A stretch of DNA of 64,000 bases from assembly GCA_020350825.1 (NCBI GenBank), contig CP070724.1, positions 1,401,452 to 1,465,451 of the forward strand. Reading direction: 5' to 3'. The translations under genes and the position numbers were made by a program. This document shows, piece after piece, positions 1 through 64,000 of this stretch. The stretch is from Thermoplasmatales archaeon. Its GTDB lineage: Archaea > Thermoplasmatota > E2 > DHVEG-1. Every line of letters begins with the position of its first letter. Within the stretch, counting starts at the first letter, position 1. The notes beneath the pieces are model-generated. The model was given only the letters and a program-made list of their open reading frames with translations, was not told the origin of the DNA and ran no database searches.

Positions 1-44
1 GTCTGATTTTTCTTTTTTCTATGTTTTTCTGTGATTTTACTCAT
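1..44 (-). CDS. Partial small basic protein, runs off left edge
   Basis: The N-terminus of a gene reading leftwards off the window. Its ATG (complement of 42-44) overlaps the TGA of the upstream 37-residue zinc-ribbon gene in an ATGA junction, so the two are almost certainly translated together. Only 14 residues are visible, beginning MSKITEKHRKKKNQ, strongly basic. No function can be assigned. It is the third gene of a leftward cluster of very small genes (194-343, 41-154, then this one). Confidence 0.45.
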   Translation of the reverse strand, partial: MSKITEKHRKKKNQ

Positions 45-154
45 TTTTTCACCTTCTTTCCACACCTCTTACAAGTTAGTATAATTACTTCGTTGGTATA
101 TTCAACATCGTGAATATTACAACCACATTCACATATATGATGAAACCAACTCAT
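41..154 (-). CDS. 37-residue zinc-ribbon microprotein
   Basis: A 37-residue protein beginning MSWFHHICECGCNIHDVEY and ending CKRCGKKVKK. It has a CxCxC group at residues 8-12 and a CxxC near the C-terminus, the four-ligand pattern of a rubredoxin-like zinc ribbon. An AAAGGTGA ribosome-binding site sits about 6 bases before the ATG. It lies 39 bases downstream of the 49-residue gene at 194-343 and overlaps the next ATG by 4 bases, so the three form a probable operon. The role is unknown; such ribbons often bind nucleic acid or protein partners, which is inference here. Confidence 0.6.
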   Translation of the reverse strand: MSWFHHICECGCNIHDVEYTNEVIILTCKRCGKKVKK

Positions 155-193
155 TTATTCACCTTTCCATCTACTGAAAATTAGCTTTATGTT

Positions 194-343
194 CTATCTT
201 TCAATTTTTACCTCAAGTTCCTTCCAGTTCCTATTTATTCCTCGTAAAGGAGTAATTGCACCCTGTAATGTCCCCCCTAAAAAATCTTTAGTAAATTCAT
301 TTAACTCAATCGTTTTACCATCAATCACTAAACTAACTTCCAA
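194..343 (-). CDS. 49-residue hypothetical protein
   Basis: A 49-residue protein that starts with TTG (complement of 341-343) preceded by GAGGTGAG at a good distance; an in-frame GTG inside that motif is an alternative start. It begins MEVSLVIDGKTIELNEFTKD and ends WKELEVKIER. The alternating hydrophobic pattern and a central gly/leu-rich stretch (residues 21-36) suggest a small alpha/beta fold of two strands around a helix. A TTTTATAAAA box lies about 55 bases upstream, near 393-402. I recognise no named family. It leads the cluster with the zinc ribbon at 41-154. Confidence 0.55.
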   Translation of the reverse strand: MEVSLVIDGKTIELNEFTKDFLGGTLQGAITPLRGINRNWKELEVKIER

Positions 344-427
344 TAAACTCACCTCGAGGGAATATTTCTATATTGAACTTAAATTTTTCTTTTATAAAAC
401 CCCATAAACAATCACTTGTGTTTTTTA

Positions 428-458
428 GTTTTGGTGGAGGATAAAAAGAGATTGAAAA
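428..458. repeat. CRISPR-like 31-nt repeat, copy 1
   Basis: This copy begins GTTTT and ends GATTGAAAA and matches 759-789 at 29 of 31 positions (differences at 433 G/A and 449 A/G). It abuts the stop codon of the Lrp-like gene. The GTTTT start and GATTGAAA end resemble archaeal CRISPR repeats, but no cas gene or regular spacer series is present. Confidence 0.6.
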
Positions 459-695
459 TTACAAAAACTTTGCCCCTGTTAATGTCTTTGTATCTATTAC
501 TCCCTCTATCGATCTAATCTTGTTTACAACAATCTCTGCAAGTTTTTCATAATCCTCCGCCTCAATTTTAGCAATAAGATCGTATTCTCCAAAGAGAGGA
601 AGTAATTCAATAATCTCCGGTACTTTAGAGAGTTTATTATATAATTCATGTTCATGTGCAGGTGCGACACTTATTAGTACAAAACCTAACGCCAT
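459..695 (-). CDS. Stand-alone Lrp/AsnC ligand-binding (RAM) domain protein
   Basis: A 78-residue protein consisting only of the Lrp/AsnC effector-binding RAM fold (beta-alpha-beta-beta-alpha-beta) without a helix-turn-helix. The N-terminal strand is ALGFVLISVAP, followed by EHELYNKLSKVPEIIEL, the LFGEYDLIAKIEAED strand pair typical of the family, and the C-terminal VIDTKTLTGAKFL. Such stand-alone modules bind amino acids and assemble into ring oligomers, and may modulate full Lrp regulators. The ATG follows a strong GGAGGAAG, and a TTTATATAAG box lies about 45 bases upstream. The gene is bracketed by the two CRISPR-like repeats. Confidence 0.85.
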   Translation of the reverse strand: MALGFVLISVAPAHEHELYNKLSKVPEIIELLPLFGEYDLIAKIEAEDYEKLAEIVVNKIRSIEGVIDTKTLTGAKFL

Positions 696-758
696 ATATC
701 TTCCTCCTTTATAACCAATTTCATAGCATCTATTACTTATATAAACCCAATCCCATAG

Positions 759-789
759 GTTTTAGTGGAGGATAAAAAGGGATTGAAAA
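759..789. repeat. CRISPR-like 31-nt repeat, copy 2
   Basis: The second copy of the 31-base element at 428-458, same orientation, starting 331 bases after it and just upstream of the Lrp-like gene's promoter. The rest of 790-980 shows no gene and no further copy that I can find. Confidence 0.6.
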
Positions 790-980
790 ATTCTTTTCTA
801 CTTGGAATAAAAATCCGATTTTTATCTCTAAAATCTGTCGTAAAAGTAACTTTAGCATTAAAGCCCACCCCACCAGCATTGATTTAAAAGTCAATACTAA
901 CCTAAAAATCTAAAACAACATAAGAAACACTTATTACAAAAATTACTATTAATTTTTAGGATCTAGTAAAATGTTTTCTA

Positions 981-1607
981 CTAACAAAGAGTTAATATGG
1001 TTTTTATAAGCTGATTAATTAACCAAATTTTATCTATAATATTGAACATTATATCCAAAATAATGTATAATGGAATAAATAATAAGAGTAGAATATAACA
1101 TAAATATTTTGTATCTACGGTTAGTTCTGGACAACCACATGTTATTAAACAAGTATCTTTAGTCCAAAATTGTTCATCACCTTTTCTATCAATAACATTA
1201 TTCAGAAGACCTTTTTGATTAATTTTCAACTTATTTATTATTTCTACAAGATTATTAACATTAAATCCTTTAATGTTATTAAAGCGGTTTATCTGATTAA
1301 TAACTGATGCTTTGAAAATATTGAATTTTTTATCATCCATCCTATTGATTATATCTATGAACTTTAAAACTAATGCTTTTCTATTATCCCGCTTTGGAAT
1401 TGATAAAATGCTTTCTTCTCCTTTTCCAACATAATCACAAGCTATATCTTTGCTTTCTTTTCCTATTACTTTGCTACTTCTAATGTTGAACAATGGAGAA
1501 ACCTTCACATCAGAACTTATGCTTCTATATCCAAATACAGATGTGAATGATACAAGAATAAGTATAACCACAGATACAATACTACCAACAAGTAGCTTCG
1601 TATTCAT
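981..1607 (-). CDS. Exported protein with Cys-rich segment and C-terminal membrane anchor
   Basis: 208 residues. An N-terminal signal/anchor helix (residues 5-26) is followed by a polar segment with SPLFNIRSSKVI (about 38-49) and CDYVGKGEESILSIPKRD (about 57-74), a helical middle with INRMDDKKFNIF, then a cysteine cluster (TKDTCLITCGCPELTVDT, about 149-166) directly before one or two hydrophobic helices (about 168-200) and a final Cys. I believe the SPLF-x-IR-S/T and IPKRD motifs recur in exported proteins of uncultured Thermoplasmata, but this is recollection. The layout (leader, conserved linker, small Cys-rich patch by a membrane helix) could be a secreted-peptide precursor or a lineage-specific envelope protein. 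No function is assigned. Confidence 0.65.
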   Translation of the reverse strand: MNTKLLVGSIVSVVILILVSFTSVFGYRSISSDVKVSPLFNIRSSKVIGKESKDIACDYVGKGEESILSIPKRDNRKALVLKFIDIINRMDDKKFNIFKASVINQINRFNNIKGFNVNNLVEIINKLKINQKGLLNNVIDRKGDEQFWTKDTCLITCGCPELTVDTKYLCYILLLLFIPLYIILDIMFNIIDKIWLINQLIKTILTLC

Positions 1608-1752
1608 ATTCTTTCCCCATACTTCCTATGTTGGTTCTTGTATTTAGTTTTTATCCAACAAGAGTTATATATGAACAGTGTTCCAACAGTTTTTGTAGAA
1701 TCACCCACGGACGTTTCCGATAATAAGACAGCTATTATGATTAGAATAATAG

Positions 1753-1803
1753 TTTATGTGCAAATTTCAATTCTGCCCATAAACCCCCTACTTTATGTGC
1801 AAA
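1753..1803. repeat. Direct repeat pair, 12 bases
   Basis: TTTATGTGCAAA occurs at 1753-1764 and again at 1792-1803, just downstream of the winged-helix regulator gene. The interval between them is 27 bases. It could be a duplicated site or insertion scar; nothing else supports a role. Confidence 0.4.
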
Positions 1804-1828
1804 GCCAAAAATTTTATTGATTTTCCAT

Positions 1829-2209
1829 TTATTTGTTGTTCTCAACTTCAAGTATTTCCTGTGAAGGTTTAGGTTTAGCCAAAGTCCGTTCATATTTTTC
1901 AATGAATTGTAAAAGATCTCTACCAATTGGCTCAAGTATATATTGCTTTGTATTTCTGTTTTTAGCAAAAGTCTTAGATTTACGAATAATATGCCCGTCC
2001 TTCCGTAATTCCCTCAATGCTTCATCAAAAGTAGTTCCTTTAATCTCAACTTCAGATTCTAGATCACTAAATATTTTAGGTCCTTTTTGTAAAATAAAGA
2101 GAATTTGGATTCTACCCTCATGGCTTAGTATTTTACCCAATTTCTTTGAATAGTCATAACCTTTTATTGTCACAATTGGAGAATTATCCTCCTCATCATT
2201 ATCTCTCAT
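1829..2209 (-). CDS. Winged-helix (ArsR-like) transcriptional regulator
   Basis: 126 residues from the ATG at 2209; a longer in-frame reading to 2389 runs through the operator array and is unlikely. The core shows a winged helix: GRIQILFILQKGPKIFSDLE (helices 1-2), then FDEALRELRKDGHIIRKS (recognition helix) and a basic wing KNRNTKQYILEPIGRDLL, followed by a polar C-terminal tail. This is the ArsR/PadR-like architecture for DNA binding. A TATA box (TTTATAAATT, complement near 2232-2241) lies about 25 bases before the ATG, so the transcript is probably leaderless. Four tandem palindromes lie immediately upstream of that TATA box, indicating autoregulation or activation. Confidence 0.75.
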   Translation of the reverse strand: MRDNDEEDNSPIVTIKGYDYSKKLGKILSHEGRIQILFILQKGPKIFSDLESEVEIKGTTFDEALRELRKDGHIIRKSKTFAKNRNTKQYILEPIGRDLLQFIEKYERTLAKPKPSQEILEVENNK

Positions 2210-2259
2210 AAAATATTTTATAACATTAATTAATTTATAAACTTTGTTAGCACCTAAAG

Positions 2260-2319
2260 TTGGTGCCACCAATCTTTGGTGCCACCAACTATTGGTGCCC
2301 CAAATCTTGGTTGCACCAA
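2260..2319. promoter_or_regulatory. Four tandem palindromic operators upstream of the regulator
   Basis: TTGGTGCCACCAA, an inverted repeat of 6-bp arms around one base, occurs at 2260-2272 and 2276-2288, with diverged copies at 2292-2304 (TTGGTGCCCCAAA) and 2307-2319 (TTGGTTGCACCAA). The centre-to-centre spacing is 16, 16 and 15 bases. The array is itself bounded by an outer inverted repeat (CCTAAAGTTGGTG versus its complement ending at 2326). It sits directly upstream of the TATA box of the winged-helix gene. Confidence 0.75.
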
Positions 2320-2389
2320 CTTTTAGGCGAAAAATTCTATATAAAATCAAAACTATGTCATAGTCCCAAGGAAATAATATGATGCACAA

Positions 2390-2539
2390 TTATTTCTGGG
2401 GATTTTTTCTTGGTTTATCCCAATACGGGCTTTTGCATTTTGGGCATACTCTCGGTTTTTCCTCCCAGTTTTTTGGTATCCATTCGTGTCCACATCGTTC
2501 ACATTTATATCCATCGATGGTGATTTTGACTTTTCCCAT
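2390..2539 (-). CDS. 49-residue zinc-ribbon protein
   Basis: A 49-residue protein beginning MGKVKITIDGYKCERCGHEW. It has two CxxC pairs, CERC at residues 13-16 and CPKC at about 32-35, separated by an arginine/tryptophan-containing loop, and ends SPYWDKPRKNPQK. This ribbon type is common in archaea as a small stand-alone protein next to regulators or toxin genes; the function is not established. The ATG at 2539 follows CATACG with no clear Shine-Dalgarno, and TA-rich palindromes (2545-2640) supply the upstream promoter region, so it is probably leaderless. It is divergent from the IS transposase and in the same direction as the winged-helix regulator. Confidence 0.75.
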   Translation of the reverse strand: MGKVKITIDGYKCERCGHEWIPKNWEEKPRVCPKCKSPYWDKPRKNPQK

Positions 2540-2544
2540 ACGTA

Positions 2545-2640
2545 TTGAGTATACTATTTACAAGTATATAAACTTTGAGTATATTATTTTAAAGGTAAAC
2601 TTTATATACTTCTAAAGTATATACTTTAATAGTAATATAC
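2545..2640. promoter_or_regulatory. TA-rich dyad array with AGTATA half-sites
   Basis: About six AGTATA/TATACT half-sites lie within 95 bases, including the perfect 14-bp palindrome AAAGTATATACTTT at 2614-2627. The array lies between the zinc-ribbon gene start and the left end of the IS. It may be the zinc-ribbon promoter/operator; low sequence complexity is the alternative. Confidence 0.5.
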
Positions 2641-2643
2641 TTT

Positions 2644-4287
2644 AAAAGTAATTGCCAAGGGTAGAGTTGAGCCTCCCCTTGGCAGGAGACTTTGAATGCG
2701 TCTAGGCAAACAAAACATCTCCAAAAAATGCATAGCACAGGAGATATATAACACATTTGAAATAATCCAAAATAAAAAACAAATTACTATAGTTGACTTC
2801 CTCAATAAATTAGAATTAAATTTTTTTAAGGCTATTTCTTATAGGAAAGTAAAATTCTCATATGAATCACTCTTCAAACTCCTATTATTACAGAAATTAA
2901 AAGAAATACGATTCCAAACTCAACTAGTAAGATACCTAAAACGGCATAGAGATGAACTAAAACATCTTGGATTTGACACAGTACCAGATCAAACCACCAT
3001 CAGCTACTTCACCAATCACATAATAACCAACGAAACAAAAGAACTGCTCAGCTTTGTAGCCAAGAAAATCGAAGAAATATCAGAAAAATTCGATATCATC
3101 CTAGACATACAAATACCACAACCAGAAAAACCAAAAACAAAAACACAAGATAGAAACAGAAACTTCTATTACAAGAAAAAACAAAAGACAACAGAAGTCA
3201 GCAGGATGTTCAAAAAAAGATTCACATCAGTAATAGACCTAAACATCCACCATAACGCAATTTACACTAAAAAGGATTTCATAGACTTGATTCTGCATAT
3301 GATCTGGACAGGAGACTATGCAGAGAGCGGTTCAGAAACATTGAAACAAAAAAGAAACAAAACGCCAGATGCCGATACATTCCTTTATCATCTTAAAAAC
3401 TTCCAAAACATAGGGCAGATTCAACGGATGTATCAAACATACTTTGAGATGATATGGGTATCAGCACGAAAAGCCAACATGTTCCGCAAACCAGTAGATG
3501 TTGCAATAGACTTCACAGACTGGTTCTTCTATGGAGACAAGAACGCACCGATGGTTGTAGAAAAGAAACCAGAACGAGGAACAACACACTGCTACCGATT
3601 CGCTACCATCTCAATAGTAGAACCAAAACAAAGATTCACATTACTAGCTCGCCCTGTTGGACCATTCGACAAGAAAGAAACAATTATCAGAACACTCCTC
3701 AACTATGCATCACAGCGAGTTAAGATAAAACGATTGTATGCTGACAGAGGGTTCTTTGATTCCAACTCTATTGAAATCTTTAAAAGATACCACATTAAAT
3801 TCATTATCCCCTGCTCAGCTAACTCTAGAATAAAAAGAGTTCTAGAGGTTATGCCCGCTCCAAAGATAATTACGAATTACGTGATGAAAATCAGTAGGTT
3901 CAATGTTGTATTAGTTGAAGATGAATATGGTATAAAAAGAGCATTTGCTACGAACATCGACTTTGATGAAAACGACGTAGGATTATCAAAAAGATTGTTT
4001 TACCTCTACTCCAAAAGGTGGGGGATAGAAACAGGGTACAGAGTGAAAAAGCATTCTTTCAGAGCGAAAACAACCTCTAAGAATTATTTCATTCGGCTCT
4101 TTTACTTCTTGTTTGCGGCTCTTTTGTATAACCTTTGGATACTAGTTGGTATCATCATCAGCTTGGCTTTATTTGGATTTGTAAAAGAAGAACATTTGGT
4201 TAAATCAAAGTTTTTTGTTTCTGTTCTTTTCACGATTGATCCAGGAGGTTGATGTTATGATATTTAGAATCCAAGCCAATTACTTTT
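2644..4287 (+). mobile_element. Complete insertion sequence with IS4-type DDE transposase
   Basis: The ends are AAAAGTAATTGCCAAGG at 2644-2660 and the complement of 4271-4287, AAAAGTAATTGGCTTGG; 14 of 17 positions match and the outer 11 are identical. The element is about 1.64 kb with one intact transposase gene, plus a subterminal hairpin (GCCAAGGG/CCCTTGGC, 2654-2684) ahead of the start codon. I see no convincing target duplication: the flanks are simple AT/T-rich sequence that makes it hard to judge. Confidence 0.8.
2696..4252 (+). CDS. DDE transposase (IS4-like, ISH3-type)
   Basis: 518 residues, intact. The RNase H-like catalytic core shows the first Asp in VAIDFTDWFFYGDK (about residue 271-275), the second in LYADRGFFDS (about 349), and the Glu inside the IS4 signature Y-(2)-R-(3)-E-(6)-K, here YSKRWGIETGYRVKK (about 442-456). 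The DFTDWFFYG first-Asp motif resembles archaeal ISH3-type transposases. The N-terminal 150 residues look like a helical DNA-binding region, and a hydrophobic C-terminal tail follows. GGAGAC lies a few bases before the ATG. It moves the element by cut-and-paste; its intactness suggests a recent insertion. Confidence 0.9.
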   Translation: MRLGKQNISKKCIAQEIYNTFEIIQNKKQITIVDFLNKLELNFFKAISYRKVKFSYESLFKLLLLQKLKEIRFQTQLVRYLKRHRDELKHLGFDTVPDQTTISYFTNHIITNETKELLSFVAKKIEEISEKFDIILDIQIPQPEKPKTKTQDRNRNFYYKKKQKTTEVSRMFKKRFTSVIDLNIHHNAIYTKKDFIDLILHMIWTGDYAESGSETLKQKRNKTPDADTFLYHLKNFQNIGQIQRMYQTYFEMIWVSARKANMFRKPVDVAIDFTDWFFYGDKNAPMVVEKKPERGTTHCYRFATISIVEPKQRFTLLARPVGPFDKKETIIRTLLNYASQRVKIKRLYADRGFFDSNSIEIFKRYHIKFIIPCSANSRIKRVLEVMPAPKIITNYVMKISRFNVVLVEDEYGIKRAFATNIDFDENDVGLSKRLFYLYSKRWGIETGYRVKKHSFRAKTTSKNYFIRLFYFLFAALLYNLWILVGIIISLALFGFVKEEHLVKSKFFVSVLFTIDPGG

Positions 4288-4690
4288 TTTCTACTGTTAA
4301 TTAGAATTTAATAGAATAAGATAACTTGATTTTTAATTTTTTAATAATTTTCTAACTAATTTTTGGTATTTTTATCTCAAATTTCTTTGATGGATATGTC
4401 TTGAAAAATGAATTTGAAACCGATTTTGTGATATTGAGGGTTACTTTCGGAAGTACTGACTTTTAGGAAAATTATTTAAATGATAAATACATTCGTGGTT
4501 AGTGATAACACGAACCATTATATCATAGGGATGGGTAATGAATAAGAACAAGAAGAATCAAAAGAAAAAGATAATACCCGATGATATACCTATAGTTTGG
4601 GTAAACATTGTTTAATCTTTTTATAGACTTGTTAGCAACTTTAATTTATGCCCAACTTAGTGAATACAATTTTCCAGGTATTTTGGAAAT
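4288..4690. other. Gene-poor interval after the IS
   Basis: An AT-rich interval. A possible TATA region (ATTATTTAAATGATAAATA, near 4470-4488) precedes an imperfect inverted repeat TTCGTGgTTA/TAACACGAA at about 4492-4515 and a 25-codon reading frame at 4538-4615. The minus strand near 4360-4460 reads openly for about 35 codons without a start and might be a gene remnant left by the IS insertion. Confidence 0.4.
4538..4615 (+). CDS. Possible 25-residue micro-ORF
   Basis: ATG followed by a lysine/asparagine-rich run and ending IIPDDIPIVWVNIV. It has a plausible upstream TATA region and an operator-like inverted repeat, but no clear ribosome-binding site. The call is speculative: no homology can be judged at this length. 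Confidence 0.2.
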   Translation: MNKNKKNQKKKIIPDDIPIVWVNIV

Positions 4691-5137
4691 CTACGATAGG
4701 GGAATAGTAAACTTACCTACAAGGACAAGAGGTAGAAATATTAGTCCAGTGTTTGAAGATTCTCCATCTATCACACCATCATCATCAATATCTATAGTTA
4801 CATTTACTGTACAGTGTCCAATACCAAGTACCAATCCTGTGCCTACTGAAACTGCGCTATTTATTGGAATAGGTATAGGTATATGTAAAATAGAATATCC
4901 ACCTCTCAGCATTAAAGTGGCTCTAATGGTAACAGTTATATTGCCTAAAATTTCAATAGACATATTACCAAGGTTAGTAATTGTGACATGGACACCAAAT
5001 CCACCTCTAGCCTCCACAATTAGCTCTGGTTGAAACGCTACTGATTTAATATCTGGCTTTTCACTTGTAGCAACTGTTCCGAGTCCACTTAGGACTAAAA
5101 TTTCTACTACAAGCAATGTAAATATCTTCTTCATCAT
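4691..5137 (-). CDS. Exported protein with CARDB-like beta domain
   Basis: 148 residues. A signal peptide (MMKKIFTLLVVEILVLSGLG, residues 1-20) is followed by an extracellular beta-rich domain. The segment ARGGFGVHVTITNLGNMSIE (about 43-62) has the pattern of CARDB/immunoglobulin-like surface domains, and sequons (NMS, NIT, NVT) suggest glycosylation. DIDDDGVIDGES near residue 117 looks like a dockerin/thrombospondin-like calcium loop. No C-terminal anchor is visible. It stands alone, reading the same way as the next exported genes; the function is unknown. Confidence 0.6.
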   Translation of the reverse strand: MMKKIFTLLVVEILVLSGLGTVATSEKPDIKSVAFQPELIVEARGGFGVHVTITNLGNMSIEILGNITVTIRATLMLRGGYSILHIPIPIPINSAVSVGTGLVLGIGHCTVNVTIDIDDDGVIDGESSNTGLIFLPLVLVGKFTIPLS

Positions 5138-5212
5138 TTTATATATAGCATATAGATATATATAAATTTAATTAATATTAGTTTGGAAAAAAAGAAGGAA
5201 GAGAAGATAGTT

Positions 5213-5524
5213 TTAACTGATTATGCCTGTGGTGTTACCAAAAATTCTTCTAATAATTACGAATAGAGCTGCAAATAAAGCTGTAAATTTAATCGTACGC
5301 AATAGGTTAAGAATCTGATGAAGTATGAAAATCAAAAAAAACAACGGTTCAGGATCGTTTTGATATTTTAATTTCAGATCTTCGATATCAATGTCTGGAA
5401 TTAAAATTGAATATTGTGATTTCATTGTTTCTTTCATTGCATCGGATTCAATTGCTGATACTGTTGGCAACATCATCATTAGAAATATTGTCAAAAAGCT
5501 TCCAAATATTATTTTCTTTTTCAT
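5213..5524 (-). CDS. Small exported/membrane protein
   Basis: 103 residues: a signal peptide (residues 1-24, ending TVSA), a short polar segment (SDAMKETMKSQYSILIPDID), then two hydrophobic stretches (about 56-72 and 77-92) with a basic tail. An AGGAGG motif precedes the ATG closely. No family is recognised. It is one of four consecutive leftward orphan genes for exported or membrane proteins (4691-6719). Confidence 0.55.
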   Translation of the reverse strand: MKKKIIFGSFLTIFLMMMLPTVSAIESDAMKETMKSQYSILIPDIDIEDLKLKYQNDPEPLFFLIFILHQILNLLRTIKFTALFAALFVIIRRIFGNTTGIIS

Positions 5525-5670
5525 AATTTACCTCCTTATTAATTCTAATATGTTGACCTATTTTAAATGTTTGGTATAATAAATATTGTAATAAATGTAA
5601 TAAAATTCATATATAATTGTATGGTGAATTGATTTCACCTACATATCTACAAATTAATCTTCCTTACTTT

Positions 5671-6240
5671 TTATCTTATAATTGCTAATTCTTTACAATT
5701 ACCAACAAATCCAAAGTTTGCTGGATTTAGTCTAAGAGGTTGTGATTTTGTAAAGAAAAAAAATCCGTTAAACCCGTTTATGACAATTGTGTGACTTTCA
5801 CCATAAATAGTTTTATTATTGAATGCAAATTCTGATTCGTTATATACTGTCGTAAAATATGAAAAACGTCTGATAAATGGCAAGAACAAAGAAACGTTCC
5901 TTGTATATGTAATATTAAAATCAAGGTCTGTACAAATGATATACTTAAAGGGGATTATAAAATGTAAGAATTTATTATTAAGAACTCTGTTAATTTTCTC
6001 TATCTGTGAAGAAACACCATTAACAAAATTAATCTCAACAATATTAAGTGAGGGGAGAATTGGACCATAGGTAAAAACTGATGTTTCATTAACAATTTTA
6101 TTTTCTTCAATACATATTTCGGTGATTTCTTTAGAATATTTAACACTCCGTGCGAGAACAACACTACTATAAACACTGAATGTAATGATAATAATTATTG
6201 TAATAATTCCAATTAATTTCATTCTTATTTTTTTCAACAA
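5671..6240 (-). CDS. Membrane-anchored exported hypothetical protein
   Basis: 189 residues. One N-terminal transmembrane helix (about residues 9-30, rich in isoleucine) precedes a soluble extracellular domain with several aromatic beta strands (FLPFIRRFSYFTTVYNESEF) and an HTIVINGFNGFFFF segment near the C-terminus. Sequons NET, NIT and NVS are present. No cysteine pattern or known motif points to a function. The gene is AT-rich like its neighbours and separated from them by more than 100 bases, so it probably has its own promoter. Confidence 0.55.
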   Translation of the reverse strand: MLKKIRMKLIGIITIIIIITFSVYSSVVLARSVKYSKEITEICIEENKIVNETSVFTYGPILPSLNIVEINFVNGVSSQIEKINRVLNNKFLHFIIPFKYIICTDLDFNITYTRNVSLFLPFIRRFSYFTTVYNESEFAFNNKTIYGESHTIVINGFNGFFFFTKSQPLRLNPANFGFVGNCKELAIIR

Positions 6241-6458
6241 ATTACAGTATACAGTTGAATAATATAAATATTTCTATAAAGTTATAATTTTAATATATAT
6301 TATAATATTACTATACTTATTCCATTTCCACAAATATTCTAAGTAATATAAATCCACTCGTTATTTGGTGGAATGATATTATATTAAATTTAAAATATTC
6401 TTTTGCTTGATAAGGAATCTCATGTTTCTTGATGGATGTGAAGATATATGACTGTAAA

Positions 6459-6719
6459 TTATATCAAAAAAATCACTCTACTTGCAGCACCTGCACCATC
6501 CCAAGAAGCTATTGGTAAGGCTATTTCTGGACCACTAATTATTAATGCTGCGACAGCTCCAGCCCCAACAACAAGTGATATACCAGAAGTTAATGCAATA
6601 CCCCTACCTCGTTCTATTATAAAGGATTTAAAATTTTTAGAAATCATCAAATCCTTCAGTTTTTTAATACCCTCCTTAACTTTTTTAGAATAAGATTGAG
6701 ATATTGATATTTTCCCCAT
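6459..6719 (-). CDS. Small protein with basic N-terminus and Gly/Ala-rich hydrophobic C-terminus
   Basis: 86 residues: a basic amphipathic first half (KKVKEGIKKLKDLMISKNF) and a Gly/Ala/Ile-rich hydrophobic second half (ISLVVGAGAVAALIISGPEI, about 48-67) that could form a membrane hairpin. The composition resembles glycine-zipper, holin-like or pore-forming peptides, but no motif decides among them. A TTAATATACC promoter-like box lies about 45 bases upstream. There is no signal-peptide cleavage site. Confidence 0.5.
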   Translation of the reverse strand: MGKISISQSYSKKVKEGIKKLKDLMISKNFKSFIIERGRGIALTSGISLVVGAGAVAALIISGPEIALPIASWDGAGAASRVIFLI

Positions 6720-6893
6720 AAAAATTCATTTTTTTGTAAATTCCTTAGGTATATTAATTTTTTTTCATTAAATGATAGAAACATAAACAAAGAGATTTTG
6801 GCCTTGATTTGTTACCAAATATTATAATTTATTATGTAATGATGTTAGAAAATGCAGAAAAGATATTATGGGAAGAGAATGAGGGGAGTACAG

Positions 6894-7087
6894 ATGTCCA
6901 AAGTAGTTAGTTTCCGTCTGTTAGATTCGGAATGGCAAGCCCTCAAGGATGAGGCAGATTCCCACCATGCAGTCCTGGAGAAAACGTGAAATTTTGGTAT
7001 CTCCATCGTGAGGAAACTCTGCAAGACATGGTTGATATGGGTTATACACAACGTAAAGGTGACCATGGAATTGCTACTAACACATAA
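6894..7087 (+). pseudogene. Frameshifted ribbon-helix-helix regulator
   Basis: From ATG 6894, with a good GAGGGGAG ribosome-binding site, the frame reads MSKVVSFRLLDSEWQALKDE and stops at 6989. The start is typical of RHH DNA-binding proteins (strand KVVSFRL, helix DSEWQALKDEAD). A single shift around 6965-6975 restores a second frame reading SPGENVKFWYLHREETLQDM to TAA at 7087, which fits the second RHH helix and a C-terminal tail. So this is a recently broken regulator, probably part of a lost toxin-antitoxin or plasmid module. Confidence 0.65.
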
Positions 7088-7689
7088 GTCAAAAGAGTGT
7101 TTTCATTTTTTCGTATACATCTATTGTTTTCCGTCCGTTGTTTACGTGTGTAAATCCCGTGTGTGCCAGACGTCGGTATATGCACGAGGATTCCTTACGG
7201 TGTGAATTACACGTGCCGTTGACACACGTCAATTATTCCACATTGACGCGTATGTTAAAAACGTCATGTGACTTGGGCTATGTCTCGTAGACAGTCATCA
7301 TCCTATTTTTCATAATTCTGAGTAGAACCTATTGTCAATGAATATTGTGTTGAGTTGTTGACGATTAAACACAAGAATTTTGTCCTTGGCGTCGTCGTGA
7401 AAATTCACCACAAAAACGCCGTTGGCGATTTACCAATGGCATCATCGTTGGCGCACTGCACACACACACGTGCGCGTGCGTATTTCTTACAACAATTCAT
7501 ACACAAATCCATTCAACAATATCTTCAACAATTTATTCTACAATTCATTCAACAATTTACCTGTAGTCCACTGACAAAGGATTCTGTAATATATGTTGCA
7601 ATTATTTTTTACAAAAGATTTAGATCAAGCTATAACATTTAGATTTAGAAGACCAAGTTTTTTTTATTAACACCTGCCTTAAAATATCT
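7088..7689. other. Dyad-rich island of unusual composition
   Basis: No convincing gene. The stretch 7100-7480 is visibly richer in G+C and in ACGT/CGTG words than its surroundings and contains several perfect dyads: TTGACACACGTCAA (7219-7232), GTCATGTGAC (7263-7272), GTGAAAATTCAC (near 7398-7409) and a GCCGTTGG/CCAATGGC hairpin (near 7420-7442), plus a CACACACACACGTGCGCGTGCG stretch. From 7490 to 7560 TTCAACAAT recurs three times with related ACAATTCAT words, an iteron-like pattern. It could be the replication or end region of a decayed plasmid or virus. Confidence 0.45.
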
Positions 7690-8132
7690 AGAAGGGGCAA
7701 AATAAATAAGAAAGAAGGCGAAATTAAGAATATTAGACTTTAAGTTGATTTTTTACAAAATCATCTGATTGAGGATATGGAAAAGGGTACTCAACTTTCC
7801 TCCTTCTTTGATAAAGAAGTGGATAACCACGGAGGAAAAGAAGATATTATTTTTTTAAAAAGAGAAGTGTGAGAATTCCTATTGAGCTAAAGAGCATATG
7901 GCAAGATACAGAAATAAGAGAAATTAAAAAAATCATTCAAGATGATTACATAGCCGAAATAGCCCATCATGCGAGAAATACTGTTTTAGGTATTTTAGTA
8001 ATAGTTGAAATAAGGAATTCCGTTAAGGCTCTTAATTTAAAGGATAATAATTTTATAATGTTTGATAAGGAATCTAAATATCCAATTTTTGTTTGTGTCT
8101 TTCAAAAATATGGTCAACCATCATCTGCATAG
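7690..8132 (+). pseudogene. Decayed nuclease-like gene (ExK motif)
   Basis: One frame carries KKEGEIKNIRL, a TAA, then VDFLQNHLIEDMEKGTQLSS and KEDIIFLKREV and stops at about 7871. The overlapping frame from GTG 7869 continues RIPIELKSIWQDTEIREIKK and YIAEIAHHARNTVLGILVIV to 8132. Joined, the two make one protein with a nonsense codon and a shift. The IPIELK segment followed by a helix and a GILVIV strand resembles the ExK active-site region of PD-(D/E)XK restriction-like nucleases. The family call is tentative; that it is a broken gene is better supported. Confidence 0.5.
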
Positions 8133-8182
8133 ATTCTTATGTGTGCGTTTATTAATTATTAAACTTGTTGTTTACAAATAAA

Positions 8183-8257
8183 TTAATCTTTTTGTCGGGC
8201 AAGATGTCGTGCACGCTGTCCAACAACAAATAACTTTGCAATAAAGGTGATTTCCAT
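8183..8257 (-). CDS. 24-residue micro-ORF with strong ribosome-binding site
   Basis: ATG (complement of 8255-8257) is preceded by AAGGAGGAAGCA, an excellent Shine-Dalgarno. The peptide starts MEITFIAKLFVVGQRARHLA and ends RQKD: a hydrophobic stretch followed by a basic helix. It lies in the gap between the nuclease-like pseudogene and polB. It may be a genuine microprotein or the residue of a larger gene. Confidence 0.35.
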   Translation of the reverse strand: MEITFIAKLFVVGQRARHLARQKD

Positions 8258-8343
8258 TGCTTCCTCCTTACTTGAAACTTGCCCTACAATCAACATAGTC
8301 ATCGATATTGAGTTTCGTTGTCTTGTTTATAAAGACTTGTTGT

Positions 8344-8373
8344 ACAACTGTTATCTATTATATTTACAGTTGT
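8344..8373. terminator. Inverted repeat downstream of polB
   Basis: ACAACTGT (8344-8351) and ACAGTTGT (8366-8373) form an 8-bp perfect stem with a 14-base AT loop, 27 bases beyond the polB stop codon. It could act as a transcript 3' stabiliser/terminator or as a protein-binding dyad. Confidence 0.4.
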
Positions 8374-8399
8374 TACCGAAAAAATAAATCTGACAAAAA

Positions 8400-11267
8400 C
8401 TACATCCATGCATCAAGGCCTGTTTGTTCTGTCACTTCTATATCAGATAATCCAAATGCACCTTGTACATAATTTTCAATCATCTTTTTATACCATCCAA
8501 GGTCAATTTCACTTGTGTTTTTTAAAAGATCTACAGGATACATATAATCAATGGGTTTCACACCACTTTTCGATGGGCGGGGAATACCGGGAAGCGGTCT
8601 TTTTGTTACGACAAATTTAAGTTTTATACGGTTTTTTATAGGCTGACCAAGGAGTTTCTCTAATGCTTTTGCACGTTTACCAAACGTAGATATAGATCCA
8701 TCCTGGTTTAACTTATATCGTTTTGCAGGTTGAACAGATTGAGTCAAGGTGAGATCATCTAAGTCTACTTGTGATAAATCTAGTTTTAATAGAATCTCCT
8801 TTGTCTTATTTACTATGCTGTTTTTTATGGACATTCTCGCATCTTCCTCATCTTCCCAGCTTAGATTCTCTTTTAATACATTTATCATAATGGTTTTGAG
8901 TATCTTCCGTGCAATATTTGCTTTGTCTGATCCTTTGAAGTTGTTCCCCTTTGTATTCATCTCTATTTTTCCGTTTATATTATCAAAGATGAGATAGTTT
9001 TTATGTTTTACAAATATCATTGCATCGTGGCTTTCTGCTTCTAATTCAAAATCAGGATACTTTAGATCTTTCTGCCATTTGTTGTTACACTCTTTTATAG
9101 TGGATAGGGCTATATCGGGTTTGGTAAGCCAATTTTGTTCATCTTTATCAACAGATACTCCTAATGATCTGGAAAACTCAGGGATATTCCCTGCTGAACG
9201 AGAACATCCAAGATAGATTCCATCAGTGTCACCATAGACAACACGTATACCTCTATCTTTTAGGTAATTCAACGTATCTGCAAGTATCATTTGGCCCTTT
9301 GTGGTTATTGCAGCGGCACCCCACAAATTAAACTGTCTTCCAGATACAGAAGGTGCTGAAAGGATGCCATGAGTTCCAGCATTACGAGCACCTTTCACAC
9401 TTTGATACATCATTTTCAGTCGTTGTAGTTCTTCTTTATCTCCACTTTTTTCAGCTTCTTTAAGTTCCCTTTTGATCTTGGCAATCATACTCATAATACC
9501 AGTCATTGCACAATTTACGACCCCTGGCTTACTGTCTATTTTTATTCCTAGTATGAATCCTTTATCTGCAAATGAATCCTTTTCTGTGATTTCTCTCCAG
9601 TGAATGTCTCTGGTACTGAGAAACGTCTTTGATAATTTTTTTAACCATATCCAGTCATCAGGGCGTTCTGATTTACATGCCAATCTTACAGTATCTGCAC
9701 CAATATTCAAAGCCTTGAGGATCGTTGGATACATAGCACCAACATCTGCCACAACTACGTACCACCATGGAATAAAATGAGACATTGCATCTTTATCAGG
9801 TTTTATCGTCATACCACCTGGCATGTGATAATTCAGCTTTTCATCAGCGTCTTTTGCTTTTTCATTATATATGACATAGGGATCTTCCATCCATTTTGGC
9901 ATTTCATCTCCATATTTTATCACTCGGATGAAATCTTTAGACAGTTGTTCCTTTTTTCTTTTAGATTGCCGAACTATTTCCTCTCTTGTTTTACATCCTT
10001 TAAAACCCCATAATAAGACTTGTGAAATAGACATGACCCTACAGATAGGAGGCATGATTTTCTTATGCACTGCTCCTCTTATAAGTGCCATATGATCCCA
10101 CATGTTGACAGCACCTGTAGAAAGCAACATGTCAAAAGGCATGCATGTAGTAAATGCAAGAGGTAGTGCTTGCTGAATCAAATTAAGTGTTACACCTAAC
10201 TGTTCTTGAACGTCGTGTTTGTTATATTTCAACGTTTTAGCATCTATTTTAATCTGAGATGGAGTCAAAATAATCCGATTTTTAATATTTACCCCTAAGA
10301 AGGGTGCTACTGACTTGAGACTAAACTCGTCTAAGAAAGAATAAAACTTTCGTGCTCCCATGTATGTATCAAAACTACAGGGATAAAACTGTACAACCTC
10401 TGATCTGATGCCAAAGTGAAACGATTTATCCAGTCTGCTATATTTGCTAACAAAATCCTGGAACGTAGTTCTTTTATCATTCGAAAGAGCCTCTTGATGA
10501 CTCTTCAAAATCCAGTTAATCCTTCCGTACATATTGATATTATCAAAACCCAGGATATTGTGTCCAGAGATTATGTCATATTCCATTGATTTTTTACAGA
10601 AATCATAGAGGTGTTCTATCTCCTCATCAACATTGTGTGAGATAATTTGTGAAATTTCCATGTTTTCCCAATGAGATGGGCAATCAAGAATATCAAAACT
10701 AAATTCCTCATTTTCTAGATTTTTATCAGATTCAAAAACTATATCAAAATCCGAGTACCCAATGATGTCTATAGGAATATTACTCTTTCCCTCCTCATAT
10801 TGAGTGGTTTCTATGTCATAGACTAAGACTTTGACTTTCTTTTTTTCACCATTTGTATCAAATATCCATAAATTGTTTTTTACTGCTAAATCTACAAGTG
10901 CTCTTTGATGATATGGTATGTCGTGCTCAGCGGTATAAAGTCCATGGTTAAAGAAGAGATAATCACTTACCTCAGGAACAAAATATGATTTCTTGGTATA
11001 AACTTTAAATATCTTTCTATTTTTGTTAAACTCCCAGAAGCTTCGATAGTTTTCAATCGCACCGATTTTCTCTATTTTGGAGAGAGGACTTTCATCAGAA
11101 TTGTTATCTTCCCATTTTTTTTGCAGTTCATTCCTGGCAGATTCTATGTTTCTTTCTTTTTGACAAAAAACTAAAAAATATGGACCATGATACTCAGATA
11201 CTTTTTTTGGTGTTTTTCCATGGAAATAGAGATATTCTGGTGAAATGCCAAGCAACATATCGTTCAT
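8400..11267 (-). CDS. Family B DNA polymerase (divergent, 955 aa)
   Basis: DNA-dependent DNA polymerase with 3'-5' exonuclease. Exo I is VYDIETT (D151/E153), Exo II GHNILGFDN (N237/D242) and Exo III YNKHDVQ (Y348/D352), so proofreading residues are intact. Pol motif A is DVGAMYPTI (D508) and motif C VVYGDTDG (678-682), so both catalytic aspartates are present. Motif B reads KGARNAGTHG (625-634) where KxxxNSxYG is usual: the lysine and asparagine are kept, the Ser-x-Tyr is not, and one residue is inserted. At 955 residues it is longer than usual euryarchaeal PolB (about 780-850). Start: ATG preceded by GGGGGTAA. It could be the cell's replicative PolB of a divergent lineage or a mobile-element polymerase; the adjoining decayed island makes the second possible. 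Confidence 0.9.
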   Translation of the reverse strand: MNDMLLGISPEYLYFHGKTPKKVSEYHGPYFLVFCQKERNIESARNELQKKWEDNNSDESPLSKIEKIGAIENYRSFWEFNKNRKIFKVYTKKSYFVPEVSDYLFFNHGLYTAEHDIPYHQRALVDLAVKNNLWIFDTNGEKKKVKVLVYDIETTQYEEGKSNIPIDIIGYSDFDIVFESDKNLENEEFSFDILDCPSHWENMEISQIISHNVDEEIEHLYDFCKKSMEYDIISGHNILGFDNINMYGRINWILKSHQEALSNDKRTTFQDFVSKYSRLDKSFHFGIRSEVVQFYPCSFDTYMGARKFYSFLDEFSLKSVAPFLGVNIKNRIILTPSQIKIDAKTLKYNKHDVQEQLGVTLNLIQQALPLAFTTCMPFDMLLSTGAVNMWDHMALIRGAVHKKIMPPICRVMSISQVLLWGFKGCKTREEIVRQSKRKKEQLSKDFIRVIKYGDEMPKWMEDPYVIYNEKAKDADEKLNYHMPGGMTIKPDKDAMSHFIPWWYVVVADVGAMYPTILKALNIGADTVRLACKSERPDDWIWLKKLSKTFLSTRDIHWREITEKDSFADKGFILGIKIDSKPGVVNCAMTGIMSMIAKIKRELKEAEKSGDKEELQRLKMMYQSVKGARNAGTHGILSAPSVSGRQFNLWGAAAITTKGQMILADTLNYLKDRGIRVVYGDTDGIYLGCSRSAGNIPEFSRSLGVSVDKDEQNWLTKPDIALSTIKECNNKWQKDLKYPDFELEAESHDAMIFVKHKNYLIFDNINGKIEMNTKGNNFKGSDKANIARKILKTIMINVLKENLSWEDEEDARMSIKNSIVNKTKEILLKLDLSQVDLDDLTLTQSVQPAKRYKLNQDGSISTFGKRAKALEKLLGQPIKNRIKLKFVVTKRPLPGIPRPSKSGVKPIDYMYPVDLLKNTSEIDLGWYKKMIENYVQGAFGLSDIEVTEQTGLDAWM

Positions 11268-11353
11268 AACTGTTTACCCCCAATACATTGCCTCTACTTA
11301 AATCTTAGAATTAATCTTATATTTGGTTACTGTATTTTATTTCTTTGATTCTA

Positions 11354-12361
11354 ATGACAACTCAAATAGTATATTCAGACAATTTTAGTAAACATGATAG
11401 TATTGGCCATCCTGAAAATGCAGAAAGACTAATAGTTATGATGAATGAAGTTAAAAAATCACCTTTTTATAATGAACTTAAGTTTGTTAAACCTGAACTA
11501 TTGCCTGAAGAAATGCTTTTTTCTGTGCATTCAAATGAAATGATTCAACAAATTAAAGATAAAAGTTCTAAGGGGAATTCATGGATTGATATGGATACAT
11601 ACGTATGTAAATCAGACTATGAAACTGCTCGACTTGCAGCAGGCGGATTACTACAGTTATGTAAAGATGCTCTGCATGGAAAAACAGATAATGCGTTTGC
11701 ATTGGTTAGACCTCCAGGGCATCATGCGACCCGTGATAGATCTATGGGGTTTTGTCTTTTTAATAACGTGGCAATATCTGCAAATGAAATTTCAAAGGAA
11801 GGAAAAAAGATATTAATTTTTGATCACGATGTCCATCATGGGAACGGAACACAATACATCTTTTATGATAGGAAGGACGTTATGTATCAATCAATTCATT
11901 TGTTTCCACATTATCCCGGAACTGGAGATATTTGTGAAATAGGAATCGGAGTTGGGCAAGGTTATACAGTAAATGCTCCTTTAGTTCATGGTAATGGCAA
12001 CAATGCTGTATCTAAATTACTGGATGAGATTTTTCTTCCTATTGCCAAACAATTCAGCCCAGATATTATACTAATTTCTTCAGGTTTTGATTCACATCAT
12101 TCTGATATTCTTGGTGGGTTAAAATTAACATCTGATTTCTTTGGGGAGATGATAGCTAAATTGCATGAGATTCAACCTAAAATTGTTTGTACATTGGAGG
12201 GAGGATACAATCTCAATTGGATAGGAAAATGCCTGATATCTCAACTTGGACAGATGGTTTCTCAACCTGTAAAATTTGATGATTCAGCAATAGAAGATAC
12301 AGACGTAGAGCCGGTTATCGATAAAATTAGGAATGAACTAAATAAATATTGGAAGATATAG
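11354..12361 (+). CDS. Histone deacetylase-like amidohydrolase (AcuC/acetylpolyamine amidohydrolase family)
   Basis: A zinc-dependent deacetylase of the arginase/HDAC fold, about 335 residues. Characteristic motifs are RPPGHHA (catalytic His pair), FDHDVHHGNGTQ (Zn ligands Asp and His) and SSGFDSH with the third ligand Asp; GGYNL near the C-terminus is also family-typical. The substrate in archaea may be acetylated lysine, acetylpolyamine or another acetyl-amide and cannot be fixed from sequence. I prefer ATG 11354 to the upstream TTG at 11345: a CTTATATTTG box at about 11316-11325 would start transcription near the ATG (leaderless). It is divergent from polB. Confidence 0.92.
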   Translation: MTTQIVYSDNFSKHDSIGHPENAERLIVMMNEVKKSPFYNELKFVKPELLPEEMLFSVHSNEMIQQIKDKSSKGNSWIDMDTYVCKSDYETARLAAGGLLQLCKDALHGKTDNAFALVRPPGHHATRDRSMGFCLFNNVAISANEISKEGKKILIFDHDVHHGNGTQYIFYDRKDVMYQSIHLFPHYPGTGDICEIGIGVGQGYTVNAPLVHGNGNNAVSKLLDEIFLPIAKQFSPDIILISSGFDSHHSDILGGLKLTSDFFGEMIAKLHEIQPKIVCTLEGGYNLNWIGKCLISQLGQMVSQPVKFDDSAIEDTDVEPVIDKIRNELNKYWKI

Positions 12362-12363
12362 GA

Positions 12364-12663
12364 TCAATCGAAAATCATTCCCATACCAGAAGCAGCAGAA
12401 TTTTCCTGCTCTTCGATCTTGACATTGACTTCTTTAGCCTTTTTTTGCACAAGTTTTTTAAATCCTAGCTCTTTAGCTAAATCTTTAGCTTGCTTTAATC
12501 CCTTGTCACTACCTTCTATTTTAACATAGGAAACGTCTCCCCTGATTTCAAGAGAACTCGAATCTCTAGTAAGTATGCTTTGTCGACTTACAATATCATC
12601 TTTTATCAATTTGTTAATTTTCCCAACATCTTCGGATTTGACTTCAAAGATAATATATGTCAA
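12364..12663 (-). CDS. Conserved archaeal hypothetical protein, ACT-like
   Basis: 99 residues from a TTG start preceded by AAGGTGAT. The strand-helix-strand order (MTYIIFEVKSEDVGKINKLI ... SSLEIRGDVSYVKIEGSD ... GLKQAKDLAKELGF) suggests a small ferredoxin-like alpha/beta fold, and a flexible acidic tail ends in SAASGMGMIFD, which looks like a conserved C-terminal motif. No enzymatic residues stand out. It ends 3 bases from the stop of the convergent deacetylase gene and may be co-transcribed with coaD upstream (46-base gap). Confidence 0.6.
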   Translation of the reverse strand: MTYIIFEVKSEDVGKINKLIKDDIVSRQSILTRDSSSLEIRGDVSYVKIEGSDKGLKQAKDLAKELGFKKLVQKKAKEVNVKIEEQENSAASGMGMIFD

Positions 12664-12709
12664 TTTTGATCACCTTATCCTGCGATGTAATAAGCCTCCC
12701 TATATAAAA

Positions 12710-13171
12710 TTAATCTCGTTTCAAAATATTGCCATGTTCATCTATTTCTTTCTTTTTAATTCTTGTAGAACTAATCGGTATATTATCTTCTGCTAGTACA
12801 AAAGGAATTTGTATGATTTTTAATTGTTTCTTATTTAATCTTTTACGTTTTTTATTTATTTCCTTTGCAGTATTTAAGGTCTCAGGAGATACTATTATTG
12901 CATCAAACTCTTCTTCTACCGATGGACCGAATTTATCTTCGATTGGTTCTATTGTAGCGCGGTTTATAAATCCCTTTTTAGAAAGATATTGTTTTATAGA
13001 TCTCTTTCTCTTTATCATAGGTTTTACATCCTTCTTTCCAATCAAGTTTTCTCCTGTTGTAATTCCAATAAAAACAGATCCGTTTATTCCTGCTAATTCA
13101 AAGGCTTTATCGATAACCAGTTTATGCCCTTTATGCAATATATTGAATGTTCCACCTATGCAGATCCTCAT
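12710..13171 (-). CDS. coaD: Phosphopantetheine adenylyltransferase (archaeal type)
   Basis: Transfers AMP from ATP to 4'-phosphopantetheine, giving dephospho-CoA. The nucleotidyltransferase fold is shown by GGTFNILHKGHK (the (H/T)xGH ATP motif, here HKGH) at residues 6-17 and ISSTRIKKKEID (the ISSTxxR motif) near the C-terminus. About 153 residues, usual for archaeal PPAT. The start at MRICIGGTF is preferred to an upstream in-frame ATG, since the Rossmann strand begins there. A GTATATTAAG promoter-like box overlaps that upstream codon. Confidence 0.92.
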   Translation of the reverse strand: MRICIGGTFNILHKGHKLVIDKAFELAGINGSVFIGITTGENLIGKKDVKPMIKRKRSIKQYLSKKGFINRATIEPIEDKFGPSVEEEFDAIIVSPETLNTAKEINKKRKRLNKKQLKIIQIPFVLAEDNIPISSTRIKKKEIDEHGNILKRD

Positions 13172-13443
13172 AAACTTAATATACATGTGGTGCTTAAAAA
13201 ATTATGTGATTTCATAAGTTTTGTGAATTCAATTGTTAACTATGAGATACTTATAAACTCTGATATAATAGATGAGTGTTGCGAAAAGTGTGTAAAATTG
13301 TCGGGTTGTGATTTTTGCGTTTTGATTTTCTAACAGAAAAGTTTTATATAATGTTACGTTGGAACAGTACGGGTGAAAATAATTAACACGCCTTAAATTG
13401 GAATGGAGATATGTGGAAAAGAAAGAAACGATGGTGAAGGAAA

Positions 13444-15516
13444 ATGCGTTTGAAATCTCTGATAGTAATAATTGTATGCCTTTTGATTACAGCTAGTTTT
13501 TTCATTATATTTTTTAATGAAAAATGTAGGGCTAGCCGAAATGCAATCTATGTCGATAACTCATTTCACGCACCTAGGGATGGCAGTGCAGAGCACCCCT
13601 ATGAGAGTATTCAGTATGCAATAGATCTGGCAGATGCAGGAGATACCATATATGTTTTTGGTGGAACATATAACGAAACCCTGGTTATAAATAAAAATGT
13701 AACTCTTATAGGTAGTATTGATAACGGCGACACTATCATATCTAAGAATGCAAGGCACAAGTATGCAGTAGAGATAGATACTAACTATGTAACCTTTGAA
13801 AGTTTTACGATATCTGATACCTCAAATAATAATCTCGTTGCTCTGGTTTACGTTAGGTCAAATAATGTCGTTATCCAGGGGAATAACATTACTGACTCAA
13901 AAACTTGGGGTATATATTTTGATTCTTCTAGTGATAATACTATTGGTAATAATATTATTGATAATACTAAAGGAGTTTATTTGTTTTCCTCGGATAATAA
14001 TGTTTTTTCGAACAATAATTTTTATAATTGTAGTGAAACAGCTCTTAAATTGTCTTCTTCTTCTCAGACTATAATATATAACAACATATTTGACAATAAC
14101 ATATACTCTATATATGCGCAATCTAGTAGTGGCAACAACATTAGCGGAAACACAATCAATAATATTATTATTGATGCAATAAAGTTACAAGGGGACAGCA
14201 GCAATATTGTAGAAAATAATCACATTAGCAATTGCGGTGGTAATGGTCTTAAGTTAGATTCTTCAGATAGTATAGTCATTGGAAACAAATTTGATAATAA
14301 CCAAATAGCCATCATGCTTGGTGCATCGAATTGTCAGATTAATAATAACTTTATAAACAATTCAAATATACAAGGTATTTACGCCAATTCTGTAAGTGAA
14401 GATAATATAATTTATTTGAATCATTTCATTGGAAATTATGTTAATGCCAAAAATGATGGGAATAATCAATGGTATTATGAAACACAAGGCAATTACTGGG
14501 ATGATTATAATGAGATTGATTTAGATCTTGATAAAATAGGGGACACCCCACATTATATTTCTGGAGGTGGTCAGGACTTATATCCTCTAGGGTATTTTCT
14601 AAAACCTCCGACTAAACCAGATAATCCTTTCCCTTCAGACGAAGCAGAAGAGGTGGGTTTATCTATCACCTTAGATGTAGCTGTTTCAGATCCAGATAGT
14701 GATATGCTAGATGTATACTTTTATGGGGCAACTGATGATAAACTCTATGGTGTAGATCGTATGGTTCCAAGTGATGAGGTAGCGTCATGTAGTTTTAATT
14801 TACCTTTTGAGACTACATTTCTTTGGTATGCAGTGGTTACCGATGGCAAGCTAGAAAACCGTTCTAACATTTGGATTTTTACAACAAGGCAAATACCTCC
14901 GTTAAATAAAAAACCAGTTGCTGATCCAGGGGGGCCATACTCTTCAATCATGGATAGAGAAATTGCATTTGACGGCTCTAGCAGTTCTGACCCAGACGGA
15001 AATATTGATTTCTATCGATGGAATTTTGGCGATGGAAGTAGCGAAATTCTAGACATATACCCTGAACATAGCTACTCTGAATCCGGTACGTATGTTGTAA
15101 CATTAACTGTGGTTGATAATGATGGAAGGAGCAATACGGAAACTACTACAGCTACTATTTCTAAAACGTCTAATGCGCTCCCTATATCCATACCAAACGC
15201 TCCAAATTCAAGTAATGCTAATGAATTAATTACATTTGGTGCCTATGAAAGCTATGATCCAGATGGAACCATAGCCAACTATACTTGGGATTTAGGTGAC
15301 GGAAATGTAAGGTATGGTGTTACAGCAGCACATAAATATTCTAAGGCGGGTACCTATATGGTTATGTTAACAGTCATGGATAACGAAGGTGATAAAGATA
15401 CGACTTATACTATTGTTTCTGTTAATGCCCCGCCTGAAGAAAGTCCTGGGTTCGAAATTATACTTGCAATACTAGCATTGATATATATTCTGATCTATAA
15501 AAAACGTAGAGAATAA
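13444..15516 (+). CDS. Surface protein: NosD-type beta-helix, two PKD domains, PGF-like C-terminal anchor
   Basis: 690 residues. A signal peptide (1-31) is followed by a DUF1565-like opening (IYVDNSFHAPRDGSAEHPYE), about 250 residues of right-handed parallel beta-helix (PbH1/NosD repeats rich in NN and SSxNNxIxxN), the NYWDDYNEIDLDLDKIGDTP cap, a fibronectin-like segment (about 385-485) and two PKD domains (WNFGDGSSE and WDLGDGNVR). The C-terminus ESPGFEIILAILALIYILIY then KKRRE fits the PGF-CTERM tripartite signal processed by archaeosortase. It is probably anchored on the cell surface to bind glycan or neighbours. TATA: TTTTATATAAT at 13341-13351. Confidence 0.85.
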   Translation: MRLKSLIVIIVCLLITASFFIIFFNEKCRASRNAIYVDNSFHAPRDGSAEHPYESIQYAIDLADAGDTIYVFGGTYNETLVINKNVTLIGSIDNGDTIISKNARHKYAVEIDTNYVTFESFTISDTSNNNLVALVYVRSNNVVIQGNNITDSKTWGIYFDSSSDNTIGNNIIDNTKGVYLFSSDNNVFSNNNFYNCSETALKLSSSSQTIIYNNIFDNNIYSIYAQSSSGNNISGNTINNIIIDAIKLQGDSSNIVENNHISNCGGNGLKLDSSDSIVIGNKFDNNQIAIMLGASNCQINNNFINNSNIQGIYANSVSEDNIIYLNHFIGNYVNAKNDGNNQWYYETQGNYWDDYNEIDLDLDKIGDTPHYISGGGQDLYPLGYFLKPPTKPDNPFPSDEAEEVGLSITLDVAVSDPDSDMLDVYFYGATDDKLYGVDRMVPSDEVASCSFNLPFETTFLWYAVVTDGKLENRSNIWIFTTRQIPPLNKKPVADPGGPYSSIMDREIAFDGSSSSDPDGNIDFYRWNFGDGSSEILDIYPEHSYSESGTYVVTLTVVDNDGRSNTETTTATISKTSNALPISIPNAPNSSNANELITFGAYESYDPDGTIANYTWDLGDGNVRYGVTAAHKYSKAGTYMVMLTVMDNEGDKDTTYTIVSVNAPPEESPGFEIILAILALIYILIYKKRRE

Positions 15517-15565
15517 GTTAAAAATTATAAGCTACTATATTATTACTGTAGTTCAGTGAATACTT

Positions 15566-16585
15566 GTGAGGAAAGTTTCAACAGGTATAGTAATTTTTCT
15601 GCTTCTTAATGTTTTTTTAGTTTTCTTTACTTATGGAAATTGTGAGGCTGGAAAAATATTGTATGTAGGTGGAACTAAGACTGAAAACTATACAAGTATT
15701 CAAACTGCCATTGATGATGCATCAGAGGGAGATACCATTTTTGTTTTTTCTGGGACTTATAATGAAAGTATTGTTGTAAACAAATCAATAAACTTGATCG
15801 GTGAAGACAAAAACAGAACCATACTTGATATCAATAAAAGTGAACATTATGCCATTCTATTACAGGCTCAGGGCGTTAACATTAGTGGTTTAACCATTCA
15901 AAATTGTACTGTAGGTATATACGTTGTAGGATATGGAAATGTGTCTCAAAATAATATAATAATGAATAATAACATTACAAACAATTTTGGTGGTATTTAT
16001 TTAAGTAATTATTCCAGCAATAATCTTATTTCTGGTAATATTATCACAAAAAACAACGGTGAGGGAATCCGTCTTTTTGGATCAGTTGATAACAAAATCA
16101 ATGGAAATATAATAACAAAAAATGGTGGCTTTGGGATTGTTTTATGGGATTCGTCCCAATATAATTTTATATCTGAAAATACTATTTTAAATAATCTAAA
16201 AGGAATTGCTCTTAGAAGATGGTCTAATAACAATATTATTTTTGAGAATAACATTACGAGAAACAGGAACTCAGGTATCTATATAACATATTCGTTTAAG
16301 AATAATATATCTGAAAATAATATTGGAAATAATACCTTTGGTATCTATCTTGAGGATTCAACTAAAAATACTATTTCTGCAAACTACGTTTTAGGTAACC
16401 GTTATGGGATATATTTATATGATTCACCCAATAACATGATATATTTGGAAAACATTTTTTCAGATAACAATGAAGACATTTGGGATAGATCTAGAACTTT
16501 TAAAACACCCAGTCTTGAATTACCACTTGTTGTGTGTGCATTTTTATTTGTTTTGTTCTTAAAAAGAAATGGAAAAATGTTTTAA
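15566..16585 (+). CDS. NosD-type beta-helix surface protein with C-terminal membrane anchor
   Basis: 339 residues from a GTG start. A signal peptide (residues 1-29, ending NCEAG) precedes an opening similar to the upstream gene (YTSIQTAIDDASEGDTIFVF) and about ten PbH1 turns of the pattern NNxIxxNxxGIxLxxSxxN. The C-terminus, SLELPLVVCAFLFVLFLKRN, is a hydrophobic helix and basic end like the PGF-type anchor but with SLELP in place of PGF. It lies 50 bases after the previous gene, is paralogous to its N-terminal half, and is probably co-transcribed with it. Confidence 0.82.
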   Translation: MRKVSTGIVIFLLLNVFLVFFTYGNCEAGKILYVGGTKTENYTSIQTAIDDASEGDTIFVFSGTYNESIVVNKSINLIGEDKNRTILDINKSEHYAILLQAQGVNISGLTIQNCTVGIYVVGYGNVSQNNIIMNNNITNNFGGIYLSNYSSNNLISGNIITKNNGEGIRLFGSVDNKINGNIITKNGGFGIVLWDSSQYNFISENTILNNLKGIALRRWSNNNIIFENNITRNRNSGIYITYSFKNNISENNIGNNTFGIYLEDSTKNTISANYVLGNRYGIYLYDSPNNMIYLENIFSDNNEDIWDRSRTFKTPSLELPLVVCAFLFVLFLKRNGKMF

Positions 16586-16614
16586 TGCTCAATAATTAGC
16601 TATTGGAAAATCTA

Positions 16615-17379
16615 TTACAAGATAACAAAAATGAATAATGTCCCTGCGATTATTGGTTGATGAAGCAGATAAATGGTTAAAGAATGTTGACCTAGCCATG
16701 AAAATATCGTAGCTGGCTTGTATTTCGAAAGATCAGGGATTTTAAACCTTCTTTTGTTATCTGTGTAAAGAAGATTCCCCAGTGCAATTCCCACTAATAT
16801 AACGCCAAACCATGGTAATAAAGGAAAATAATCAATGGTGTAACTCCATATTCCAGCTTGATGAAAGCCAATTGCAAGATGCAATAGAGTAGGATTTTCA
16901 ACAGTAAATGATCCGATTATACTTCCCATGAGTATAATTACTAATGCAAATATGATGTTGTAGGATTTGAATTTAAGAAAAGGTATGCTCAAAATAATAG
17001 ATAGACCAATGCAATGTAATACCCCAAATAGTATAGGTTTATCTGGTATGGTAATAAGTGTTATAGATGTTAGGATCATGCCAAGGGTAAATATCCATGA
17101 TCCTCGGATTAATAAGCGCTTCTTTCGTTCATTCGGTGTTTGTCTTTTGTTGGTACTAATTGCTAAGCATATTCCTACTAACAAGAAGAATATCGGTGGA
17201 AAATATCTGTTGGACTGATATATGCCATTATTTAATGGAACAAGGCCAAAATAATCTAAATCCCATAATAAGTGATAAAAAATCATAATAGCAATGGCAA
17301 ATCCTCTAAGAATATCAAGCTCAATAAATCTGTGAGAATTGGTTTTTTTTATTGGATTGTTTAAATTATGCAGATTCAT
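16615..17379 (-). CDS. DUF1624 membrane protein (HGSNAT-like acyltransferase family)
   Basis: 254 residues with seven or eight hydrophobic helices. RFIELDILRGFAIAIMIFYH at the N-terminus is the R-x-x-x-(L/I)DxxRG signature of DUF1624/heparan-alpha-glucosaminide N-acetyltransferase-type membrane acyltransferases, and the last helix carries WLGQHSLTIYLLHQP, also typical. It would transfer an acyl group to a sugar or other acceptor at the membrane; the substrate is unknown. It stands alone, convergent with the NosD gene. Given the nearby glycosylated surface proteins, a role in modifying surface glycans is reasonable inference. Confidence 0.8.
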   Translation of the reverse strand: MNLHNLNNPIKKTNSHRFIELDILRGFAIAIMIFYHLLWDLDYFGLVPLNNGIYQSNRYFPPIFFLLVGICLAISTNKRQTPNERKKRLLIRGSWIFTLGMILTSITLITIPDKPILFGVLHCIGLSIILSIPFLKFKSYNIIFALVIILMGSIIGSFTVENPTLLHLAIGFHQAGIWSYTIDYFPLLPWFGVILVGIALGNLLYTDNKRRFKIPDLSKYKPATIFSWLGQHSLTIYLLHQPIIAGTLFIFVIL

Positions 17380-17571
17380 GGCTAGTCACAGTTCCCATCC
17401 ACATCTCCTCATATAATTGGTACTGTGTAACGTGTAAGACTTTAATATAGATCTGGTTTATATTTATTTTGGCAAATGTTGTCAACCTCATTTTTTAGGA
17501 TGGAGATAATTTTCTAAAAACATGGTTTTATAAATAAATAATCGTTATCAAATATGAGGAGATGGGAAAAT

Positions 17572-18210
17572 ATGTTAAAATATTGCCCCGTATGTGGAAA
17601 CAATTTAGAAGAAGGCTTTAAGTTCTGTCCTAATTGTGGAAAAAAATTGATAGGTGAAATTGCGTTTTGCCCGGAATGCGGTAAAAAAATGATTTTATCT
17701 GAGAAAAGAATAGCACCTACACCTGAAAAAAGGGAAACGGTCAAGGCAAAAAAAAGAAAAAGCAGGGTTACTTTTCCTAAATTTACTCGACATATTCCGA
17801 GAAAAACCGCGATTGTAATTATTGCTATTATATGCTTGGCTGTTGTTGTAAGTGCTGCAGTAATTGTGTTGTCTCCATTTGGTACCAATGGTGGTCAATC
17901 AGCAGGAAGGAGTTTTACTGTGACAGTTGAAAATACCTTTGGCTCTGATGCAGTGGGTTATTTAAAGGTTGGATCATTAAAATATGGTGGGACTTTCACA
18001 GTAATGTTTGGAATTCCTCAGACGATAAATGTTGAGGAAGATACTCTCTTTTCAGGTATTCTTGGAAGTAATTATTCGATAACTCTTTATGCAACAATTA
18101 ACGATATAACTGAAGAGGCAACGGCTATTGCTGTAACAGAATCTGCAAACTTCTTGGTTTCTAAATCTACTATTGGTGAAGTTCAGGTCGAGTGTACTGA
18201 TTATCAATAA
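17572..18210 (+). CDS. Zinc-ribbon membrane protein with extracellular domain
   Basis: About 212 residues. Three CxxC pairs in tandem near the start (YCPVCGN, FCPNCGKK, FCPECGKK) form zinc ribbons in the cytoplasm. A basic linker precedes one transmembrane helix (about TAIVIIAIICLAVVVSAAVI), and a roughly 100-residue beta-rich domain follows outside. The ATG at 17572 follows GAGGAGATGG at a workable distance; another in-frame ATG at 17554 lies upstream but too near the promoter TTTTATAAATAAATA (17526). Zinc ribbon plus single helix suggests a membrane adaptor or sensor; no specific function. Confidence 0.7.
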   Translation: MLKYCPVCGNNLEEGFKFCPNCGKKLIGEIAFCPECGKKMILSEKRIAPTPEKRETVKAKKRKSRVTFPKFTRHIPRKTAIVIIAIICLAVVVSAAVIVLSPFGTNGGQSAGRSFTVTVENTFGSDAVGYLKVGSLKYGGTFTVMFGIPQTINVEEDTLFSGILGSNYSITLYATINDITEEATAIAVTESANFLVSKSTIGEVQVECTDYQ

Positions 18211-18401
18211 AACGGTTTTCTTTTAAAGAGTTCAATTGGATGTTACTTTTTAAATTCTGTCAACAGATATAAAAAGTATCAAGATAGTCAATATAAGGAA
18301 TGCTGAGTAAGAGTTAAAATCCGAAAGGAGAAAAGCTCTCTCTATAAAAAAATTTAAATGGCATCATATAACATAAATAATAAAACTAAATTGGGATAAT
18401 T

Positions 18402-18689
18402 ATGAAAACAAAAATTAATAAAGATAAAGCAAAAAAGATGGTAGAGAAAACTGCATCTAAAACTATTAAGTTTACAACAACAATAGTAAAATTAATTTTT
18501 ATTATAATAGTAGCATATACAATTATTGTAACAATATGGGTTTTTTTAAAAACTGGTGCAGAAGATTTTTTAACCAATATTGCAACAATCAGTGTAGGCG
18601 GTTTTTGGGCTTTCTTTCTAGGTTATTTCGGATGGCGAATGGGACAAACTATTGAAGAATATTTTATCCAAATAAAAAAGAAAAAATAG
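18402..18689 (+). CDS. Small membrane protein
   Basis: 95 residues: a basic N-terminal tail (KTKINKDKAKKMVEKTASKT), a transmembrane helix (about 28-48), a short loop, then a second hydrophobic segment (ISVGGFWAFFLGYFGWRMGQ, about 64-83) and a lysine-rich end. No family recognised. An AT-rich region with CATATAACATAAATAAT lies just upstream as a possible promoter. It is isolated from both neighbours. Confidence 0.55.
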   Translation: MKTKINKDKAKKMVEKTASKTIKFTTTIVKLIFIIIVAYTIIVTIWVFLKTGAEDFLTNIATISVGGFWAFFLGYFGWRMGQTIEEYFIQIKKKK

Positions 18690-19020
18690 ATTTTTTCGTA
18701 GCTTTTATTTTAAAATAACTATTTTTATATTGGATTTTATAAAATTTTTTTTAGAATTAAAACACTTAGTCAATTTTTACCGTATAAATGTTCAATAAGG
18801 GAAAAAATAGTTAATATAGCTGATGAAGAGCTATTGAAGAAAAGTGTAGGTTACTACCATTATTGTTGATATGAAATAAGTCCAATAAGTTATTATAAAT
18901 GATGCAATAAAATTACTATAGACATAGGACATTAATCTCATGGTCTTCTTGTTGATTTTTTCAATTAGATTTATCTATCACCATTTGTTTATACTTTATG
19001 TTATAAAGGTGAGGATTTAA
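18690..19020. other. Intergenic interval without a supported gene
   Basis: 331 bases of AT-rich sequence holding the 3' end of the small membrane gene and the promoter of the KaiC-like gene. I see no reading frame with a usable start, and no box C/D pair or tRNA. AGGTGAGGA just before 19021 is the ribosome-binding site of the next gene. Confidence 0.6.
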
Positions 19021-19815
19021 ATGAAACAAGAATTACAAATAAAAAAAGCAGAAAAATATGTTTTAACAGGGATTCCTGGATTCGATAGACTCTTTAAAAA
19101 CGGCATCCCAAAAGCCTCTACTGTCCTTGTTGCTGGAGGTGCTGGCTCAGGAAAAACTAACTTCTGCCTCCAAATGTTAGCACACCATGCCTCTAAAGGT
19201 AAAAAATGTTATTTCATGGGTTTTGAAGAATCAGAAGAACGACTAATTGAACATATGGAAATTTTTGGCTGGAATCCACGCAAAATGATAAAAGAGGGAA
19301 ATCTAAAAATTAAAAGATTTTTAACCGCTGAGATATACTATTATGATAAAAAAAGCGGTAGTGACATCGAAGCTATGATGACTAAAGAAGTTGACCCTCT
19401 TCTCATGGAATTGGAACCGCTATCGATCGCTGATAACGTAGGATTCAAACCAGATTTCATCGTCCTTGACTCTCTTTCAGCTCTCTCCTCAACTTTCTTG
19501 GGAAAAGAACAAGCTTACCGGTTTTATGTAGAGCGATTATTCAGATTTTTAGAAAAAATCGGAAGTACTACCTTTCTTACTACAGAGACACAGCAAATTC
19601 CAGAGATGTTTTCTCCAACTGGTGTCGAAGAATTCTTAGCTGATGGTGTCATTGCCATCTACAATATCAGAAAACAAAATATTAGAGAAAATGCTATCGA
19701 AATCTTGAAAATGCGTGGTGAAAAACATCAAAAGAGAATTGTATCAATGGAAATTACTGACAGCGGGATTATAGTTGATCCAAACAAAGAAGTATTTGCA
19801 GGATTGGAGTTTTAA
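19021..19815 (+). CDS. KaiC-like RecA-superfamily ATPase
   Basis: 264 residues with a single KaiC/RadA-type domain. TGIPGFDRLFKNGIPKAST is the conserved lead-in, Walker A is GGAGSGKTN (39-47), FEESEERL (68-75) holds the catalytic glutamates and FIVLDSLSA (146-154) is Walker B. A C-terminal segment with MRGEKHQKR is family-typical. Archaeal members act as signalling ATPases, and ArlH of the archaellum motor belongs to this superfamily. It is convergent with the pilus operon (70 bases between stops), so a link to pilus control is possible but unproven. The ATG has AGGTGAGGA ahead. Confidence 0.88.
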   Translation: MKQELQIKKAEKYVLTGIPGFDRLFKNGIPKASTVLVAGGAGSGKTNFCLQMLAHHASKGKKCYFMGFEESEERLIEHMEIFGWNPRKMIKEGNLKIKRFLTAEIYYYDKKSGSDIEAMMTKEVDPLLMELEPLSIADNVGFKPDFIVLDSLSALSSTFLGKEQAYRFYVERLFRFLEKIGSTTFLTTETQQIPEMFSPTGVEEFLADGVIAIYNIRKQNIRENAIEILKMRGEKHQKRIVSMEITDSGIIVDPNKEVFAGLEF

Positions 19816-19885
19816 AAAAATCGTATTCTGCTATATATCAAGAAAAGAATTACCGTCGTAGTGTTTTTTATTGATGTCTTTAGTC

Positions 19886-22054
19886 CTAGGGGATGCTTGA
19901 CTCTAATTGGCCTGGATTGTTATAGTGATATAGGATTTCATCTGCTAGAATTTCTCTACCATAGATGGCGATTTCATCAATATGACCATAGAAGGATTTA
20001 CCAAAGTATATGTCTTTTGTACTGCTAGCTATTCCACCATTATAAAATTCAGATGTTTCTTCATTCCCATTAATGTAGAGCTTCATAATTGAATTATTAT
20101 ATGTTAAAACAATCTGGTTCCAATCGGTTGTAGATAACACCATCTCTTTTGAAATTACATGATCACCAATTGTAGCACTAACATGGGTCTGATTTACATA
20201 GATGCCATAAACTCCCTCCCTATCAATAATTCTGATACCACGGAGATCTATAGGATCCTCATAGTCACTAAATCGACTAGTTATCAAGTGCCCCTCGTGA
20301 GGTGTACCAGACTGTGAACCGCTTCTAAATGCTATTGCATAAATGTCATCAGATATTCGGATAATATCCGGCTCAAGTCCATGATAATTCTTCTTTGTGT
20401 TAAACTGGAATTTAGATTCAAAAGAAATCGACCCATTGGGTTTAATTTTAACAGATGCTACATATCCATCCAACTGTTCATATTCATAGGCTATTAAATA
20501 AGTCTCATTTCTCATCTGGATGATATCTGGTAAAAGACAATAGTTTTCTTCAAATTCTAAAATGTCAATAACTTGTTGGGTAATAGTACCATTTTCATTT
20601 ATTTCAACTGTTGCCAATAAACCATTTTTATTGTAATCTCTATATGCTATCGCATATGTGGTATTAGCTACATGAATTATCTGGGATTCATGTGTTTCAT
20701 TCAATAAATCAAATATGAAAGTATCAATAACTTGAGGATAGACGGTACCATTATCTGCTATTCTTACTGTTTTCAAATACCCGTAATTATTGCTACCCCT
20801 GTAGGTTATTGCATATATGTTATCAGCAACATGGGTAAGATCTGGTTCAAAACAATTAATACTATCAAATTCAAGAGTACCATTGGTAAGGCTTGCATTA
20901 ATACTAGTTCCGTTATCACTCGTTTTAATTGTCCTTAGAATCCCATGTTCATTATTATCTCTATAAGCCAGAACAGATAGATTGTCAGCAATTTTCATTA
21001 ATTCATGATCATATACTTCCTTAGAATCAAAATTATATTCATCTAGAACGGCAATAGTAGTTCCATTATCTAGCATTTTCACTGTCTTTATATATGCATG
21101 TTGAGGATTATTTCCAGATTGAGCAAAAGCTATCATGTAGACATCATCTGAAACATGTGTGATTTTTGGCCAGTAACACTTGTCACCAAATTCTAGGGAA
21201 TTGTTGAAAATATCTTGTGTTATTGTACCATCAGGGTAAAGTCTTACTGTTTTAAGAATGCCTACTTCTTGCTGATCTCGATAGGCAATAGCGTAGACAT
21301 TATTTGAAACATGAATAATATTTGGCTCATAGCCAAAAGCTGGACCATATTTGAAATTATGAAGAACATTATCTTCTGGAAACTTAATCCATGATTCAAT
21401 TGTTATCGCATCGGTAATATCAAGACTAATTGAATTGCCATTTACTATTACATAATCATCAAGCCCATCAAATCTTAATGAACTAGTACCGGCAGCCGTT
21501 ACCTCACTATTCCATTGAGGTCCAAAAATTTCATCGGGGTAGATAGTACCATTGTTATTGTTTAAAACATCAACTGCTGTGTTTCCACTGTTTTCATCAA
21601 AATGCCAAATCCCACCAGGCGCATAAATGATGTCCCCGTCCTGAAGAAGACCCCACATTATAATACTATCAGATTCTTCATCAACAGCTGTGATGTACAC
21701 ATTAAAATCTGATAAGTCAAACTCTGAGTAAATCAGTCTTTCACCAATGTTCCAACACCCATCCAGTTTAGCTTCTTCATCTAACATTTCGTCGACTGTT
21801 GTAAATATCTGCCTATATCCTGCAATAGTTAGCATGATTCTTGTATCTAAACTCAATGGTTCGCCACTCCGATGATCTATTAAGACGTCACCGTTTTCAA
21901 CTGTTCCAACAATCTTTACCGCTGGCACCGAGTAAGGACCGGGATCCGATAAAATAGTTACGTATAGTGTAGAAATAAAACAAACAGCAATAGCTAATAG
22001 CATGACAGCTCCTATTACTTCTGATACTGCATCATCTCCTCTTTTACAATTCAT
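19886..22054 (-). CDS. Giant type IV pilin: pilin domain plus LamG domain split by a seven-repeat propeller
   Basis: 722 residues. A class III signal, KRGDDAVSEVIGAVMLLAIA (4-23), fits prepilin peptidase processing before the hydrophobic helix (DUF1628/archaeal pilin N-domain). Residues 43-140 match the neighbouring 146-residue pilin, sharing WNIGERLI and the following strands. A LamG/concanavalin domain starts at about 148 (IWHFDENSGNTAVDV; ITIESWIKFPE at 217) and resumes at about 600-710 (TDWNQIVLTYNNSIMKLYIN; HIDEIAIYGR). Between, seven repeats of the type EPDIIxISDxIYAIAYRD begin near 243, 296, 350, 403, 456, 508 and 561, as expected for a seven-bladed propeller. Many sequons. Probably the pilus-tip adhesin. 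The last gene of the operon; a separate promoter is possible near 22165-22185. Confidence 0.85.
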   Translation of the reverse strand: MNCKRGDDAVSEVIGAVMLLAIAVCFISTLYVTILSDPGPYSVPAVKIVGTVENGDVLIDHRSGEPLSLDTRIMLTIAGYRQIFTTVDEMLDEEAKLDGCWNIGERLIYSEFDLSDFNVYITAVDEESDSIIMWGLLQDGDIIYAPGGIWHFDENSGNTAVDVLNNNNGTIYPDEIFGPQWNSEVTAAGTSSLRFDGLDDYVIVNGNSISLDITDAITIESWIKFPEDNVLHNFKYGPAFGYEPNIIHVSNNVYAIAYRDQQEVGILKTVRLYPDGTITQDIFNNSLEFGDKCYWPKITHVSDDVYMIAFAQSGNNPQHAYIKTVKMLDNGTTIAVLDEYNFDSKEVYDHELMKIADNLSVLAYRDNNEHGILRTIKTSDNGTSINASLTNGTLEFDSINCFEPDLTHVADNIYAITYRGSNNYGYLKTVRIADNGTVYPQVIDTFIFDLLNETHESQIIHVANTTYAIAYRDYNKNGLLATVEINENGTITQQVIDILEFEENYCLLPDIIQMRNETYLIAYEYEQLDGYVASVKIKPNGSISFESKFQFNTKKNYHGLEPDIIRISDDIYAIAFRSGSQSGTPHEGHLITSRFSDYEDPIDLRGIRIIDREGVYGIYVNQTHVSATIGDHVISKEMVLSTTDWNQIVLTYNNSIMKLYINGNEETSEFYNGGIASSTKDIYFGKSFYGHIDEIAIYGREILADEILYHYNNPGQLESSIP

Positions 22055-22237
22055 GGTCTATCTCTTTTTTCACTATTTTTCATGAAAGATAAGCTTGTTT
22101 TTATCTTTAGAGTTCCTCAAGATCTATCTTTCTACAGGTTGTTGTATTTGTAGTGATTTTATATCATATATATATATTTCGATTTTATTTTTATAATATT
22201 AAAATAGAAAATATGTAAGGCCAAATAAGACAGCTAA

Positions 22238-23101
22238 TTATTCAACCCAACCCGGTCCAATCTGAGCATCAATATTGATAATACTCAAAGAAATAGAATA
22301 AATAAGATTGTCATTAATCGTTAAATCTAATAATATCCCACCATCAACCAGTGACACAGAGAAATCAACATCCTTAGATAAACCAGCTTTCACAAATGTG
22401 CTTTCCAAAAACAGGCGCCACGCATTAGGAAAAGACGTTCCAATAAAGATATTGTCAACATCAGTTATATTATTAGATTCAGAATCAACATACTCCGTTT
22501 GAATCGGATATGTACCATATCCAGTCGCCGATAATTTCTCCCCCACACCCGTAATATTTACCATATCAAATGACATATTGACATTTGATCCAGCATGAAT
22601 TGCATTAAATGATGGTTTAACTAACATCATATTCCCTAGATCTTGACTCACTATCACCGCACCAGTCTCATAAATATAAGATTGATCAAGAAAATAGACA
22701 TTTGCCGATGAGTATTTCAGTGTTCCAACTGAATTCGATAAAAATTCTGTGCCATTCTGACTATACGTTATTCCTACTGTAAATTCATCTGATAAAATTT
22801 CAAGAGTGCCAAACGCTCGGACAGACATTAAGAATGGAAGTTCTTTGTTTCCTAAAGTCATAGATGTGGCTACAGGAATGCCTTCTCGCTGTGTAAAAGC
22901 TTGATTATCAATAGCTGATTTTAACCTTGCAAACTGATCCGCTACAACATCCATATGTTCTGCTTCCCGTTGTTCCATCATTTTTGGCACATACGTTGTC
23001 TGCACAAGGGCAATAACCGCCACAGCAAGACCTACCAGTAAAACTGCAGTAACAACACCAACGACGGCGCTATCTACTCTCTTTATATGATTCTTACGCA
23101 T
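22238..23101 (-). CDS. Pilin-like protein with long extracellular domain
   Basis: 287 residues. A basic start (MRKNHIKRVDSAVVGVVTAV) leads into one hydrophobic helix (about 12-31), as in class III-signal pilin-like proteins, although the cleavage site is less clear than in its neighbours. The extracellular part begins with a helical stalk (REAEHMDVVADQFARLKSAI) and continues as a beta domain resembling DUF7289-type haloarchaeal proteins found in pilus and secretion loci. Position three of the pilus operon, between the small pilin and the adhesin, suggests a minor pilin. Confidence 0.75.
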   Translation of the reverse strand: MRKNHIKRVDSAVVGVVTAVLLVGLAVAVIALVQTTYVPKMMEQREAEHMDVVADQFARLKSAIDNQAFTQREGIPVATSMTLGNKELPFLMSVRAFGTLEILSDEFTVGITYSQNGTEFLSNSVGTLKYSSANVYFLDQSYIYETGAVIVSQDLGNMMLVKPSFNAIHAGSNVNMSFDMVNITGVGEKLSATGYGTYPIQTEYVDSESNNITDVDNIFIGTSFPNAWRLFLESTFVKAGLSKDVDFSVSLVDGGILLDLTINDNLIYSISLSIINIDAQIGPGWVE

Positions 23102-23131
23102 TTTACTTCCTTTCCTCTTTTACTATGGATC

Positions 23132-23572
23132 TCATATAGCATCTCTTCTGTGGATGACTCCTGTCATTATGACATAATTGCTTTCTGCATCAACAACAGT
23201 TATCGCAACCTGTCGATCAGAAATATCCACGATATAATCAACAGATTCAATAATAAGTCGTTCACCAATGTTCCATAGGCCGTTGTTATTTGTATCATTT
23301 AACAAAGTGTCGATTGTCCAATTCCGAGGATCTTCATTATCAATAATTAAAATTACTACTGTATCTGGAGGTAAAGATTCTCCGCCATTATGTTCGATTA
23401 CAATAGTGTCTCCTTCAAATGCCCCAACAAGATTTACAGAAGGAACAGAGGGTTGAGATTGAAACGATAAAACAATAAAATTTAATACCGTAAATAAAAT
23501 AATAGCTATACCTAAGAGTACAGCTGTCCCCACGATTGCAGTGACTCCTTTGTTTGTTTTTCTATGGTTCAT
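23132..23572 (-). CDS. Type IV pilin (DUF1628 N-terminal domain)
   Basis: 146 residues. The start, MNHRKTNKGVTAIVGTAVLL, has the K-G-x-T-A-I-V-G motif of archaeal type IV pilins with the cleavage point before the hydrophobic helix (9-33). A small beta domain follows, containing DNEDPRNWTIDTLLNDTNNN and GLWNIGERLI. The same WNIGERLI-centred domain opens the giant adhesin pilin downstream, so the two are paralogues. Likely the main pilus subunit. It lies 20 bases after the platform gene. Confidence 0.85.
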   Translation of the reverse strand: MNHRKTNKGVTAIVGTAVLLGIAIILFTVLNFIVLSFQSQPSVPSVNLVGAFEGDTIVIEHNGGESLPPDTVVILIIDNEDPRNWTIDTLLNDTNNNGLWNIGERLIIESVDYIVDISDRQVAITVVDAESNYVIMTGVIHRRDAI

Positions 23573-23592
23573 AGCCTATACCTATTCGTTAT

Positions 23593-25356
23593 TTAGAGTA
23601 ACAATTTAAATATGAAAAAGGAAATTAAACCGAGAACGCAACTAAATCTAACTCCTGAAGAAAGATTACCATCCATCATGAAACCACCTAAAAGTCCTGT
23701 ACCAATACTTTGGACAAACACAAATGAATATAAAGAATACTTCAATACTAATGGATCAAATACACTTAGTACAAAAGTCCCAATTCGTAATGATTGTTCA
23801 TTCTGTAGTTCAAAGAATGAAGTAAAAATGGTTTTATCAAGAATTATAATAATAGCTAAAAACACAAAAAAACATAAAAATATTACTATCGTATAGATAG
23901 ACATATTGGCCTTTCGTTGATTTTCAAGTCGATTAACTTGACCGACTTCCCTAGATGCTGATTTAAAAATTTTTGATGTGTTCCCACCCATTACTAATCC
24001 TCGGTTAATAGTAATCACAACCCGATGGATGATAGCAGACTTCATCCGCTCAGCAAAATTATTAAACACCTCCTTCATTGAAATATCCCAAGAGAGTTGT
24101 GCCTTCATCTTTTGAATTTCAGATGAGAGCCTTCCATAATGAGCTTTTGACGAAACCTTAATCGCATTAAAAATCGTCATCCCTGTATTAAGAGAATCTC
24201 CGGTTTCAATAAGAAACTCTGGCAACCGTTGCTGTATATCCATCTTCTTTTTCATTTCCAAATAATAAAAAAATCCTATTGGTCCAATGAGGAACAATAT
24301 CGAAAGGAAAATAAAATCCAATTGTGTATAGAAATTAAGATCCATATATCCGATTACACTTAATACAAAAATAATCGTGTAAAAAGCTAAAATGAAACCC
24401 ACAGATATAACTACGATTGAAATAGGTAATTTATGTTCATGGTAATATTCTCCGAACGTGTATTTTTTTTTCTTTTCAACCTTGCTAATTTTCTCAAGAC
24501 TCGTTGACGAGATTAAAAAGTAAAACGCTGCATAAATGAACGGCAGTATCAAAAGAGAAAAAATCAATAAAATATTAATCGATAAATCCATAGAGCCCCC
24601 AAAAAATCCGAAAACCGTCAGGATAATGACTAAAAATATGGGGAATGCGATCACCGCGATAACAAACACCTCTGCGATAATAGCAAGTAAATCTAAATCT
24701 CTCTTTCTATCAGTGAAGTCCTCCTCCATATATTTTTCAACAATATTTTCGAGGTAGATATGTAGTTGACTACCAGCTTGAATTGTACCGATCATCCCTT
24801 GGAGAAACGCTTTAAATTTCTTTGACGGGGAGATGTCTATTGCGTGTTTCAAAGCACTAATGTTGTCAACGTTCATTACGTTAATTTCTTTCGCGATTTT
24901 TTTTGCCTCAGCCTGTAATGCTCCATAGAGATCAATTGTAGCAAGTGTCGAAAAAATCTCGGATGGCGAGATCCCCGCAACCGACATGGAGTTGATAAAA
25001 TTGACTGCATATGGCAAAAACAAGTCAATTTGTGCAGATCTTCGTTTAATATAGAATCTCGGAAGATATAGATATGTCAAACCTATGCTAAGGGTAACAA
25101 GGGATGGTATGAGTATAATGGAAAAAATGACATATTCAAAAGGAATAAATAGGTAGAATCCGACAAAGACGACTAGAGTGGTGATTAATAATAGTAAGGT
25201 ATTAAGGAGAGCCATTGCATAGTATTCGATACATTCTATTAGGATGTCAGCTTTTTCGAGTTCAATGTTTTTTTCATCAATACGATCCTTAAATCTTCTG
25301 GAGAAAAACTTGCCAAAGAGCCGTAATGAAAACCGTGAATATGCTGTTGATTTCAC
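23593..25356 (-). CDS. Pilus assembly membrane platform (TadC/GspF-like, two T2SSF domains)
   Basis: 587 residues. Two type II secretion F domains: residues about 110-210 (FINSMSVAGISPSEIFSTLA) and about 375-475 (LPEFLIETGDSLNTGMTIFN), each followed by hydrophobic helices; eight or nine transmembrane segments in all. This is the archaeal TadC/PilC/ArlJ inner-membrane core that couples to the pilus ATPase. Its ATG overlaps the stop of the ATPase gene by 4 bases (25353-25356), indicating translational coupling. Confidence 0.9.
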   Translation of the reverse strand: MKSTAYSRFSLRLFGKFFSRRFKDRIDEKNIELEKADILIECIEYYAMALLNTLLLLITTLVVFVGFYLFIPFEYVIFSIILIPSLVTLSIGLTYLYLPRFYIKRRSAQIDLFLPYAVNFINSMSVAGISPSEIFSTLATIDLYGALQAEAKKIAKEINVMNVDNISALKHAIDISPSKKFKAFLQGMIGTIQAGSQLHIYLENIVEKYMEEDFTDRKRDLDLLAIIAEVFVIAVIAFPIFLVIILTVFGFFGGSMDLSINILLIFSLLILPFIYAAFYFLISSTSLEKISKVEKKKKYTFGEYYHEHKLPISIVVISVGFILAFYTIIFVLSVIGYMDLNFYTQLDFIFLSILFLIGPIGFFYYLEMKKKMDIQQRLPEFLIETGDSLNTGMTIFNAIKVSSKAHYGRLSSEIQKMKAQLSWDISMKEVFNNFAERMKSAIIHRVVITINRGLVMGGNTSKIFKSASREVGQVNRLENQRKANMSIYTIVIFLCFFVFLAIIIILDKTIFTSFFELQNEQSLRIGTFVLSVFDPLVLKYSLYSFVFVQSIGTGLLGGFMMDGNLSSGVRFSCVLGLISFFIFKLLL

Positions 25357-27302
25357 TTGGAAGCCTCTTTTGCCTTTTTTAACGTCTCTGAAGGATCTCG
25401 CAAATACGCAGAGACAACTCTACCAACATCTTCGTACGATCGAAGATTTTTATGTATCATCCAATCCAATATGAACATCCGATTCTGGAGTTCCTCATTT
25501 AGCCGAACATCATCCCATCCATTCTCAAGTTTTATCTGATATAGAATCCGACTACCACCAGAATTTTCAAATCTATCATCACCCTCGGAAATCCATTTAA
25601 AGGGAGTCATTGTCACCAGTCGATTCGTCCCGGGATCCAATTTAATAATCTCAGTCACGTTTGTAATCCGCCGAACTGGTAACCCTTTAACAGTCACAGA
25701 ATTCAAAAATACTATCATATCAAGCGATGTCAACAACGCCCTTGGTAAATCAATAGGAGCATTCTCCAGCCGCTGAATAAGCGAATGCATATCACTTGCA
25801 TGAACCGTTGAATAAGAAAGATGCCCTGTCGTCATCGCCTGAAATAGCGTATACGCTTCTTTACCACGCACCTCACCTACAATAATCACACGAGGACGTT
25901 GTCGTAAAGCAACACGAATCAGATCATACATATCAATATCTCTCCCTGTCTTGGCTGACTCTAACGCAGAAAAACCAGATCGAGTCGTCCCTGCAATCCA
26001 ATTTTCATGAGGCAGATTAATTTCCCGAGTATCTTCAATAGATACAATCTTGTAGGCCGAAGGCACAAATAATGAAAGCGCATTCAACATCGTTGTCTTA
26101 CCAGTTGCTGTACCACCACAAAACAAAATAGAAACACCTTTTTCGATCGCCAACCAGAAAAACGCTGCCATGTCCAAAGACATCGTATTATTTGCAATCA
26201 AATCGACAGGTGTCAAAGGATCCTCTCTAAACCGCCGAATTGTAAATGTAGAACGCATCGTAATCGTTCGGCCTAATGTTGTCTGAAGACGAGAACCATC
26301 ATACAGTTTCCCATCAACAACAGGTTCATATACAGAAATCTGCTTCCCGCACATCTGAGCCAACTTCACCACAAACGAATCTAGCTCATCATCATCATCA
26401 AATATCACATTCGTTTTAATCGACTCATACTTCTTATGGAAAATAAAAACAGGAATTCCGTGACCATCACATGAAATATCCTCGATCCCCTCATCAGTCA
26501 TCAAAATATCAATTCGACCATACCCCAGAAACTCTCTAAAAATATAATAAAATATTTTATCCTTTGACGCATCATCTAGTTTTACCCGATTATCAACAAT
26601 AAGCTTCTCAAATGCCTCCTCAAGATTTTTTCTTTTATCACTAAAGTTTAATCCAAATACATCAATATCAGCATGTTTTTTAAATAAAGAAATAAGTTTA
26701 TTTTTGCTTTCCTCCTCATCCACAGTCAAAGGAGGTTCTACTACTTCATATAGATACTCTTTCTTCTCTGTATCAAATACAATTTTCCGAGTACCAAGTT
26801 CTTTCCACCCAAAACCTGTCCTCTTATCAATCAACTTTTTGTTTTCTTTATCACTACTAATTTCCCACTTAAAATTCTTTTTCTCCTCACCATTATTTAG
26901 TCCAACATCTATTGTCTCTTTTTCTGCTTTGTTATCAACAGATTTTCTCCCCCAGAATCTTATTGTTTTCCTCTCTGATTTCCCTTTTACATCGTGTTTT
27001 TTCAACTTTGCTTTCGGCTCTTTTATTGTTCTTGCTTTCAATTGCTTCTGGGGATCGCGAGGTTTAACCTGTCTTTTTTTAAACGAACTCATTTCAGTTA
27101 CAATTTTTGAATGACGTTTATCAATTTCTTTCTTTGATAAATGCTTTTTTTTATCTAATCTCTCTTTTTTAGATTTACGTGGAATAGATTTTGTAAGTAG
27201 GGAAGATGTATTACTAAAAAAAATTATTCCAATTCCTAAAAATAAGAAAAACTCTTTAGATATTGCATGTTTGACATTTTTTTTTATTTTAAAGCAATCC
27301 AT
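25353..27302 (-). CDS. Type II/IV secretion ATPase of a pilus system (TadA/PilB/ArlI-like)
   Basis: 649 residues. The C-terminal two-thirds is a VirB11/PilT-type hexameric ATPase: Walker A GGTATGKTTM (about 398), Asp box near SIEDTREINLPHENW, Walker B VIIVGEVRG (about 473) and the His box STVHASDMHS. The N-domain around residue 260 has the REFLGYGRIDILMTDEGIED signature. It powers pilus assembly. Ahead lies a lysine/arginine-rich stretch of about 150 residues and a hydrophobic N-terminus (FFLFLGIGIIFF), unusual for a cytoplasmic ATPase; GGAGAGGTGG before ATG 27302 supports this long start. A GTTTATATTTG box (complement near 27377-27387) is the likely operon promoter. Confidence 0.92.
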   Translation of the reverse strand: MDCFKIKKNVKHAISKEFFLFLGIGIIFFSNTSSLLTKSIPRKSKKERLDKKKHLSKKEIDKRHSKIVTEMSSFKKRQVKPRDPQKQLKARTIKEPKAKLKKHDVKGKSERKTIRFWGRKSVDNKAEKETIDVGLNNGEEKKNFKWEISSDKENKKLIDKRTGFGWKELGTRKIVFDTEKKEYLYEVVEPPLTVDEEESKNKLISLFKKHADIDVFGLNFSDKRKNLEEAFEKLIVDNRVKLDDASKDKIFYYIFREFLGYGRIDILMTDEGIEDISCDGHGIPVFIFHKKYESIKTNVIFDDDDELDSFVVKLAQMCGKQISVYEPVVDGKLYDGSRLQTTLGRTITMRSTFTIRRFREDPLTPVDLIANNTMSLDMAAFFWLAIEKGVSILFCGGTATGKTTMLNALSLFVPSAYKIVSIEDTREINLPHENWIAGTTRSGFSALESAKTGRDIDMYDLIRVALRQRPRVIIVGEVRGKEAYTLFQAMTTGHLSYSTVHASDMHSLIQRLENAPIDLPRALLTSLDMIVFLNSVTVKGLPVRRITNVTEIIKLDPGTNRLVTMTPFKWISEGDDRFENSGGSRILYQIKLENGWDDVRLNEELQNRMFILDWMIHKNLRSYEDVGRVVSAYLRDPSETLKKAKEASK

Positions 27303-27516
27303 TTGACCACCTCTCCTCTGTAAGTTTAACTATCGAATGACTCACTTTTTTTGATTATTTTATGATTTAGACAAAACAAATATAAACTTTCTATATTTTA
27401 TTCGTTTCGCCTTATTTCAAAAATATTGATATATTCGATGCTATTTTTTGGTGGTTTCAGAAAAGAACGGTGTATTTATTAGATTATTTATGCAAAAACA
27501 AGACAGATCTATCGTA

Positions 27517-27648
27517 CTAGTTTTTTCTCTTTTTATTCGATTTCCAATAGTGTTGTAATGCTTTTTGAATAACTATTGAACTGGACTCCCCTGATCCGAG
27601 CAATTTCCAGTAGATGTAATCTGATATTCTTATTGAGATTTTTGGCAT
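27517..27648 (-). CDS. 43-residue ribbon-helix-helix DNA-binding protein
   Basis: MPKISIRISDYIYWKLLGSG at the start gives the RHH strand (KISIRIS) and first helix; GESSSIVIQKALQHYWKSNK supplies the turn and second helix; a short basic tail follows. This is a complete CopG/Arc-type regulator module without an effector domain. It lies about 215 bases upstream of the pilus ATPase gene in the same direction, with the pilus promoter between, so it is a candidate local regulator. Its own TATA-like sequence (AATATATAATTATTT, complement near 27693-27707) lies about 45 bases upstream. Confidence 0.7.
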   Translation of the reverse strand: MPKISIRISDYIYWKLLGSGESSSIVIQKALQHYWKSNKKRKN

Positions 27649-27738
27649 AACACATCCTTACCACAAGTTTTCTTAAAATCGTTAAATAATTATATATTAT
27701 TGTTAATTTATTATATATAAATACTTTACTATAATACT

Positions 27739-27819
27739 ATGTCTAAAAAAATCTTTTTTAAAACTTTACATAAAAAGTATAAAGCAATAACAAAAGTATA
27801 TGACTTTATAAACAAATAA
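27739..27819 (+). CDS. Possible leaderless 26-residue peptide
   Basis: ATG 27739 lies about 25 bases after a TTATATATAAAT box (27710-27721), the spacing for a leaderless archaeal transcript. It encodes MSKKIFFKTLHKKYKAITKV then YDFINK, a basic amphipathic peptide. It ends 33 bases before the ribosome-binding site and TTG of the NosD/PKD gene, so it could be a leader peptide or a small gene in the same transcript. No homology can be judged. Confidence 0.3.
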   Translation: MSKKIFFKTLHKKYKAITKVYDFINK

Positions 27820-27852
27820 ACAATTATAACCTTACAAATAGAGGAGAGAGCA

Positions 27853-29415
27853 TTGCAAGAAAAGATCATAAGAAAATATATTAGCTTATTAATAATCCTT
27901 TTAATTACAACAGTTTTTCCAATCGAAAATATAGAGGCCATTGACAACATAATTTATGTCAATATCGAGAACTATCAAGGCCCCTGGGACGGCACCGCAG
28001 AACATCCATATCAAACGATACAGGAAGGCATCAATGCTGTGGCGGAAAACGGTACTGTCTATGTCTCAAATGGAACCTATCAAGGTCCTATTCTTATAAA
28101 CAAAACAATCAAACTAATAGGTACTGACAAAACTAACACGACGATAGATGGTAACGGTAACAAAAACAGTGTAATTATTATAGCCGATGAAATAACGCTT
28201 CAAGGATTCACTATAATAAATTGCACCACTGGTATCAATATGAGTAAAACCTCAAACACTAATATAACACAAAATACATTATCAAAAATAGAGTACGGTA
28301 TTTATTTAACCAACCAATCTAACCACAACACTATCTATAATAATAACTTCTTAAAAAATACAATACACGCGTATGACAATGGTATTAATATCTGGAATCA
28401 CACCTATCCAACAGGAGGAAACTACTGGGACGATTACAACGGCACAGATTCAAACAACGACGGTATTGGAGACACACCATACAATATAGCGGGCGGAAAA
28501 AACCAAGACATATATCCATTGATAGAACCAATAACTGAAAAACCATTCGCTGACTTTACTTTCTCACCAACAAATCCAACCACCCAAGACATCATCCAAA
28601 TAACAGATACATCCACAGATCCAGATGGCCATATAACAACATGGTCTTGGAATTTTGGAGATCAAAACACCTCAGCAATCCAACATCCAACTAAAAAATA
28701 TACTGATGACGGAATTTACACCATAACTCTGACTGTCACAGATAATTACGGAGCAACAGATAAAAAAACTCGACAAATCACCATATTAAACGTGGCACCA
28801 ATTCCAAATTTTAATTATTTCCCAGCAACTCCCACGGATCTAGAAGTAGTAATTTTCAACGACAAATCATTTGATATGGATGGAACCATTGCCTTTTGGA
28901 ATTGGGATTTTGGCGATGGAAACACCTCAAACGAACAAAACCCAACACATCAATATGCAGATAACGGAATATATACCATTACTGTAAATGTCACTGATGA
29001 CGACGGAGCTGAACAGAAAACTACTAAGCAAATCACAATACAAAATGTCGCACCACAGGCTAGTTTTAGCTTCTCTCCAGCAGAACCAACTACAAACGAC
29101 ACAATACAGTTTCTAGATCATTCAAAAGACAACGACGGAGAAATCATTACATGGAACTGGAACTTTGATGATGGTACAACATCTACGGAAAAATCTCCTA
29201 CTTATAACTACAAAACAGAAGGAACCTACCGGGTATTATTAAAAGTTAATGACAACGACGGAGACACCGAGACAATAACAAAATACATCATCGTGCTTCC
29301 ATCAACGCCCTCAAATGAACGGGGAATAGAGGAGATTGCTATTTACTTTGTATACCTTGCCCTTTTTATCATAATGATAGGAATGGTCTTTTGGCTAAAA
29401 AGAAAATATGAATAA
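27853..29415 (+). CDS. Surface protein: NosD beta-helix, three PKD domains, C-terminal helix
   Basis: 520 residues from a TTG start preceded by GAGGAGAG. A signal peptide (1-27) is followed by the same IYVNIENYQGPWDGTAEHPY opening as the gene at 13444, a short beta-helix, the NYWDDYNGTDSNNDGIGDTP cap, then three PKD domains with WNFGDQNTS, WDFGDGNTS and WNFDDGTTS cores. The C-terminus has one hydrophobic helix (IYFVYLALFIIMIGMVFW) and basic end KRKYE but no PGF motif, so it is probably a plain membrane anchor. It is divergent from the pilus operon. Confidence 0.85.
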   Translation: MQEKIIRKYISLLIILLITTVFPIENIEAIDNIIYVNIENYQGPWDGTAEHPYQTIQEGINAVAENGTVYVSNGTYQGPILINKTIKLIGTDKTNTTIDGNGNKNSVIIIADEITLQGFTIINCTTGINMSKTSNTNITQNTLSKIEYGIYLTNQSNHNTIYNNNFLKNTIHAYDNGINIWNHTYPTGGNYWDDYNGTDSNNDGIGDTPYNIAGGKNQDIYPLIEPITEKPFADFTFSPTNPTTQDIIQITDTSTDPDGHITTWSWNFGDQNTSAIQHPTKKYTDDGIYTITLTVTDNYGATDKKTRQITILNVAPIPNFNYFPATPTDLEVVIFNDKSFDMDGTIAFWNWDFGDGNTSNEQNPTHQYADNGIYTITVNVTDDDGAEQKTTKQITIQNVAPQASFSFSPAEPTTNDTIQFLDHSKDNDGEIITWNWNFDDGTTSTEKSPTYNYKTEGTYRVLLKVNDNDGDTETITKYIIVLPSTPSNERGIEEIAIYFVYLALFIIMIGMVFWLKRKYE

Positions 29416-29555
29416 TGTAATTCTTAAGTTGTCCGCTTTTAATAAACAAAAATTACAATTTTAGAAATACCAAGTATATTTTAGATTGTGGTTAGATATT
29501 CCTAACAGTATATAAAACCTAAACAACAATTTTTATAAAGACTTATTAAATCATA

Positions 29556-29680
29556 TAGGTACGAAGTACCCTACCTTTTGGTTGTAGGATGGATTGCTTG
29601 GAGAATAATGCTGAAACGCCGGGGGATGTTTACTTCCCTCTGAGGGAAAGCTACGCTATTTATTATGTGGAAGTGGTGAA
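29556..29680 (+). promoter_or_regulatory. Structured 5' leader of the TylF-like gene
   Basis: A TATA box (TTTTTATAAAG, 29530-29540) predicts transcription from about 29558, so about 120 untranslated bases precede the ATG at 29681. They are richer in G+C than surrounding DNA and contain GGTACgaaGTACC (29558-29570), CTAC/GTAG (29571-29574 with 29584-29587) and TTCCCTctgAGGGAA (29634-29648). GAAGTGGTG lies before the start. This is a candidate riboswitch or other cis-regulatory RNA; I do not recognise a known class. Confidence 0.55.
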
Positions 29681-30319
29681 ATGAAAAAGATAATTGTTGA
29701 TGCTTTAAATGCAAATAGAAGGGCAATAATGTTAGACCAAGCTATGCGTTTTGTTAAAATGAATGAGGTCATGGGGGATTATCTTGAATTTGGAGTATAT
29801 GGGGGCGATGGTTTTTCTTTAGCTTTTAATCTCGCTAAAATGAAAGAACAGGATACAATGAGATTTTTTGCCTTTGATTCTTTTGAGGGATTGCCCAACC
29901 CTGAAGATAAAAGTATGAGTAAATTTTCAGAGGGCATGTATAAATGTAGTTTAGAACAATTTAAGAAGAATATACGACGAAGACACGTTGATATGGATAG
30001 AGTAACAATTACTCCAGGTTGGTTTTGTGATACATTAAATGATGAAACAAAACGGAAATTAAACATAAAAAAAGCCTCGATTGTAATGATCGATTGTGAT
30101 ATTTACGAATCTACTGTTGATGTTTTGAGTTTCATCACTGATTATTTAGATGACGGAACTATTTTGATATTCGATGATTGGTTCTGTTATAAAGGGAATC
30201 CAGAAAAAGGTGAGCAAAAAGCAACAAGAGAGTGGTTGGAACAAAATCCTGAAATTAAATTAATTGACTATTATAACTTTGGTTGTCATGGTAAATCATT
30301 TATTGTTCATAAAACTTAA
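29681..30319 (+). CDS. TylF/macrocin O-methyltransferase-like SAM methyltransferase
   Basis: 212 residues of class I methyltransferase fold in the TylF family. GDYLEFGVYGGDGFSLAFNL (32-51) holds the SAM-binding glycine loop, FFAFDSFEGLP the acidic end of strand 2, TPGWFCDTL the family-typical segment before strand 4, and IVMIDCDIYESTVDVLSFI plus ILIFDDWF the metal-binding aspartates (D-x-D-x-Y and DDW) seen in this family. It would O-methylate a sugar or other small hydroxyl substrate. Alone between surface-protein genes; methylation of surface glycans is plausible inference. Confidence 0.85.
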   Translation: MKKIIVDALNANRRAIMLDQAMRFVKMNEVMGDYLEFGVYGGDGFSLAFNLAKMKEQDTMRFFAFDSFEGLPNPEDKSMSKFSEGMYKCSLEQFKKNIRRRHVDMDRVTITPGWFCDTLNDETKRKLNIKKASIVMIDCDIYESTVDVLSFITDYLDDGTILIFDDWFCYKGNPEKGEQKATREWLEQNPEIKLIDYYNFGCHGKSFIVHKT

Positions 30320-30536
30320 ACCAGATGTATAAAAATAAGAATTTAGAATCCCATTATATACCTTTTAATAATACCTCCATGAAACCTAAAACATATAAAA
30401 TACTCTAAAATTGGGCAGAGAATATTCTTCTTGTCAAAATACTTCATAATATTTGAGAATCATTAATTTTCTGAAAAACCCTGGGGAAAATATATATAAT
30501 AAAAGGGTCATATGAATATAAAGGGAGGCTTATAAA

Positions 30537-32009
30537 ATGAAAAATAATATGTTAAAGAAAACTATGGTTTTTGGAATAATAATATTGTTTGTTGGCGCAA
30601 GTATCGTATCAAATGTTAGTAGTGAAATTAAAAATGTACCAAAACTTACAATAAGTGATGATTGGTGGGATAATGAATGGCATTATAGAAAAAAGATTAC
30701 AATAGATCATAACTATGTAGATGATAATCTTAATAGCTTCCCAGTATTGGTGGTTCATATTTCATCTGATCTTGCCGATAACGCTCAACATGATGGTGAT
30801 GATTTTGTCTTTACAACTAATGATGGAATAAAACTTAATCATGAAATTGAAAAATATGTTGATTCGTATGGTGAACTTGTAGCTTGGGTAAATGTTCCAA
30901 GTCTTTCCTCAACGGTTGATACAAGTTTGTATATGTATTATGGTAACTCGAATTGTGCCAATCAACAAAATTCTGAAATGGTTTGGGATTCCAATTACCA
31001 ATGCGTATATCATATGAATGAACCGAGTGGACATATATATGATAGTACGGTATATGAAAACATAGGGATAAAACAAGGTTCTTTGTCATATCAAGCACCA
31101 GGTAAAGTGGGTTATTGTGTTTGGTTTTCAGGTAACGGTTATTTTGATTACGTACTGGCAAAAGAAGATTTAGATACCAATGATGCTTGTATAGAAATAT
31201 GGGTAAACTGGGATGGATCAAGTCCTTGTGATGGTTATTTTGGTTGGGATACGACTAATGATAATCGTTTCTATTTTTCTGTAAATCCTTCACATTGGAA
31301 TGTTGGTTGGGGCAATTTATATTCCCAGGAAATCGGTACATCTGATAGTAACTGGCATTATATGTCATTTAGAGCGACCCCTGGTGAGGTTTTAGATGTT
31401 TATATCGACACGATATATCAAACCACTTTTGATAGTATCCCTTTTGTAGGTACATCTGACATTCGTATTGGGACAGTTGAGCTTGATTCTAGTTACTATT
31501 GGTATGGGCTTATTGATGAGGTCCGTGTCTCAAATAGTTCAAGAACACAAGCATGGATTTCTACATCTTTCAACAATCAAAATGATCCATCGAGTTTCAT
31601 GAGTTTTGGACCTGAAGAAATTGCTTCTTTAGCACCAAGTGCCCCTATAATAAACGGTCCTTTGTCAGGGACTGCAGGGAAGAATTATTCGTACACGTTT
31701 GTTTCAATAGATCCTAATGATGACGATGTATTTTATGAGATTGACTGGGGAGATGGAGATATTGATCCGTGGGATGGCCCGTATGAATCAAATGAATTAA
31801 TATCAAAAGATCATATTTGGTCTGAGCAAGGAGAATTTACCATTAAAGCGAGAGCTAAGGATGTAAACGATAATATTGGTGAATGGGGGACACTAGAAGT
31901 GACTATGCCAAAAAACAAAGCATTCAATTTCTCCTTCAACTTGCTAAGTTGGCTGTTTGAACGATTGGCGCGGGCATTTCCAATATTAGGACACCTGTCA
32001 GGACTATAA
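30537..32009 (+). CDS. Exported DUF2341/LamG protein with conserved C-terminal tail
   Basis: 490 residues. Signal peptide (1-29), then DUF2341 (WHYRKKITIDHNYVDDNLNS to LYMYYGNSN, about 48-140), a LamG/concanavalin domain (about 155-340, with CIEIWVNWDG and GLIDEVRVSNSS), and a PKD/Ig-like domain (about 368-455, YEIDWGDGDIDPWDG). The tail MPKNKAFNFSFNLLSWLFER then ending FPILGHLSGL has no transmembrane helix: an amphipathic segment with a leucine-rich end. I recall similar PKNK...FP-x-L-xx-L tails on many Thermoplasmata exported proteins. GGGAGG precedes the ATG, and TATA-rich sequence lies near 30489. Confidence 0.82.
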   Translation: MKNNMLKKTMVFGIIILFVGASIVSNVSSEIKNVPKLTISDDWWDNEWHYRKKITIDHNYVDDNLNSFPVLVVHISSDLADNAQHDGDDFVFTTNDGIKLNHEIEKYVDSYGELVAWVNVPSLSSTVDTSLYMYYGNSNCANQQNSEMVWDSNYQCVYHMNEPSGHIYDSTVYENIGIKQGSLSYQAPGKVGYCVWFSGNGYFDYVLAKEDLDTNDACIEIWVNWDGSSPCDGYFGWDTTNDNRFYFSVNPSHWNVGWGNLYSQEIGTSDSNWHYMSFRATPGEVLDVYIDTIYQTTFDSIPFVGTSDIRIGTVELDSSYYWYGLIDEVRVSNSSRTQAWISTSFNNQNDPSSFMSFGPEEIASLAPSAPIINGPLSGTAGKNYSYTFVSIDPNDDDVFYEIDWGDGDIDPWDGPYESNELISKDHIWSEQGEFTIKARAKDVNDNIGEWGTLEVTMPKNKAFNFSFNLLSWLFERLARAFPILGHLSGL

Positions 32010-32219
32010 ATCAACTCATTAACCAATCTCTTCCAATCTTTTTTAATTCCATATAACAATTTGTGGAATAAAATTAGTATAATAATTAGTGCAAATTTAT
32101 TTTTAGCCTAGAAGAATCTACGTTATGATTACATGGGAATAATATCCGTTTTTAAGTCCAAAGCCCTCACGTGTTTTTTGTAACAACTGTATCATTTACT
32201 CTGAAAAAATGGTTCAGAT

Positions 32220-32293
32220 AGCCGATGGAGGGATTTGGACCCCCGACCTGCTGATTACAAGTCAGCCGCTCTACCGGGCTAAGCTACATCGGC
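32220..32293 (-). tRNA. tRNA-Thr (UGU anticodon)
   Basis: Full cloverleaf on the minus strand: acceptor GCCGATG/CATCGGC, D-arm GCTT...GAGC, anticodon stem GCTGA/TCAGC with loop CTTGTAA (anticodon TGT), T-arm with TCCAAAT loop, discriminator U as usual for archaeal tRNA-Thr. CCA is not encoded. The 5' end overlaps the last codons of trm5. Confidence 0.95.
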
Positions 32294-33324
32294 ATCTTCT
32301 TAGCCGTAATATCAATCCTTATATAAAATTCTCTTGGTGCATATGTTTTTATTTTTCTCACGTCTAAATTTGTTAGAACATATCTGTTTTCTTCAGCTAT
32401 TTTTTTCAGTTTATCAGTTTTGTCCTCTATTTTGTTTTCTTTTAATATATCATAATAATGTATTATTGTATGAGTTTTAGCAATCTTTAATGCATATGTA
32501 AAAAACAAATGAGCAGAAAATGGAAGATTCATTATTATGCGATCTGCTTTTTTTTCTAGTATGTCATGAATTTCTTTTGCATCTGCATTTATGACTTCAA
32601 TTTTATTAAGAACATTGTTTTTTTTAATGTTTTGTTTTGCAAATAATACTGCTTCTTTGTTTTTATCAATAGCATATATAATTTTAGGATCAGCATATTT
32701 TGCAATCATAATGGAAAAAGGAGCAACACCTGTAAATAAATCAACTATTATTTCACCTGGTTTTACAAGCTCTGCAACTCGTTTTCTTTCTGCAGCGAGT
32801 CTTGGGGAGAAATAGGTATTTTTTATATTCACATTAAGTTTTAACCCATATTCCTTATGAGTCGTTGTTGTACGACTTTCCCCTGCTATAACTGTAATAT
32901 TTCTAGTTCTAAATTCTCCGGTAACAGGTTTTATTGAGCAGACTGTTCTTATGTTTTTATTTGATTTTAGCAATGATTTCCCTATTTCTTTTTGATATTT
33001 CAGGAGGTTGTTTGGTAACTTTATTAGAATTATATCTCCTATCACATCGTAGGATGTAGGTAGTTCATGTTTTAGTTTTTCAGGAATTAACCCTATTTCT
33101 TTGTATGATTTAGGTTTTATTACCTTTTTTTCAAATTCCTTTTTTACAAAATTATAAGGATTTAATTCATTTGGGATTTCTTTTACAGGGAAAAAGATAA
33201 ATGCATTGTTTTTACTTATTTTCAGATCATTTCTTAGTAATTTTTTTTCAGAAAGATATTTTCGCATTTTTTCAGCTTGATTTAGCTGGACGCGTATTCC
33301 AGCAGATTTGTTTTTCATCTCCAT
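32284..33324 (-). CDS. trm5: tRNA (guanine37-N1)-methyltransferase Trm5
   Basis: 346 residues. It methylates N1 of G37 next to the anticodon using SAM, preventing frameshifts. The N-terminal D1/D2 regions (residues 1-150) precede the catalytic domain: TYFSPRLAAERKRVAELV, SAM loop VDLFTGVAPFSIMIAK (about 195), AIDKNKEAV, and the NLPFSAHLFF motif (N-L-P catalytic region). The stop codon lies within the 5' acceptor strand of tRNA-Thr, and tRNA-Tyr, a G37 substrate, lies just upstream. Start: an in-frame ATG pair at residues 1 and 3; either is possible. Confidence 0.92.
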   Translation of the reverse strand: MEMKNKSAGIRVQLNQAEKMRKYLSEKKLLRNDLKISKNNAFIFFPVKEIPNELNPYNFVKKEFEKKVIKPKSYKEIGLIPEKLKHELPTSYDVIGDIILIKLPNNLLKYQKEIGKSLLKSNKNIRTVCSIKPVTGEFRTRNITVIAGESRTTTTHKEYGLKLNVNIKNTYFSPRLAAERKRVAELVKPGEIIVDLFTGVAPFSIMIAKYADPKIIYAIDKNKEAVLFAKQNIKKNNVLNKIEVINADAKEIHDILEKKADRIIMNLPFSAHLFFTYALKIAKTHTIIHYYDILKENKIEDKTDKLKKIAEENRYVLTNLDVRKIKTYAPREFYIRIDITAKKMPM

Positions 33325-33375
33325 ATTATGTATGTATAATATATATGTAAAAGTTTACTAATATTATTAAAAAAG

Positions 33376-33465
33376 TCCCGCCTCCCGGATTTGAACCGGG
33401 GACCTGCCGGTTACGGCCAATAGGGTCTACAGCCGGCCGCTCCAGCCAGACTGAGCTAAGGCGGG
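33376..33465 (-). tRNA. tRNA-Tyr (GUA) with 15-nt intron
   Basis: Minus strand. Acceptor CCCGCCT/AGGCGGG with A discriminator gives the C1-G72 pair that is the archaeal tRNA-Tyr identity element; D-arm GCTC...GAGC; T-arm CCCGG-TTCAAAT-CCGGG. The anticodon stem GCCGG/CCGGC encloses CTGTAG, 15 intervening bases (ACCCTATTGGCCGTA) and A, so the mature loop is CTGTAGA (anticodon GTA) with an intron after position 37. I could not derive a perfect bulge-helix-bulge by eye. Confidence 0.92.
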
Positions 33466-33528
33466 AATGCAAAGCCCAAATAAACATAGTTATATTTATT
33501 AGTTAAGGCGCTGTTTTAGTAAAATGCT

Positions 33529-33759
33529 ATGAAATTTGGTGTCATTGTTTGTCCTAATTGTAAGAAAGTTAAAGGCGTGGATTTATCCTGTAAGACAACA
33601 AAATGCTCTAGATGTGGTAAAGCTCTACTGTTAGAAAATCTCAAAATTTTTTATAAAACTGATTCTGTAGGAAAACTTCAACAAGCAATAGGACTTGTTA
33701 ATGCTGAGTTAGATGGCAGGCTCAAAGAGTTTAAGGAGACGCTTCAAAGTAAGAACTGA
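33529..33759 (+). CDS. DUF1922-like zinc-ribbon protein
   Basis: 76 residues. CPNC at residues 8-11 and CSRC at about 26-29 form a zinc ribbon (VCPNCKKVKGVDLSCKTTKC), followed by a helical C-terminal half (SVGKLQQAIGLVNAELDGRL). It resembles the archaeal DUF1922 group of ribbon proteins, whose function is unsettled; nucleic-acid binding is often assumed. The ATG lies 60 bases from tRNA-Tyr, transcribed away from it. Confidence 0.7.
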   Translation: MKFGVIVCPNCKKVKGVDLSCKTTKCSRCGKALLLENLKIFYKTDSVGKLQQAIGLVNAELDGRLKEFKETLQSKN

Positions 33760-33867
33760 TATAGTGTAATAAAACTCTTCGGAATTAAATCTAAATTTTG
33801 TACCAATATCTGTATATAAGATAAGGAAAATCGCAACTTATATAAACAAGCTCAGTATTTACGATGA

Positions 33868-34024
33868 ATTGAGGTCCGGTGAGGATACGCGGATGTGAAT
33901 GTTCCTCTGTATATTAGTTAAGGCTATGGGATGTTCATATCGGTTCACGGTGTGAATCGATACGTATTTTAAACTGGAACCCTATGGAAAAGATATACGA
34001 TAAAAATTTAGGAGGAAGAAATAC
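33868..34024 (+). promoter_or_regulatory. Long structured 5' leader of the S-layer gene
   Basis: A TTATATAAAC box (33838-33847) predicts a start near 33868, leaving a leader of about 155 bases. It contains a 10-bp hairpin with a GGT loop (ATCGGTTCAC at 33939-33948, GTGAATCGAT at 33952-33961, one G-U pair) and possible outer pairing of GGGATGTTC (near 33928) with GAACCCT (near 33977). GGAGGAAG lies before the ATG. It probably stabilises or regulates a very abundant mRNA. Confidence 0.5.
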
Positions 34025-37000
34025 ATGAAAGGAAAGAAGATATTGGCTACCTTAGTGGTATTGGCTATGCTGTTAGCAACTATGGTAGTCTTAAAGGAGA
34101 TGGATGTTAAGTTTGAGGCTAGTGCAATACCAGGTTATGATTGGTGGGGATATCCAACAAATACTACAACATCTGGTTTGATGTATTCAACAAGTCCACA
34201 AGACGTTGTAATCAATACTACTGGTTTGACTCAGGGTAATAGTTATTATCTTTACTTCCCAAAATATAGTGGTTATTACGGTACTTCATATAACTTAACT
34301 TGGAAGAGATATACAGGAGTTGGAAATAATTATATTACTGTTGCTACTGTCGGTGTTGAGGAAACTTTTAGTGGTGTTGTATTGAACCGCAGTGGTTTGT
34401 GGGTCGTTGCAGGAGTCTCAGCTGTACCAAATGCCAGTGATGCTGCGACTTTCGCAAGTACAATTGATAAACATTTCTGGGTAAATACCTCTTCAGTTTT
34501 CTCTCTATCGGCTTCACCTGATGAAGTATATTATGGATTAAACGAGACGATAGGATTTAACGTTACGCATGAGGGTTCAGGAACGGATTCTATAGTAGAT
34601 ATCCGAAGAGAGTCAACAGAAGACCCTATTACAAGTGGTATTAAGAGAACTGGGGGAGATGGAGAAGTAACTTTATCAACGAATTGGCAAAACAGACTTA
34701 CTGCTGCCGGTAATTACACTGTTGTAGCATACTGGGATATTGATGGACCTACACAGAATCTTTACGACATATATGGTTACAATTACACCCACGGATGGTC
34801 AAAATCCAATAATGGTAATATAGATCCTGCTAATACCAGTGCTGACTACTATAATTATGCATTATGTGGTCCATGGGATCCTCCGGAACACAATTCGACG
34901 TATTTGTCTCCTGCAATCTGGGTTCATTCTGGAGTTCCAACAACATCTATACCGACTGCTAATGAAACCATGTATTGGAGCTTTGATGGCGAGGTAAATA
35001 TTAGTGTACACAATTATGATGGTACCAATATCTCTACTTTATCTGTCAAGGTTTTTAATAGTGATGATGTGGATGTTACTGCAAATCTAACAGTTAACAG
35101 CGCCACTGCCTATAGAGGATATATCAAAATAAGTAATAATACATGGGGTGTAGACCAAGACCAACATACTTTTGGTACAAATGGTACATGGTATGCATAT
35201 ATATTCTCTGATTTAGATGGTGATGGTGATGCTACGAACCGTGAATGGACAGAAGAATGGAATACAACCGTTGAATTCCAGGTTTCATCTGCTCCAGGTG
35301 TACAGTTTAAATGGGTTGATGATGGTAGTGGCGATCTAGGGGAAACTGGCGAACGACGTACCGATGGAGTGATACCGAGAATACCCAGTTTAGCTGAACA
35401 GCCGATAGATATCAGATTCCAGATAATTGGTGACGATCATACATATTATGGTGATGAAGCATCCTCAGATGCCGCTGCGCCTTATGAAAAAGGTGAAAAT
35501 ATTACTATTTCAGGTGATTCATTATTCCTAAGCAGTAAGACACTAGATAAATTAGATGGCGTTAGCTATTCAAGTGGCATATGGACTGTTCCAATAACTC
35601 CGACAATGGCACTTAACGGTGGTGAAATCACCATTTCTTCCTCTTGGTCTGATTATGGAAGCCTTACTGAAACACTTCATATCGGTGGAGAATCAGTGAA
35701 CGGTACAATAGTTACTATCTCTCCGAATGTATTTATAATTGATAAAAATCTCACCATTACTGTTACTGTTACTGACTCAATAAATGCTGGTTATGGTTAT
35801 ACAAATGCACAGGTATGGCTACGTTGGGTCGGTGAAGATAACCGAACTCTATTTGGCAGCTCTGATGGAATATTATCTTATAAAAACGGCGGAGGTAGTA
35901 CTGCCGGAGAATATACGTTCTTTGTCAACAAAAGCATGCAAACCACTAATCAAACTGCGGTATATGGAAGTATAATGGCACCTAGAAATATATCTGCATA
36001 TGTCGCGCTTTATAGAGGAGGAACAACAGGATCTACACCTGAAGGTTATGTCTATGGTTATGCTCTTGCAGAAATGAAGCCAATAAGCGATCTTAAAGTA
36101 ACTGCAGAAGCTGCTGCTAGCGCAAGTACCAGTACATTAATGGCAGGAAAGAAATATAGTAAGATGTGGTTTAATACGACCACTGTTGATGCCACCGGTA
36201 ATTTAACAGGATATCCTGCCGATTCTGGTTTAAAAGTGAGGATATATAACGATACTGGTGTCGATGTAACTGCAGATATTGGTTCTCTCACAACATCTGA
36301 TACTGATGGAAAAGCCAATAAGACAGCTACTAATGAATTCCTACAAAAACCGGGTACCTATACGGTTCATGCATACAATAACACCCACAATAGTGAGGGA
36401 AACAATGCAACTCTTATAGTACAACCAGTAGATGTAACTTCTACCATATCAGAGTTTATCTGGAATGTCGATAAGAATATTAGTGCTACATTTACGATAA
36501 AGTATAACGAAGAACTTCTCAATGGTACGCTAAGAATTGATAATATGACTGCTATCGGTACCAGCTATAATAAAACATGGACAAACTGCTCTTTTGCCCC
36601 ATCAATAGGGTCTACTGGTGGCTCTGATACGGCGGGAAATGTATCCAAACAAATATCAATAACCAACGGTGTTGTTACGATCAATAATATTACTGCTAAT
36701 TTCTTACCAGGAACAGCTTCAAGGGAAAATATAACGATGTATTTCAAACCAAAAAGCGGTGCCTGGGCAAGAACAAGCGGTATCTTTCCAGTAAAGATCG
36801 CAGATGTTACAGCATCTCCGTCATCAATTGCATATAACGAACCAACAGAACTTGAAGTAACTGTAACTGGTCGTGGTGCAGGACTTGGAAATGTTTTTGT
36901 GAGCATAATGATACCAGGTCTAACTGGAGAAATGAACACAACAACACTTGCAGATGGTACAGCAACATTTGCATTTACACCACCTACTACTGGAGAAATA

Positions 37001-37633
37001 ACAATAGCAATTGAAAACAGGACATCAGACACAAAAGTACCAGTTACCTCATGGAAACTCTATATCGATGTACCTTCAGCAGCAGGTGAAAACGTGGACT
37101 TTACAGTAACCATTAGAAATGGCACTGCCACCGGTGCAGCTGTGGCAGATGCAGCTGTAACATTCAACAGAGAAACAAAAACAACTGATGCCAGTGGTCA
37201 GGTTACCTTTACAGCACCTGCAGTAGTGACATTCAGAGAATTCTCAATATCGGCTAGCAAAGAAGGTCATGCAGAGGGAATAACAACCATAATGATATTA
37301 AACATACCAAAACTGATTATAGTGGTTCAAGGAGAAGTTAGCGCGGGTTCAACATTTGACGTCATCATAGCAGACGATGTTGGAAACGCAGTAGTTGGTG
37401 CAACTATTACCATTAACAATAATATCTTTACAACCGGTGCAAATGGAATAGCAACTGTAACAGCGCCTTCAGAAGAAGGAACGTACACAATATCTGCAAC
37501 CTTCCCAGGATATACCGATGCAGATCCATTAACAATAGAAATAGAAGCAGGCGGAATACCTGGATTCGAACTGCTAACACTAATTGCAGCGATCGGAGTA
37601 GCATTTATACTCCTAAGACGTAGACGAAAATAA
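34025..37633 (+). CDS. Large S-layer-type surface glycoprotein with PGF-CTERM anchor
   Basis: 1202 residues. A signal peptide (about 1-30, MKGKKILATLVVLAMLLATM) is followed by many Ig/beta-sandwich-like domains with numerous N-x-S/T sequons, acidic composition overall, and repeated carboxypeptidase-regulatory-like modules near the C-terminus (AVADAAVTFNRETKTTDASG; AVVGATITINNNIFTTGANG). The C-terminus GIPGFELLTLIAAIGVAFIL then LRRRRK is a clear PGF-CTERM archaeosortase signal. Size, long structured leader, strong ribosome-binding site and terminator all suggest the main S-layer protein, though this is inference. Confidence 0.88.
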   Translation: MKGKKILATLVVLAMLLATMVVLKEMDVKFEASAIPGYDWWGYPTNTTTSGLMYSTSPQDVVINTTGLTQGNSYYLYFPKYSGYYGTSYNLTWKRYTGVGNNYITVATVGVEETFSGVVLNRSGLWVVAGVSAVPNASDAATFASTIDKHFWVNTSSVFSLSASPDEVYYGLNETIGFNVTHEGSGTDSIVDIRRESTEDPITSGIKRTGGDGEVTLSTNWQNRLTAAGNYTVVAYWDIDGPTQNLYDIYGYNYTHGWSKSNNGNIDPANTSADYYNYALCGPWDPPEHNSTYLSPAIWVHSGVPTTSIPTANETMYWSFDGEVNISVHNYDGTNISTLSVKVFNSDDVDVTANLTVNSATAYRGYIKISNNTWGVDQDQHTFGTNGTWYAYIFSDLDGDGDATNREWTEEWNTTVEFQVSSAPGVQFKWVDDGSGDLGETGERRTDGVIPRIPSLAEQPIDIRFQIIGDDHTYYGDEASSDAAAPYEKGENITISGDSLFLSSKTLDKLDGVSYSSGIWTVPITPTMALNGGEITISSSWSDYGSLTETLHIGGESVNGTIVTISPNVFIIDKNLTITVTVTDSINAGYGYTNAQVWLRWVGEDNRTLFGSSDGILSYKNGGGSTAGEYTFFVNKSMQTTNQTAVYGSIMAPRNISAYVALYRGGTTGSTPEGYVYGYALAEMKPISDLKVTAEAAASASTSTLMAGKKYSKMWFNTTTVDATGNLTGYPADSGLKVRIYNDTGVDVTADIGSLTTSDTDGKANKTATNEFLQKPGTYTVHAYNNTHNSEGNNATLIVQPVDVTSTISEFIWNVDKNISATFTIKYNEELLNGTLRIDNMTAIGTSYNKTWTNCSFAPSIGSTGGSDTAGNVSKQISITNGVVTINNITANFLPGTASRENITMYFKPKSGAWARTSGIFPVKIADVTASPSSIAYNEPTELEVTVTGRGAGLGNVFVSIMIPGLTGEMNTTTLADGTATFAFTPPTTGEITIAIENRTSDTKVPVTSWKLYIDVPSAAGENVDFTVTIRNGTATGAAVADAAVTFNRETKTTDASGQVTFTAPAVVTFREFSISASKEGHAEGITTIMILNIPKLIIVVQGEVSAGSTFDVIIADDVGNAVVGATITINNNIFTTGANGIATVTAPSEEGTYTISATFPGYTDADPLTIEIEAGGIPGFELLTLIAAIGVAFILLRRRRK

Positions 37634-37635
37634 AA

Positions 37636-37675
37636 AGAGAGGAAACCCTCTCTACCCCTTTTTTTCTTTTTTTTT
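37636..37675 (+). terminator. Hairpin plus T-tract terminator of the S-layer gene
   Basis: AGAGAGG (37636-37642) pairs with CCTCTCT (37647-37653), followed by a run of 17 T with one C (37659-37676). It starts 3 bases after the stop codon. Confidence 0.8.
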
Positions 37676-37743
37676 ATAAAAACTTTTAACTATATCCTCT
37701 ATGTTTCTCCTGAGAGTGATTCATCCTGAAGATAAATGTTATA

Positions 37744-38418
37744 ATGCCTACCTTAAATGAAGAAGTAGGTATTGGTAAAACCATTGATTCAATTAACAAA
37801 GAATTTTTTAAAAAAAATAACTGGGAACTAGAAATAGTAATAGTAGATGGTGATTCAAAAGATAAAACCCAAGAAATAGCAAAGAAGAAAGGAGCAAAAA
37901 TAATAGTAGAAAAAAGAAAAGGCTATGGCAGAGCATATAAAACTGGTATGTCACAGGTTACAGGTGATATTATTGTTACTGGTGATGGAGATGCAACATA
38001 TCCATTTGATAAAATACATGAATACATACAGATGTTACTTGATGAAAATCTAGATTTTATAACAACAGATAGATTCGCAGAATTAAAACATGGATCTATG
38101 TCTGTAAAACATGCATTTGGCAACATAATGTTGGCTTCAACACTACGTGCTCTTTTCCTAATAAATATTGGTGATTCCCAATCAGGTATGTGGATATTCA
38201 AAAAAGAAGCTTTAGATAAAATACAACCTTTAGAAGATTTTAATGATGGAATGCCTTTTTCTGAAGAAATAAAAATTGAAATGTTCACTACAAAACATAT
38301 TAAAAGTAAAGAGATACCATCCACATTGTATGCGCGAGAAGGAGCTGTAAAACTGGAGAGCTTTAAAGATGGATGGAAAAACCTCAAATTCTTATTTAAA
38401 AAAAGAATTACCCCATAA
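37744..38418 (+). CDS. GT2 family glycosyltransferase (dolichol-phosphate hexose synthase-like)
   Basis: 224 residues of the GT-A fold: MPTLNEEVGIGKTIDSINKE (nucleotide-sugar binding), VIVDGDSKDKTQEIAKKKGA, VTGDGDATYPFDKI (catalytic D-x-D) and LYAREGAVKLESFKDGWKNL near the end. It lacks C-terminal helices, as in soluble DPMS-type enzymes that load hexose onto dolichol phosphate, and its position directly after the S-layer gene suggests a role in N-glycosylation. The first beta strand expected before MPTLNEE (KINVI) is in frame upstream but has no ATG/GTG/TTG before a TGA at 37717; ATC 37723 or CTG 37726 may be the real start. Confidence 0.88.
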   Translation: MPTLNEEVGIGKTIDSINKEFFKKNNWELEIVIVDGDSKDKTQEIAKKKGAKIIVEKRKGYGRAYKTGMSQVTGDIIVTGDGDATYPFDKIHEYIQMLLDENLDFITTDRFAELKHGSMSVKHAFGNIMLASTLRALFLINIGDSQSGMWIFKKEALDKIQPLEDFNDGMPFSEEIKIEMFTTKHIKSKEIPSTLYAREGAVKLESFKDGWKNLKFLFKKRITP

Positions 38419-38484
38419 TACACTTTCTCACAATTTACCAATAAAAAACTATTCAACTATATAATGCATTTCTAAATAGATAAT

Positions 38485-38862
38485 ATGGATCCATTAATGA
38501 CATTCTGGGTATTCTTAATCGGGATAATAATAGGGGTAATTTTTGGATTAACTCTTGTTTATAAAGTTGCGATATCTCCTCTACATAAAAAGGTTGAAAA
38601 ATTTACTAGTGAAAAAGAATCTTTATCAACAATCTGGGACAAGATAACAGAGCAATATGCATTATCTACAGAAAAATACCCGTACTCTATAGAAAACTTT
38701 CGATTCATAGGCAGTCCCATAGATGGAGTACAATTTGAAGATGATCAAATACTATTTGTAGAGTTCAAAAAAGACAAATCAAAACAAAATGCCAAACAAA
38801 ACAAAATCAAAAAACTTGTAGGGGAAGGAAAAGTAAAGTGGTTTGAATTCAAGACGAAATAA
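38485..38862 (+). CDS. Membrane-anchored Holliday-junction-resolvase-related endonuclease
   Basis: 125 residues: one N-terminal transmembrane helix (about 5-27), a short coiled linker, and a restriction-endonuclease-like core (IENFRFIGSPIDGVQFEDDQ then ILFVEFKKDKS), matching the pattern of predicted endonucleases distantly related to archaeal Holliday junction resolvases (PF10107-like): D in PIDGVQFE, ExK in VEFKK. The C-terminus ends VKWFEFKTK. The role is unknown; a membrane-tethered nuclease could act in DNA uptake or defence. It stands alone with its own promoter region. Confidence 0.75.
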   Translation: MDPLMTFWVFLIGIIIGVIFGLTLVYKVAISPLHKKVEKFTSEKESLSTIWDKITEQYALSTEKYPYSIENFRFIGSPIDGVQFEDDQILFVEFKKDKSKQNAKQNKIKKLVGEGKVKWFEFKTK

Positions 38863-38973
38863 TCTTTTAAATCTCCTGCTTTAAAGCCGATTTTTTTTTA
38901 TAATCCATAACTAATCGTATAAGATAGAAAATAAAATATTTCTTTTAATATGGTTACTCAAAAAGGATAGAAA

Positions 38974-40140
38974 TTATCCCACTACAGAAACTTCACGGAC
39001 AATTTTCTTTCCTTTAAATCTACTAAGACTCAGTCGTTTTAAAATATGAGGTGTTCTTCCATCAGCTATGTACGCTGTTAAAATCTTTGTTACCATCGGT
39101 GAAAGCATAAAACCATGTCCACTGAAGCCATTACATTGAATAAATCCTTTTATCCCTTCAACCTCACCGATTATAGGTAGCGCATCAGGTGTCACATCAT
39201 AGTACCCTGTCCATTGTCTGATGACATTCACATGTTTCAAAGGGGGAGCATACCGTGCTAACGTCTTTGCCATATGATGAAGAAAATCAAAAGTCGGTGC
39301 AGTTAAATATCCTGGTTTCTCGTTAGGTATTGGAATACCACCAAGAACCTGACCTTCTTCCTGTTGACTAAAGTAAATACCATCCTTAAATGAAATAACC
39401 ATAGCATCGAACAAAGGTTTTACCCGTTCTGTCACCAATATCTCTTTCCGAAAAGGCTTATTCGGTAGCTTAACACCAACCATCTCAGCGATTTGTTTTG
39501 ACCAGGCCCCCGCAGCATTAATTACAAAATCTGTCGATATTTTACCTCTATCAGTCAGAACACTATCAATTCTCTTATTCTTCTTTTTTATACCTACAAC
39601 CTTTGTAAATTTATACAATTGAGCCCCATGCTTTATGGCAGCTTGAGCATACGCATGAGTAGTTTTAAAGGGATCTACATGTCCATCTGTGGGACAAAAA
39701 GTAGCCCCAACTGCATGCATTCCATTAACATCTAAGATGGGAACAATATCTACAATTTCATCAGGTGTCAAAATCGATACATCTAAACCAAGAGCCTTCT
39801 GCATATTTACATTACTTTTAGCCTGTTTCATATCGCTTTTATCATGAACAACGATAAGATACCCACCTTGCCGTAAACCTATATCTTGTCCCAACTCCTG
39901 TTCTAATCGTTCAAATATCTGTATACTCTTGATCGCGAGTTCTGAGTTTTCTCGAGTAGACCATTGCTGTCGTATTCCAGCACCACACCGCCCTGTTGCT
40001 CCTGAACAAAGATACCCTTTCTCACATAAAACTACCTTCATACCTCGTTTTGAAAGCTGATATGCGAGAGAACAACCATTAACCCCTCCACCGATAATGA
40101 CTACATCTGCTTTATGATCTATCTCATTCATCTTTATCAC
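38974..40140 (-). CDS. FAD-dependent amine/imino-acid dehydrogenase, beta subunit (DAO family)
   Basis: 388 residues of the DAO fold: VVIIGGGVNGCSLAYQLSKR (FAD-binding GxGxxG, about 14-33), GAGIRQQW, and a C-terminal CNGFSGHGFMLSPMVTKILT segment typical of sarcosine oxidase, glycine oxidase and L-proline dehydrogenase subunits. With the three upstream genes it forms the alpha-gamma-delta-beta arrangement of dye-linked L-proline dehydrogenase of Thermococcales. This subunit would oxidise proline, sarcosine or a similar secondary amine. Its start overlaps the BFD-like gene by 17 bases. Confidence 0.88.
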   Translation of the reverse strand: MIKMNEIDHKADVVIIGGGVNGCSLAYQLSKRGMKVVLCEKGYLCSGATGRCGAGIRQQWSTRENSELAIKSIQIFERLEQELGQDIGLRQGGYLIVVHDKSDMKQAKSNVNMQKALGLDVSILTPDEIVDIVPILDVNGMHAVGATFCPTDGHVDPFKTTHAYAQAAIKHGAQLYKFTKVVGIKKKNKRIDSVLTDRGKISTDFVINAAGAWSKQIAEMVGVKLPNKPFRKEILVTERVKPLFDAMVISFKDGIYFSQQEEGQVLGGIPIPNEKPGYLTAPTFDFLHHMAKTLARYAPPLKHVNVIRQWTGYYDVTPDALPIIGEVEGIKGFIQCNGFSGHGFMLSPMVTKILTAYIADGRTPHILKRLSLSRFKGKKIVREVSVVG

Positions 40141-40396
40141 TGGCTAATGTACCTATTGAAACAGGGATAAACGGTGACCGTGAGGGAGGGACCGTTATTT
40201 CCTCAGTTGACTTTCCTGTTTTCTGGCAAAGTAAACGTCGAGCAAGTAAGAGACAACCCCGCCCCTGACATGATCCCATCCCAAGACGAAGTTTACACTT
40301 TAATTCCTCCAGTGTCTTATACCCTTCGTCAATTGCCTGATCAATTTCTTCTTTTGTCAGATCTTCACACCGACAAATAAAAATTTTATCACTCAT
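40124..40396 (-). CDS. BFD-like [2Fe-2S] subunit of the dehydrogenase complex
   Basis: 90 residues: ICRCEDLTKEEIDQAIDEGY (CxC pair) and GMGSCQGRGCLLLARRLLCQ (CxxxxC pair), the four-cysteine bacterioferritin-associated ferredoxin/(2Fe-2S) motif with the diagnostic G-x-C-Q-G-R-x-C. In Thermococcales the equivalent small subunit bridges electrons inside the proline dehydrogenase complex. It lies 3 bases after the 4Fe-4S gene and overlaps the beta gene. Confidence 0.88.
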   Translation of the reverse strand: MSDKIFICRCEDLTKEEIDQAIDEGYKTLEELKCKLRLGMGSCQGRGCLLLARRLLCQKTGKSTEEITVPPSRSPFIPVSIGTLASDKDE

Positions 40397-40399
40397 ATT

Positions 40400-40876
40400 C
40401 TATACCCTAATATTTCTTACCTCCATGGCTAAATCCTTCGAAACTTCAATAGTAATCACTCTTGTTTTCTCCTTCTGATTTACCTTAACTACTTTAGCAT
40501 CACCCTTTGAGTTTCCATCTCGGTCCAAAGCTGTTACAATATCTCCAACCTTGGGAATTGGGAGAAACTCATATGGAAGCGTGATCAAAGCCTTCTCATC
40601 TTTTACCTTTACAACAAATATAGCTAACCCAGGACAAATACCCACGCATTGTCTACAACTAGTGCATTTATTGAAATCAGCTTTAGGAAGATCGTTAATA
40701 TCCTCCATAGAAATAGCATTCACTGGACATACTGCTACACAAGGATTACACGGAATTTCTTGCACACATTCTATGATAGCAACACCTTTTTTCAGCTGAT
40801 CATCTGTTGGTAGTCTCAAATTACTAATTGATAGGACCCCAGTTTTCTCATAATTTTTAATATGTAAGACCTCCAT
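40400..40876 (-). CDS. 4Fe-4S ferredoxin subunit of the dehydrogenase complex
   Basis: 158 residues. Two 4Fe-4S motifs, EIPCNPCVAVCPVNAIS and NKCTSCRQCVGICPGLAIFV (each CxxCxxxCP or a close variant), about residues 41-55 and 72-88, followed by a beta-rich C-terminal region (about 100-158, ITLPYEFLPIPKVGDIVTAL). The N-terminal YEKTGVLSISNL extension is typical of this associated family. It is an electron-transfer subunit between the two flavoproteins. Its start overlaps the alpha gene by 20 bases. Confidence 0.87.
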   Translation of the reverse strand: MEVLHIKNYEKTGVLSISNLRLPTDDQLKKGVAIIECVQEIPCNPCVAVCPVNAISMEDINDLPKADFNKCTSCRQCVGICPGLAIFVVKVKDEKALITLPYEFLPIPKVGDIVTALDRDGNSKGDAKVVKVNQKEKTRVITIEVSKDLAMEVRNIRV

Positions 40877-42314
40877 TACGATAACAACAAGCGATTTTTT
40901 CTTTTCCTACTCGAGGAATCTCACCAAAGGGACCAGATCGAAATACCTTCAATGCACTTCGACATTTCCGTTTAACCTCACTGGCATTTTTGTCATATCC
41001 TAATGAGGTTGCTGCTGAAACACCAGCTAACTGTCCTTCTATCATAGCAGTGGATGCCTCTTCAATTCCTGATGAATCACCAGCAATATATATCCCCCTA
41101 ACATTCGTTTGCATTGACGAGTCGTGGACTGCCACATGACCCCCTGCTTCAAGGATGAATTCTGTCCTCACACCTATCTGCTCTATTAAACGTATTGATG
41201 GAGTAAGACCAACTGCGAGACAAATGGTATCACATGAAATATTTTCTTCTGTCCCAGAAATTGGTTGACAATAATCATCCACTTTTACCACTACAGCTCC
41301 TTCCACCTTTTCTTTTCCATATGCTTCCTTAATCGAGTGAGAAGTGTAGATTGGCACACCACATCTGCGAAGTTTTGCTGCATGAACATGATATCCACCA
41401 ATTTTGGGCATAGCCTCCACAACTCTATCAACCATTATACCTGCTTGAAGAAGTTGATACGATACTATCAATCCAACATTTCCCGCCCCAACCATCAAAA
41501 CGCATTTTCCTGGTTTAACACCATAAACATTCATAAGTGTCTGTACACCACCAGCACCATACACCCCTGGCAGATCATTACCAGGGAAAGCAAGCATATT
41601 CTCTAATGCACCACAGGCAACTATAATTTTATGACCATTAATTTCAAAGAGCTGGTCTCCATCAGCAAGTTTTTGAACAGCAATCAAATTATGGCGTTTC
41701 TTACCTTTATAACAGCCTATAACCGTTGTAGCCAACATCAATTGAATGCTTTCCTTATATTCGACAACCTTTTTCATGAGTTCGACTGCGAGTTCTATAC
41801 CTCTCATACCAGCTTTTTCTTCTCGAGAACCAAAAAACCTATGTGTTTGTTTAACTAACTGTCCCCCAACCATATGATTTTCATCAATTAAAAGAACCGA
41901 TGCTCCCTGCTCTGCAGCAGCAAGAGCAGCCATCAATCCAGCTGGACCACTCCCTATTATTACAATCTCGACATCAATCCTTTTTTTATCTTTATTAATA
42001 AATTGTTTATTTGGCAGTTCACCACCTTTATCTTGCTCCATAACTTTGATGTTCTCTTTCACCGGTGTTATACACGTTCTGACATTAGGTATATCGTTTA
42101 CGGTCATGAAACAAGAGGAACATTTACCGATCCCACAAAAAAACCCTCTAGGTCTTTTATATCTTAGACTATGAGAAAGCACCTTCACATCATTCGCATG
42201 TAATGCAGAGGCAATAGTATCTCCTTCTTCCCCATACATCTTTTTCTTATTAAAATAAAAAGAAATTTCTCTCTTCTTTTTAAAATCTATAATAGGATGA
42301 TTTCTTATTCTCAA
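40857..42314 (-). CDS. Dehydrogenase alpha subunit: Fer2 domain plus FAD/NAD(P) oxidoreductase
   Basis: 485 residues. An N-terminal [2Fe-2S] domain with C60, C65, C68 and C81 (GFFCGIGKCSSCFMTV) is fused to an FAD/NAD oxidoreductase: IIGSGPAGLMAALAAAEQGA binds FAD and CVLMVGAGNVGLIVSYQLLQ is the second Rossmann site; GIYIAGDSSGIEEASTAMIE is the FAD C-terminal motif. The same architecture occurs in HcnB/OoxA/SoxA-like and Thermococcus proline dehydrogenase alpha subunits. First gene of the operon; it probably passes electrons from imino-acid oxidation to a soluble carrier. Confidence 0.88.
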   Translation of the reverse strand: MRIRNHPIIDFKKKREISFYFNKKKMYGEEGDTIASALHANDVKVLSHSLRYKRPRGFFCGIGKCSSCFMTVNDIPNVRTCITPVKENIKVMEQDKGGELPNKQFINKDKKRIDVEIVIIGSGPAGLMAALAAAEQGASVLLIDENHMVGGQLVKQTHRFFGSREEKAGMRGIELAVELMKKVVEYKESIQLMLATTVIGCYKGKKRHNLIAVQKLADGDQLFEINGHKIIVACGALENMLAFPGNDLPGVYGAGGVQTLMNVYGVKPGKCVLMVGAGNVGLIVSYQLLQAGIMVDRVVEAMPKIGGYHVHAAKLRRCGVPIYTSHSIKEAYGKEKVEGAVVVKVDDYCQPISGTEENISCDTICLAVGLTPSIRLIEQIGVRTEFILEAGGHVAVHDSSMQTNVRGIYIAGDSSGIEEASTAMIEGQLAGVSAATSLGYDKNASEVKRKCRSALKVFRSGPFGEIPRVGKEKIACCYRNGGLTY

Positions 42315-42377
42315 TGCACGCCTCTTAAACCTGAAATATGAAAACCCTTTTAAAAATTCTTATCTAATGCACACACA

Positions 42378-42803
42378 TCATAAAATTTGCACATCTCTAA
42401 TTGGGTGATGTCTTCGAGCTAATTTTCGAATCATGTTGATATTTCTCCCACCCTTACCGATCAATTTTGATTTGTCTCTTGGATTAACTTCAATTTTTAC
42501 GATGCTCGCATCATCATTTCCTTCTATTTTAATGCTGTTTGCTTTGTATGGCTTACAAAGATTCTCTACAAATCTCTTTTTATCTTCATCAAATTCTACA
42601 AATTTTACGTTTTTCTTAAAAAGAGTTCGCAATTTCTCTAAATTTTTTGCTTTACTCCCAATAGCAACACCCATATCTCCCTTTTCAACTACAAAAATTA
42701 TGCGATCATCTTCTACTACACAATCCTTAATATTTGCTCCAGAATATTTGCTTGCTAGGCTTAGGTATTGTACTATTTCATTAGAAAAGGTAATTTCTGA
42801 CAT
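42378..42803 (-). CDS. nusA: NusA-like transcription factor (tandem KH domains)
   Basis: 141 residues, two KH domains: first around DMGVAIGSKAKNLEKLRTLF (about 59-78, with the GSKAKN variant of GxxG), second around DKSKLIGKGGRNINMIRKLA (about 112-131, canonical GKGG). This is the short archaeal NusA, which lacks the bacterial N-terminal and S1 regions. It lies 2 bases from rpl30e and ends the rpo operon. Confidence 0.92.
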   Translation of the reverse strand: MSEITFSNEIVQYLSLASKYSGANIKDCVVEDDRIIFVVEKGDMGVAIGSKAKNLEKLRTLFKKNVKFVEFDEDKKRFVENLCKPYKANSIKIEGNDDASIVKIEVNPRDKSKLIGKGGRNINMIRKLARRHHPIRDVQIL

Positions 42804-42805
42804 TG

Positions 42806-43108
42806 TTATTTCCTTTTTTTAACTAGCTGCATTATATTAGATTCGCCCTCATCTATCACTGCAAAAGAAGAGACTACAAAGTTTTTTCCACACGCATACC
42901 CAAGTTCTACACCATTTGAGTTATAATTGTAAACTGATACTTTTTTTTCATTTGCTAAACCAGTAATCTCTGCAGAATATGAACAATTATTTGAGATAAC
43001 AATAAGCTTTGCAGATCCATTATTTATTGCCGCCTTCGTTTGTTTTTCTCCTATCTTTACCTTTCCTTTTTTTACTACATCCTTTAAAACTTTGTTTACA
43101 TCTACCAT
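42806..43108 (-). CDS. rpl30e: Ribosomal protein L30e
   Basis: 100 residues of the L7Ae/L30e family: a helix with KQTKAAINNGSAKLIVISNN, then CSYSAEITGLANEKKVSVYN and the GVELGYACGKNFVVSSFAVI signature near the C-terminus. Located between rpoA2 and nusA, its conserved archaeal position, one base after the rpoA2 stop. Confidence 0.93.
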   Translation of the reverse strand: MVDVNKVLKDVVKKGKVKIGEKQTKAAINNGSAKLIVISNNCSYSAEITGLANEKKVSVYNYNSNGVELGYACGKNFVVSSFAVIDEGESNIMQLVKKRK

Positions 43109-44752
43109 TTACTTTCCCTTCTTCTTTTTGCTTTTACCGTGGCCCATCGCAAGCTCAACAGCACCCGTACCTAAATTAACCGGTTGTCCAACAATAATGT
43201 TTTCTGCGACACCGTTGAGTTTATCAGATTCACCTCTTTGACTGGCTAATAATAAATGATTTACTGTTATTTCAAATGCAGCTCTAGATAATACAGAACT
43301 TTTTTCACCACTTACACCATGTCTTCCGATAGCCCTCACAGTGCCATCTGCAGTCATAACATCTGCTACTATCATAATGTGTCTTAGATCCACATTCAAA
43401 CCTTGTTCTGATAGGGTATTATGCGCCTCTTGAATTATCATGTTCCTTGCCGCTTCTATCCCAAGTTCTCTAGCAACAGCATGAATGTCATTTGTCGATG
43501 TCTTATACGGATCAACACCCTCAATTTCTAAAACCTCTTTAAGATTGCTCCCCTCACTATATATTACATATCCTTCATGGGATTCCTTTCTTATAATAAC
43601 TCGTTTTATTCCGTCGATGCCTTTAATTTTTATTTTTTTAAGGTTTTCGTTAATACCCTGAAGATTTTTATAACCAGGATCATCTAATGTTATTTTTATA
43701 GCTTTTTTTTCTATGTGGGCATCTGTCTTCCTAACTGTTTTTACTCTCTCCAATATCTCCTCTAAAGTTAAACCCTTTTTATCCATGGTTTTTTTGTTTG
43801 GTTTGATATAGATTATTAAATTTATTAAATCCATTTCAATATCTGCTATGTCTGTAAGTTTTGTAATTTCAATTTTATTTGCAATTTCTTTTGCTAGATC
43901 AGAATTTACTCTATATTCATCTCTAAGGTAAATATTCATCATCGGGGTTGACGGTATAGATCTTGCATCAACAATTTCTATGAGTCTTGGTAAGCCCAGA
44001 GTAACGTTAATTTCTGCTACACCTGCGTAGTGAAAAGTCCTCATCGTCATTTGAGTTCCGGGCTCTCCAATACTTTGTGCACCCACCATACCACATGCTT
44101 CAGTTGGATCAATTAGATTTTTACCATAATCGTCCAATATTCTATCAATTATGATTTTCAATTTTGAGTTAAGTTTTTTATCCCTAGCAACTCTATCTAC
44201 AATATTATCAACTACATATCTAGGAAGAAATCTATCCTTCAAAATTTTATTTATCTCTTCTTTTATCTTTTTGTATTCTTTTGATTCCTCTTTTTCTTTT
44301 GGTGGCGGAGGGACCATTTTTACTTCTAACTTCTTAGGTTTATCCTTAGTAGATTTCAAAGTTACTTTCTTCTTTTTAGTGGCTATGCCCTTTGTTTTTT
44401 TAATCTTTACAGACTTCTTCTTCTCTTTCTTTTTTTTAATTGGTGCGGGAGCTTTTTTTCCTTCCAATTTTTTTGCTTTGAGAGTTTTATCCTTAGCAGA
44501 TTTTGGTATTTTTTTCTTTTTTTTGGAGATTTCCTTTGTTTTTTTGATCTTTGCTGTTTTCCCCATCTTCTTCTGTTTTTTGGTTGGTGAAGGAACCATT
44601 TTTTCTTTCAATTTTTTTGCTTTGACTGTTTTTTCTTTAGTAGGTTTTAACATTTCTTTTTTCTTTATATTTTTAGCAGATGTATCTTTTTTTGGTCTAG
44701 AAGGGTTTTTTATGTTTTTTTGCTTTTTATTCTTGGCTCCAGTTTTACTCAT
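43109..44752 (-). CDS. rpoA2: RNA polymerase subunit A'' with lysine-rich repeat extension
   Basis: 547 residues. Residues from about 158 are normal A'' (about 390): [20 protein letters not shown] (trigger/bridge region) and later [20 protein letters not shown]. Ahead lies an extension of about 155 residues, over 40% lysine, with three repeats: [19 protein letters not shown] (41-59), [19 protein letters not shown] (89-107) and [18 protein letters not shown] (138-155), resembling histone H1 tails. It follows rpoA1 by 2 bases and its ATG is the first in frame, so the extension appears real. The next internal Met lies too late to bypass it cleanly. Confidence 0.93.
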
Positions 44753-44754
44753 AA

Positions 44755-47427
44755 CTATGTCCCCTCATTTATTTCGTATATGATTCTATCTATATCCACT
44801 GCTTTTCCATTTGTACTTCTTGATGGATCTACTCCATCTTCACCATAAATAAATTGTATTATATCTCCGCCAGTATGTCTCACTGTGCCGTCACTTTCTA
44901 CCTTGAGATCTTCTAAAGCATTAACCAAACGTCTTTGCATATATCCTGATCGAGATGTACGGACCGCAGTGTCTACAAGACCTTCTCTGCCACCCATTGA
45001 ATGGAAGAAATATTCGGTTGGATTAAGCCCACTTTTATAACTACTTGCAACAAAACCTTTTGCACTTGACCCTAAATCTCCCTTTTTGAAATGCGGTAAT
45101 GTTCTATGCTTATAACCCCTCGATATTCTTTCACCACGGACAGCCTGCTGTCCTACGCAACCTGACATCTGAGATAGGTTTAGCATTGAACCTCTAGCTC
45201 CGGATTTTGCCATTATGACGGCACTATTGTCCATTCCAAGATATCTGCTGGCTATTTCACCGGCCATATCTCTAGCTCTACCTGTAACTCTCATTATTTC
45301 CATTTCTAATGTTTCTTCTAAACTTCTTCCAGGAAGAGGTTCCAGCTCACTGTTCTCATATGCTACAACAAGATTCTTAATCTTATTCTGTGCTTCATCT
45401 AAACCTTCTTTAATTTGTCTTTTTGCTTCTTTTGGTATATCTTCATCATCAATACTTGTAGTAAAACCAAATTTTGTTATTGTAACTATTCCCAAGCGAG
45501 TAACATTGTCAATAAATTCTCTGCCGACATCTGTTCCATGATCTTTTATTATCCTTTCTACAATTCTTCCTTTAAATGAACCAATGCTATTTTCATCAAC
45601 CACCCCTTGTTTAAGAATGCCATTTTTTACGATGACATATGCATTATTTGGGCAATCTGGAGCCTTGCACACTTCACAGTTAAAGCAAGATTTTGCTTTA
45701 TATTCCATATTCAAATCATTTGGTAACAGAACGCTAAATATGTCTCTGCCGTAAACAAAACTTTTTCCATCTTCAACGTGTGTTTTTGGGAATTTTCCTC
45801 TATACTTAAATGCTCCTAAAATTTGTGCCGCCGTTTCTTTTGAAAATTCTTTATCTCGATATGTAAGTAAGAAGCATCCTGATATGTGATCATGTAGCCC
45901 ACCTATTATCACACCACCAAATCTAGGTGAGAGAATATTCTCTTGTACTTTCATAAGAATTTCAGCTTCAGCTTTTGCCTCAACCCCTTGTAAAAGATGA
46001 AGATTCATTTCATCTCCATCAAAATCTGCATTATATGGAGGGCATACAGAGAGATTAAACCGAAATGATCTGTATGGAACTATCTTAATTCGATGCGCCA
46101 TCATAGACATACGGTGAAGAGATGGTTGACGATTGAATAATGCAATATCCCCATTCATTAATTGTCTCTCAATTATAAAACCAACTTCTAATTTTTCAGC
46201 GACATCTTCAGCATTTCTTTCCGCTACTTTTACTCTTTGTTCTATGCCATTTCTATATCTTTTCACATAATTTACACGCGGCACATATTCTAATATATCA
46301 GATCCCTTGTCTTCACCGCTTTGTTTAATAATTTTTTTACACCATTCGAGATTATGTTTGGTGACTCTTACAGGAATTGTTAACTCCTTGGCTATCTCTT
46401 TAGGAACACCAATTTCGTTAATGCTTAAATTAGGATCCGGAGAGATCACAGTTCTTGCAGAGAAATTAACTCGCTTACCTGATAAGTTACTTCTAAATCT
46501 ACCTTCCTTCCCTTTAAGTCTTTGTGCCAAAGTTTTTAGAGGCCTACCAGAACGATGTCTGGCTGGAGGTATACCTGAAGTCTGATTGTCTAAGTATGTG
46601 GTAACGTGATATTGAAGTAGTTCCCACAGATCCTCTACTATAAGTTGCGGGGCGCCAGCATCTCTGTTCTCCTGTAATCTCTGATTTATTCGAATAACAT
46701 CTACTAGTTTATGTGTAAGATCATCTTCAGAACGTTCACCAGATTCTAGTGTGACAGAAGGTCTTACTGTGACTGGAGGTACAGGTAAAACCGTTAATAT
46801 CATCCATTCAGGTCTTGCTGATTTTATGTTAATATCTAATAATACTAAATCTTCGTCAGAGATTTTTTCCAACCAATCTCTTAACTCAGTAGGAGTTAAT
46901 TTTTTTCCATTTTCTCGAAAAGATGTAGGTTTATCGAGATCTATCTTACCTGTTATATTGTCACATCTAGGACAGGTTTCTACTTTAGTACATTCGGATA
47001 TGATGCTCTTAAAAACAAAGGAATTATCTCTTCCCTCTAACCTATTTTTTTCAATTAACTGTTTATATTCATCCAATCGTTTATCAGGTAATAGTATCCT
47101 TCCACATTTTCTGCACGTTGTCCGTAAACTATTTCTAATAGTTTTAACAAAACCAACATGAACAACAGGCATTGCAAGGTCAATATGTCCAAAGTGTCCA
47201 GGGCATTTGTCTTTCCCTACTTTCAGCCCACAAGTTTTACATCTTAATCCCGGTTCAATAACACTTAATTTTTGGTCCATGAGACCCATTGTGATGGGAA
47301 AACCATCATCGTCATAGGTATCAGCAGTAATAACTTTTGTAGCACTCATCTTTCTGAGTTCATTTGGTGAAAGCACAGCAAACTCCAAACTCCCTATCTT
47401 TTTAGTGACACTTCTTAATCTCGCCAT
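44755..47427 (-). CDS. rpoA1: RNA polymerase subunit A'
   Basis: 890 residues, the N-terminal two-thirds of the largest subunit. Zinc site [20 protein letters not shown] (about 58-77), catalytic [16 protein letters not shown] (Mg-binding triple Asp) and bridge-helix-region motifs are present. ATG preceded by AGGAGG. Tight spacing to rpoB (11 bases) and rpoA2 (2 bases) shows a polycistronic unit. Confidence 0.96.
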
Positions 47428-47438
47428 ACTTAAACCTC

Positions 47439-50400
47439 CTATACTAATGATTCTAATTTAATTCTAGGTACAACAACCAATGATTTTAATTCATCAATTA
47501 ACAATTTAAATGCATAACTCATTTCAACAGGGTGTATATCTGCCTTGTCGCCGCATATAGAACAATGCAACCTTCCATGCCTATCAATCATTGCTATATG
47601 GCCACAGGTATTGCATACGTATTTCATTGTAATATCCGATTCATCAAGTAATCTATCTTTTATTACCATCGATGCCCCATGAGCAATTAGACAATCTCTT
47701 TCCATCTCCCCAAATCGTAAGCCACCTTCTCTTGCTCTACCCTCAGTAGGCTGTCTTGTTAATATTTGTACAGGCCCTCTTGATCGTGCATGTATTTTAC
47801 CTGCTACCATGTGATGTAGTTTTTGATAATAAATACAGCCTATGAATATGTCACATTCCAATAATTTCCCTGTTATTCCATCATAGAAAATTTCTTTACC
47901 ATTATCTTTAAATCCATTTTTAATCAGTGCATTCCTAAGAGATTCTTCAGATTCTCCGCTAAATGCAGTTCCATTTACAGATCTACCTTCAAAGGATCCT
48001 ACTTTACCACCTATCATCTCAAGTACATGGGCTACCGTCATTCTTGATGGTATAGCATGCGGATTAATTATCAAATCTGGAGAAATTCCATCTTCAGTGA
48101 AAGGCATATCTTCTTGTGGTACGATATAACCTATGACACCCTTCTGACCATGTTTTGATGCAAATTTATCGCCATATTCAGGAATGCGCTGTTCTCTTAC
48201 CTTAATTTTAACCATTCTTGAGCCATTTACAGACTCTGAAAGCATAACTTTATCAACAACACCTCCCTCACCATGCTGAACTGTAACAGACGTTTCTCTT
48301 CTTTTTTGTGGTGTTAGAAAATCAGTAGGTTCTTCAAGAAATCTTGGTGGAGAGGTTTTTCCTATCAACACCTCACCGCCATTAACACCGCATTCAGGAG
48401 AAATGAGACCATCTTCACCAAGATTATTGTAGGCTTCTTCACTTCTTACGCCTCTACAATCCGGATTTGGAATTTCAAAATGATCCTCTTGGCCACCAGG
48501 ATATCTCTTTTCCTCAGTACGATAAGTTCTGATAAAAGAACTTCTACCAAGTCCTCTTTCAATAGATGATTTACTCAATACAAGTGCATCCTCCATATTA
48601 TAACCTTGAAACGATGCTACCGCTACAATGAAGTTCTGCCCAGCTGGTCTCTCTCTAAATTTGATATATTTAATAGGGTGAGTTTGAACTATAGGTTTTT
48701 GAGGATAATGCATCAAATGACCTCTTGTATCTGGACGTATTCTATAGTTAGCCGCCCCAAAACCAAGAGATTGCTTACCCATACCCGCACCCATTGTAAT
48801 TCTTGGAGATGAATTGTGTTCAGGATATGGAACTAAAGAAGAACCGATACCCAATATACACATAGGATCTAACTCCATATGGGTATGATTAGGTGTAATA
48901 TCACTATCTGTTAATGCTATAAGGGTGTTTTCCTCTTCTTCAGCATCCATATATTCTACAATACCTTCGGTTATTAGATCTGTCCATTTTTTCTTCCCTT
49001 CTTTAAGTTCACTTAAATATTTATTTGTTAACAGAAGTTTACCGTTTTCAACAACAAGAAGAGGTCTTCTCAATCTACCGCAGTCACAGTTTACGATAAC
49101 ATCATTTGCTTCCGTATCATAACATATATTTATTTCGTTGCTAAGTAACCCTTTTCGTCTTCTCTGCCTTAACTTTTGTACTAATTCTCCTCCATTAGAG
49201 TGCATACCAATGAGGTCACCATTTAGATAAACTCTGGAACCAGTCATATTTTTTGTAATTTCTTTGATGCCTAAATCTCTCAAAACAGTTTCTAATTCTT
49301 TTTCAGAAAATCCTTCAGATATTTCAACGGTAAGTGCAAGGTTTTTCACAAGACCACAGTTAGGCCCTTCGGGAGTTTCATTTGGACATAATCTGCCCCA
49401 TTGAGTAGAATGTAAATCTCTAGCTTCAAAGTGTGGTTGAGATCTTGTTAAAGGCGAAGTCACTCTTCTTAAATGACTAAGTACCGCTAAATTACTTGTC
49501 CTGTCTAATAGTTGAGATATACCTGCTCTACCACCAACCCAGTTACCAGTTGCAAGGGCATGATGGATTCTTTGACTTAAAACATCTGCACGTAAACACG
49601 AGCCAATCTTTATTTCCTTGCCTTTTGCATGAATCCGTTCAATCTGGTATTTTAAATCTTTACAAAGAGCTGTGAATGCAACCCGAAATAGATCTTCCAT
49701 TAAATCTCCAGCTAGCTTCAAACGTTTGTTTGCATAATGGTCTTTATCATCAGGTTCTCTCTTACCTAATGCTAACTCTAAAACGGCCATACCCATACGT
49801 GCCATGAAGATAGCCTTTGTCAATCGATCTTCTGGAGAATTTCCAAGATGAGCAAGAAGATGTCTGTCCATTATGGTTTCAACTCGTTTAATACGATATT
49901 CTTTAGCTTGACCACCAGCGAATTTTTTACCTAAGTAAGCAATAGCTTCCTCTTTTGTAGTTATGCCATATTCCCTGGCACATTCCTCAATATTTGCCAA
50001 AACGTAAGGCTCCATTTTAGGATCAACACAAATAACATCAACGATTTCCTCATCATTCTCCATGCCCAGCGATCTTAACAATATAATAAGAGGTATCTGA
50101 CCATATGTTGTAGGTAGAGATACCATGAGCATGCCGTCTTTTTTTTTCTCAACTACCGTTAAAGCTCGGTATCCTTCTCTCTGAGAAAATACTTTGGCAA
50201 CTTCGACATCGGTACCATATCTGCTAGCTTTTTCTACCAGGACTCGATTGGGTGCAAGGTCTTCAACAGTGATAAGTACTCTTTCTGTACCATTGCTAAT
50301 AAAGTATCCACCTGGATCTAAAGGGTCCTCCTGTTTTTCTCTCAGTTTTTCTGTATATTCTTCATCTGACATACTATGTTCAGCGTCTTCTTCTAAAGCT

Positions 50401-50804
50401 TTTTTTGATATGTTACATCTCTTTGATTTGACCATTATGGGTAGTTCACCAATTCTTACTGATTCAGGTTCATATTCAACTTCATCTTTAACAGGCATGA
50501 ATTCTAATTCAACATTTGCCTCATAGGTGAGATCTCTTAATCTCGCCTCCATAGGCGATAGACGTCTTTCAGTCCCATCCGCTTCCTTCACTTCTGGATA
50601 TCCTACTTTTATTTTACCGAATTTTATCTTGTATCCTTCTATTTCTGGATATATGTAACCTTTTTCCATCCCTTCTTCTTCTTGGCCAATTACAGTATTA
50701 TCAACGATTCTCTGTAATCTTTGACTTAAAAAATCCTCATACGATGCAAGCTGGTGATTTACTATACTTCTATCTCTATAAAAAGCATCAACAAATTCTT
50801 TCAT
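47439..50804 (-). CDS. rpoB: RNA polymerase subunit B (unsplit)
   Basis: About 1121 residues; one continuous B subunit, where many methanogens have B' and B''. Motifs: [20 protein letters not shown] (written [19 protein letters not shown]), [38 protein letters not shown] and a C-terminal zinc pair [19 protein letters not shown] prefer the ATG at 50804 (AGGTG 9 bases before) to the in-frame GTG at 50816. Confidence 0.96.
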
Positions 50805-50836
50805 ATTATTACACACCTATGAATATATACTTAGCA

Positions 50837-51133
50837 CTAACTTGTGAAAGTCCCCCTCTCACTATTCTCACTTTCTATAACAATTCTATAAGCTGTTGCA
50901 TATTTTGCAGTTTGACTTTTTCTTACAATTTTTATAATTTGCCCTGGCTTTGCTCCAATAGAAATTATCACAGGATCATTATCCAGAATCTTTGGTAGTT
51001 GTTCGGGATGGATGTTGTATTTCTCCAACAGTTCCTTTCTCTCCTTATCAGATAAAATTGTGTGTTCGGGAACCAGTTCGTGTCCTAATATTTCATAATG
51101 TTTTTCATGATGTTTTTTCGAGGTGACAGCGAT
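50837..51133 (-). CDS. rpoH: RNA polymerase subunit H, unusual start
   Basis: The family core is clear: HELVPEHTILSDKERKELLE and KYNIHPEQLPKILDNDPVII, with C-terminal YRIVIE. The frame is open from 51133 but has no ATG, GTG or TTG until a TTG at 51028, which would remove the conserved HELVPEH start. Just after an AGGAGG Shine-Dalgarno with an 8-base gap lies ATC (51131-51133), giving AVTSKKHHEKHYEILGHELV. An ATC start (98 residues) fits best; a sequencing or real frameshift joining the overlapping ATG at 51138 is the alternative. Confidence 0.85.
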   Translation of the reverse strand: MAVTSKKHHEKHYEILGHELVPEHTILSDKERKELLEKYNIHPEQLPKILDNDPVIISIGAKPGQIIKIVRKSQTAKYATAYRIVIESENSERGTFTS

Positions 51134-51167
51134 GGTACATTCCTCCTAATTTTTTTTGAGGAATAGG

Positions 51168-51241
51168 CGGGCCTGAAGGGATTCGAACCCTTGGCCACCT
51201 GGTTAAAAGCCAGATGCTCTACCTAGCTGAGCTACAGGCCC
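51168..51241 (-). tRNA. tRNA-Lys (UUU anticodon)
   Basis: Cloverleaf on the minus strand: acceptor GGGCCTG/CAGGCCC, D-arm GCTC...GAGC, anticodon stem TCTGG/CCAGG around CTTTTAA (anticodon TTT), T-arm AAGGG-TTCGAAT-CCCTT, discriminator G. No intron and no encoded CCA. It reads toward rpoH, 34 bases before the proposed rpoH start, with a TATATAAAAAT box upstream (complement near 51277-51287). Confidence 0.96.
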
Positions 51242-51428
51242 AATCAAGGGCCGCAGTTCCATTTCATTTAATTAATTTTTATATACTATACTCTATCTAA
51301 TATTATTGTTGGAACGGCTTACCCCTAATACCAATTCTTATATAAATATTTTTACATATGTTGTGATGAGATTTTTATAGATTTTATCACAGTTAATTTT
51401 TAATTAGTGTTTCAAATACATCAAATAA

Positions 51429-52058
51429 ATGAAAATCAATGAAGTATTTTATTCACTACAAGGGGAAGGAAATTGGACAGGATTACCAAACATATTCATA
51501 AGAGTAACAGGATGCAATTTAAGATGTTCTTACTGTGATACAAAGTATGCATATGAACATGGAAAAAAAATGAGCGTTGAAGATATTGTTGATGAGATCC
51601 AAAAGTTTCCTTGCAAACATATTTGTATAACTGGCGGAGAACCGTTATTGCAAAATAATATACTTGACTTAATAAATATTCTTTTAAAAAGAGGATATAG
51701 GATTTGTTTAGAAACAAATGGAAGCATAAGCATAGAAAAATTAGTAGGTAAAAAATCATTGATTATCTCTCTTGATATCAAATGTCCATCATCAGGTATG
51801 CATGAAAAAATGAAATTCAATAATTTATCATATCTTACCACTAATGATCAATTAAAATTTGTAATCAAAAATAGGGATGATTACGATTTTGCAAAAGCGG
51901 TTATTAAAAAATATAAACCCAAAAGTACTGTTTTTTTTCAACCTGTGTGGGGCACTAATCTGAAAGATTTATCTTCTTGGATTCTTGATGATGGTTTCAA
52001 TGTAAGATTAGGTTTACAATTACATAAGATAATTTGGGGGAATAAGAAAGGAGTTTAA
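51429..52058 (+). CDS. queE: 7-carboxy-7-deazaguanine synthase (radical SAM)
   Basis: 209 residues. Converts CPH4 to CDG in the preQ0/archaeosine pathway. The short N-terminus MKINEVFYSLQGEGNWTGLP is diagnostic of QueE, followed by radical SAM CNLRCSYCDTKYA (CxxxCxxC with an H-to-variant spacing typical of QueE) and ITGGEPLLQNN. The C-terminus GLQLHKIIWGNKKGV matches the family. In archaea the product feeds archaeosine in tRNA. Single gene with its own promoter. Confidence 0.93.
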   Translation: MKINEVFYSLQGEGNWTGLPNIFIRVTGCNLRCSYCDTKYAYEHGKKMSVEDIVDEIQKFPCKHICITGGEPLLQNNILDLINILLKRGYRICLETNGSISIEKLVGKKSLIISLDIKCPSSGMHEKMKFNNLSYLTTNDQLKFVIKNRDDYDFAKAVIKKYKPKSTVFFQPVWGTNLKDLSSWILDDGFNVRLGLQLHKIIWGNKKGV

Positions 52059-52192
52059 TTTTTTACTAGTTGATTTTTACGTATAAAATTAGACACACAC
52101 AAACTATATACAGTAAAAGCATATTCTTGGTTGAAAATTGGTAATAAAAGATAATGATGATTTGAAAGTGAACTTTAAGAGGTGATATAAAA

Positions 52193-52915
52193 ATGCAACC
52201 GGCAAATATGGCGTATGATAGAGCAATTACGGTCTTTTCCCCAGATGGAAGATTGTTTCAAGTAGAATATGCAAGAGAAGCGGTTAAGAGAGGGACTACA
52301 ACCGTTGGATTAAAGTTTAAAGATGGAGTTGTTTTAATTATTGATAAAAGAATTACATCCCGTTTAATTGAACCAAGCTCCATTGAAAAGATATTCGTGA
52401 TAGATGATCATATTGGTTGTGCGACTTCTGGTCTTGTTGCAGATGCAAGAGCTCTTATTGATAGGGCTCGTTTGGACGCTCAAATAAATGAAATAACATA
52501 TGATGAAAAGATCCAGATTAAATCGCTTGTAAAACGTATTTGTGATTTTAAACAGACATATACTCAATATGGTGGAGTAAGACCTTTTGGAACTGCCCTT
52601 CTAATAGCAGGTGTAGATGAAACAGGACCTAGATTATTTTCAACTGATCCTTCTGGCGCCTTGATGGAATATAAAGCAAGTAGTGAAGGATCTGGACGTG
52701 GTGGAGCAATGGCTTTTTTCGAGGAAAATTATAAAGAAAACTTGTCTTTAGAGGAGGCTGTTGATATGGGTATAAAGGCATTGCATAAAGGTACTGAAGG
52801 AAAACTAAACCCTGATGCTGTTGAGATAGGTGTAGTAAGAAAAGATGTTGCGTTTCATATACTATCACAGGATGAAACAAAAGCATATATATCTAAAGCA
52901 ATTGGAGGTAAGTAG
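52193..52915 (+). CDS. psmA: Proteasome alpha subunit
   Basis: 240 residues. The alpha signature YDRAITVFSPDGRLFQVEYA at residues 8-27 followed by REAVKRGTTTVGLK, and the conserved GGVRPFGTALLIAGVDETGP. Forms the outer rings of the 20S core that gate substrate entry. AGAGGTGAT precedes the ATG. Head of the proteasome/exosome superoperon. Confidence 0.96.
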   Translation: MQPANMAYDRAITVFSPDGRLFQVEYAREAVKRGTTTVGLKFKDGVVLIIDKRITSRLIEPSSIEKIFVIDDHIGCATSGLVADARALIDRARLDAQINEITYDEKIQIKSLVKRICDFKQTYTQYGGVRPFGTALLIAGVDETGPRLFSTDPSGALMEYKASSEGSGRGGAMAFFEENYKENLSLEEAVDMGIKALHKGTEGKLNPDAVEIGVVRKDVAFHILSQDETKAYISKAIGGK

Positions 52916-52917
52916 TT

Positions 52918-53613
52918 TTGGTAAGTCTCGATGAGGCTGTTCTTGCGCGATTACAAAAAGGAGAAGATCATTTTGAGATTCTTGTAGATCCCAAAACAGC
53001 TGAGCAACTAATCGAAGGTAAAGAAGTAGATGTTCTTTCATGCCTTGCCATAGATGCAATATTTAAAGATTCTAAAAAAGGCACCCATGCCCCTCAAGAA
53101 TCAATTCAAAAACATTTTGGTACAGATGAAATTGAAGTGATTGCAAAAGAAATTATTTTACATGGAGAAATACAACTGACTACAGAACAAAGACATGAGA
53201 TGCAGGAACAGAAAAGAAAACGTATTGTTGATAAAATTGTTAAAAATGCAATGGATCCTAAAACAAAGACTCCTCACCCACGTCAAAGAATTGAACTTGC
53301 GATGGAAGAAGTAGGAATTCATATTGACCCGTTTAAACCTGTTGATCAACAAGTGAAAATTGTAATAGATGCTTTAAGACCCATTGTACCTATTTCAATG
53401 GAGCAGGTAAGGATATCTATAAAAATTCCACCTAAATATACAGGTAAGGCTTATGGCGTCGCTCGTAACTTCGGCGTTTTAGAGAGAGAAGATTGGCAAA
53501 CTGATGGCTCATGGATTGGCATTATTAAGATTCCAGCAGGTATGCAAACAGATTTTTATGATAAATTAAATGATATTACTAAGGGAAATGTAGAAACTAG
53601 GATTTTAAAGTGA
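52918..53613 (+). CDS. Ribosome maturation protein SBDS (SDO1 homologue)
   Basis: 231 residues from a TTG start 2 bases after psmA, with GGAGG inside the end of psmA. Three-domain SBDS: the N-terminal FYSH domain (LQKGEDHFEILVDPKTAEQL), the helical middle (IDKIVKNAMDPKTKTPHPRQ region), and the C-terminal ferredoxin-like domain (MEQVRISIKIPPKYTGKAYG). It releases aIF6 from the large subunit during maturation. Conserved position before the exosome genes. Confidence 0.95.
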   Translation: MVSLDEAVLARLQKGEDHFEILVDPKTAEQLIEGKEVDVLSCLAIDAIFKDSKKGTHAPQESIQKHFGTDEIEVIAKEIILHGEIQLTTEQRHEMQEQKRKRIVDKIVKNAMDPKTKTPHPRQRIELAMEEVGIHIDPFKPVDQQVKIVIDALRPIVPISMEQVRISIKIPPKYTGKAYGVARNFGVLEREDWQTDGSWIGIIKIPAGMQTDFYDKLNDITKGNVETRILK

Positions 53614-53634
53614 TTTTGAAGAGGTTATTATTCT

Positions 53635-54315
53635 ATGTCAAACGAAGAACGCAAGATTGTTTTACCTAGCCAGATTTTGGGAGATATAAAATCCGATAAG
53701 GCAGGTCGAGGTACTTTTATTGAAAACGGGAAAATCATATCTGAGAAATTGGGAATATTAAATGCAAATTCAAATTATATAAATGTAATATCTTTTAAAG
53801 GTCGTTATGAACCTACTGTAGACGATTTTATCATTGGTATTGTCGAAGAAGCTTTGTCCGCAGGTTGGTTAGTTGATATCAATGCTCCCTCTCCTGCTTT
53901 TTTACACGTAAATGAGGTACCTTGGGATATTGAATTTGGCGATACAGAAAAATATTTAAACAGAGGAGATTCCATAATGGCAAAGGTTTCACAGATTGAT
54001 GAATTAAAGAAATTCCAAATTACATTGAAAGATCGTAATTTATATAAAATTAAAGGGGGTCACATAATCGAAGTGGAACCTTCTAGAGTACCAAGAATTA
54101 TTGGTAAAAAAGGATCTATGATCACTTTAATAAAGAAATATATCCGCTGTCGCATTTTTGTTGGCCAGAATGGAAGAATTTGGGTTGATGGAGATACAGA
54201 AAGCATAGAGCGGGTGTTACAAACCATATATAAGATAGAGAGTGAAGCCATCATATATGGACTCACAAATAGAATTGAAGAATTATTAAAAAAAGACGCA
54301 AAGGATGTGCGATAA
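53635..54315 (+). CDS. rrp4: Exosome complex RNA-binding protein Rrp4
   Basis: 226 residues: N-terminal domain ([20 protein letters not shown]), S1 domain ([20 protein letters not shown]) and KH domain with [20 protein letters not shown] (GKKG loop). It caps the Rrp41/Rrp42 ring and feeds RNA in. It overlaps rrp41 by one base. Confidence 0.95.
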
Positions 54316-55043
54316 TGGAATTAGATATCAAATTGATTGATGACAATGGAAAACGGATGGATGGAAGAAGTGCAGAAGAGTTAAGAAAAATCAAGATCGA
54401 AGCAGGAGTATTGCATAGAGCAGATGGTTCTTGTTATCTTGAATGGGGCGGCAATAAGGTTTTTGCTGCTGTTTATGGCCCAAGAGAGGCCATTCCAAGA
54501 CATACGCAAAACCCTCTAAGGGCAATTGTAAGTGCTAGATATAATATGGCTGCTTTTAGTGTTGAAGATCGTAAACGACCAGGGCCAGATAGGAGAAGTA
54601 GAGAAATTTCTAAGGTAATTTCAGAAGCTTTAGAAAAGGTTGTTCTAACGGAACAATTTCCTAGATCCGCAATTGATGTGAATATTGAAGTATTAGATGC
54701 AGAAGCAGGAACTCGGTGTGCAGGTCTTACCGCAGCGGGTGTAGCGCTCGCAGATGCTGGCATTCCAATGAAAGATATTCCTGTAGCATGCGCTGCAGGT
54801 AAAATTGCAGGTCAAATTGTTATTGACCTTGGAAAGGAAGAGGACAACTTCGGTGATGCAGATTTGCCGGTAGCAATTTCCCCACGCACAGATGAAATTC
54901 TCCTTCTTCAAATGGATGGACATCTAACTGTTGAAGAGTTCAACAAGGCATTGGATCTTGCGATCAAGGGTTGTCATAAAGCATCGGAGATTCAAAAGAA
55001 AGCAATAATGGATAAGTATCAATCTGTTAAGGGGGCAGAATAA
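54315..55043 (+). CDS. rrp41: Exosome catalytic subunit Rrp41
   Basis: 242 residues, RNase PH fold. [20 protein letters not shown] at the start, the [11 protein letters not shown]-like segment [20 protein letters not shown], the [20 protein letters not shown] arginine cluster that holds phosphate and RNA, and the [10 protein letters not shown] catalytic aspartates (about 176-185). Phosphorolytic 3'-5' RNA decay and tailing. Its last base overlaps the start of rrp42. Confidence 0.96.
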
Positions 55044-55825
55044 TGTCAATTGTACCAATTATCAAACGTGACTATATTTCCAAACTTGCAGAACAAGGAA
55101 AACGAATTGATGGAAGAAGATTTGATGAATTCAGAAAAATTGAAATTGAAACTACTGTAGTTAATAAAGCTGAAGGATCAGCGAGAGTTAAAATTGGTAA
55201 TACACAGGTGTTAGCCGGAATAAAAATGGATGTGGGTGAACCGTATTCCGATTCTCCAGAATCTGGCGTTTTGACGACAGCCGCAGAACTCATTCCACTT
55301 GCTTCACCAGATTTTGAGGCAGGTCCCCCACGAGAAGATGCAATTGAACTCGCTAGAGTAGTAGATAGGGGCGTAAGAGAATCTGAAGTTGTAGAATTAG
55401 ATAAACTATGTCTTGAGCCTGGTGAAAAAGTCTGGATAGTTTTCATTGATATCCATATTCTTGACTATGATGGCAATTTATTTGATGCTGCTTCACTTGC
55501 TTCACTTGCTGCATTGTCTACCACTATAGTCCCAGCAACTCGGCTTGAGGTGGGTGAAGATTATCAATTGCCGCTTAAAGAGCCTCCAATATCTTGCACT
55601 TCTGTTAAATTTGATAACTTTGTTGTAATAGATCCTTCTCTTGATGAAGAGGAGATAGCAGATGCAAGATTGACAGTTGCAACAGATAAAAATGGCGATA
55701 TTCGGGCTATGCAGAAAGGCTTAAATGGTAGTTTCACTAAGGAAGAGATACAAAAAGTTATAAGAGCCTCTCTTGATAACGGGCGAGAAATAAAAAAGCA
55801 ATTATCTGAGTGTACAGGAAAATAA
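55043..55825 (+). CDS. rrp42: Exosome subunit Rrp42
   Basis: 260 residues, RNase PH fold without the catalytic aspartates. [40 protein letters not shown] and [20 protein letters not shown] are the family segments. It pairs with Rrp41 in the hexameric ring and helps bind RNA. One base separates its stop from the L37Ae gene. Confidence 0.95.
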
Positions 55826-55826
55826 A

Positions 55827-56105
55827 ATGGCAAAAAGAACAAAAAAAGTAGGTTCGGCAGGTCGATTTCAAGCTAGATATGGGGTTAGAGCACGAACGCG
55901 AGTAAGGGATGTAGAAATCCAGCAAAGGGCAAAACATAAGTGTCCAAAATGCGGTCAGAATACAGTTAAGCGAAGTGGAACAGGCATTTGGACATGTAAA
56001 AAATGCGGAAATACTTTTGCTGGTGGCGCGTATATACCAAAAACTGCACAAGGCCTCGATGTAGACAAAATGTTAAAAGGTAGTTTAAAAAATATTTCAG
56101 AGTGA
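55827..56105 (+). CDS. rpl37ae: Ribosomal protein L37Ae
   Basis: 92 residues. [20 protein letters not shown] at the start and a zinc finger [22 protein letters not shown] (CxxC-x15-CxxC). Encoded in its conserved place between rrp42 and rpoP. Confidence 0.95.
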
Positions 56106-56111
56106 TTTATT

Positions 56112-56248
56112 ATGACTGGATATAAATGCGGACTCTGTAAAAAAACTGTCCAATTTGATGTAAAGAATATTGGTATTCAGTGTCCTTATTGTGGTAGCAA
56201 GGTGTTCTATAAAGAGCGACCAACAGTAGCTAAACGTATCAAAGCAGA

Positions 56249-56252
<4 letters not shown>
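56112..56252 (+). CDS. rpoP: RNA polymerase subunit P (Rpb12/RpoP)
   Basis: 46 residues: CGLC at residues 6-9 and CPYC at 24-27 bind zinc, followed by a basic end (VFYKERPTVAKRIKAE). It bridges the B and D subunits in archaeal RNA polymerase. Its TGA overlaps the ATG of pcc1. Confidence 0.93.
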
Positions 56253-57759
<1,507 letters not shown>

Positions 57760-57796
57760 TCAAATGGCTATGGAAAAGTTGTACATAAATATGATG

Positions 57797-58198
57797 TTAG
57801 ATACTATTTTTTTTCACAGAAATATCGATATTAGGTGGTTTTTCTAAATGTTTTTTAACTGCACATACACTAGCTGTTTTTATTATTGCATTTTTGTAAA
57901 TATCTGGAAAATCTTTTGGAACTTGAATTTCTATACTTATTTGGTCTATCATGTGTGTTTCCTGGTCTCTCTCTATATCTAAAATCAATTTAAGCCCACC
58001 TGTAGATATATTCCGTTTTTGACAAAAGCTGAGGACATAATATCCTGTACAAGTACCAATAGATGTTAGAAAAAGTGAGAATGGCTCAGGGGCTGTACCT
58101 TCTCCTCCTTCATGCTTTGGTTGATCGGTTTTAATTGTAAAACCTTTATATACTGCATCTACTTTTTTACCACCTGGAAAGCTGATCTCCATATCCAT
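57797..58198 (-). CDS. OsmC/Ohr family protein
   Basis: 133 residues. The OsmC fold with two conserved cysteines: one in the central helix (SIGTCTGYYVLSFCQKRN) and one in TASVCAVKKHLEKPP. EPFSLFLTSIG is the family-typical helix start. Members reduce organic hydroperoxides or act in redox defence. It lies upstream of purA in the same direction with a 46-base gap, so partial co-transcription is possible. Confidence 0.9.
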   Translation of the reverse strand: MDMEISFPGGKKVDAVYKGFTIKTDQPKHEGGEGTAPEPFSLFLTSIGTCTGYYVLSFCQKRNISTGGLKLILDIERDQETHMIDQISIEIQVPKDFPDIYKNAIIKTASVCAVKKHLEKPPNIDISVKKNSI

Positions 58199-58369
58199 CT
58201 TTATTTCTCCATTTAACGTTAATTGTCATAAATGTATCATAAGATTATCAATTTTTTCTATGCCCTCATTAATAAATTCATTTGTTTATTCTGCTACATA
58301 TATTCATATTTTACACAAAAATTATTTTTGACGAAGGTTTTATAAAATAGATGCTATATCGCCAGATAA

Positions 58370-59509
58370 ATGTCTAACGATTGGAACAATTTTGGACAAA
58401 TAAATAGAGAAACGAGTTTAGATTTAGAATTACTTAAAAAAGAAGTGGGTCAACGTTTTCCTTTTTATGAGATGAAGCACGACATTAAAACCGCTGCATT
58501 TTTTTGTAGAATAGATGAAGAAACTCTTGAAGAAAAGTTTGATTCGTTAAGAGTATCTCTTGCAGAGAAAGGGTACATTCCAATGCTTCGTTATGAAAAA
58601 GGAGAACACGTTATTTATGTAATTAAAAAAATGGAAAGAAAGGAAAAATCCATTTGGATTAATATATCTCTTTTGATTGCAACAATTATTACCGTATCTC
58701 TTACAGGATCAATTTTGTACATGGGTAATTTCGATATATGGAGTATTCCAAGTGTAATAGACATTTTTAAAGCAGAAAACTTGTTCAATGGTATCTTACT
58801 TTTTGCTTTTCCTCTAATGAGTATTTTGTTTGTGCATGAGATGGGACATTATTTTACATCTAAGAAACATGGTGTTCGTACATCCCTTCCTTTTTTCATG
58901 CCCATTCCACCAATTCTTCCCAGTTTTAATATTGGTACATTTGGTGCATTGATCTCAAGCCGTGATCCCATGCCTAACAAAAAAGCACTATTTGATGTTG
59001 GAATATCCGGCCCTGTAGCAGGTTTTATCGTTGCACTCCCAGTAACAGCAATTGGCATAATGATTTCCAGCCCTGCCCCTGTAACTGAACCTGTTACTGG
59101 TGAGGTTATGCTAGGTGGATCAATACTTTTTACATTTCTATCTACTTCTCTATTAAATATTCCTGCAGGAACTGCAATAAACCTAAGCCTTACTGCATTT
59201 GCAGGATGGGTAGGACTTCTAATAACATCGATTAATCTCCTCCCAGCAGGTCAGCTAGATGGAGGTCATATTTTCCGTGCTTTTCTTGGAGAAAAACAAA
59301 AATATGCAGGATGGATTGCTGTTTTCATCATGATTTTTACAGGATGGTGGTTTTTTGCGATGATTATTGTTTTTATGATGGGAATGATACATCCCCCACC
59401 ACTTAATGACAGTACTAAGCTAGACATTAAAAGAAAAACGCTCTTCCTTATTGCACTGGTTATACTGATAATTTGCTACATTCCATATCCTATAAATATT
59501 GCTACTTGA
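58370..59509 (+). CDS. Site-2 protease family metalloprotease (M50)
   Basis: 379 residues. A cytoplasmic alpha/beta domain (1-88) precedes seven or eight transmembrane helices. HEMGH in FVHEMGHYFTSKKHGVRTSL (about 160-179) is the HExxH zinc site, and INLLPAGQLDGGHIFRAFLG (about 304) supplies the NxxPxxxLDG third ligand. It cleaves transmembrane substrates inside the membrane; the target is unknown. ATG at the likely leaderless start: a TTTTATAAAAT box (58339-58349) lies about 25 bases before it. Confidence 0.92.
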   Translation: MSNDWNNFGQINRETSLDLELLKKEVGQRFPFYEMKHDIKTAAFFCRIDEETLEEKFDSLRVSLAEKGYIPMLRYEKGEHVIYVIKKMERKEKSIWINISLLIATIITVSLTGSILYMGNFDIWSIPSVIDIFKAENLFNGILLFAFPLMSILFVHEMGHYFTSKKHGVRTSLPFFMPIPPILPSFNIGTFGALISSRDPMPNKKALFDVGISGPVAGFIVALPVTAIGIMISSPAPVTEPVTGEVMLGGSILFTFLSTSLLNIPAGTAINLSLTAFAGWVGLLITSINLLPAGQLDGGHIFRAFLGEKQKYAGWIAVFIMIFTGWWFFAMIIVFMMGMIHPPPLNDSTKLDIKRKTLFLIALVILIICYIPYPINIAT

Positions 59510-59559
59510 TTATCGCAATATTTAATACTCTAAAATGAATTCTTAATTTAAGTGGCTGC

Positions 59560-59784
59560 ATGAAGACTTATCTTAAGATAATGTTCAATAGTGAAGGAGC
59601 TCTTCCTTCAGAAATTAAAAACCAATTACTAAATATGGGCTTTAAGGCAACTAAAGGCAATTATGATTTCGTGTATGACTGGGGAAAAGAAGTTGCAGGT
59701 GTAGATGAACTAGTATTTTTTGCAGATAAGGTTCACTCTGCATTAAAAAACAATAAAGTCTATTTTAATATTGAAACAATCTAA
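59560..59784 (+). CDS. Conserved archaeal hypothetical protein
   Basis: 74 residues, predicted alpha/beta: YLKIMFNSEGALPSEIKNQL then a strand pair around GNYDFVYDWGKEVAGVDELV and a helix FADKVHSALKNNK, final strand VYFNIETI. The pattern looks conserved and compact, but I cannot name the family. A separate short promoter region precedes it after the protease gene. Convergent with trmJ, 5 bases between stops. Confidence 0.6.
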   Translation: MKTYLKIMFNSEGALPSEIKNQLLNMGFKATKGNYDFVYDWGKEVAGVDELVFFADKVHSALKNNKVYFNIETI

Positions 59785-59789
59785 TTTTC

Positions 59790-60518
59790 TTACTTCTTTT
59801 GATTCTTAATCTTTTCTAAAGCTCTACTAAAAACTCCCATCATAGTATGATATTCCCATTTTGAAGGCATTGCTCTTCCCATTAAACGTTTAAACATAAT
59901 TTTGGTGTTTTCTTTCTTATGTTCTGGATAATTTATTTTTTCCAATAAATCAGAGAAAAACTCATACAATTTTCCTTTCTCAATTTTTCCAATATTTCTT
60001 CTTCCTGTTGGAATAAATTCTCTTTTTATATATATGGAATATAAAACCAGAGATACTGCATGTGAAAGATTTAATGATAAATATGATTCACTTGTAGGTA
60101 TTCTAAGCATTATATCACATGCTGCAATTTCCTCGTTATATAAACCATAATCTTCTCGGCCAAAAACCAATCCTACTTTCCCTTCTAATTCAAATATTTT
60201 TTCGGCAAAATCTTCAATAAAAATCGGATTTCTTAAATGCTTTTTATCTGTTTTGGATTCTATAGACGAAGTAGCAGCAAGGAAATCCATATTTTTAGCA
60301 GCCTCCTCAAACGATGAAAAAATTTCCGCATCTTCTAGGATTTTATTCGCGTGTACAGAGCGTGCGTAACACTCATCATCCAGTTTGCATGGATTTACCA
60401 GATAAAGCTTATCAAAACCAAAATTCATCATCGCCCTAGCTACTGCACCAATATTTCCCCCATATTTCGGCTCAACAAGAATAACGTAAAATTCAGTTAA
60501 ATTTTCTCTATCGTCCAT
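59790..60518 (-). CDS. trmJ: tRNA 2'-O-methyltransferase TrmJ (SPOUT family)
   Basis: 242 residues. VILVEPKYGGNIGAVARAMM (11-30) is the SpoU/TrmJ motif 1, LVFGREDYGLYNEEIAACDI motif 2 and SYLSLNLSHAVSLVLYSIYI motif 3 of the trefoil-knot SAM site. It methylates the ribose of nucleotide 32 in tRNA anticodon loops. It sits after the small membrane gene and proS in a leftward run. Confidence 0.9.
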   Translation of the reverse strand: MDDRENLTEFYVILVEPKYGGNIGAVARAMMNFGFDKLYLVNPCKLDDECYARSVHANKILEDAEIFSSFEEAAKNMDFLAATSSIESKTDKKHLRNPIFIEDFAEKIFELEGKVGLVFGREDYGLYNEEIAACDIMLRIPTSESYLSLNLSHAVSLVLYSIYIKREFIPTGRRNIGKIEKGKLYEFFSDLLEKINYPEHKKENTKIMFKRLMGRAMPSKWEYHTMMGVFSRALEKIKNQKK

Positions 60519-60529
60519 AAAACCAAAGA

Positions 60530-60919
60530 CTATTTTATTTTTAATTCATTTTCCTTATCTTTTAACATCTTTTGATATTTTGAAGGTAAGTATTTAACAA
60601 TACTTTTTAGTTCATTATGTTTTTTTAGAAATTCCGATCTTTTATCTGTCTTGAGGTCCTCTAACGCAAGCTTCCTGTTCTTGAAAAAACTATAAAGATA
60701 GTATAGCCCAATACCTAAAATTATTAGTCCTGCTACTAACAAATAGGCGTTTAAATTTTCTATATTTGCTATAAACTCTAAGGATTTATTTTCTATGACG
60801 ATATCGTTAAATCCAAACCATAAAACTCCCATAGAAAGTAAAAATAATCCAATAATTATGGTTATTATACTCAATCCAAATATATATTCTCTCATAAATC
60901 TAGTCATTTTGCTTACCAT
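60530..60919 (-). CDS. Small membrane protein with two helices
   Basis: 129 residues: two transmembrane helices (about 13-36 and 56-77) and a charged C-terminal helix (KNRKLALEDLKTDKRSEFLK onward) on the cytoplasmic side. No family recognised. It lies 9 bases from proS and 11 from trmJ, so all three are likely co-transcribed. Confidence 0.65.
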   Translation of the reverse strand: MVSKMTRFMREYIFGLSIITIIIGLFLLSMGVLWFGFNDIVIENKSLEFIANIENLNAYLLVAGLIILGIGLYYLYSFFKNRKLALEDLKTDKRSEFLKKHNELKSIVKYLPSKYQKMLKDKENELKIK

Positions 60920-60928
60920 ATTCTCATC

Positions 60929-62347
60929 TCAATACGTTCTTGCAAATCTCATCCATGTTTTTGAGGATTTACTACATATAGGACAAGAATGTCCACATTT
61001 TGTATCCTCAATGGGTTCTCCCAAAGTGTTACCTTCTAAGATATCTTCTACTTCTAAGGCACACCCCTCATTTCCACACCAGGGTAACTCAATAATTCCT
61101 TTTTTGTTTTTCCCTTCTTCAACTGTTAGAACTCTATGCATGTTTTCATTTAGTAAACTATCTGCATTGCTAAACAGAGTGGTAGCTATTTTTTCCAACT
61201 CTTCTTTTATTGCTTTTTCTGCTCCTATCTTAGGAACAGATCTTTTTTCTGATGTATCTCTACGAACAATAACAATTTCATTTTTCTCTAAATCTCTTGG
61301 ACCAATTTCCACTCGCAAAGGTACACCTTTCAATTCCCAATCATAATATTTGTTTCCAGGGGTTATCTCTCTTGCATCTATTCGTGATCTTATATTTTCA
61401 TCCTTGAGTTTATTATTCAGAGCATCGCATGCTTTCATAACGCTCTGTTCTTTACCTTTGAAAATAATTGGTATAATTACCACTTGAATTGGAGCAACAT
61501 CTGGAGGTATAATCAATCCTTTATTATCTCCATGCACTCCGATTATTGCACCTAATAAGCGTTCACTCATACCATACGTTGTTTGATGACAATACGCATG
61601 TGCACCTTCTTCAGTTTCATAAGAAATTTCGTATGGTTTAGAAAAGTTATCTCTGTATTGATGTATGGAACCAACCTGTAATGTCCTTCCGGATGGCATT
61701 AGAATATCAATACTTATTGTATAATGTGCTCCAGCGAATTTGTCCCAATCAGGTCTTTTACTAAATAAATATGGCAAACAAAGCCTTTTAAGGAAACTAT
61801 CTCCGATAGCTTTGTCTTCTTTTATCTGTCTTTCGGCGCCTTCAAAATCTTTGTGACAGGTGTGCGCTTCAAAGAAATGTATTTCTCGCACTCTAATAAA
61901 CGCCCTTGTTTGTTTTGTTTCATACCTAAACGTGTTTACTATCTGGAAAGTTTTTAGCGGTAAATCAGAATGTGATCTTATCCATAATGAAAATATCGGA
62001 TACATGGCGGTTTCTGAGGTAGGTCTTAAAAGCCATCTTTCTTCTAGCTCATTTGTGCCTGCATGTGTTATCCAATATACTTCACTTCCGAATCCTTCTA
62101 TATGTTCCTCTTCTTTTTTAAAAAATGATTCAGGAATCAACAGAGGAAAATAAACCTCTTGATGATTTGTTTTTTCCATTTCATATCTAATGAGACCATC
62201 TACGTTGTTCATAAGTTTCCAACCGTAGGGTTTCCAGACATTCATACCTTTAATAGGATATCTTTTGTCACATAAATCTGCGAGTTCTACAATCTCGTTG
62301 TACCACTCGTTAAAATCTTCGTCTTTCTTAGTTTTTGTTTCAGGCAT
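60929..62347 (-). CDS. proS: Prolyl-tRNA synthetase (archaeal/eukaryal type)
   Basis: 472 residues. Class II synthetase: WLLRPTSETAMYPIFSLWIR (motif 2 region), FEAHTCHKDFEGAE, and the C-terminal zinc domain with CGNEGCALEVEDILEGNTLG and CGHSCPICSKSSKTWMRFAR typical of the archaeal/eukaryal ProRS, ending in the conserved FARTY. There is no editing insertion, as expected for this type. Confidence 0.95.
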   Translation of the reverse strand: MPETKTKKDEDFNEWYNEIVELADLCDKRYPIKGMNVWKPYGWKLMNNVDGLIRYEMEKTNHQEVYFPLLIPESFFKKEEEHIEGFGSEVYWITHAGTNELEERWLLRPTSETAMYPIFSLWIRSHSDLPLKTFQIVNTFRYETKQTRAFIRVREIHFFEAHTCHKDFEGAERQIKEDKAIGDSFLKRLCLPYLFSKRPDWDKFAGAHYTISIDILMPSGRTLQVGSIHQYRDNFSKPYEISYETEEGAHAYCHQTTYGMSERLLGAIIGVHGDNKGLIIPPDVAPIQVVIIPIIFKGKEQSVMKACDALNNKLKDENIRSRIDAREITPGNKYYDWELKGVPLRVEIGPRDLEKNEIVIVRRDTSEKRSVPKIGAEKAIKEELEKIATTLFSNADSLLNENMHRVLTVEEGKNKKGIIELPWCGNEGCALEVEDILEGNTLGEPIEDTKCGHSCPICSKSSKTWMRFARTY

Positions 62348-62404
62348 ATAAATTCAACTGTTCAAACCAAAAAGAAGTGTTGTTTTTAAAGATACTGGTT
62401 TATT

Positions 62405-62554
62405 TTAGGCACCTCTGCCTTCTTTAGCCTTAACTCTGAGTTCTTTCGATCTACATCTTCTACATCTCTCTGCTCTTGGTGCATTTGATGCACCACATTT
62501 CATGCAGATTTTTTTGTTCAACAATCGTTGTTCAGCCTCTGGAAATCTTGCCAT
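62405..62554 (-). CDS. rpl40e: Ribosomal protein L40e
   Basis: 49 residues starting [20 protein letters not shown]; zinc ribbon [20 protein letters not shown] (CxxC-x10-CxxC), exactly the archaeal L40e layout. An in-frame upstream extension (to 62629) is not supported. It ends 57 bases before proS. Confidence 0.93.
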
Positions 62555-62718
62555 CTGTAATCGCCTTTGGTGTATCGGGAATAACCATATTATATTTAAA
62601 TATGTGGTAAAAGCTATTTTAAAAAACAACTATAAAAATTAGTATAAAATTACAACTAATATAATAATTTATAGAAATCTTCTTAACTCATTAATTGTAT
62701 CTGCGTGGGTGAAAAGAT

Positions 62719-63297
62719 ATGAGAGTGAAAACGACATGTCCAAAATGTAATCATGAGTTTGTAATGGATGTGCCAGACGATTCAGAGAAACATGATATAG
62801 AATGCCCTAAATGTAACCATTCCTTTATAATAAAACGTACATGCAAAGATGAATCAGAAGATGAATGCTGGTGGGAGGAACATGGGGAGCCAAGAAAGAC
62901 TATTTTATCATCAATTAAACATAAAACAAACAAGCCAATTATAGCTTCATTTTTATTACTCGCAACTGGTATTCTTGGTATTTTTACCGCTGTGATTTAT
63001 AACTCTGATAGTGTACAGCTCATCCCAGAGTTTGACTTTATTACATCTAATCTTTCGTTACTTTCTGTTGATAAGTTTGCACTTTCAATTTCGCTTATTA
63101 TCTTTTCAATATTTGCATTGGTTGGATCTATAACTGTTTTCAAACGTCGTTATTTTGCTTTTACGGCAATATGTGCATTTATTGGAATATTCTCTATTGG
63201 ATTGTTTGTTGGCCTTGTCCTTTCTATTTTGGCATTGGAACTTATAATTGTATCTAGAGATGAGTTTGAAAATGGAACGAAGGGCAAAGTATTCTAA
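62719..63297 (+). CDS. Zinc-ribbon membrane protein
   Basis: 192 residues. Two CPKC pairs in CPKCNHEFVMDVPDDSEKHD and ECPKCNHSF form one MJ0042-type ribbon; an acidic CWWEEHGEP segment follows, then four transmembrane helices (about 74-95, 112-133, 140-158, 163-185). It shares its 3' end with the start region of the next membrane gene. A membrane protein of unknown function in which the ribbon is cytoplasmic. Confidence 0.7.
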   Translation: MRVKTTCPKCNHEFVMDVPDDSEKHDIECPKCNHSFIIKRTCKDESEDECWWEEHGEPRKTILSSIKHKTNKPIIASFLLLATGILGIFTAVIYNSDSVQLIPEFDFITSNLSLLSVDKFALSISLIIFSIFALVGSITVFKRRYFAFTAICAFIGIFSIGLFVGLVLSILALELIIVSRDEFENGTKGKVF

Positions 63298-63814
63298 AAT
63301 TATAATTATTTTGTTTTTGATATTCTTTATTTGGGTTCTTCTACAGTTTTTAGCTCCAATTTTTTTACCTGAAAACAGTGTTGAAGATCTATCTGGTCTT
63401 GTGGTTTTATCTGATAATGAAAATACGATTAACAACATGTCGTTTCCCTGGAATTCTATATACTCTGCTGGTGATAGACTTTGTCATCAAAAAGCAGAAC
63501 GGTCCTTTTTCGTTAATGGAAATCAGATGCCATTTTGTAGTAGATGTATATCTATATGGCTTGGTTTGGCTTTGGGTTTAGGTTTTATGGTTTTTTATAG
63601 AGTTAAATTAAATGAGAGATTTGTGGTTGCAATACTTCTTGGTTTAGTCCCTATTGGTATAGATGGGATTGGGCAACTCTTAGGTTTCTGGGAGAGCACA
63701 AATGTAATCCGAGTTATAACCGGGTTATTAATTGGGGTATTATGTGGAATAGCAATAGGCGTTATCATAGATGAAATCAAAACGTTTCATTTCTTTAAAA
63801 ATTACACAAAGTAA
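63272..63814 (+). CDS. DUF2085 membrane protein
   Basis: About 180 residues. DRLCHQKAERSFFVNGNQMP followed by FCSRCISIWLGLALGLGF is the DUF2085 signature (CHQ ... RSFF ... C-x-RC-x-G/S-x-x-x-G). Five transmembrane helices. ATG 63272 or 63260 is more likely than the upstream TTG at 63248, but any of them overlaps the previous gene, so the two are co-translated. Function unknown. Confidence 0.85.
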   Translation: MERRAKYSKIIIILFLIFFIWVLLQFLAPIFLPENSVEDLSGLVVLSDNENTINNMSFPWNSIYSAGDRLCHQKAERSFFVNGNQMPFCSRCISIWLGLALGLGFMVFYRVKLNERFVVAILLGLVPIGIDGIGQLLGFWESTNVIRVITGLLIGVLCGIAIGVIIDEIKTFHFFKNYTK

Positions 63815-63839
63815 TTAAAACAGGAGAATATTCATTTTG

Positions 63840-64000
63840 ATGGTGAGGAAGTTGGATAAAACAAAAAAATTGACAATTATGCTGATATTCATCCTGCTTA
63901 CAATGTCTGTTGTTACAGTAGCTCAAGCTCAAGAAGATCCATTTACAGATGAAGATATTCCGGAATGGGTAAACGATATTCCTGCTTTTGGTGGATTTTT
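63840..64000 (+). CDS. Partial exported protein, runs off right edge
   Basis: ATG 63840 follows AGGAGA at a suitable distance. The visible 53 residues include a basic start (MVRKLDKTKKLTIMLIFILL), a signal peptide ending VAQAQ and a mature part beginning EDPFTDEDIPEWVNDIPAFG. The rest lies beyond the window. It is probably in an operon with the DUF2085 gene 25 bases upstream. Confidence 0.7.
   Translation, partial: MVRKLDKTKKLTIMLIFILLTMSVVTVAQAQEDPFTDEDIPEWVNDIPAFGGF

Follow-up and report, generated by a model that had tools for sequence, protein, structure and literature searches.

The open reading frame at positions 19886-22054, on the minus strand of the window (the whole stretch of 64,000 nucleotides that was analysed), encodes a protein of 722 residues that begins as an archaeal type IV pilin and continues into a LamG domain split by a predicted seven-bladed beta-propeller. 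The architecture is real and well supported, and a function as an adhesin is plausible by analogy with known pilins. The protein is probably a minor, modular type IV pilin, which would carry its LamG-propeller head as an adhesin and either cap the pilus or be present at low copy.

The gene starts with ATG and has its stop codon at 19886-19888, and an ORF check of the plus strand across 19886-22054 revealed no comparable frame. It is the last member of a minus-strand operon-like run, in the order ATPase, platform, 146-aa pilin, DUF7289 pilin-like protein and 722-aa pilin-LamG-propeller gene, with a gap of 183 bp separating it from the DUF7289 gene. The features are as follows:

19886..22054, minus strand: whole gene, 722-aa modular type IV pilin, comprising a pilin and a LamG split by a predicted 7-bladed propeller (ORF, Pfam, repeat HMM)
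21617..22054, minus strand: aa 1-146, class III-type signal, hydrophobic helix and pilin domain with WNIGERLI core (Pfam, AF2, homology)
21371..21616, minus strand: aa 147-228, N-terminal part of LamG, GIWHFDE ... ITIESWIKFPE (Laminin_G_3 2-30; NCBIfam TafC)
20261..21370, minus strand: aa 229-598, predicted seven-bladed beta-propeller (repeat HMM, AF2, PDB fold matches)
19889..20260, minus strand: aa 599-722, C-terminal part of LamG (Laminin_G_3 at 627-707, 9.6e-14)
22238..23101, minus strand: DUF7289 pilin-like protein, 287 aa (Pfam PF23960, 1.6e-8)
23132..23572, minus strand: type IV pilin, 146 aa, candidate major subunit (Pilin_N, 3.4e-10)
23593..25356, minus strand: pilus assembly platform, 587 aa, T2SSF/FlaJ-like (T2SSF, 4.8e-24)
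25353..27302, minus strand: pilus assembly ATPase, 649 aa (T2SSE, 4.1e-32)

The 649-aa ATPase matches the NCBIfam archaellum ATPase model at 2.7e-108 (363 bits, under the equivalog cut-off). Its closest relative among named genomes belongs to a Thermoplasmatota MAG (68%), in agreement with the phylum presumed by the initial annotation, and the ten loci returned when named genomes were queried with it were all devoid of the propeller. The 146-aa protein is the putative major pilin; small pilins are also encoded elsewhere in the genome, as is a prepilin peptidase (PF01478). Several other genes of the region were recorded, including a KaiC-like ATPase gene (19021-19815, plus strand) convergent with the 722-aa pilin gene, a 218-aa protein that contains a transmembrane segment as well as two zinc ribbons and has a weak archaellin-like match (17554-18210, plus strand), and three large secreted proteins near the operon (13444-15516, 15566-16585 and 27853-29415, all plus strand), which by eye resemble NosD/beta-helix and PKD-repeat surface proteins. 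A further LamG is located at 31146-31562 on the plus strand, inside a 495-aa ORF close to the operon.

The initial annotation had read the N-terminus as a pilin domain in common with the adjacent 146-aa pilin, and this is borne out by profile, motif and alignment. Pilin_N (PF07790) matches aa 8-70 at 1.6e-8 (35.8 bits vs a curated cut-off of 25.2), and the sequence reads as a class III-type signal, MNCKRG followed by DDAVSEVIG, with the predicted cleavage site between them. The segment CWNIGERLIYS corresponds to LWNIGERLIIE of the 146-aa pilin, to which residues 1-146 are 38% identical (E 4.7e-21), and the AF2 model places a helix at 10-35 with beta strands after it. Encoded with a T2SSE ATPase and a T2SSF platform in an order kept in relatives, the protein can be classified as an archaeal pilin; the combination of N-terminal Pilin_N with Laminin_G_3, a domain that is not pilus-specific, further places it among the modular type IV pilins.

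With regard to LamG, the domain had been described as interrupted after ITIESWIKFPE and resuming beyond the repeats. The C-terminal half alone (627-707) covers positions 58-150 of Laminin_G_3 (PF13385) with 52.2 bits, and the N-terminal half alone gives a weak match to positions 2-30 (13.9 bits); the NCBIfam TafC fimbrial model also matches aa 149-227 at 5.5e-5, under its equivalog cut-off. When residues 231 to about 598 were removed and the halves joined, an unbroken match to positions 2-150 of 151 was obtained (61.9 bits, 9.9e-17), and deletion of the repeats from nine relatives with 7, 14 or 21 repeats likewise restored essentially the whole LamG profile, at 36-74 bits (55.8 for L060). A 788-aa pilin of the same genome has a LamG without an inserted propeller: profile positions 4-126 are contiguous, and the last 30 are separated from them by an unrelated insert further along. 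This paralogue aligns colinearly with the split LamGs; where they hold the propeller it has a short loop, located after [IL]T[IV]E[ATS]W[IVLM][KN], and the insertion site is the same in all aligned split LamGs. Because deletion restores the profile and the unsplit paralogue aligns, the propeller is, by sequence, nested in LamG at a constant site. The tree of the LamG alignment, which bears on single versus repeated insertion of the propeller, is weakly supported at its deep nodes. A frame fusion or chance origin was considered and rejected, the protein being a single intact ORF whose relatives at 30-53% identity retain the entire layout; the architecture is not due to chance, since the pattern recurs across many genomes.

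An iterative repeat HMM detected exactly seven repeats of about 52 residues each in the 722-aa protein (237-283, 292-340, 342-388, 396-446, 455-499, 501-544 and 557-583), with domain E-values from 1.7e-11 to 6e-26. These are the same units as the seven similar repeats of the initial annotation, whose starts were shifted by about 4-8 residues; the blades themselves start at about 237, 290, 342, 396, 449, 501 and 555. A lone d strand (NVLHNFKY) precedes blade 1, and the last blade stops at strand c. In the pilins lacking LamG (~500 aa), the propeller similarly opens with a lone strand, SDTxxF, and finishes after strand c of blade 7. Such a 1+3 strand "velcro" arrangement is the typical closure of closed propellers. 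Among related proteins with well-scoring repeats, counts of 7 (about 15 distinct proteins), 14 (about 14) and 21 (one) were found. Proteins with 6 detected repeats are mostly of the 832-870 aa type, in which, according to alignment A1, the ~47 residues preceding the C-terminal half of LamG contain a divergent seventh blade, and contig-end and some divergent proteins gave other counts (2, 3, 5, 8, 11, 12 or 13 repeats), many with blade-sized gaps. Undetected blades appear to explain most of the divergent members with off counts (6, 8, 12 and 13 repeats), although this is not proven; exceptions to counts in sevens are one case of 8 and one of 6 repeats, both in giant proteins.

The AF2 model of the 722-aa protein, based on 12 natural sequences, has a mean pLDDT of 73 and a pTM of 0.56, with no reliable domain orientation. 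It shows four-stranded blades, the propeller having pLDDT values mostly of 75-95 (averages mostly of 71-95 over residues 241-500). The AlphaFold-type prediction that had been proposed as a check was thus informative in part: the blades were modelled confidently, and so largely was the C-terminal half of LamG (pLDDT about 70-91), but the N-terminal half had low confidence, with values of 29-66 (<50 over much of 153-192). A Foldseek search of the model against PDB returned trans-sialidases at the top (E 6e-11; propeller plus lectin-like domain, six blades), GH43/GH32 enzymes also among the best fold matches, and, as single-ring matches, the seven-bladed lectin PLL2 (TM 0.72, normalised to PLL2) and LGI1 EPTP (0.65). 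Pfam scans of the propeller region found no credible family, no BNR/Asp-box or sialidase family (the blades being seven, not six) and, among matches to E 1, no PilC/PilY1 propeller family; a single-sequence PDB search gave no relevant match, and a propeller profile search gave non-significant BamB matches only. Taken together, the counts of 7/14/21, the 1+3 closure, the four-stranded blades and the PDB propeller matches argue for a closed ring rather than an open solenoid. The closed propeller suggested by the initial annotation is therefore supported by sequence and model. Neither outcome named there as refuting was encountered: the repeats do not look like an open solenoid, and the flanking segments match one LamG profile. 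In addition, aa 37-722 contain 15 N-x-S/T sequons, where shuffles of the same composition would give 7.1 (p about 0.007), often as NGT/NGS in the turn after blade strand c; this excess may reflect possible glycosylation or merely a structural turn.

In the AF2 model of a 1177-aa, 14-repeat relative, confidence drops to <50 at precisely 698-707, where blade 7 gives way to blade 8, and the second blade set opens with a lone d strand of its own (705-709). The top Foldseek matches of this model are long multi-propeller proteins, including Elp2 and Sro7, both of which are double seven-bladed propellers. On the basis of the break, the new strand and the double-propeller matches, we read the 14-repeat relatives as two rings in series, both within LamG. 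Duplication of a whole propeller was considered as the source of the 14 repeats and rejected, blade-by-blade similarity showing no excess at offset 7. Since conservation of the blades follows their position from one species to the next, the doubling is an old event, and the path that led to it is no longer readable.

Matches to some part of the 722-aa protein occur in 44 of 60 related genomes, many via the pilin part only. Within the organism's family, 25/45 genomes carry the propeller; the 35 other genomes of the same class yielded none, and two of the further genomes sampled across the rest of the phylum have it. Thus, the propeller family is nearly confined to one archaeal family. The two cases outside the class are non-pilin surface proteins with the nested LamG-propeller cassette. 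A 739-aa membrane-anchored protein (L143 1959-4175, G093) has its LamG split by 7 repeats, and a 2048-aa beta-helix-like protein (L142 2713-8856, G084) by 21. Since it is carried by pilins and by other surface proteins, the LamG-propeller unit can be regarded as a cassette. Queries of named genomes with the 722-aa protein found no relative, and neither did searches of phages, nor, for the propeller, of plasmids. Several giant predicted surface proteins also contain the same propeller family (L144 4874-17554, 4227 aa; L146 678-12815, 4046 aa; L147; L148).

Three pilin layouts are known in the family, and all three are present in this genome: pilin plus LamG split by 7 (the 722-aa protein); a 1219-aa protein consisting of a pilin, a ~90-aa spacer without a Pfam match and LamG split by 14 (L047, G000:C1:612549-616091), which adjoins a pair of platform genes and two T2SSE ATPase genes in tandem (850 and 916 aa); and a 506-aa protein in which the pilin is joined straight to 7 blades without LamG (L048, G000:C1:1642534-1644021), located apart from assembly genes. 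The initial annotation had proposed a search for the same fusion near pilus ATPases in other genomes, and it was indeed found there: G032 and G068 share the gene order of ATPase, platform, small or long pilin, DUF7289 and propeller pilin, and G030 and G015 have this order with a small pilin. Variants with a split platform and 14-repeat pilins occur in the loci of many other relatives, and the DUF7289 gene also comes after the 14-repeat pilins in most loci with intact flanks. The platform is a single 587-aa gene here vs two ~300-aa genes in the 14-repeat operons (L047, L060, L063) and in L055, where it resembles CdiPFa/CdiPFb of Cuniculiplasma pili (PMC12448462).

Several known systems resemble parts of this arrangement. 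Trypanosomal trans-sialidases and Vibrio cholerae-type sialidases also combine a propeller with a ConA-like sandwich, but they are six-bladed enzymes, and the lectin domain of trans-sialidases comes after the propeller. In V. cholerae sialidase the lectin domain is inserted into the propeller, the reverse of the nesting in the 722-aa protein. PLL-family lectins share the single closed seven-bladed ring, but they are stand-alone, and no sequence relationship to the 722-aa propeller was detected. The closest counterpart is PilC of Streptococcus sanguinis, a modular minor pilin (PMC9934059). It carries an Ig-like and a ConA-like lectin module, binds glycans, is modelled at the pilus tip and is stabilised by a partner pilin. 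Both PilC and the 722-aa protein start with a class III pilin module followed by non-pilus modules including a ConA-like lectin (PF13385/IPR013320), both have a bulky head that argues for the tip, and PilC has an Ig-like domain where the 832-870 and 1150-1380 aa relatives have a ~90-aa domain at the junction of pilin and LamG. On the other hand, the 722-aa family uses archaeal Pilin_N, not IPR012902, and its LamG holds one or two propellers; glycan binding is reported for PilC and is a prediction for the 722-aa family; and no PilA homologue was identified for the 722-aa pilin, DUF7289 being the conserved neighbour. According to a survey of bacterial IPR012902 proteins (PMC8179133), the pairing of a pilin module with PF13385 ranks among the 15 most frequent modular pilin architectures, and the 722-aa protein is an archaeal equivalent of these pilins by architecture, not by descent. 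It was also reported that the bacterial type IVa pilus tip adhesin PilC/PilY1 bears a beta-propeller (PMC8179133). A propeller presented by a type IV pilus would be common to both cases, but PilY1 is not a pilin and its propeller is IPR008707, whereas here the propeller shares the pilin chain and is nested in LamG. LamG proteins and propellers also occur on the surface of other archaea, some near pilus genes, as in the ARMAN-related archaeon Mia14, where LamG genes adjoin type IV pilus loci; in the parts of that report consulted, a nested LamG-propeller pilin is not described (PMC5498576).

The statement that no described example was known is therefore upheld for the nested arrangement and needs qualification for its components, LamG modular pilins and propeller-bearing PilC/PilY1 being known in bacteria (PMC8179133, PMC9934059). 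No description of a nested LamG-propeller pilin was found in the open-access literature searched, which is weak evidence of absence. The archaeal pilus literature searched describes no modular pilin adhesin, and a literature search found no paper on pili of Thermoprofundales/MBG-D. On that footing, what appears to be new is that the domains are nested, that rings are added stepwise and that the setting is archaeal; modular pilins themselves are already known.

By homology, prepilin peptidase would cleave the N-terminus of the 722-aa protein, and the ATPase and platform of the same operon would assemble it. In the predicted head, a closed seven-bladed propeller occupies the loop after strand TIESWIK of a LamG (ConA-like) sandwich, an arrangement that would keep LamG beside the pilin and project the propeller outward on two short linkers. 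With about 575 residues, the head appears too bulky for the repeating body of a filament of the 146-aa pilin, so the protein most likely caps the pilus or is present at low copy, possibly with the DUF7289 pilin-like protein as its partner. The head may serve as an adhesin for glycans or glycoproteins on cells, particles or sediment polymers, and a role as a surface-binding organelle tip, as first suggested, is plausible by analogy; LamG could act as a structural stem instead of a lectin. Related pilins enlarge this head by another propeller plus a putative Fn3/Ig-like spacer, or lack LamG; by such extension or loss, reach and binding specificity may be varied on a common pilin.

Other readings of the protein were weighed against this minor pilin adhesin. 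Its N-terminus might serve solely to build a surface complex that forms no filament and traps nutrients (sugars) close to the membrane, like the bindosome of Sulfolobales. Archaeal substrate-binding proteins with class III signals exist, and the ATPase has a match to the NCBIfam bindosome model BasE as well, but far under the cut-off (183 of 1000 bits) and much less well than the archaellum ATPase model; moreover, the operon contains a small pilin and a DUF7289 pilin-like protein, and the 722-aa protein has no Pfam match to a transporter or substrate-binding family, which makes this reading unlikely. A filament body subunit of a thick decorated pilus would agree with some relatives lacking a small pilin gene beside the 14-repeat gene, but is very improbable given that the head is some four times as heavy as the small pilin, and that a small pilin adjoins the 722-aa gene while others lie elsewhere in the genome.

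The fold matches to trans-sialidases and GH43/GH32, which pair a propeller with a ConA-like domain, would also suit a pilus-displayed propeller enzyme, either a glycoside hydrolase or a lyase, that carries a lectin module. The matched enzymes contain five or six blades rather than seven, no Pfam enzyme or BNR/Asp-box match was found, the blades are near-uniform repeats, and PLL-type seven-bladed lectins match as single rings, all of which render an enzyme quite improbable. That the repeats form an open solenoid, or a single 14-bladed ring in the 14-repeat relatives, with the LamG halves as separate small domains, is compatible with the missing period of seven in blade similarity and with the poor AF2 confidence for the N-terminal half of LamG. 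It is nevertheless highly improbable in view of the repeat counts, the velcro closure, the break between blades 7 and 8, the Foldseek matches to closed and double seven-bladed rings, and the continuous LamG profile after deletion.

Beyond the preferred reading as a minor pilin adhesin, there is a somewhat less than even prospect that the propeller, as an undescribed archaeal family, and the split LamG form a transferable adhesive cassette of n x seven blades (n = 1, 2, 3), presented by type IV pili as tip adhesins, with the number of rings tuning reach and specificity. The protein represents a propeller family that Pfam does not contain, and it is a clear example of domain nesting, in which one LamG loop accommodates 0, 1, 2 or 3 complete propellers. 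Little is known of surface recognition by archaeal type IV pili, and the 722-aa family provides a concrete candidate in a lineage for which environmental genomes are the main source of knowledge. It also shows that archaea, like bacteria, attach binding modules to pilins, with unrelated parts.
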